Shown: positions 1 through 23,023 of the stretch, one piece after another
Position numbering within the stretch: the stretch's first letter is position 1
How the letters are laid out: every line of letters starts with the position of its first letter
Source: a virus
Length of the DNA: 23,023 bases
Reading direction: 5' to 3' (one strand)
Virus record (IMG/VR): IMGVR_UViG_3300017948_000009
Coordinates: 1-23,023 of that record
Made by a program: the position numbers and the translations under genes
The notes under the pieces: model-generated
What the model saw: the letters and a program-made list of their open reading frames with translations, nothing else
What the model was told of the DNA's origin: nothing
Database searches by the model: none

Positions 1-543
1 AAGGACCGCGTGGCGAAATCAGTTGAGATCATCATGCGCGAGCCCGATGAGCCGTGGATGATCTGGACGCATCTGAACGCTGAAGCCAACATGATTGAGA
101 AGCTTCTGCCGCGCGCGATGCAGGTTGAAGGCAAACAAAAGACTGAGGTCAAGGTGGCGCGGCTTTTGGGTTTTAAGACGGGCGATCCTTTAATGCTCGT
201 GTCAAAAGCAAAGATCGCCAGCAGAGGGATGAACTATCAACACTGCGCCAGAATGCTCATGGTCGGACTCAGCGATTCATTCGAGGAGATTTATCAGGGC
301 ATTCGCCGTTGTTGGCGATTTGGACAGACGCGTCCTGTTGATGTTTATTTCGTCGCATCGGAACTTGAAGGCGCTGTTGTCGCGAACCTGAGGCGTAAAG
401 AAGCCGCATTTGAGGAAATGCTTGACGCCATGAGCGAGCACATGCGAGACCTGCAAAGGGAAAATGTGCTTGGCGGCCGTAATGTAAGCGATCCCTACAA
501 TCCAACCGTTCCAATGGAGTTGCCATCATGGTTGATATCCTGA
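1..543 (+). CDS. SNF2-type helicase, C-terminal part (5' truncated by window)
   Basis: This is the C-terminal end of a superfamily 2 (SNF2/DEAD-like) helicase. The frame is open to base 1 (Lys-Asp-Arg precede the first GTG), so the gene starts upstream of the window. Two helicase C-terminal motifs are visible. The motif V region around 199-246 reads LVSKAKIASRGMNYQHC. A motif VI-like stretch around 301-345 reads RRCWRFGQTRPVDVYFV, the form usual in SNF2 proteins (R-x-x-R-x-G-Q). In phage replication modules such proteins remodel forks or recombination intermediates, and that role is inferred here. The stop overlaps the start of the methyltransferase gene by 16 bases, so the two are probably co-translated. 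The ATPase domain with Walker A and B motifs is not in the window, so substrate preference cannot be judged. Confidence 0.85.
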   Translation, partial: KDRVAKSVEIIMREPDEPWMIWTHLNAEANMIEKLLPRAMQVEGKQKTEVKVARLLGFKTGDPLMLVSKAKIASRGMNYQHCARMLMVGLSDSFEEIYQGIRRCWRFGQTRPVDVYFVASELEGAVVANLRRKEAAFEEMLDAMSEHMRDLQRENVLGGRNVSDPYNPTVPMELPSWLIS

Positions 544-1532
544 GCCTAACGAAAGTCCTGGCGCAGGAATTTTCCAACGATTTCGCCGTTTATAACGGTG
601 ACTGTGTTCCTATCATGGCGGCGCTACCAGCGGACTCAATTCATTATGCCATGTGGAGTCCGGCGTTCAAATCGCTTTACACATTCAGTGACAGTGAACG
701 TGATCTTTCAAATAACCCGGATGACAAAAAATTCTGGGCGCAATACGCTTTCACGGCGAAGGAAATATTCCGCATCATGAAACCGGGCAGGCTCATAACC
801 ATTCATTGCATGGACCTGCCAACGTCCATCACCAGGGATGGTTTCATTGGAATGAGGGACTTTCCGGGAGATAATCTGCGTCTTTTTGAAGGTGCCGGAT
901 TTGTTTTCCATTCACGAGCGTTCATCCGAAAAGATCCCGTTTCCGCCATGCAACGTAGCAAGGCCATTGGGCTGTTACACAAACAGATCATCAAGGATTC
1001 CGCGCTCGGCAGAATGGCGATCGGCGATCAACTCATCACCATGCGAAAACCGGGACTGAATGATGAGCCTGTCTCAGGTATATTCGAGGAATACCACGGC
1101 GATGACATGACGGATGCTGAATTCACCAGAGCCGCGATGGTATCATATGATCCTGGACGCGAAAGAACTTTTACCGAACATAAATCAATTGAAATATGGC
1201 AACGTTACGCGGAAGGCGTCTGGATGGATATAAATCAGTCCGATGTCCTGTCAAAAGACATGGCCCGCGAAGACCATGATGAGCGTCATATTTCGCCGCT
1301 TCAACTGACACCAATCAAACGATGCCTGGAAATATGGACAAATCCGGGCGATGTCGTGTTTTCCCCATTTTCCGGCATTGGCTCGGTCGGATGTGTTTGC
1401 ATTGAGATGGGGAGAAAGTTTCTGGGCGCGGAACTAAAACCGAGCTATTACCGGCAGGCTGTCGCGAACCTGAAAACGGCGGAACTGGAACGTGAAATGG
1501 CGAAAAATGAACTCGATCTCAGGATCGCGTGA
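528..1532 (+). CDS. DNA methyltransferase, beta-type (N6-adenine or N4-cytosine), variant catalytic motif
   Basis: This 334-residue protein belongs to the phage DNA methyltransferase family with permuted motif order. The catalytic motif IV region comes first (about residues 40-52, WSPAFKSLYTFSDSERD). The S-adenosylmethionine site comes last (about 278-290, FSPFSGIGSVG, followed by GRKFLGAELKPSYYRQA). That order marks beta-class amino-methyltransferases. The family normally carries SPPF or SPPY at motif IV. Here the second proline is alanine (SPAF), which may weaken or alter base flipping. The central WQRYAEGVWMDINQSDVL and HISPLQLTPIKRCLEIW segments are also family hallmarks. It likely modifies phage DNA to escape restriction. 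The target sequence cannot be read from the protein. The stop is followed directly by the next ATG. Confidence 0.9.
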   Translation: MVDILSLTKVLAQEFSNDFAVYNGDCVPIMAALPADSIHYAMWSPAFKSLYTFSDSERDLSNNPDDKKFWAQYAFTAKEIFRIMKPGRLITIHCMDLPTSITRDGFIGMRDFPGDNLRLFEGAGFVFHSRAFIRKDPVSAMQRSKAIGLLHKQIIKDSALGRMAIGDQLITMRKPGLNDEPVSGIFEEYHGDDMTDAEFTRAAMVSYDPGRERTFTEHKSIEIWQRYAEGVWMDINQSDVLSKDMAREDHDERHISPLQLTPIKRCLEIWTNPGDVVFSPFSGIGSVGCVCIEMGRKFLGAELKPSYYRQAVANLKTAELEREMAKNELDLRIA

Positions 1533-1841
1533 ATGTCAAACAAGATCAACCTCACCAAAATCATGGACGCGGTGAATGAGAAATTCGTCAGCGGTGAAAA
1601 GATAACCACGAAAGATAATCGCCGTCAGCGCCCGACGATCAACCCGGATCATGTGGCGATGTATCTCGTTCGTAAGATCAAAAATCTGAGTTTACCACGA
1701 ATAGGAATGGGTTTTTGTCGCCATCATACGACGGTCATTCACGCGATTGGCCGCGTCGAGGACATGATGGCGGCGAATGATGAATTCGCGGCGCGCGTTG
1801 AGAGTGTCAAAGTTTATCTGGAGGAAAGAGCGACACAATGA
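1533..1841 (+). CDS. Stand-alone DnaA domain IV-like DNA-binding protein
   Basis: This 102-residue protein resembles only the C-terminal DNA-binding domain of the replication initiator DnaA. Residues about 39-75 (DHVAMYLVRKIKNLSLPRIGMGFCRHHTTVIHAI) match the DnaA helix-turn-helix and signature (R-D-H-T-T-V in DnaA, here R-H-H-T-T-V). There is no AAA+ ATPase part. The first 30 residues are basic and unlike DnaA domains I-II. It could bind DnaA-box-like sites on phage or host DNA and so compete with or recruit host initiation, or it could be a transcription regulator. Its ATG abuts the methyltransferase stop, and its stop overlaps the next ATG (ATGA), so it is part of the early operon. The fold assignment is firm and the role is inferred. 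Confidence 0.87.
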   Translation: MSNKINLTKIMDAVNEKFVSGEKITTKDNRRQRPTINPDHVAMYLVRKIKNLSLPRIGMGFCRHHTTVIHAIGRVEDMMAANDEFAARVESVKVYLEERATQ

Positions 1842-2299
1842 TCGAATTCACGACTGGAAATATCTTGACCGCGAACACGCAAGCTCTCGTCAACACGGTG
1901 AACTGCGTCGGTATCATGGGCCGAGGTCTCGCGTTTCAGTTCAAGAATAAATTTCCCGCGAACTTCAGAGCCTATCAGAACGCCTGCGCACGCAAAGAAA
2001 TCCGGCCCGGCAAGATGTTTGTATTCGAAATCAGAATATTCGCCAATCCAAAGTTTATCGTTAACTTTCCAACGAAGCGCGATTGGCGTGACAAAAGCCG
2101 AATGGAAGATATCGATTCCGGACTGGTGGCATTGGTAGATGAAATCCGCGAGCGCGACATCGATTCCATCGCCATACCACCGCTCGGCTGTGGGTTAGGC
2201 GGTCTGAACTGGACTGATGTGCGACAACGGATCGAAACCATATTTGATCGCATTAACGCCCCGCGCGTGTTGATCTTCGAACCGAAAGGCAGGCCATGA
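1838..2299 (+). CDS. DarG-like macrodomain protein (ADP-ribosyl hydrolase family)
   Basis: This 153-residue single-domain protein is close in sequence to the N-terminal macrodomain of DarG, the antitoxin that removes ADP-ribose placed on DNA by DarT. Visible hallmarks are ALVNTVNCVGIMGRGLAFQFK (residues 17-36), NFPTKRDWRDKSRMED (76-91), IPPLGCGLGGLNW and a C-terminal FEPKG. Lysine 80 in TKR lies where the characterised DarG catalytic lysine lies, so the enzyme looks active. The second domain of DarG, which contacts DarT, is absent, and no DarT is seen nearby. A stand-alone macrodomain in a phage early operon therefore suggests counter-defence against host ADP-ribosylation of DNA. That role is inferred. 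ATGA overlaps join it to both neighbours. Confidence 0.9.
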   Translation: MIEFTTGNILTANTQALVNTVNCVGIMGRGLAFQFKNKFPANFRAYQNACARKEIRPGKMFVFEIRIFANPKFIVNFPTKRDWRDKSRMEDIDSGLVALVDEIRERDIDSIAIPPLGCGLGGLNWTDVRQRIETIFDRINAPRVLIFEPKGRP

Positions 2300-2466
2300 G
2301 CAAACTGTTTGGACTGCGTTGCGCCTGCGGATCTGATGACGTTGTGGCGATAAAGCCTGGATATGATCCACCAACTGTTACACGGGAGCCCGCCATCGCT
2401 GATGAGGCGCTTTGCGAAACATGTCTGCGCGCGAAATACGATGTCAGACGGGTTCGCGCGCCATGA
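2296..2466 (+). CDS. Small zinc-ribbon-like protein, 56 aa
   Basis: This 56-residue reading frame is embedded in the operon, with ATGA overlaps at both ends (start over the macrodomain stop, stop over the next ATG). The protein has a CxC pair at residues 9-11 (RCACG) and a CxxC pair at 40-43 (CETC), the layout of a small zinc ribbon or treble clef. The rest is charged and has no membrane segment. Phage proteins of this kind often bind nucleic acid or modulate host enzymes, but no function is recognised here. The coupled start and the paired cysteines are the reasons to call it a gene. Confidence 0.65.
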   Translation: MSKLFGLRCACGSDDVVAIKPGYDPPTVTREPAIADEALCETCLRAKYDVRRVRAP

Positions 2467-2717
2467 CAGAAGCGACGCAAAAACATAAATATCCGGTTCG
2501 CGCTGATCTCATGGCGAGGGTCCTTCGAGAAGCGGCGGAAAAAATCGCGCGTGAACCAGGCGAGACGAAAATGAGCGCTGATAATGGTGTGCGATGGTCT
2601 ATTTCCAACACTGAGACGGCGAGGCGATTGCTGCTTCAGGCCGATCGTTGGGAACGCGAGACCATTACTGGCGAGCCGAATATCGTGGACCGGGAGAGGA
2701 TGGGGATGCCGCCATGA
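2463..2717 (+). CDS. Hypothetical phage protein, 84 aa
   Basis: The ATG at 2463 is chosen over an earlier in-frame ATG at 2412 because it overlaps the preceding stop in an ATGA junction, as the neighbouring genes do. The 84-residue product is charged and helical, with an LMARVLREAAEKIAREPGE segment followed by an ETARRLLLQADRWERET helix. No catalytic motif or known domain is recognised. It ends over the start of the cupin-like gene (ATGA). Confidence 0.6.
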   Translation: MTEATQKHKYPVRADLMARVLREAAEKIAREPGETKMSADNGVRWSISNTETARRLLLQADRWERETITGEPNIVDRERMGMPP

Positions 2718-3151
2718 CATGGCCAACCTTCAAGCCATTTATCATAGGCGAAGAGAACAATCCATATCTGGCCCGCTGGTTTGTCATCCCGCGTAACAGA
2801 TGGTTTAACATCTATCTGCACCATTTCCATAGATCGGATGATGACAGAGCGCTTCACGATCATCCATGGTCCAACATGTCCATTTTGTTGCGCGGCTCTT
2901 ACATTGAGCATTTGCCGGGAGGCGATAAGATTTTACGTCGTCCAACATGGAAGTTCTGGCGATGGCCGAAACGCGGGGCTGAGTGGGCGCATCGCGTTGA
3001 ACTGATCGATGGACGAAAAGTCTGGACGCTGTTCATAACCGGCCGAAAAGTCAGGACGTGGGGATTTCATTGTCCTCGCGGTTGGATTCCATGGACTGAA
3101 TTCGTGGAAATCACGTCGGATGAAAACAAGGCCGGGAAAGGATGTGAGTGA
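2714..3151 (+). CDS. Cupin-like metal-binding protein
   Basis: This 145-residue protein has the character of a small cupin. The core runs FNIYLHHFHRSDDDRALHDHPW (residues 31-52), then MSILLRGSYIEHLPGG, and a second beta-rich part with WAHRVEL (91-97) and VWTLFITGRKVRTWGFHCPRGW. The HDHPW motif and later His93 are plausible metal ligands in a double-stranded beta helix. Proteins with this H-D-H-P-W pattern occur widely in tailed phages without assigned function. An enzyme acting on a small molecule or nucleotide is possible but unproven. The ATG at 2714 is taken over the earlier in-frame ATG at 2648 because of the ATGA overlap with the previous stop. Confidence 0.72.
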   Translation: MTWPTFKPFIIGEENNPYLARWFVIPRNRWFNIYLHHFHRSDDDRALHDHPWSNMSILLRGSYIEHLPGGDKILRRPTWKFWRWPKRGAEWAHRVELIDGRKVWTLFITGRKVRTWGFHCPRGWIPWTEFVEITSDENKAGKGCE

Positions 3152-3321
3152 TGCCGCTTGTTGATAAGATTATCGCGGGCGTTGCCTTGATCATGGGAAC
3201 AGGGCTCATCGGTCTGATAATCTGGTGCTCGATATCATTCGATCCGTGGTTTTTGGTTTTCCTGTTTCTGGCCGTGCCGTTGTGTGGCATGTTTGTGATG
3301 TTTTTATTAGAAGATATTTGA
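3151..3321 (+). CDS. Small two-helix membrane protein, 56 aa
   Basis: This 56-residue frame starts in a TGATG overlap with the cupin-like gene. It contains two hydrophobic segments. The first (residues 7-25) is rich in Ile, Gly and Leu. The second (about 33-52, WFLVFLFLAVPLCGMFVMFLL) follows a short polar turn (SFDPW). The size and topology would fit an inner-membrane peptide, and holin-like proteins can look like this, but the position among replication genes argues against a lysis role. No family is recognised. Confidence 0.6.
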   Translation: MPLVDKIIAGVALIMGTGLIGLIIWCSISFDPWFLVFLFLAVPLCGMFVMFLLEDI

Positions 3322-3322
3322 A

Positions 3323-3784
3323 ATGAGTGAGCAGCCCGCCGTGATCGTGACCATGCCGGTGCCTCCCAGCCTTAACAAATTGTGGGCGCGGGCGCCAGGC
3401 GGGAAACGCGTTCGTAGTCAGGCATACCGCGCCTGGATCTCGACAGCGGCCTGGCTTGTGAAGACGCAGATCGTGGGCATGGAACCTCTGTCATGCCGGT
3501 TCAACCTGGAGATCGAGGTGCCAGTGAGCCGTCGCGATACGGGCAACTGGGAGAAAGCTTTATGCGATCTTTGCCAGACGGCCGGTGTCATCACGAATGA
3601 TGGCAACGCGCATCGCATAACCATCACGCCAACCGAAAGAACTGACTGCATGCTGGCGTTCTGGCCACTGCCCGAGATGGGCGCCGTGCGAAAAGCGGCG
3701 AAAGAGAGGCGTCCGGCCGCCAGCGGTAAAAGAGCCACGCGCCTGACCGTGAAGCAGGCTCACGCGCTTGGATTATGGAAATAG
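3323..3784 (+). CDS. rusA: RusA-like Holliday junction resolvase
   Basis: This 153-residue protein matches the RusA endodeoxyribonuclease family. It has an N-terminal VPPSLNKLW motif and then a KRVRSQAYRAW segment. The core is RRDTGNWEKALCDLC followed by AGVITNDGN. Characterised E. coli RusA uses Asp70, Asp72 and Asp91 with Lys76. The matching positions here are Asp72, Gly74, Asp93 and Lys78, so one catalytic aspartate appears replaced by glycine while the others remain. RusA resolves branched DNA before packaging. Whether this variant still cuts is uncertain. A basic C-terminal extension of about 40 residues (KAAKERRPAASGKRATR) probably aids DNA binding. The ATG lies just after the membrane-peptide stop. 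Confidence 0.85.
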   Translation: MSEQPAVIVTMPVPPSLNKLWARAPGGKRVRSQAYRAWISTAAWLVKTQIVGMEPLSCRFNLEIEVPVSRRDTGNWEKALCDLCQTAGVITNDGNAHRITITPTERTDCMLAFWPLPEMGAVRKAAKERRPAASGKRATRLTVKQAHALGLWK

Positions 3785-3787
3785 GGA

Positions 3788-3815
3788 TTGACGCCCGCCA
3801 AAGTGATGCTATTAT
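3788..3815 (+). promoter_or_regulatory. Sigma70-like promoter running into the RHH start
   Basis: TTGACG (3788-3793) and TATTAT (3810-3815) are separated by 16 bases just after the RusA stop. The expected transcription start, 7-8 bases past the -10 box, falls on the ATG at 3823. No purine-rich ribosome binding site precedes that ATG, so a leaderless transcript is plausible. Confidence 0.5.
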
Positions 3816-3822
3816 TATGCGT

Positions 3823-3978
3823 ATGAATAACGGCATCAAAAAGCGCCTTACCATATCGGTGAGTTCTCCGCAGGAAAAATGGTTGAAATCCAGGGCCAGG
3901 AAGCTTGGGATTTCCATCAGTGAAATTTTGCGCCGGATTGTTGATGAACAGATGACAAAGGAGACGACAAATGCCTGA
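3823..3978 (+). CDS. Ribbon-helix-helix (CopG/Arc-type) DNA-binding protein
   Basis: This is a 51-residue RHH protein. The N-terminal strand (KKRLTISVSS) would pair with a partner to form the DNA-contacting ribbon. Helix 1 is PQEKWLKSRARKLG, and helix 2 after the ISISEI turn is LRRIVDEQM. RHH dimers usually repress their own promoter. Longer starts exist at 3775 and 3817. The 3823 start is preferred because the RHH fold begins there and a promoter ends just upstream. The 3775 start would instead overlap the RusA stop by ten bases. Its last bases overlap the next ATG (3971). Confidence 0.7.
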   Translation: MNNGIKKRLTISVSSPQEKWLKSRARKLGISISEILRRIVDEQMTKETTNA

Positions 3979-4213
3979 CCGTCACCAACCACCACGGATC
4001 GTGGATCGGCCAGAACCGTGCTTCGTGAGGATGCGTGTTAAACGTGGAGGGCCGTGGATGGCCGCGCGTATATGGAGCGCTTTCGGCATGCTGATGGCGG
4101 AAATAAACGGAGAACCGGCGGCACCTGAGCGTGTGTGGCACTCTGGCGATCGTATCGATGAGCGGGAATATGACATGCTATTGGCGCGAATGAACGACCA
4201 GAAACCGTTTTGA
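3971..4213 (+). CDS. Hypothetical phage protein, 80 aa
   Basis: This 80-residue protein overlaps the RHH gene by 8 bases. It is compact with a PCFVRMRVKRGGPWMAARIW strand region, a tryptophan near residue 56 and a C-terminal RIDEREYDMLLARM helix. Small proteins with the pattern 'PW-x-A-R-I-W ... V-W ... I-x-E-x-E-Y-x-x-L' recur in early regions of alphaproteobacterial phages. No function is known to me. It is soluble with no signal or membrane segment. Confidence 0.6.
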   Translation: MPDRHQPPRIVDRPEPCFVRMRVKRGGPWMAARIWSAFGMLMAEINGEPAAPERVWHSGDRIDEREYDMLLARMNDQKPF

Positions 4214-4224
4214 ATGGGTGTCAA

Positions 4225-4986
4225 ATGCCAAACGACATGAGTAACACGCCAGTCCTTGATCTGACATCGGCGCTCGCGCCGGATAAGATCGCGGCGTGGC
4301 TGGAATACGAATACGCGAAACATCTGCTCCGTAAGACCGCGTTGCTGATGAGGCATGAAAAGTTTCTGGCCGTCACCAATGACGGCATCAACGACGATGT
4401 CATGGCCGGACACGCGTCTGATTTCAAAAATGATCTGAAAGACGAAATCGCGGATATGAACGCCACGCGAAGTAGGATCAAGGCGCCCGTCTTGCACGCG
4501 CAACGTCTGATCGATGGCGAGGCGAAGAAAATGACGGACGCGCTTGGCATGGCGATGTCGCAGGTCCTCGCCAGGCTCACGGATTATCTCAGGCGGAAGG
4601 AAGCGGAAGAACGCGCGGCGGCGGAAATGGAGGCGGCGCGGCTCGCGCTGGCGGCGCAGGAGGCGATGGAACTGGCGGATCAGGTCAACACACCATCCGC
4701 CATCGATGCCGCCGTGCTGGCCGTCCAGGAAGCACAACTGGCCGAGATCATGGCCACTGCCCGCCCGGTTGAACTTACTCGCACACGGTCGCAGGCGGGG
4801 TCACTGACGGGACTGAAGGATAACTGGCAATACCGCGTTGTTGATATCAGCGCGGTTCCCGCCGTTTATCTGACCGTTAACGATGTCATGATCAAGGCGG
4901 CCATGAAGTCGGCCGGGAAGAGCGTTGGTGATTTGCGGATTCCTGGGATCGAGTTCTTTAATGACGCGAGGGCTTTTGTGAGATGA
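4225..4986 (+). CDS. Conserved phage coiled-coil protein (recombination-module type)
   Basis: This protein of about 253 residues is mostly helical. A long Ala/Glu-rich coiled coil spans roughly residues 95-185 (RRKEAEERAAAEMEAARLAL and onward). A small C-terminal domain follows, with WQYRVVDISAVPAVYLTVND and ending in LRIPGIEFFNDARAFVR. This 'long coil plus VP-x-x-Y/F-L ... I-P-G-I-E-F-F' arrangement is typical of conserved proteins found beside SSB, exonuclease or RecT-like genes in phage early regions. They are suspected recombination or replication accessories. A TTG at 4210 overlapping the upstream stop could be the true start. The ATG at 4225 is given because neither has a clear ribosome site. 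The stop overlaps the next ATG (ATGA). Confidence 0.72.
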   Translation: MPNDMSNTPVLDLTSALAPDKIAAWLEYEYAKHLLRKTALLMRHEKFLAVTNDGINDDVMAGHASDFKNDLKDEIADMNATRSRIKAPVLHAQRLIDGEAKKMTDALGMAMSQVLARLTDYLRRKEAEERAAAEMEAARLALAAQEAMELADQVNTPSAIDAAVLAVQEAQLAEIMATARPVELTRTRSQAGSLTGLKDNWQYRVVDISAVPAVYLTVNDVMIKAAMKSAGKSVGDLRIPGIEFFNDARAFVR

Positions 4987-5207
4987 GTATCTTCCCCGTG
5001 AATCCCGATGAACTCGGCGATGATTTCAAACGCGTGGATGAAATCCTGAAGCTCGCGGTTGAGAATGGCGACATGTTAAGTGAGTGGGAGAATGGATTTG
5101 TATATGATCTCGTGGAGCGCGTTGAAAAATACGGCGCGCGAACACGAATTAGTGAGAGACAAATGGAGATTATCGATCGTATTGACCATAAGTTGAATGA
5201 AGGTTGA
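4983..5207 (+). CDS. Hypothetical acidic phage protein, 74 aa
   Basis: This 74-residue, mainly helical acidic protein starts in an ATGA overlap with the coiled-coil gene. The sequence shows two helical stretches (FKRVDEILKLAVENGDMLSE and WENGFVYDLVERVEKYG) followed by RISERQMEIIDRIDHKL. The last part resembles the 'L-S-x-x-Q-x-x-I-L-x-x-I' helix found near the C-terminus of small phage proteins such as the product at 6330-6704. No function is recognised. Confidence 0.6.
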   Translation: MSIFPVNPDELGDDFKRVDEILKLAVENGDMLSEWENGFVYDLVERVEKYGARTRISERQMEIIDRIDHKLNEG

Positions 5208-5210
5208 ACC

Positions 5211-5279
5211 ATGAGGCGGATGAACCCGCTGATTGAGATGAGCGCCGCGTTCGGCTCTGACGGGACGCGCGAACTGTAA
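5211..5279 (+). CDS. Possible 22-aa peptide
   Basis: An ATG at 5211 follows a GAAGG-type ribosome site by about seven bases and reads 22 codons to TAA. The peptide (MRRMNPLIEMSAAFGSDGTREL) has no recognisable features. It fills the gap between two coupled genes and may be a real short gene, a leader peptide or a gene remnant. Confidence 0.25.
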   Translation: MRRMNPLIEMSAAFGSDGTREL

Positions 5280-5307
5280 ATGAACGACTGAACAAAGGAA
5301 CGAGCGA

Positions 5308-5997
5308 ATGGCTTTCATGCAACCACCTCCCTCCGGCGCGAGTGGAGATTTCCCGCCGATCCTGGCCTATAAGGCACCGTCTGGACGACTGTTTACCCGC
5401 GATCGGGTGCAAAATTCGTCCGGCGACTGGGAAACGACGGAAACCGATGTCACGATGGCGCAACCGGCGTTCGCGCTGGATTTTGGACGCCTGGAAGTGG
5501 GGTGGTGCCATTTCGCCTATGGCGCCGCGCCACTGTGGACGATGGTCCCATACGGTCATCCCATGCCGGACAGGCCGCCATCTCCCGGTAAGGACGCCAA
5601 GGGCAAGGACATACAGTATAAAAATGGCTTTCGCCTGCCCGTGGCGGGCAACGCGATCGGCGGCGTGCGTGAGCTGGCGGGCAACAGTAATGTGCTGATC
5701 ACCGCCATGAACGAGGTGCACACCCTGTTTGAGGCGGCGCCAGAGGCGGCGATGGGCAAGATACCGGTGGTTAAAATGACCGATATCGTAACGGTCAAAG
5801 TCGGTCAGGCAACCAACTTCCAGCCGGTTTTTTCGATCTTCGGTTGGGTTGATCGGCCTGATGTGCTTGGTCCGCGCACTGTTACACCGCCACGCGCCAC
5901 CACGCCAGGCAACGCGGCTCCGCGGACCGCTCAGGTGGCTGACGTGCCCCGACCGGCACAGACCAGCGCGGCGAAACCGGAGGGGATGCCGTTTTGA
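5308..5997 (+). CDS. SSB-like phage protein (putative)
   Basis: This 229-residue protein has a beta-rich first 185 residues. A Pro/Ala-rich flexible tail (from about 190, RTVTPPRATTPGNAAPRTAQ) ends in EGMPF. A globular domain, disordered linker and terminal 'x-x-P-F' is the layout of single-stranded DNA-binding proteins, whose last residues dock partner enzymes. The usual acidic run before the final PF is missing here. The neighbourhood (resolvase, recombination-type coil protein, primase-helicase) suits an SSB. No OB-fold motif is obvious by eye, so the call rests on layout and context. AAAGGAACGAG precedes the ATG at 5308. A strong terminator follows the stop. Confidence 0.5.
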   Translation: MAFMQPPPSGASGDFPPILAYKAPSGRLFTRDRVQNSSGDWETTETDVTMAQPAFALDFGRLEVGWCHFAYGAAPLWTMVPYGHPMPDRPPSPGKDAKGKDIQYKNGFRLPVAGNAIGGVRELAGNSNVLITAMNEVHTLFEAAPEAAMGKIPVVKMTDIVTVKVGQATNFQPVFSIFGWVDRPDVLGPRTVTPPRATTPGNAAPRTAQVADVPRPAQTSAAKPEGMPF

Positions 5998-6026
5998 GGA
6001 CGTGATCCTGGCGTAAAACCAGAAGG

Positions 6027-6048
6027 CCCCGCTTCGGCGGGGTTTTTT
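6027..6048 (+). terminator. Rho-independent terminator
   Basis: A perfect 6-bp stem (CCCCGC 6027-6032, GCGGGG 6037-6042) closes a TTCG tetraloop and is followed by six T. It lies 30 bases after the SSB-like gene and ends the early + strand operon. Confidence 0.9.
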
Positions 6049-6063
6049 GTTGAATGGTATATA

Positions 6064-6098
6064 TTGACAAAGCGTCATTTTGGCGTCATTCTGGCGCC
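6064..6098 (+). promoter_or_regulatory. Promoter with three 11-bp tandem half-sites before RHH gene
   Basis: TTGACA (6064-6069) lies 17 bases before CATTCT (6087-6092), a possible -10 box. Between -35 and the ATG at 6099 are GCGTCATTTTG (6072-6082), GCGTCATTCTG (6083-6093) and a degenerate third copy GCGCCATG (6094-6101). Repeats spaced by one helical turn within a promoter fit an RHH autorepression operator. Confidence 0.6.
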
Positions 6099-6308
6099 AT
6101 GAACAAACGCATTAATCTCAGGCTACCACCTGAAATCACGGAAATCATGACCCGGCTGGCCGCTGAACGTGGACTTTCTCATACAGCCGTGGTCAGGCAG
6201 GCACTTGGCGTTCTTCAGGCGATGCATGATGGCGCCAAGGAAGGATGTTACACGGGACTGACAAAACGACGTGAAAATCTGGAAACGCTGCTGGTGACGC
6301 CGCTCTGA
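6099..6308 (+). CDS. Ribbon-helix-helix DNA-binding protein, 69 aa
   Basis: This 69-residue protein has an RHH domain. The strand is NKRINLRLPP, helix 1 EITEIMTRLAAERG, the turn LSHT, and helix 2 AVVRQALGVLQAMHDGA. A short tail (YTGLTKRRENLETLLVTPL) resembles the C-termini of other phage RHH proteins. The ATG at 6099 is preferred over an upstream in-frame ATG at 6054, which lies before the -35 box. No ribosome site is visible, so translation may be leaderless. It likely represses its own promoter through the 11-bp repeats and may also control the downstream primase-helicase operon. Both roles are inferred. Confidence 0.75.
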   Translation: MNKRINLRLPPEITEIMTRLAAERGLSHTAVVRQALGVLQAMHDGAKEGCYTGLTKRRENLETLLVTPL

Positions 6309-6329
6309 ACCGGCGAGGGGAAATCCATC

Positions 6330-6704
6330 GTGGCTTTTTCATCAGATGACAGGGAAAGATTATCAAAACTGCTGGCGATGTTCAGTGGCACATTTGATGG
6401 AGAAATCCTCAACGCGGCGAAAGCCGCCGAACGTCTCGTGAAATCCAGGGGAGAAACATGGGAATCAGTCATCACCATGATTTCTTCCAATCAATCAAAA
6501 CGATCTGAACCAAAACCCGATCCGTGGCGGTCGTCATTCCAGGACGAAACAGACGCATGCATGAAAAAAACGCATTTATTGACGGCATGGGAAACTGAGT
6601 TTCTTATTTCGATTTCCGATCGGAAGACTCTTTCTCCAAAACAACAAGCGCGTTTTGAACAAATAAAAGCCAAGGTGGCGTCTTATTCGGACATGAATTT
6701 TTGA
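6330..6704 (+). CDS. Small conserved phage protein, DUF2786-like
   Basis: This 124-residue protein starts at GTG 6330 behind a GAGGGG ribosome site. The N-terminal half (RERLSKLLAMFSGTFDGEILNAAKAAERLVKSRGETWESVI) matches the short helical domain of phage DUF2786-type proteins. The C-terminal half (TAWETEFLISISDRKTLSPKQQARFEQIKAKV) is the matching 'W-E-x-x-F-L ... L-S-x-K-Q' helix pair. Such proteins usually sit just before the primase-helicase gene, as here. Function is unknown; a nucleic-acid accessory role is a guess. The stop overlaps an in-frame TTG that could also start the next gene. Confidence 0.65.
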   Translation: MAFSSDDRERLSKLLAMFSGTFDGEILNAAKAAERLVKSRGETWESVITMISSNQSKRSEPKPDPWRSSFQDETDACMKKTHLLTAWETEFLISISDRKTLSPKQQARFEQIKAKVASYSDMNF

Positions 6705-6721
6705 CGCCTTATCATGCCAGC

Positions 6722-8899
6722 ATGGAAGAAATCGCGCGCTTTGTCCGCGCTCTCTTCGCGTATGCCGAGCAGGATACATTCATCAGTTTGCGCGCGTTTG
6801 ACCAGTTCAACCGATCGGTTCCTCCCGTCATCATTCGTGGCGTGCGGGTTAACGGCAGCGTCGATGCCATTATTCGTGACGCGACAATCGCGGCCGAAGA
6901 TGCTTCGCAACACGAAAATCCGACTGTTTTTTGTCCACCGATCGCCACGTTCACGGGAGCGTGGAAAGCCTCCACGACCGATCTGGCCAACGGACTGACA
7001 TTATCGGTTGAGCTTGATGACACGGACCCGGATGCCGGGCAACGTATTCTGGAAGAAATACTTGGCCCCGTCACCGTCCTGGTCAGGTCGGGATCGGACT
7101 GGATTGACGCCAGCACGGGAGAAATCAAGCCCAAAATCCATCTCCACTGGCGATTGACCGAGCCAACCACGACGGCGGAAGAGCACGAGCGCCTGCGCCA
7201 GGCAAGAACGCTGGCCACGTTACTGATCGGCGGTGACCCGACAGGTAAGCCGGTTGTCCATCCGCTACGGTGGCCAGGGTCGTGGAACCTCAAAACATCG
7301 CCTCGCATGGCGACGATCGGGGCGTTGAACGAGACGGCGGAGATCAACCTGGACGATGCCCTGGAAGCGTTGGAACTGGCCACGGATGCCCGTGGCATGT
7401 CCCGCCGGGACAACATGCCGGGCGCGTCCTCCACGCCAGAGGCGAGGCTATCCGACGTGCGCTCAGCGATGGCCTCCATCCCAAATTTTGGGGTTGATGT
7501 TCATTATGAGGAATGGATCAAATTTGGTTACGCTATTCGTCGTGCAACCGGCGGTGGTCAACACGGGTTTGATATCTGGGATAACTGGTCGCGTCTCTCC
7601 GAAAAATACAACGCGGATGAGACAGCGGCGGCCTGGCGGCGAATAGACGCCGCCGTCAGAGGCGGGACGCCTGAACGCACCATCGGCGCCGGGACCATAT
7701 TTTTTCATGCCACGCGGCACGGGTGGGTGCGCCCTTTCCCCTTGGGCGGAAACGGGGAGGCGCATGATTCCGCCGGTTTCGAGGAGCCGGGACAAACGGG
7801 ACATGAGACCGGGACAAACGGGACAAAGGATGTCCCGGTTCCTTTCGATCTCGTATGGTTCCAGGATATCCGCCCAAATCTGGATGCCGCTGATTTCGTC
7901 GAGGGCACTCTCATTGAAGGGGCCATGTCCGTCATCTACGGCGAATCAAATTGCGGAAAGACATTTTTCGCCACTGACCTGGCCCTGCACATCGTCCTGG
8001 CGTGGGTGTGGCGTGGGCTTCGGACGGAGCGAGGGGGTGTCATCTACTGCGCGTTGGAGGGGGCGCACGGGATCAGCAACCGCGTCGCCGCGTTTCGTAA
8101 GCATTACAACCTCGGCGAGCAGGATTTGCCATTCGCGATCATTCCATCCGCCATCAACATGCTTGATCCCGATGCCGATACGCCGCGTCTCGTGGCGTCC
8201 ATCCAGGCGGCCGCCAGCCGGATCGAGGACAAGGTTCTGCTGGTCGTGATTGACACACTGAGCCGCGCCATGGCTGGGGGCAATGAAAACGCTCCGGACG
8301 ACATGGGCGCTGTTGTCATGAATACGGATAAGGTAAGACAGGCCACCGGCGCGCACATAGCGTATGTGCACCATTCGGGGAAGGACACCGCCAAAGGCGC
8401 GCGCGGTCACAGCCTGCTGCGGGCGGCCACGGACACGGAGATAGAGATCGTGCGTCCGGATAAGAACAGTCCCTCGATCGCCACGGTGACCAAACAGCGG
8501 GAGATGGAGATCGAGGGGCGGTGGGCTTTTCGGCTCGAGGTCGTGGAACTGGGGAAAAATCGTCACGGCAAACCGGTCACGTCCTGCGTCGTGGTCGAAG
8601 CGGAGCGGGACGCGGGAGACCGACGAGGGCGGCCAGTGGATATCGGCGGGCAGTCCGGTATCGCGCTGATGGCGCTGCGGGCGGCCGTGGCCAGTCCTGA
8701 GTCGGCTATCATACCGCCGTTCGAAGGCATCCCAAATGACACGCGCGGTGTGCATGTGGAGGTCTGGCGGCGATATTTCTATGAAAAAATGCCTACGATT
8801 ACCCAGGACGCGCGTAAGAAGGCCTTTCAAAGAACGTCAGAATACCTAACAAGGCGCAGGCTTATCGGGGTGCGCGACCCGTGGGTATGGTTGGTATAG
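6722..8899 (+). CDS. Primase-helicase (RepA-like replication protein)
   Basis: This protein of about 725 residues carries four parts. The first is a primase-like region with SVELDDTDP and IHLHWRL (about residues 92-145). The second is a PriCT-2 domain (about 245-309) with YEEWIKFGYAIRRA and IWDNWSRLSEKY. After a polar linker (about 350-375) comes a RecA-like helicase. Its Walker A is GESNCGKT (407-414), its Walker B LLVVIDTLSRA has the aspartate near 511, and YVHHSGKD is near 550. The last 80 residues look like a winged helix (QDARKKAFQRTSEYLTRRRLIGV). Such enzymes prime and unwind phage or plasmid DNA at their origin. The linker DNA and the region right after the stop carry CGGGACA repeats. 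An earlier TTG at 6701 is an alternative start. Confidence 0.88.
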   Translation: MEEIARFVRALFAYAEQDTFISLRAFDQFNRSVPPVIIRGVRVNGSVDAIIRDATIAAEDASQHENPTVFCPPIATFTGAWKASTTDLANGLTLSVELDDTDPDAGQRILEEILGPVTVLVRSGSDWIDASTGEIKPKIHLHWRLTEPTTTAEEHERLRQARTLATLLIGGDPTGKPVVHPLRWPGSWNLKTSPRMATIGALNETAEINLDDALEALELATDARGMSRRDNMPGASSTPEARLSDVRSAMASIPNFGVDVHYEEWIKFGYAIRRATGGGQHGFDIWDNWSRLSEKYNADETAAAWRRIDAAVRGGTPERTIGAGTIFFHATRHGWVRPFPLGGNGEAHDSAGFEEPGQTGHETGTNGTKDVPVPFDLVWFQDIRPNLDAADFVEGTLIEGAMSVIYGESNCGKTFFATDLALHIVLAWVWRGLRTERGGVIYCALEGAHGISNRVAAFRKHYNLGEQDLPFAIIPSAINMLDPDADTPRLVASIQAAASRIEDKVLLVVIDTLSRAMAGGNENAPDDMGAVVMNTDKVRQATGAHIAYVHHSGKDTAKGARGHSLLRAATDTEIEIVRPDKNSPSIATVTKQREMEIEGRWAFRLEVVELGKNRHGKPVTSCVVVEAERDAGDRRGRPVDIGGQSGIALMALRAAVASPESAIIPPFEGIPNDTRGVHVEVWRRYFYEKMPTITQDARKKAFQRTSEYLTRRRLIGVRDPWVWLV
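7788..7837. repeat. CGGGACA repeat cluster inside the primase-helicase gene
   Basis: Four direct CGGGACA copies start at 7788, 7797, 7810 and 7819, and one inverted copy (TGTCCCG) lies at 7831-7837. They encode the Gly/Thr-rich linker between the PriCT-2 and helicase domains. The same word forms the array after the gene, so the cluster is probably a binding site tolerated in a flexible linker. Confidence 0.75.
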
Positions 8900-8902
8900 C
8901 AA

Positions 8903-9180
8903 AACGAAACGGGACATGGCCGATGTCCCGCCAGGGTAGCAACGAAACGGGACATCATGTCCCGGCTCTCAAAAAATGGAAAATAAAGAAAATGGCGGAA
9001 AACCTTATGTGTGAATTATCCATCGTAACGAAACGGGACATGATTCGCGTGAATGTCCCGGTCGGGACATGGTCCCGGTGTCCCGGTCGGGACATAATTA
9101 TATATCTCTTCGAGATATATAATTCATGCCAGGCCACCTGTCCCGGTCCATGTCCCGGTGTCCCGTGTCCCGATTCCCGG
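8903..9180. repeat. Iteron-like CGGGACA/TGTCCCG array, candidate replication origin
   Basis: The gap after the primase-helicase gene is packed with one word. CGGGACAT starts at 8910, 8948, 9034, 9063 and 9088. TGTCCCG starts at 8924, 8958, 9054, 9079, 9139, 9151, 9159 and 9166, with degenerate copies at 9071 and 9173. Three form palindromes with spacers of 5, 1 and 11 bases. A 15-base direct repeat AACGAAACGGGACAT recurs at 8903, 8941 and 9027. An A-rich stretch lies at 8971-9000 and an AT hairpin at 9096-9124. Dense iterons plus AT-rich DNA beside a primase-helicase is the layout of a phage or plasmid origin. An open frame runs through it (8881-9189), but its sequence is only translated repeats. 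Confidence 0.72.
9096..9124. repeat. AT-rich 13-bp hairpin within the iteron array
   Basis: AATTATATATCTC (9096-9108) and GAGATATATAATT (9112-9124) are perfect inverted repeats around a TTC loop. The position between two groups of iterons and the AT content suit a duplex-opening or cruciform element. There is no T-run after it, so it is a poor terminator. Confidence 0.7.
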
Positions 9181-9205
9181 TTAACCTGAGAAAGAAATAC
9201 GCGCC

Positions 9206-9916
9206 ATGCGAACCTCTGAAAAACCATCAGCCTACAAAATTCGCACCCCCGAGGACCACGACCGGTATCGGCGAGCACTGGTCCCGATCGACCAGGCGTT
9301 TTTCGCGTCCGAGACAAAATGGGGTGTTGGCCGACTTGAGCGGATCATCAGCCCGGGCACCTTCGCCGCGTATCATCGGGGCTGGGATGCTTATCGGGTG
9401 GCGCTGGACGCGTGTGACGGAGCGGCGCTTGAGGAGATCGGGCCAAAGATGATCGCGGCGCTCGCGTTCATGGACGCGGAGGCGGTGGCGGGAGGACATC
9501 AACCGCTGGCGCCCGATACGTGGGAGCACGGAATGCCTGACGGGACGGTCCTGGTGGTCGTCAGGACGGGAGCGGAGGCATCAGCGGTGATACGAGCCGA
9601 GAAGGCCGCGACGGCTTACACGGCCGGTCCAGGGCTCGGCATGGCCACGGTCACTGAGCCGCTATCCACCGAGACCACGCTACCGCCAGATCTCGCCGTT
9701 ACCGTGCGCCAGCAGCATGAGGGGCGCCGGTTGCTCGTGGTCACGATGGCCGAGGTGGCGGCGCTGATGACGATGGCGGAAGCGCGAGTGCTCGGCGTGA
9801 AATGGGAGGGAGATGCAACCTGTAGTGGCAGGCAGGAGGGAGAGGGGTTGGCCGCCGATCTGGTCAGATCAGGCTTCCCTCTTCCCGCTCCGGTTGCCAG
9901 TGGGCTGGATTTTTGA
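9206..9916 (+). CDS. Conserved phage protein of unknown function, 236 aa
   Basis: This 236-residue soluble protein starts behind a GAGAAAG ribosome site just after the repeat array. The N-terminal half has a helical block with KWGVGRLERIISPGTFAAYHRGWDAYRVALDA, then IAALAFMDAEAVAGG and DTWEHGMPDGTVLVVVRTGAEASAV. The 'GV-x-R-L ... S-P-x-x-x-x-x-x-G' and 'W-E-x-x-x-P-D-G' pattern is seen in uncharacterised phage proteins near terminase or replication genes. A later LLVVTMAEVAALM segment is beta-alpha in character. No catalytic residues stand out. A hairpin terminator follows. Confidence 0.68.
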   Translation: MRTSEKPSAYKIRTPEDHDRYRRALVPIDQAFFASETKWGVGRLERIISPGTFAAYHRGWDAYRVALDACDGAALEEIGPKMIAALAFMDAEAVAGGHQPLAPDTWEHGMPDGTVLVVVRTGAEASAVIRAEKAATAYTAGPGLGMATVTEPLSTETTLPPDLAVTVRQQHEGRRLLVVTMAEVAALMTMAEARVLGVKWEGDATCSGRQEGEGLAADLVRSGFPLPAPVASGLDF

Positions 9917-9992
9917 GGTTGCGGTGGCGCGCGCCGGGAGGAGTAATGTTCTCAAACGCCCGAGCCAGGCGCCCGTCAGAGACGCGGTTGGA

Positions 9993-10030
9993 CCGCCGCT
10001 GGGAGAAATACCCGGCGGCGGCTTTCCTTT
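9993..10030 (+). terminator. Probable terminator between convergent genes
   Basis: CCGCCGCTGGG (9993-10003) pairs with CCCGGCGGCGG (10011-10021), an 11-bp stem with one G-U pair and a 7-base loop. CTTTCCTTT follows. It sits between the + strand gene ending at 9916 and the minus-strand gene ending at 10042. Confidence 0.6.
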
Positions 10031-10041
10031 GTTCGGTTGGT

Positions 10042-10242
10042 TCAGGGCGTGGTGGCCTTGACCTCATTGCGAAGATCTTCACAAAGAATGGTGATGGCGT
10101 CCTGTAGCGATCCGTGCGCGGTCATCAGTTCGTTATAGGCCGTTGGAGGTTTCACGAAGCCAGAGACGACGCGCAGTTCACGCAGACAGGCGTCAAGACG
10201 CGATATCACATCGCAGCGGATGATCAGCGTGGCGTTGTTCAT
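10042..10242 (-). CDS. Hypothetical protein, 66 aa (last gene of minus-strand operon)
   Basis: This 66-residue helical protein has LIIRCDVISRLDACLRELRVV and a second helix MTAHGSLQDAITILCEDLRNEV. Its start overlaps the stop of the upstream minus-strand gene by one base, so the two are likely co-translated. The size and two-helix design suit a small regulatory or accessory protein. No family is recognised. Confidence 0.58.
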   Translation of the reverse strand: MNNATLIIRCDVISRLDACLRELRVVSGFVKPPTAYNELMTAHGSLQDAITILCEDLRNEVKATTP

Positions 10243-10535
10243 TATTTCATATCCTTTAACACATCCTCAAACGCCCATGCCGCCGCCTGGTATCCGCTTA
10301 GGTAAGAGTTGTGTTCGTCTTCTGACATGTTAGTCCACGCGTCCTCTGGAATGGTGAGAGTATGAAGCAGTCTGATCATCTTTCTTTTGATATCTTCCTG
10401 TAGCAATCGTGTCAGACGCAAAAATTCTTTTTGGTCTTGGTCAGTAATTGTTGGCGCCTCTTTTTGTGTTGGCGTGGCCTGCTGAATGCCGGTGTCGTCC
10501 GTTCTTGTCTGATTTAGCTCCGGTGAGTTGTTCAT
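10242..10535 (-). CDS. Hypothetical protein, 97 aa
   Basis: This 97-residue protein has a polar Thr/Gln-rich N-terminal third (to about residue 33) and a helical remainder, KEFLRLTRLLQEDIKRKMIRLLH and SGYQAAAWAFEDVLKDMK. It overlaps the genes on both sides (ATGA with the upstream one). No catalytic motif is visible. The overlap pattern supports a real gene in the reverse-oriented cassette. Confidence 0.6.
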   Translation of the reverse strand: MNNSPELNQTRTDDTGIQQATPTQKEAPTITDQDQKEFLRLTRLLQEDIKRKMIRLLHTLTIPEDAWTNMSEDEHNSYLSGYQAAAWAFEDVLKDMK

Positions 10536-10783
10536 GGTTTCAGTTGTCCTGTTTTAACAAATCGTTTGAGAAGCGGTATCAGTTCGGCGGCCATTTTCTG
10601 GTTCAGGTGCATGCGCGTGTTAAATGGCTCAGCTCCTGACGCGTGAGTGATTTCGTCGGCTCCAAGCCACAGACAATCCTCGTCCGCCAGAGATGATTTC
10701 TGGATGGAGCACGTGCTCCCGGAATTGTCCAGGAAACGACCTCGCATGAAACCACGGGAAGTTGGCTTGAATTCGATTGGCAT
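10532..10783 (-). CDS. Conserved phage protein, 83 aa
   Basis: This 83-residue protein belongs to a family I recognise from many tailed phages of Proteobacteria. A short beta part has SRGFMRGRFLDNSGSTCSIQKSSLADEDCLWLG. It is followed by TRMHLNQKMAAELIPLLKRFVKTGQL. The words C-S-I-Q-K-S-S-L, D-C-x-W-L-G and R-M-H-L are its hallmarks. The function of the family is unknown. GGAGAG precedes the ATG by about six bases, and the stop overlaps the next gene's ATG. Its presence makes clear that this minus-strand block is phage material and not a stray host insert. Confidence 0.72.
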   Translation of the reverse strand: MPIEFKPTSRGFMRGRFLDNSGSTCSIQKSSLADEDCLWLGADEITHASGAEPFNTRMHLNQKMAAELIPLLKRFVKTGQLKP

Positions 10784-10796
10784 CAGCTTCTCTCCG

Positions 10797-11135
10797 TTAA
10801 TAGTTAAAACGCGCCAGTTTTTCCACGATTACGCCCTTGGCTACGGGCGAGAAAAAACCGCGCAAAAGCATTCCGCCATCAGTCCCCGCTACGTAGATGT
10901 GATCTCCGTTAGTGATTGTGTCGGCGATGTCATTGAAATAATCTGGTGTGAGCACGGCATCGATTTTCGTGGTTTTGTATTTCCAGAGTGTAAAGCCGTT
11001 GGCGTAGTGGAGAACGGACAGATCGCGGAGTGAGAATGGCGTTGTCGCGTCGGTCGTGGTGCTATACCATGCATCAGTGGCCGCTCGGCCGGCTGCTTTA
11101 ACGGCGGCGTCGTGCTCTTGCAGAGTTTTGGTCAT
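10797..11135 (-). CDS. Hypothetical protein, 112 aa (first gene of minus-strand operon)
   Basis: This 112-residue protein begins with a helical KTLQEHDAAVKAAGRAATDAW segment and continues with a beta-rich part (LSVLHYANGFTLWKYKTTKIDAVL, HIYVAGTDGGMLLRGFF). An AGGAG ribosome site lies about six bases before the ATG. It opens a four-gene minus-strand operon and is divergent from the RHH gene at 11270. No function is recognised. Confidence 0.6.
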   Translation of the reverse strand: MTKTLQEHDAAVKAAGRAATDAWYSTTTDATTPFSLRDLSVLHYANGFTLWKYKTTKIDAVLTPDYFNDIADTITNGDHIYVAGTDGGMLLRGFFSPVAKGVIVEKLARFNY

Positions 11136-11269
11136 GGCGGGCTCCTGGGTTGTGCCGTTCGATGGAGAGAATATGCACCCAATATGCTGATATTGTCTTC
11201 ATATATTTGGGCATAGCTGGTATGCTTACATGGAATGACACTGGATGTATGAGCGAGGTATGATGATGT
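11136..11269. promoter_or_regulatory. Divergent control region with repeats
   Basis: This gap separates the minus-strand operon from the RHH-transposase operon. AATATGC occurs at 11170-11176 and 11181-11187, 11 bases apart. CAATAT-gctg-ATATTG (11180-11195) is a perfect inverted repeat. A candidate + strand promoter is TTCATA (11198-11203) with an extended TGG-TATGCT (11218-11226). A weaker minus-strand promoter may use CATATT overlapping the first AATATGC. The repeats are a plausible operator for the RHH protein encoded next door. Confidence 0.4.
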
Positions 11270-11581
11270 ATGACGAAAACACGCTACACATTTTATTTAG
11301 ACGATGATCTGCGGGTTGCCATTCAGGCGCGCGCAGTGGTCGAAGACAGGTCCGTCGCCAACCTGATAAACCGCGCCATACGTGAGGCGCTGGCGCGCGG
11401 CGTGATGAAAAAGGGGCTGGAGGCGGATGTATGCGAGGGTCAAACCGGACCTGATCACCCGGCCGCCATCTCGACAGTCCAGTCTCAGGGGCTTCGAGCG
11501 ATTGGCGCGAGCCGGACAACGGTCACCGAAGGCGACGGACTTGATCTGCTCCCGGACGCCGCCGCGCCAGCGCCCTCATAG
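11270..11581 (+). CDS. Ribbon-helix-helix protein with long tail, 103 aa
   Basis: The first 48 residues form an RHH domain. The strand is KTRYTFYLDD, helix 1 DLRVAIQARAVVED, the turn RSVA, and helix 2 NLINRAIREALARGVMKKG. The remaining 55 residues are low in secondary structure signal, rich in Pro, Ala and Thr, and may be a tail altered by insertion or frameshift. In another frame the same bases stay open into the transposase gene. GAGG precedes the ATG. The TAG is followed directly by the GGAGAT ribosome site of the transposase gene, so the two form one operon. It may regulate both divergent operons. Confidence 0.65.
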   Translation: MTKTRYTFYLDDDLRVAIQARAVVEDRSVANLINRAIREALARGVMKKGLEADVCEGQTGPDHPAAISTVQSQGLRAIGASRTTVTEGDGLDLLPDAAAPAPS

Positions 11582-11591
11582 GAGATATTCG

Positions 11592-12512
11592 ATGCCGAAG
11601 GTCACGATTTCCACCTACGAGTTGTTTCAGATGTTTCCCGACCAGGAAGCGGCTCGGGTCTACCTGGAAGGCCGGTTGTGGCCGAGCGGCCCGCGCTGCC
11701 CGGTGTGTGGCCTTGGCGATCGGATCACGGTTCGCAAGGCCGGTTTCTACCGGTGCAACCAGTGCAAGGAGGATTTCACCGTCCGCACCGGGACCATCTT
11801 CGAGCGGTCGCATATCCCGCTGCACAAGTGGCTTTACGGGATGTATCTGTTGGTCACGGCGCGCAAGGGCATATCGTCCATGCAGTTGTCCAAAGAGATC
11901 GGGATCACTCAGAAGTCGGCCTGGTTCATGCTGCACCGGCTGCGCGAGGCGTGCGGACCGGAGGAAATGGAGAAACTGCGCGGCATCATCGAGATTGATG
12001 AAACCTACGTCGGCGGCGTCGAAGCGAACAAGCACGAGAGCAAGAAACTGAAAGCCGGACGTGGCGCGGTTGGCAAGACTGCCGTGCTGGCGATGCGGGA
12101 ACGCGGCGGTCGCACTGTAGCAATGCCCGTCGAGAACGTGGACATGGAGACGGTCAAGACGGCGATCTTCGACACCATCGAGATCGGGTCCACGATCCAC
12201 ACCGATGAGGCGGCGGTCTATGGTGGCCTCGACGGGTTGTTCTTCACGCATGACACGGTGAACCACGGCAAGCGAGAGTTCGTCCGCGGCGACGTGACCA
12301 CCAACGGGGTCGAGAGTGTGTTCGCCGTGCTGCAACGCGGCATTGTCGGCGTTTATCACCACGTCACGCCGAAGCATCTGGCCCGGTATGCCGATGAGTT
12401 CGCGTTCCGGCTGAACGAAGGCAACGTCAAGCGGCACACGCTGGACCGGTTGGAGAGCTTCACCGAGGCGACGGCGGCCAAGCGGCTCACTTACAAGGAT
12501 TTGATTCAATGA
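11592..12512 (+). CDS. IS1595-family (ISXO2-like) transposase, complete
   Basis: This 306-residue protein carries the full IS1595 layout. There is an N-terminal zinc ribbon (CPVCG and CNQCKE, about residues 36-57) and a helical DNA-binding part (GISSMQLSKEIGITQKSAWFMLHRLRE). The catalytic core has IDETYVGG, HTDEAAVYGG and NGVESVFAVLQRG, then YHHVTPKHLARYADEFAFRLNEG. The two aspartates and the N-x-V-E region of the active site are intact. The ATG at 11592 follows GGAGAT by five bases. Its stop overlaps the next gene's start (ATGA), and no terminal inverted repeats are evident around it. Codons end in C or G more often than in neighbouring genes, suggesting later arrival. It may be domesticated or part of an element with passengers. 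Confidence 0.85.
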   Translation: MPKVTISTYELFQMFPDQEAARVYLEGRLWPSGPRCPVCGLGDRITVRKAGFYRCNQCKEDFTVRTGTIFERSHIPLHKWLYGMYLLVTARKGISSMQLSKEIGITQKSAWFMLHRLREACGPEEMEKLRGIIEIDETYVGGVEANKHESKKLKAGRGAVGKTAVLAMRERGGRTVAMPVENVDMETVKTAIFDTIEIGSTIHTDEAAVYGGLDGLFFTHDTVNHGKREFVRGDVTTNGVESVFAVLQRGIVGVYHHVTPKHLARYADEFAFRLNEGNVKRHTLDRLESFTEATAAKRLTYKDLIQ

Positions 12513-12856
12513 GCGAGCAAGACAGAGATTGTCCGCGCTGCCGCGGCGGCGGTTGTGAATGGTGCCACAACACCGGAAAGCGTCCGGCCACAGCATGCGA
12601 TATCGTCACGGTGACTGTTTCCGGGTTGACCGGTTCGGGTAAAAGCGCAGTCTGCGGCGAGATCGAAATCGCGCTTAAAGCGATTGGCTTGGTAGTGCGA
12701 TGGCCGGACGGTAAGGAGGAAAAGCGCCTTACGCATGCCGATTGGCAAAGCGCGCTCGATCTCTACAGGCCTGAAATCCTGATCCAAGAAGTCAACATCG
12801 CACGCATTCCGCCAGGATATTTCGGTGGCGATACTCTGGGGAGGAGCAAGTCATGA
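12509..12856 (+). CDS. Zinc-finger plus P-loop small protein, 115 aa
   Basis: This 115-residue protein starts in an ATGA overlap with the transposase stop. Residues 8-23 (CPRCRGGGCEWCHNTG) form two CxxC pairs like half of a DnaJ cysteine-rich domain. The rest starts with a beta strand and a Walker A loop GLTGSGKS (39-46), followed by EIEIALKAIGLVVRWPDGKEE and THADWQSALDLYRPEILIQEV. The P-loop part resembles short uncharacterised phage NTPases. No clear Walker B is seen, and at this length a full kinase fold is doubtful. The finger and P-loop together look like a fusion. It ends over the start of the next gene (ATGA). Confidence 0.65.
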   Translation: MSEQDRDCPRCRGGGCEWCHNTGKRPATACDIVTVTVSGLTGSGKSAVCGEIEIALKAIGLVVRWPDGKEEKRLTHADWQSALDLYRPEILIQEVNIARIPPGYFGGDTLGRSKS

Positions 12857-13449
12857 GTGACAATTCAGAGAGACGTTCTGGCCGATCGCCAATTAGCTTG
12901 AAGTCCGGAGAAACGCTTGCGGATGCTCTGGCTAATCGCAACAGTCAACCTAACTCCATGTCAATGCCGTTGTCCGACGTAAACGATCTTGACGCCGTTG
13001 TGCATGCGTTGGGAATAGAGGACAGCGACACCACGCCAGCTGAGGCGGTTGCGGAGTTGAAGGCTGAGATTGAACGGTTGCGCGCCGCGCTTTTCAATGC
13101 GTTATCCGGAAGTGACGACGATCGTGCCATCGCGGATTTTTCCCGTGCAATGGCAACGAAGATGGCCATAAGCCGTGTTAAAGGGCGCAATGGTTGGCAG
13201 ACATGTCCCACAGAGGCTCTGTGGGCAATGCTACGCGGCCATGTCGAAAAAGGCGATTCGGTTGATGTCGGAAACTTTGCCATGATGATCTGGAACAACC
13301 TATGTGAGAAGGAATTACCGCCAACTCCTCGGCATGCGTCGGCACCTGATGGACATAGGTGTGTGGATTGCGCAATGGACGGGCATGCGTGCCCTACCTG
13401 TTATGCCGCATGGTGGGGCAAGAAGCATCCGCATCACCGTCAGCTTTGA
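12853..13449 (+). CDS. Ea22-like modular phage protein
   Basis: This 198-residue protein is modular. It has a polar N-terminus and a coiled coil (about residues 62-80, AEAVAELKAEIERLRAALF). A helical domain follows (about 90-150, with KGRNGWQTCPTEALWAMLRGHVEKGDSVDVGNFAMMIWNN), then a C-terminal zinc-binding tail (CVDCAMDGHACPTC). The 'K-G-R-x-G-W ... L-x-x-H-V-x-K-G-D-x-V-D-V-x-N-F-x-M-M' block is a mobile domain found in Ea22-type early proteins of lambdoid and other phages. Function is unknown. It is coupled to the P-loop gene by ATGA. Confidence 0.65.
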   Translation: MSDNSERRSGRSPISLKSGETLADALANRNSQPNSMSMPLSDVNDLDAVVHALGIEDSDTTPAEAVAELKAEIERLRAALFNALSGSDDDRAIADFSRAMATKMAISRVKGRNGWQTCPTEALWAMLRGHVEKGDSVDVGNFAMMIWNNLCEKELPPTPRHASAPDGHRCVDCAMDGHACPTCYAAWWGKKHPHHRQL

Positions 13450-13460
13450 GGACTTCTTAT

Positions 13461-13610
13461 ATGAAAACCGAAATCAACACATCAACGGTGCCACAAGCAC
13501 TCGATGCTATTGCTGATCTTGTTCTCGCCTACCGACCCAAGCCGAAAAGCAACCCTGCGAAGAAACGGAAACGTAGGACTGCTAAAATCGCTCGTGAGCG
13601 CGAGGGTTAG
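13461..13610 (+). CDS. Small basic phage protein, 49 aa
   Basis: This 49-residue protein from ATG 13461 has a short helix (VPQALDAIADLVLAYRPKPKS) and a very basic tail (AKKRKRRTAKIAREREG). Proteins with 'A-L-D-x-I-A-D-x-V-L-A-Y-R-P-K-P-K' and a lysine/arginine tail are frequent in alphaproteobacterial phages. The tail could bind nucleic acid. Its stop overlaps the minus-strand gene 13607-13786 tail to tail. Confidence 0.6.
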   Translation: MKTEINTSTVPQALDAIADLVLAYRPKPKSNPAKKRKRRTAKIAREREG

Positions 13611-13786
13611 GCGTGCTCCAATTTACCGTCCACCGCCAAGAGGCACACACCAGCGAGTCCTGGCTTGCGTGTCTCGACCGTCCAATGCTCACCGTCAGGG
13701 CGGTCCCACTTCACGGCATATCGAGGCTCGCCACCGCTTGCCTGGGACTGCCGCACCGCTTTGTTGGTCGCTTCGAATTTTGTCAT
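13607..13786 (-). CDS. Small minus-strand protein, 59 aa
   Basis: This 59-residue protein reads against its neighbours. An AGGGAT ribosome site lies nine bases before the ATG at 13786. The protein has a helix (MTKFEATNKAVRQSQASGG) and a beta-hairpin part (PRYAVKWDRPDGEHWTVETR). An earlier in-frame ATG at 13843 lies within the promoter's -35 box and is rejected. It has its own sigma70-like promoter, the arrangement of a phage moron gene. Function unknown. Confidence 0.58.
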   Translation of the reverse strand: MTKFEATNKAVRQSQASGGEPRYAVKWDRPDGEHWTVETRKPGLAGVCLLAVDGKLEHA

Positions 13787-13814
13787 GACTGAATATCCCT
13801 TGGTTTCTGGACGA

Positions 13815-13843
13815 AATCTAGCCATAAACCTCACGGGAGTCAA
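13815..13843 (-). promoter_or_regulatory. Sigma70-like promoter for the 59-aa minus-strand gene
   Basis: On the minus strand TTGACT (13843-13838) is 17 bases before TAGATT (13820-13815). A transcript starting near 13808 would give a leader of about 20 bases containing the AGGGAT ribosome site. TATAAT on the + strand at 13847-13852 could be a -10 box for the divergent gene, but it lacks a clear -35. Confidence 0.6.
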
Positions 13844-13868
13844 GTATATAATTCCCTATTTTTGTGGG

Positions 13869-13949
13869 GTGCATCCCTGGAATGATTTTGAGGTTGGTCA
13901 GGAATGGCCGCGAAACCCACAACCACGGAAACCGAGAAAACCATCATGA
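13869..13949 (+). CDS. Possible 26-aa peptide, partial copy of the next gene's N-terminus
   Basis: From GTG 13869 a frame reads 26 codons (HPWNDFEVGQEWP then a Pro/Arg/Lys-rich tail) and stops in an ATGA overlap with the ATG at 13946. The HPWxxFxVGQ word is repeated 110 bases downstream inside the next gene, in another frame. It may be a small gene or the remnant of a duplicated 5' end. Confidence 0.35.
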   Translation: MHPWNDFEVGQEWPRNPQPRKPRKPS

Positions 13950-14392
13950 AAGTTGAAGATACGCTAAAAACGTGCAAGATCCATCCTTGGAGAAGTTTTG
14001 CGGTTGGTCAGCCAGGCTCATGGGCGCCGCCCGCAAGCCTTTGGGCACCAAAAACCGAGAAAGCCAAGATGGAAGCCGAAAACACGCGTTTGCGTGACGC
14101 GTTGAAAACCCGAACGGATGAAAGAGACACGGCTGTGCTGCAGGCTGGTATTGCCCACGAGTGGCTCAAAATCGAAACGCATAAAACAGACGAGGCTGTG
14201 GCGCGCGCTGATGCCGCCGAACAGGAGCGCGATAAAGCGCGTGCCGCGTGCGTCTGGTTTGAACGCAGAATTGTTGCGTTGATGGCTGAACTGGCGCGTC
14301 GTCCCGCGCTTGTTGAGCTGGATAAGAAGTCCGGACACAATCCATTTCGCGAGATACGCGTGGACCGCCGTCTGATGGGTCCGGGCGTGTGA
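13946..14392 (+). CDS. Coiled-coil phage protein, 148 aa
   Basis: This protein of 148 residues begins with KTCKIHPWRSFAVGQPGSW. It continues as a long charged coiled coil (about residues 37-115, including MEAENTRLRDALKTRTDERD and AVARADAAEQERDKARAAC) and ends in a basic segment (FREIRVDRRLMGPGV). The ATG at 13946 is preferred over 13904 because it overlaps the stop of the small upstream frame (ATGA). Such coils occur in Ea22-like or structural accessory proteins. No enzymatic motif is present. Confidence 0.58.
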   Translation: MKVEDTLKTCKIHPWRSFAVGQPGSWAPPASLWAPKTEKAKMEAENTRLRDALKTRTDERDTAVLQAGIAHEWLKIETHKTDEAVARADAAEQERDKARAACVWFERRIVALMAELARRPALVELDKKSGHNPFREIRVDRRLMGPGV

Positions 14393-14536
14393 AACAGAAT
14401 AGCGGGGCTGGCACTATGACGTTGGATCGTCGCGCCCGACGCAATGCCTTACCTCTGTAACCAGGATGCTCCCGCATGGTTTTCTTTGGCTCCTGGGATC
14501 GGCAAACCCTCCCGGCTTAATTTTGCATAGGGTAAG

Positions 14537-14803
14537 GTGAGGCGCGCGACACTCTTTGTCGGAGGTTTCATAGATGGGCAACGACGTGAAATTGATGATG
14601 CATGTTTTTCCTTGATCGTGCTTTGCCCTCTTATTGAGGTTCCTGATCCTCCTGTATATCATCAGATCTATACACGGCGCGCGTTAAATGGCGCCACGAT
14701 CATGGCGTTGGACGGTTTGAATGACGCGGAGGTCGTGGATATGTTGATCGCGGGTTACAGGCGGCCGAATGTTCGTGTCGTGGATGGTAAGGATATGGAA
14801 TGA
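14537..14803 (+). CDS. Hypothetical phage protein, 88 aa
   Basis: This 88-residue protein starts at GTG 14537. The N-terminus ATLFVGGFIDGQRREI is like the 'G-G-x-x-D-G' opening of small beta-rich phage proteins. The middle has PLIEVPDPPVYHQIYTRRALNGATIMALDG, and the C-terminus is a helix (LNDAEVVDMLIAGYRRP). The upstream 144 bases (14393-14536) hold no supported gene. The stop overlaps the next start (ATGATG). Confidence 0.5.
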   Translation: MRRATLFVGGFIDGQRREIDDACFSLIVLCPLIEVPDPPVYHQIYTRRALNGATIMALDGLNDAEVVDMLIAGYRRPNVRVVDGKDME

Positions 14804-15003
14804 TGTTGGAGAGAGATACGCGGGGCGCGACATCCTTACTTCGTCTCCGGGCTGAAATGGTTCGTATCGCGAATGAGGTTGATGGTCTCGCTGATCTGGC
14901 GAGTATCGTGAATGTGCGAACGCATGCTCCAATTCTTGCTGAGAAAATACGCAACGCGGTTATGAGGGCGGAAACCAAGGTTGACCCCTCCATGAACAAT
15001 TGA
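14800..15003 (+). CDS. Hypothetical helical protein, 67 aa
   Basis: This 67-residue, helical protein (TSLLRLRAEMVRIANEVDGLADLASIVNVRTHAPILAEKI) begins in an ATGATG overlap with the previous gene, where either ATG (14800 or 14803) could serve. No family is recognised. The translational coupling and the clean heptad-like helices support a gene. Confidence 0.52.
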   Translation: MMLERDTRGATSLLRLRAEMVRIANEVDGLADLASIVNVRTHAPILAEKIRNAVMRAETKVDPSMNN

Positions 15004-15024
15004 CAAACCACGCCGACATATCGG

Positions 15025-15690
15025 ATGGGTGTCGCACCACCAGAGGCGGCGGCGATGATCAAAATGGAAGACGACGGCCCACCCGATATACAACACGCTC
15101 AGATCGATTGTGACGGGATTATTATTCGCGAGTCAAAGGTTACCCGGGCCGAGTGGCGCGATCCCGATGATCCGCTGGCGCATATCCGCCGATCCGAGAC
15201 GCCGGGCGGACGTGGTGGCGCGAAAACAGTCCATGGTTACAAACGGACCTGGACGATCGATCTGTTGCACAAAACAACGCCAGGGGATGTGACTAAAAAG
15301 CACGTTTGGGCGGCATCCCGCTGGTTAAATGACTATGAATTGAGCATGGGATGCACGCCTGGCGCCAGAATCCGGGAGCGTGTGGACGGAGAAACGGAAT
15401 CCACGCTTGGATCGATGGATATGCGGTTACGCGCGGCCGATCGTTTCAATGAGGCGTCCGATGCGGTGGGCCGATCCGGCGTGATGGTTTTGAAGTTGGT
15501 GATAATCGACAATATGTCTTTGGCGCGGGTCGCGTCTGTTCTTGGCACCAGTTCTCATAAGGCATCCGGCAGGGTGTGCGCGGCGCTCGATCGGCTGGTG
15601 GAGCATTATAACCCGCCACAGGTAAGGGTGGCGCAACCGCCGCCTGATATCGTGCTTGAGCGTATGGGACGGTGGAAAATAGGCACTTGA
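15025..15690 (+). CDS. Candidate late transcription regulator, DUF6456-like HTH protein
   Basis: This 221-residue protein has a polar first half. The second half contains AASRWLNDYELSMG, then MRLRAADRFNEASDAVG, then RSGVMVLKLVIIDNMSLARVASVLGTSSHKASGRVCAALDRLVEHY. The last block reads as a helix-turn-helix in which a conserved 'K-x-x-G/x-R-V-x-x-A-L-D-R-L-x-x-H-Y' helix follows. This resembles DUF6456-type regulators common in alphaproteobacteria and their phages. Its place directly before the terminase genes is where phages keep late-gene activators or antiterminators, so that role is inferred. An ATG at 15055 behind AGAGG is a plausible alternative start. Confidence 0.62.
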   Translation: MGVAPPEAAAMIKMEDDGPPDIQHAQIDCDGIIIRESKVTRAEWRDPDDPLAHIRRSETPGGRGGAKTVHGYKRTWTIDLLHKTTPGDVTKKHVWAASRWLNDYELSMGCTPGARIRERVDGETESTLGSMDMRLRAADRFNEASDAVGRSGVMVLKLVIIDNMSLARVASVLGTSSHKASGRVCAALDRLVEHYNPPQVRVAQPPPDIVLERMGRWKIGT

Positions 15691-15738
15691 CAAACGCGAT
15701 GCGATGTGGTCAGGGTTTTGTCATGATTGGAGATATTG

Positions 15739-15819
15739 CGCGTAATATGAGTGGCAGGGGCTGCTTGCCTCGTAAACAAACAGTCCCCACCCTTTCCCCA
15801 AACTGTCATGCATTACGCG
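15739..15819. repeat. Nested inverted repeats before terminase genes
   Basis: CGCGTAAT (15739-15746) and ATTACGCG (15812-15819) form an 8-bp outer pair. Inside, GGGGCTG and CAGTCCCC can pair with one bulge. The 168-base gap (15691-15858) holds no gene. It may be a structured leader or late promoter region. A weak promoter candidate is TTGTCA (15718-15723) with TAATAT (15743-15748), spacer 19. Confidence 0.4.
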
Positions 15820-15858
15820 TAACTGCCTAATTAGTAGTCATTTGGAAGGTAGTATTTT

Positions 15859-16182
15859 ATGCCTCGTGGTGCGGCGCCAGGAGAGCGGCGCGGCGGCAGG
15901 CAGAAAGGCGCGAAAAACAAAGCAACAATTGATCGCGAAGCTAAGTTGGCTGAAGCACGCGATCGCTTTCTGTCAGGCGTGACGCCAGAAATAATCGCGG
16001 CCATGTCGCCGCTCGATGTCATGCTTCATGCCATGCAGATTGAAGCGCAGACAGGCGAATGGCGAATGGCGGCGGCGATGGCAAAAGAAGCGGCGCCGTA
16101 TCTGCACGCGAAGAAATCTCCTGAAGATGCTGATCGTTCAAGCAATCTGACGGTCATAATAAAGGGCGGCCTGCCCGGTTAA
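15859..16182 (+). CDS. Terminase small subunit-like protein (DUF5681 N-terminus)
   Basis: This 107-residue protein opens with a basic GAAPGERRGGRQKGAKNKAT segment, the hallmark of DUF5681-type phage proteins that precede large terminase genes. A helical part follows (AKLAEARDRFLSG, PLDVMLHAMQIEAQTGEWRMAAAMAKEAAPYLHAKKSP), ending in NLTVIIKGGLPG. The helix with W-R-x-A-A-x-x-A-K-E-A-A-P-Y-x-H and the LTVIIKGG tail fit a small terminase that recognises phage DNA and hands it to the large subunit. Its stop abuts the terminase large ATG at 16183. Confidence 0.8.
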   Translation: MPRGAAPGERRGGRQKGAKNKATIDREAKLAEARDRFLSGVTPEIIAAMSPLDVMLHAMQIEAQTGEWRMAAAMAKEAAPYLHAKKSPEDADRSSNLTVIIKGGLPG

Positions 16183-17517
16183 ATGCCGCTTATCACGTTG
16201 CCGACATTTCACGCCGGACAGGTCGCGGCCTGGAATGTGACATGGCCGGATGGCCGCAGGGCCAAACGTAAGGCAATCAGGTGCGGAAGACGGTGGGGCA
16301 AGACCACATTTGGCTCTGTCATAGCCTGTGATGGCGCGGCGAAGGGCGAGCTGATCGGGTGGTTTGCGCCAGCATATAAGTTCATCGCGGAAGCCTACGC
16401 CGAAATCGCGATGGCTTTGGTGCCTATAAAAAGCGCATCGTCAAAAGTCGATGGCGTGATACGCACCACGACGGGAGGCCGAATCGATTTCTGGTCTCTG
16501 GAAAACGATCTGGCGGGCAGGTCCAGGCATTACAAGAAGATCATCATTGATGAGGCCGCGTTCGCCAAACAGAACGTGATGGATATCTGGCAGCGCAATA
16601 TTGAGCCAACGCTCCTGGATCTGAGTGGCGATGCCTATGTTTTAAGCAACACGAACGGAAACAATCCGGACAATTTTTTCTGGCGGCTCTGTAACGAAAA
16701 AGAGCATGGTTTCCTGGAATACTACGCGCCAACGACTGACAACCCGGATATGCCACGCCGGTTGCCGGGAGAAGACGAATTCGTATATATCGCGCGACGT
16801 GAAGAGACATTCGCGGAACTGATCCGCACCCGGCCGCCTCTTGTCTACGCGCAAGAGTATATGGCTCAGTTTGTCAGTTGGGCTGGCGTGCCGATTTTCG
16901 CCGCTGAAAATCTGTTGGTGGATGGCGCTGGAATTGATTATCCGCCGCACTGTGACGCGGTTTTCGTGGTTATTGACAGCGCCATGAAAGACGGGAAACC
17001 GCACGATGGAACCGGCGCGAGTTATTGGGCGTGGTCTGTGCATAACAGTAAGTTAACGTGCCTTGACTGGGAATATACGCAGGTTCAGGGCGCGTATCTG
17101 ATTGAGTGGATACCGAACGTATTTGAGCGGGCCGAGGAACTGGCGCGTATATGTCACGCGCGAAATGGATCGATCGGCGCGTATATTGAAGACGCATCGA
17201 GTGGGACGATTCTTTTGCAGCAATGCGCCGCGCGTGGTTTTTCCGCCACGGCGCTTCCGGCCGAGTTAACGGCGGCCGGAAAAGATCAGCGGGCGCTTAA
17301 CGCGTCGCCACAGGTTTATCAGGGCAATGTAAAGTTCTCGTGTCACGCGCACGATAAAACGACATCGTTTAAGGGCCAGGAACGCAACCATATGTGGCGG
17401 CAGGTTGTGGATTTTCGGATCGCGGATAAAGAGGCGGCCAGGAGAGCGGATGATCTGCTTGATACGTTCACGTATGCCGTCGCGGTGACGCTGGGGAACG
17501 CGGAGGGGATTGCTTAG
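16183..17517 (+). CDS. terL: Terminase large subunit
   Basis: This 444-residue protein is the packaging motor. The ATPase has a Walker A-like RCGRRWGKTT (residues 33-42) and Walker B KKIIIDEAAF (118-127, Asp123, Glu124). The motif YVLSNTNGNNPDNFFWRL (152-169) fits the coupling motif region. The RNase H-like nuclease has VFVVIDSAMKDG (260-271, Asp265), GAYIEDASSG (332-341) and ADDLLDTFTYAV (422-433), giving the acidic residues for cutting concatemers. Length is normal for the family. It is translated right after the small subunit. The TAG overlaps the end of a minus-strand gene. Confidence 0.92.
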   Translation: MPLITLPTFHAGQVAAWNVTWPDGRRAKRKAIRCGRRWGKTTFGSVIACDGAAKGELIGWFAPAYKFIAEAYAEIAMALVPIKSASSKVDGVIRTTTGGRIDFWSLENDLAGRSRHYKKIIIDEAAFAKQNVMDIWQRNIEPTLLDLSGDAYVLSNTNGNNPDNFFWRLCNEKEHGFLEYYAPTTDNPDMPRRLPGEDEFVYIARREETFAELIRTRPPLVYAQEYMAQFVSWAGVPIFAAENLLVDGAGIDYPPHCDAVFVVIDSAMKDGKPHDGTGASYWAWSVHNSKLTCLDWEYTQVQGAYLIEWIPNVFERAEELARICHARNGSIGAYIEDASSGTILLQQCAARGFSATALPAELTAAGKDQRALNASPQVYQGNVKFSCHAHDKTTSFKGQERNHMWRQVVDFRIADKEAARRADDLLDTFTYAVAVTLGNAEGIA

Positions 17518-17720
17518 GGCGCGTCGTTTGGCGGATTGAAGTTACCGCCCATGGTCCATGTCTCCCCGTGACATCTGATGGTTATTTTATCCACGACGAA
17601 TGATTCTTTGCGCCAGCCGCTTATGTAGAATGATTCTACATCTTTCTGACATTTCAGGCAAAAGGGGAATTTCAGACGTTCGCCGTTTGACAGTATGAGT
17701 TCTTTGCTCAATGCACCCAT
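17514..17720 (-). CDS. Small zinc-binding protein, 68 aa (minus strand)
   Basis: This 68-residue protein reads against the terminase gene and overlaps its stop by four bases. It has a CLKC pair (residues 21-24) and a later CHGE, a possible CCCH zinc site, within beta-rich ERLKFPFCLKC and FYISGWRKESFVVDKITIRC. The ATG at 17720 lies inside the end of the 44-residue membrane gene, suggesting coupling. A longer frame from 17978 (154 residues) is possible, but its start sits in the likely -35 box. No function is known. Confidence 0.55.
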   Translation of the reverse strand: MGALSKELILSNGERLKFPFCLKCQKDVESFYISGWRKESFVVDKITIRCHGETWTMGGNFNPPNDAP

Positions 17721-17842
17721 CCTTGGGTTATCGCGTAGAACCATAAACCTGCTCCGACCATCAGGAGCAGCACCAGTTTCCGAAACCATCGGAACATGAG
17801 CAACGCGGCCAGGAAGGCGCCTGGAACGAAAATGATCCACAT
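17708..17842 (-). CDS. Small membrane protein, 44 aa (minus strand)
   Basis: This 44-residue frame has an AGGA ribosome site ten bases before its ATG. The product is almost all membrane segment. Residues 2-17 (WIIFVPGAFLAALLMF) and 23-38 (LVLLLMVGAGLWFYAI) are split by RWFRK, giving a hairpin with a basic loop. It overlaps the zinc-protein gene by 13 bases. A two-helix peptide of this size beside the packaging genes could be holin-like or a membrane toxin or superinfection factor, but nothing decides between these. Confidence 0.5.
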   Translation of the reverse strand: MWIIFVPGAFLAALLMFRWFRKLVLLLMVGAGLWFYAITQGWVH

Positions 17843-17945
17843 TTGGGCGGTGTCCTAATGTTCTTTCCTGGGTGTCATACCTTATCGCGCTGGTAGTCAT
17901 CTGAAATGCGGATCGGTCCGCGAGGCTTGCTCCCCCAGTATCCGC

Positions 17946-17974
17946 AATACGCGGATTGTTGGGCCAGATGTCAA
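17946..17974 (-). promoter_or_regulatory. Candidate minus-strand promoter with palindrome
   Basis: On the minus strand TTGACA (17974-17969) is 17 bases before CGTATT (17951-17946). The -10 region lies in a TCCGC-aatac-GCGGA palindrome (17941-17955), a possible operator. It would serve the 44- and 68-residue minus-strand genes. The -10 box is weak. Confidence 0.42.
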
Positions 17975-18002
17975 CCATGAATTCTAACTTTGTGAGGCAC
18001 TA

Positions 18003-18563
18003 ATGAGCGAAACACTTCATGAGCCGAACAAGCCTCAGCGGACTGGTCCGTTGGTCTCAGAGGGATCAGCCACCACGACCGTTACCGTGGCACCCGCACC
18101 AGCCACGACATCAACGCCCGCACCGGTTAAGCCAACCGCCGAAGATCGGCTGACCGCGCTCGAAAAGCAGGTATTTGGTGGTCCGCCGCCAGAGCCTAAC
18201 TATCAGATTGTGCTTGGAGAGACCGTCACCATTCCGATCGCGGCCGAGGACGCGCAAGGCAACGTTCAGCCCCTTCCGGCGGATGATACGTTCCAGGCGC
18301 GGACAAACGACGCTACCTCATTGCAGGCCGGCATCGGCGCGGCTGGTGGCGCTCCGGCTCTGATTGTGCGAGGGCTTAAAGTCGCGACGGGCGTTCTGGC
18401 GTTTGTGGAAGATGCCAAAGGTCTACGACAGGCTTCGATGCGGTTTGATGTCGTGGCACCGCCGGTGGTCGCCGCTCCGGCTGCCGTCGTTACGCCCAAT
18501 CCGGCGCCAGTCGCGCTCACGCTTAATATGGCGGCGGCGACGCATGATACGGCCGTTCGATAG
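18003..18563 (+). CDS. Ig-like domain protein (putative structural)
   Basis: This 186-residue protein starts behind GTGAGG. It has a Thr/Ala/Pro-rich disordered N-terminus (to about residue 45) and a short helix (AEDRLTALEKQVFG). A beta-rich block of about 90 residues follows (NYQIVLGETVTIPIAAEDAQ, DTFQARTNDATSLQAGI, APALIVRGLKVATGVLAFVED). The C-terminus is again Pro/Ala-rich. The beta block resembles a bacterial Ig-like domain (T-V-T-I-P, D-x-T-F-x-A, S-M-R-F-D-V-V). Ig-like domains in phages often decorate capsids or tails. It sits between terminase and portal, so a structural or adhesion role is a fair inference. Confidence 0.55.
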   Translation: MSETLHEPNKPQRTGPLVSEGSATTTVTVAPAPATTSTPAPVKPTAEDRLTALEKQVFGGPPPEPNYQIVLGETVTIPIAAEDAQGNVQPLPADDTFQARTNDATSLQAGIGAAGGAPALIVRGLKVATGVLAFVEDAKGLRQASMRFDVVAPPVVAAPAAVVTPNPAPVALTLNMAAATHDTAVR

Positions 18564-18592
18564 ATATCACCGGTCCACCGGAGGCTTTGAAA

Positions 18593-18772
18593 GTGATCGA
18601 GCAAGTCATGCTGTCTACACCCGCGCCAGTTAAGCCGCTCCCAGATGCTCCCGTTACACCCATTCTGGAGCCAGTATGGGGTATCAATCTTAAAGAAAAG
18701 ATTTGTTTTTTGATACAGGCGCGCTCCGAGATGCCGTGGGTATTTTTGCCGTGCGAATTCTCAGAAACATGA
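18593..18772 (+). CDS. Hypothetical protein, 59 aa
   Basis: GGAGG (18580-18584) is eight bases before GTG 18593 and only two before the alternative TTG at 18587, so GTG is chosen. The product is proline-rich at first (STPAPVKPLPDAPVTPILEPVW) and then has NLKEKICFLIQARSEMPWVFLPCEF. The APVKP word also occurs in the preceding gene's N-terminus. Its stop overlaps the next start (ATGATG). No function is recognised. Confidence 0.5.
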   Translation: MIEQVMLSTPAPVKPLPDAPVTPILEPVWGINLKEKICFLIQARSEMPWVFLPCEFSET

Positions 18773-18864
18773 TGTCAACAGCATTGACAGCGTTTACCGC
18801 TATCCTGGGAATTCTCTCTGGGATATTGGTTGCCTGTTTGCTGCTTTTGAGGCTTTTCAGATGA
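18769..18864 (+). CDS. Single-helix membrane peptide, 31 aa
   Basis: Starting in an ATGA overlap (ATG 18769 or 18772), this 31-residue frame is one hydrophobic helix (TAFTAILGILSGILVACLLLL) ending in RLFR. It is coupled to the next gene by ATGA. Tight coupling on both sides supports expression. It could be a membrane-active peptide, but no family is known to me. Confidence 0.45.
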   Translation: MMSTALTAFTAILGILSGILVACLLLLRLFR

Positions 18865-19034
18865 TAAACGAAGCGTCCATACTCTGCGCGGAACTGCGAC
18901 ACACGCTTGGCGTGCATATCCGGCCGCGCGAGATGGAGCGCGCGTTGACGGCTCTCGGCATGACGTTGGCGGGACCAGAAAAGCCACCGGCGACTGAAGC
19001 CGAAATTGAACAGTTGGGCCATAATGCTTTTTGA
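18861..19034 (+). CDS. Small phage protein, 57 aa (paralogue A)
   Basis: This 57-residue frame starts in an ATGA overlap. It has ILCAELRHTLGVHIRPREMERALTALGMTL, then a Pro-rich link and an acidic end. The segment from 'L-x-x-x-L' to 'L-T-A-L-G-M-T-L' is very like the next gene's, so the two are probably a tandem pair. Function unknown. It overlaps the next gene by 11 bases. Confidence 0.55.
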   Translation: MINEASILCAELRHTLGVHIRPREMERALTALGMTLAGPEKPPATEAEIEQLGHNAF

Positions 19035-19218
19035 TTTTAACGCTGATTTTTCCGCCGCGCTTCATGAGCGTGGTGTGGAAGTATCGCCAGACATCATCGT
19101 GGAAACGCTCACGGCGCTTGGACTGACATTGACCGAAAACCAGGAAGAGAAACACCGCGAGTGGGAGCGTAAGTTGCGCTCCGGTGAACTTTACAAGCGT
19201 GGTGTCGTAGGTCAATGA
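19024..19218 (+). CDS. Small phage protein, 64 aa (paralogue B)
   Basis: The ATG at 19024 gives 64 residues. The core NADFSAALHERGVEVSPDIIVETLTALGLTL parallels the previous gene product. A charged tail follows (TENQEEKHREWERKLRSGEL). A TTG at 19006 is in frame but lies deep in the previous gene. The stop overlaps the portal gene's ATG by four bases, so it is likely made together with the portal. Function unknown. Confidence 0.55.
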   Translation: MLFDFNADFSAALHERGVEVSPDIIVETLTALGLTLTENQEEKHREWERKLRSGELYKRGVVGQ

Positions 19219-20684
19219 GCGGAACGCAAGGCGCCAATCTCGTTGAAGGCGGGATTGGCTTCGCGGAATTTGGGCTACAGGGAGGGCCAGGCAGTCAACT
19301 AACGCAGCTTTTGAGCGGCGAGGATATCGTCCCCGGCTCTCCGGCCGGATACCAGTTGTGCAAAACCCTGTGGGTGTATCATCCATTGGGTGCGAAAATG
19401 GTCGAGAAGCCGGTCAGCATCGCGCAATCGCAGCAACGCGAAATCGTTATTCCGGAGGGTCCGGAAGAACGGCTGGTCGAAGCATTCTGGCGTGAATGGA
19501 AATTGATTGGCGCGGACGATTGGATCAAGAAGGCCAAGATCACATCCCGCGCCTATGGAATTTCCAGTCTTGTCATCGGTGACAGGCGTAATCCGGCGGC
19601 TTCAACGCAACCGTTGGCCCTGGATAAGCTGCACGAAATCGAGCCGTATTTCACCGTTTTAGATCCTTTGAATACGGCGGGCTCGCTTGTTCTCGATCAG
19701 GACCCGAATTCACCGGATTTTCAGAAGCCAACCGCCGTTCGCGTTGGCAATCGCGTTTATCATCCGTCACGTTCCGTCGTGACAATGAATGAAACGCCCA
19801 TTTATATCGAGTGGAGCAGTTCCGCGTTTGGTTTCTCTGGACGAAGCGTTTTTCAGCGCGCTTTGTATCCGATGAAAACATTCGTCCAGTCGATGATTAC
19901 CGATCAATACGTCACGGTGAAAGTGGGGCTGTTGATCGCGAAAATGAAGGTATGGGGGTCGTTCATTAATCAAAGGATAGCAGCTTTCTTTGGTTTCAAG
20001 CGTTCCGCTCTGAAAGCTGGAATGACCGGAAATGTTTTGACGATTGGTGAAAGTGACGATATTTCTTCTCTTAATTTCCAGAATCTGGAAGGTCCGGCGA
20101 GATTCGCGCGTGATAATTGCCTGAAGAATATCGCCATGGCTGCTGGCATGCCTGCTAAACTACTCCAGCAGGAAGAGATGATTGGCGGCATGGCTGAAGG
20201 AACTGAAGACGCCAAGCAAATTGCTCAATATATCGATGAGATTCGCTCTGAGATGGAGCCGCTTTATCGATTCTTTGATCGGATCGTTCAGCGCCGGGCG
20301 TGGTCCCCGCAGTTCTTCGAGGCATTAAAGAGAGACATTCCGGAATTAAGAAAAGTTCCTTACGAGACAGCGTTCTATCAGTGGTCAAACTCTTTCCAGC
20401 CATCATGGCCCAATCTTCTCGCGGAGCCGGAATCCAAGCGGATCGAGGTCGAGAAGACGCGATTTGAGTCCGTGGTCGCGTTGGTGGAATCTTTGGCGCC
20501 TCTTCTTGATCCGGAGAACAAGGCGGCATTGGTGGCCTGGTGCGCGGATGAAATCAATTCCAGGCGCGATCTGTTTTCCGCGCCGTTGGAGATTGACCAG
20601 GTGGCGCTCGCGGAATATGTGCCGCCCACGCCCATGGCGGCCGAGAAAGAGCAGGAACCGCCGGCTTTCTCTCCGAGAACGTAA
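19215..20684 (+). CDS. Phage portal protein, DUF1073 type
   Basis: This 489-residue protein matches the DUF1073 portal family. It shows the early GYQLCKTLWVYHPLGAKMVEKPVSIA and the ITSRAYGISSLVIGD strand. IEPYFTVLDPLNTAG follows, then VYHPSRSVVTMNETPIYIEWSSSAFGFSGRSVFQRAL. Further on are the long helix VQSMITDQYVTVKVGLLIAKMK and KNIAMAAGMPAKLLQQEEMIGGMAEGTEDAKQIAQYI. The portal forms the ring at the capsid vertex through which terminase pumps DNA. Its last residues are polar and Pro-rich. The TAA overlaps the ATG of the minor head gene (TAATG). Confidence 0.88.
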   Translation: MSGTQGANLVEGGIGFAEFGLQGGPGSQLTQLLSGEDIVPGSPAGYQLCKTLWVYHPLGAKMVEKPVSIAQSQQREIVIPEGPEERLVEAFWREWKLIGADDWIKKAKITSRAYGISSLVIGDRRNPAASTQPLALDKLHEIEPYFTVLDPLNTAGSLVLDQDPNSPDFQKPTAVRVGNRVYHPSRSVVTMNETPIYIEWSSSAFGFSGRSVFQRALYPMKTFVQSMITDQYVTVKVGLLIAKMKVWGSFINQRIAAFFGFKRSALKAGMTGNVLTIGESDDISSLNFQNLEGPARFARDNCLKNIAMAAGMPAKLLQQEEMIGGMAEGTEDAKQIAQYIDEIRSEMEPLYRFFDRIVQRRAWSPQFFEALKRDIPELRKVPYETAFYQWSNSFQPSWPNLLAEPESKRIEVEKTRFESVVALVESLAPLLDPENKAALVAWCADEINSRRDLFSAPLEIDQVALAEYVPPTPMAAEKEQEPPAFSPRT

Positions 20685-21505
20685 TGTTGCCACCTCTCGG
20701 TTTTCGTCGTCTTTTGGCGCAGGCCATCGCCGAAATATCCGCTTCCGGGTATTTGTCGCCTGAGCAGATCGAGGCGTGGGTAACGCGGCTTCGCAACGCG
20801 GCGGAACGGGATCTTGGAAGTGAGCGGCAGATTGACGCGGAAACCGCCAGACTGCTCGGAGCGGTGTATGATCGTCTGGTGGAGCGCGGTGGCGTCGTTA
20901 AGTATGTTCCGGAAGTAAGTCGATATACGTTGGCGATGGTCAAGCCGCGGTTGCACGCGGAACTGGATCGCCGGATCATGGCGAATGTCGCGTTGATAAA
21001 GTTAGATCGGCGCGCGGCGGTTGAACGAACGATCATACGGTTTTCAGGATGGTCAACCTCCATTCCGGCCGGTGGCGACGAAACAGTTAATCGTATCGAA
21101 ACGCGAGCGGCGATAGGCGAGAACATCGCCAGATTTAAGTATGAGAAAAGACGTTGCGACATCGATCAGGGGCATAAACTGATTGCCGCCATCGCCGATA
21201 TCGTGGCGGTTGAAGCGGGCGCCATCGCCGCTGAATGGCATGACCATGGCGAACACGATAAGAGCTACAATTATCGTGAAGAGCACATGGAGATGTCAGG
21301 AAAAGTTTACCTGATCCGCGATAGTTGGGCGCACAAACAAGGACTCGTTAAATCAGTGCATGGCTTCACGGATGAAATTGTCAGTCCAGGACAAGAGGTT
21401 TACTGCCGATGCTGGTTTCGGTATATCACGTCACCACGTCGGTTGGAGGATAAATTCCTGACCGCGAAGGGGCAGGAATTCGTGGCCGGGAGGTTGGCGG
21501 CGTGA
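20684..21505 (+). CDS. Minor head / head morphogenesis protein (Mu gpF-like)
   Basis: This 273-residue protein follows the portal gene directly, where minor head proteins usually lie. The N-terminal two-thirds is helical and basic. The C-terminal part has the His/Asp-rich HDHGEHDKSYNYREEHMEMSGKVYLIRDSW and then GFTDEIVSPGQEVYCRCWFRYI (about 236-248). The 'P-G-x-E-x-x-C-R-C-W' word is the hallmark of the Mu F-like head morphogenesis domain. It is a capsid assembly protein, probably ejected or bound to the portal. The last codons overlap the next GTG start. Confidence 0.8.
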   Translation: MLPPLGFRRLLAQAIAEISASGYLSPEQIEAWVTRLRNAAERDLGSERQIDAETARLLGAVYDRLVERGGVVKYVPEVSRYTLAMVKPRLHAELDRRIMANVALIKLDRRAAVERTIIRFSGWSTSIPAGGDETVNRIETRAAIGENIARFKYEKRRCDIDQGHKLIAAIADIVAVEAGAIAAEWHDHGEHDKSYNYREEHMEMSGKVYLIRDSWAHKQGLVKSVHGFTDEIVSPGQEVYCRCWFRYITSPRRLEDKFLTAKGQEFVAGRLAA

Positions 21506-21711
21506 GTGGATCGGCGATGACAACGGCGGTTAATACGATGCTGGCCGCGTATACGACACTTACGGAAGCGCAGGCCGCCGTGACGGCGGCGGCGCCAGCC
21601 TACACATCAGCGTTGGCGACTTACACTGCCGCCACGACGGCCGTTCAGCAGGCGCAGACGGCATTCAACGCGGCGGTGGCTGCGGTGCAGCAGTTAGGAA
21701 CTGGAACGTAA
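21502..21711 (+). CDS. Ala/Thr-rich helical protein, 69 aa
   Basis: GTG 21502 overlaps the previous stop by four bases. The 69-residue product is a low-complexity, alanine- and threonine-rich helix (about residues 10-65) with repeated 'A-A-x-T/Q-A' spacing. It has no membrane segment or cysteine. Short Ala-rich coiled coils occur in phage head fibres or decoration proteins, but this is a loose analogy. Confidence 0.52.
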   Translation: MSGSAMTTAVNTMLAAYTTLTEAQAAVTAAAPAYTSALATYTAATTAVQQAQTAFNAAVAAVQQLGTGT

Positions 21712-21727
21712 TAACAGGAGATAATTT

Positions 21728-21964
21728 ATGTTGACGGAAGCTGACTTTGATGCCGCTTATGGTCCTTTGCTGAGCAAATGGGAAGCTAGGCTGGGTAAGG
21801 ACCAGGTTAAGGAACTAACCGGGGATTTGTCCGTGGCTGTGCAGGAATTGCTGGCCAAGACTACCACTCATCTACAAGCGGCTGGGGCAACTTCAGCTCA
21901 TACCGATATTATCCAGCACGGCATTGCTACTTATGAAGGCTGGCGGACAAAACACGGAGTTTAA
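21728..21964 (+). CDS. Hypothetical structural-region protein, 78 aa
   Basis: An AGGAG ribosome site lies eight bases before ATG 21728. The 78-residue product is helical (TEADFDAAYGPLLSKWEARLGKDQVKELTGDLSVAVQELLA, then THLQAAGATSAHTDIIQHGIATYEGWRTKHG). No motif is recognised. An overlapping frame from 21924 would extend the glycosyltransferase backwards but lacks a ribosome site. Confidence 0.58.
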   Translation: MLTEADFDAAYGPLLSKWEARLGKDQVKELTGDLSVAVQELLAKTTTHLQAAGATSAHTDIIQHGIATYEGWRTKHGV

Positions 21965-21971
21965 TACGGTT

Positions 21972-22910
21972 ATGAGTTGGCTTGATACCTGGCCAATCGA
22001 TGCCGATCTGCAAACGCCATTCGATGCCGCCGTTGTTATTCCGACGATCGGGCGTGTTCACTTAAAGCGGGCTCTTCAAAGTGTTTATGCTCAGGATTTT
22101 CCAGGCCGTATTCACCTGCTTATCGGGATGGATAAAGACAGTTTGTTGCCCTGTCCCGAAAAGCCGGATAACGTAACAGTTCAAATACTCTGGCCCGGCT
22201 TTTCAACATCAACCCGACATGGCGGATTGACGCCCTCCGGCGATGGTGGTGCTCTTCGAACCATTCTCACGTATCTCGCGAATTCTCCATATGTCGCGTA
22301 TCTCGACGATGACAACTGGTGGGCGACCAATCATCTGAGCACGTTGCGATCGGCTATTGAAGGCGTGGACTGGGCGTATTCGCAGCGTTGGTTTGTTCAT
22401 CCTGAAACAAGCCTGCCGCTCGCGGTTGATCGTTGGGAATCCTGTGGTCCGGGTAGAGGACTACGCACGGCGCCAATGGGTGGATTTGTCGATCCGTCGT
22501 CTCTGATGATAGATAAAACAAAATGCCGATCGGCGCCGCAATGTTGGACGTTTCCGGCGGTTGAAAGCGATCCGATGTCCTCGGATTGCACGGTTGTCGG
22601 GTATCTGACGCAGATGCATATTTCGCGCGGAACGAATGAACCAACATCGTTTTACACGATGAATTCCGCCGATCCGTTCCATCCGAAACGGCTCGAGTGG
22701 ATCGGCGCGGATGTTTATGAGGAGGCAGGGCGTATGCCAGACAACTACATGGCGGCCATGGCGGCTCGCGTGGCCGCGTATCGGCAGAGAAAGGATGAGC
22801 AGGCGGTCGAAACAAATGCCGCTCGTGACACCGCCCTGGCGGAAGCGGAACGGTATATGGCGGCGCTTGATATTAATCTGGGGCGTTTGCTGGAAGTTCA
22901 GGAGGGCTGA
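21972..22910 (+). CDS. Glycosyltransferase, GT-A fold (family 2-like)
   Basis: This 312-residue protein carries a GT-A nucleotide-sugar domain. It opens with FDAAVVIPTIGRVHLKRALQSVYAQDF (residues 17-43) and reaches YVAYLDDDNWWATNHLSTL (107-125), where Asp112-114 form the metal-binding DxD motif. A cysteine-containing acceptor part follows (WTFPAVESDPMSSDCTV). The last 60 residues are a coiled coil (MAAMAARVAAYRQRKDEQAVE onward). It transfers a sugar to an unknown acceptor. Lying among head genes, it may glycosylate a virion protein, alter host surface sugars or act on DNA. ATG 21972 is preferred to an in-frame ATG at 21924 inside the previous gene. Confidence 0.78.
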   Translation: MSWLDTWPIDADLQTPFDAAVVIPTIGRVHLKRALQSVYAQDFPGRIHLLIGMDKDSLLPCPEKPDNVTVQILWPGFSTSTRHGGLTPSGDGGALRTILTYLANSPYVAYLDDDNWWATNHLSTLRSAIEGVDWAYSQRWFVHPETSLPLAVDRWESCGPGRGLRTAPMGGFVDPSSLMIDKTKCRSAPQCWTFPAVESDPMSSDCTVVGYLTQMHISRGTNEPTSFYTMNSADPFHPKRLEWIGADVYEEAGRMPDNYMAAMAARVAAYRQRKDEQAVETNAARDTALAEAERYMAALDINLGRLLEVQEG

Positions 22911-22912
22911 TC

Positions 22913-23023
22913 ATGGACGCGGAAGAGGGCGAGAAAAAGGAGGGCGGCGAATCCTTTAAGAAATGGGCTGAGGAAGAGGCGCATGAGCCTGAGCATGAGA
23001 AGGATAAAGCCCGCAAGGACGCC
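22913..23023 (+). CDS. Highly charged protein, N-terminal part (runs off the window)
   Basis: From ATG 22913 the frame is open to the window end (37 residues). The N-terminus is Glu/Lys-rich (AEEGEKKEGGESFKKWAEEE) and helical. In this position, after portal and minor head genes, a charged helical protein could be a scaffold or a protease-scaffold. Only the start is seen, so no family can be assigned. Confidence 0.5.
   Translation, partial: MDAEEGEKKEGGESFKKWAEEEAHEPEHEKDKARKDA

Follow-up and report, generated by a model that had tools for sequence, protein, structure and literature searches.

Which protein reads the cluster of short repeats that follows the primase-helicase gene of this virus, and what is the cluster for? 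The window analysed here is the whole 23,023-base virus record IMGVR_UViG_3300017948_000009, and it contains the word CGGGACA 21 times where 3.85 copies are expected. None of 100 dinucleotide shuffles reached 21 copies, and the enrichment that a preliminary description had noticed by eye was thereby borne out. All 13 exact words which that description had claimed for the region after the gene were found at positions 8910-9172, five forward and eight reverse, and we refer to this stretch as the main iteron array. The two degenerate words were also recovered, GGTCCCG at 9071 with one mismatch and ATTCCCG near 9173 with two, as were the 15-base direct repeat AACGAAACGGGACAT at 8903, 8941 and 9027 and, when the octamer CGGGACAT is taken as the unit, all three inverted pairs with spacers of 5, 1 and 11. 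In order-2 Markov simulations any 7-mer reached at most five copies per 280 bp, against the 13 observed, and scanning the window revealed no other 7-mer with a comparable local array. Nor is the word equally dense elsewhere, a possibility that had been raised against the claim: a single distant copy lies at 22152, and the word density was approximately 0.16-0.17 per kb upstream and further downstream, whereas over the first 600 nt it was 12 per kb, a downstream value that is enriched by selection. The array is bounded by a conserved neighbour gene of 236 aa (9206-9916, plus strand), which also follows the array in two relatives, L009 and L329. Further along the same phage fragment, an IS1595-family transposase gene is located at 11427-12512.

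The gene upstream of the array (6701-8899, plus strand) encodes 732 aa from a TTG start as listed among the open reading frames, and was recognized as a primase-helicase from Pfam matches to PriCT_2 and AAA_25 and from PHROG primase/helicase families. The PriCT-2 domain covers aa 265-337 (7493-7711, plus strand; PF08707, E 4.8e-15), and the RecA-fold RepA-type helicase core covers aa 398-563 (7892-8389, plus strand; PF13481 AAA_25, E 2.5e-34), while aa 1-260 gave no Pfam primase match. Among solved structures, RSF1010 RepA comes closest to the core by profile (E 1e-13) and is also matched by fold (Foldseek, TMt 0.64-0.70), and judged by these matches the core belongs with the RSF1010 RepA-type (AAA_25) RecA-fold helicases. 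At the C-terminus, aa 644-732 (8630-8896, plus strand) are predicted by AlphaFold2 to form a winged-helix domain (pLDDT 93-94), giving the order PriCT, P-loop ATPase and C-terminal winged helix from Pfam and AlphaFold2 combined. This last domain lies outside every Pfam family, and sequence searches of PDB and Pfam returned nothing significant for it. The predicted fold resembles the ORC1 winged helix and CAP folds with Z 8-9, a generic resemblance, and the fold search gave generic winged helices (ORC1, CAP, MukF) with neither a specific phage or plasmid initiator nor P4 alpha among the matches listed. Its putative recognition helix, QDARKKAFQRTSEYLTR, occupies aa 702-718 (8804-8854, plus strand), as delimited by the secondary structure of the model (H322-338) and by the partial Mantel scan and mutual information described below.

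A protein search of viral contigs gave 64 relatives of the primase-helicase, to which genomes of mainly Alphaproteobacteria and more viral contigs were later added. Most of the 64 viral relatives carry a strong repeat array within a few hundred bases past the stop codon, with words that differ between them: CCGGACA, CCAGACA, CGTAACA, CGCAACA, CGTATCA, TACCGCA, CCGCACA and others. The array word is GCGTGACA in Rhizobium phages 16-3 and RHph_X2_25 and TGTATAAA in Roseobacter phage CRP-821. Some relatives of the helicase sit on plasmid records, with CGGGACA as the word of a Xanthobacter plasmid and CGTGACA as that of a Pseudorhodobacter plasmid. Mixed orientation of the words is common among the relatives, so the use of a word in both orientations, which the preliminary description had singled out as the unusual part of the locus, is not what sets it apart. 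Of the homologues, 110 were non-redundant, had the helix aligned and had not been selected by their word; a strict array was present in 59 of them, and in several more the array was weaker but built on a word of this kind. The array is thus kept in over half of the homologues tested, and the suspicion that relatives might retain the gene and lack the repeats was not borne out; close to half of them are nevertheless without a strict array and some have none at all, which counts against reading the array as an origin. The relative in Caulobacter phage GB2A has no array. More distant relatives are encoded by Gordonia phage Upyo, Corynebacterium phage phi674 and Vibrio phage 1.210.O; the first two show no array within the stretch examined, and the third has just a weak TCGGACA cluster further away. 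When contigs were searched by the word only, 45 of 120 encoded this helicase, and in most of these the array spanned or abutted the 3' end of the gene. The word is concentrated at the array in complete phages as well, with 10 of 12 copies in CRP-821 and 15 of 27 copies within about 360 bp in 16-3. The annotations of 16-3 and CRP-821 mark no feature at the array, and the open-access text searched contained no description of these arrays. Origin mapping by GC skew was tried on the window, CRP-821 and 16-3 and abandoned, as it gave no origin signal and the skew followed one strand almost throughout.

What the diversity of words does follow is the recognition helix. We compared the pairwise identity of every 8-residue window in the helicase and the C-terminal region with the identity of the words while controlling for core identity, in an unbiased scan of approximately 350 columns and 60 homologues with framed words. 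The best window, DARKKAFQ, gave a partial r of 0.595, where the median of 172 windows was 0.03, and the shifted window ARKKAFQR gave 0.58, a value that 0 of 1000 permutations reached. Identity of the ATPase core, on the other hand, showed no relation to word identity (r = -0.02). A frame-free repeat with 58 strict arrays again ranked ARKKAFQR first (partial r 0.62), and this segment coincides with helix 3, the recognition helix of the AlphaFold winged helix, in a scan that used no structure. The strongest co-variation with the word was found for K706 and K707: residue 706 (K/R versus Q) couples most to base 2 and residue 707 (K in the window) to bases 3-4 of the word, as measured by mutual-information z-scores that are uncorrected for phylogeny. 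Predicting the word from the nearest helix gave a mean word identity of 0.82 and an exact word in 38% of cases, compared with 0.72 and 12% for prediction from the nearest core. In held-out CGGGACA loci found by the word alone, 19 of 26 helices were nearest to a CGGGACA helix (base rate 15/58), and three basic residues at helix positions 2-4 were present in 14 of 16 CGGGACA/GGGGACA members versus 4 of 42 others. Three proteins with similar winged helices are, at the level of their sequences, a natural experiment in which the helix residues differ and the words differ: the window with ARKKAF and CGGGACA, L329 with ARQKAF and CCGGACA, and L009 with KRKLAF and CGTATCA, where L009 and L329 share 75% of the core and still have different words.

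CGGGACA arrays also occur beside D5/P4-type and VapE-like helicase genes (L148:1598-4027, L132:593-3376, L087:7083-9989 and L097:4311-5756). The 75 CGGGACA loci without this helicase shared no recognition-helix motif (0 of 1913 ORFs), and since such arrays flank other initiators that are devoid of the helix motif, the word alone is not diagnostic. Other C-terminal domains were met with as well. L359, a Klebsiella plasmid record of 17 kb that includes a capsid gene, has an array of TGCCGCAC near 3480-3720; the gene on whose 3' side it lies encodes a RepA-like helicase that ends in a different domain. L226, L234 and L235 likewise differ in the C-terminal domain (RYAPR... type) and have TGCGGAA-type words in common, which is possibly a second domain-word pairing.

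Since the word co-varies with the recognition helix and core similarity does not predict it, very probably the helicase itself binds the array, which would accordingly be the origin of the phage. Of the possibilities raised in the preliminary description, that of a phage origin is therefore strongly supported, both by the relatives that keep the array beside the gene and by the way the word follows the helix. Taking sequence comparison and structural model together, we infer binding and firing, and we hold it to be highly likely that the array at 8910-9172 is the replication origin of the phage as well as the binding site of the primase-helicase encoded upstream. The C-terminal winged helix would read CGGGACA, with K706 and K707 setting the middle bases. 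Several copies of the protein would then load on the array and assemble into a ring of the RecA-fold RepA type, whereupon the DNA would open in the A+T-rich segment beside them and in the hairpin that converging words flank. We infer as final steps that the helicase would load itself and that the fused primase would prime. The winged helix and the array would in this mechanism make up a module that may be combined with different helicase cores, and because protein and origin would co-evolve, each lineage would have its own word.

The array contains two elements that may serve in such an opening. A segment with 68% AT at 8966-9033, between the iteron blocks, is a candidate unwinding element, and the most A+T-rich 60-mer of the whole window falls within the array. 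A hairpin with a 13-bp stem, AATTATATATCTC-TTC-GAGATATATAATT, occupies 9096-9124; a forward word (9088) precedes it and a block of reverse words (from 9139) follows. In the downstream regions of the relatives, hairpins with a TTTA/TAAA loop and a stem of at least 5 bp were present in 24 of 98 cases, while the rest of these loci, 753 kb in all, held 2, which makes them approximately 180 times denser in arrays; they usually lie between converging words, for example in L009 near 8230 and in L195 near 3890. With its TTC loop the hairpin in the window is at best a variant of these. Intrinsic terminators were considered as an explanation and rejected, as a T run follows just a few of the TTTA-loop hairpins. 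The RSF1010 primase starts at hairpins (PMC4434180) and a 3' stem-loop serves as origin in pRN1 (PMC4234260), which by analogy makes a priming or melting role of the array hairpin plausible.

The words inside the gene present a separate problem. The preliminary description had counted five at 7788-7837, correctly, and had regarded them as one part of a split site. They lie in mixed reading frames within the linker that joins PriCT-2 to the helicase core; four are forward and one is reverse. A palindromic word pair absent from that description, TGTCCCGCCGGGACA, is present at 7398-7412. Such clusters are real and recur in the relatives, but nothing tested makes the cluster the second half of one site. 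Within genes, 110 own words were found over 82 genes, compared with 28 +/- 6.7 (maximum 49) for permuted words, and they gather in two linkers, before the helicase core and before the winged helix. Out of 22 genes with at least two intragenic words, 20 use more than one frame or orientation, which points to selection on the DNA and not on the peptide. These numbers could mean that 7788-7837 is a further functional site of binding, comparable to P4 crr or to the iterons inside lambda gene O and needed with the main array, a reading that is compatible with the origin and to which we give somewhat less than an even chance. Many relatives are without intragenic words, the permuted control is compatible with a spread of the word from the nearby array, and no such function is known in this helicase family.

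Another explanation for the same words, also compatible with the array being an origin, comes from the mosaic structure of the gene. Its N-terminal half shares 65% identity with L009. The core shares 74% with L010 and about 34% with L009, and for the winged helix the figure is 58%, to L009 or to L329. At the DNA level the resemblance to L009 ends at window position 7743 and that to L010 sets in at 7850, which places the five words at 7788-7837 on the junction. It may be, though it is less likely than not, that intragenic words are recombination seams which mark, and perhaps promote, the exchange of helicase cores between phages. The junction was mapped in this one gene, and its words match the current winged helix and not the nearest core relative, L010, whose word is CCGGACA, which argues for maintained binding or for spread from the gene's own array. 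A second mosaic break is seen in the gene at about 8610-8640.

With respect to the main array itself, it is very unlikely that it is an operator through which the helicase or another phage protein controls the helicase gene or the downstream gene, with replication starting elsewhere. The array does sit between two co-oriented genes, and binding by the helicase would yield the same co-variation of word and helix. It lies 3' of the gene, however, and not at its promoter, and the same 3' position is that of the origin in the SaPI replicons (PMC7581432) and in pRN1 (PMC4234260). Its extent of about 260 bp with 13 words, its A+T-richness and the hairpin between converging words also speak against an operator. 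A partition (parS-like) or handcuffing/copy-control site of a phage-plasmid is scarcely credible, for although iterons double as handcuffing sites in many plasmids and some relatives are on plasmid records, the word tracks the helicase's own helix and not a partition protein, the window encodes terminase, portal and head genes, and no ParA/ParB-like protein was found among the window proteins scanned.

Initiator helicases that bind the origin with a C-terminal domain and have iterons 3' of their gene are an already known kind of system. What appears to be new, measured against the open-access literature, is the RepA-type core, the wide diversity of words and their residue-level code, a hairpin that recurs and the words in the linkers; in that literature we found no description of a word changing across dozens of lineages or being coupled to single helix residues. 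We give a nearly even chance to the wider proposal that the origins of many phages and prophages form one large family, so far undescribed. Its members would join an exchangeable cassette of winged helix and 3' array with a central hairpin to varied RepA-type cores, would follow a simple residue-to-base code, and would have linker words as second sites or exchange seams. Most phage origins are unmapped, and if the array is rightly taken for an origin, the origin could be read from the sequence, just 3' of the RepA-type helicase, in widespread and mainly alphaproteobacterial phages and prophages. It also raises the evolutionary question of why origins change word so fast, for which escape from origin-targeting nucleases, with a precedent in PLE/Odn (PMC8263062), and incompatibility between co-infecting phages are candidates. 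The dozens of natural helix-word pairs would lend themselves directly to working out a code of protein-DNA recognition, and they allow predictions for single residues, for example that K706Q would shift the preference from CGGGACA to CCGGACA.

Several known systems share parts of this arrangement. In phage P4 a single protein, alpha, acts as primase and helicase and also recognises the origin, with a C-terminal winged helix and the two sites ori and crr, and the window may be likened to it in having short words in both orientations and two separate sites; the window differs in its helicase family and in that its putative second site lies inside coding sequence. The oriV of RSF1010 brings together iterons, an A+T-rich segment and hairpin initiation sites (ssiA/ssiB), as in the window, but among its proteins (RepA, RepB' and RepC) the iterons are read by the separate RepC, whereas the putative reader is here fused to the helicase. 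In pRN1/BIP-1 the origin likewise lies immediately 3' of a primase-helicase-winged-helix gene and is built round a hairpin, but the helicase is of the SF3 type and there is no iteron array, the stem-loop being about 100 bp (PMC4234260). The RepA/ori pair of the PLE satellites of Vibrio cholerae resembles the window in that the DNA-binding domain changes together with the origin and the two are exchanged as one unit, and differs in that the initiator is not a helicase and the iterons are about 30 bp (PMC8263062). The PrimQH primases of mobile elements, as passages of Kazlauskas 2018 (PMC5862659) describe them, have the order primase, PriCT, ATPase and winged helix, with ATPases of the RepA, DnaB or VirE/VapE type, and for the winged helix the authors proposed a part in recognising the origin. 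The order PriCT, ATPase and winged helix of the window protein fits this group, with no Pfam primase match in aa 1-260, and those passages describe no origin sequence, array position or recognition helix. In SaPI Rep and SCCmec Cch2 of Staphylococcus, according to PMC7581432 citing Ubeda 2007, the C-terminal domain binds iterons directly downstream of the helicase gene. The window has the same short iterons directly 3' of its helicase gene and, as far as co-variation and the predicted fold can tell, a C-terminal DNA-binding domain that sets origin specificity. Those staphylococcal helicases are of the DUF927 or D5/primase C-term type, whereas the core in the window is an AAA_25 RecA fold nearest to RSF1010 RepA, and the window protein would thus work like SaPI Rep without being a member of that protein family.
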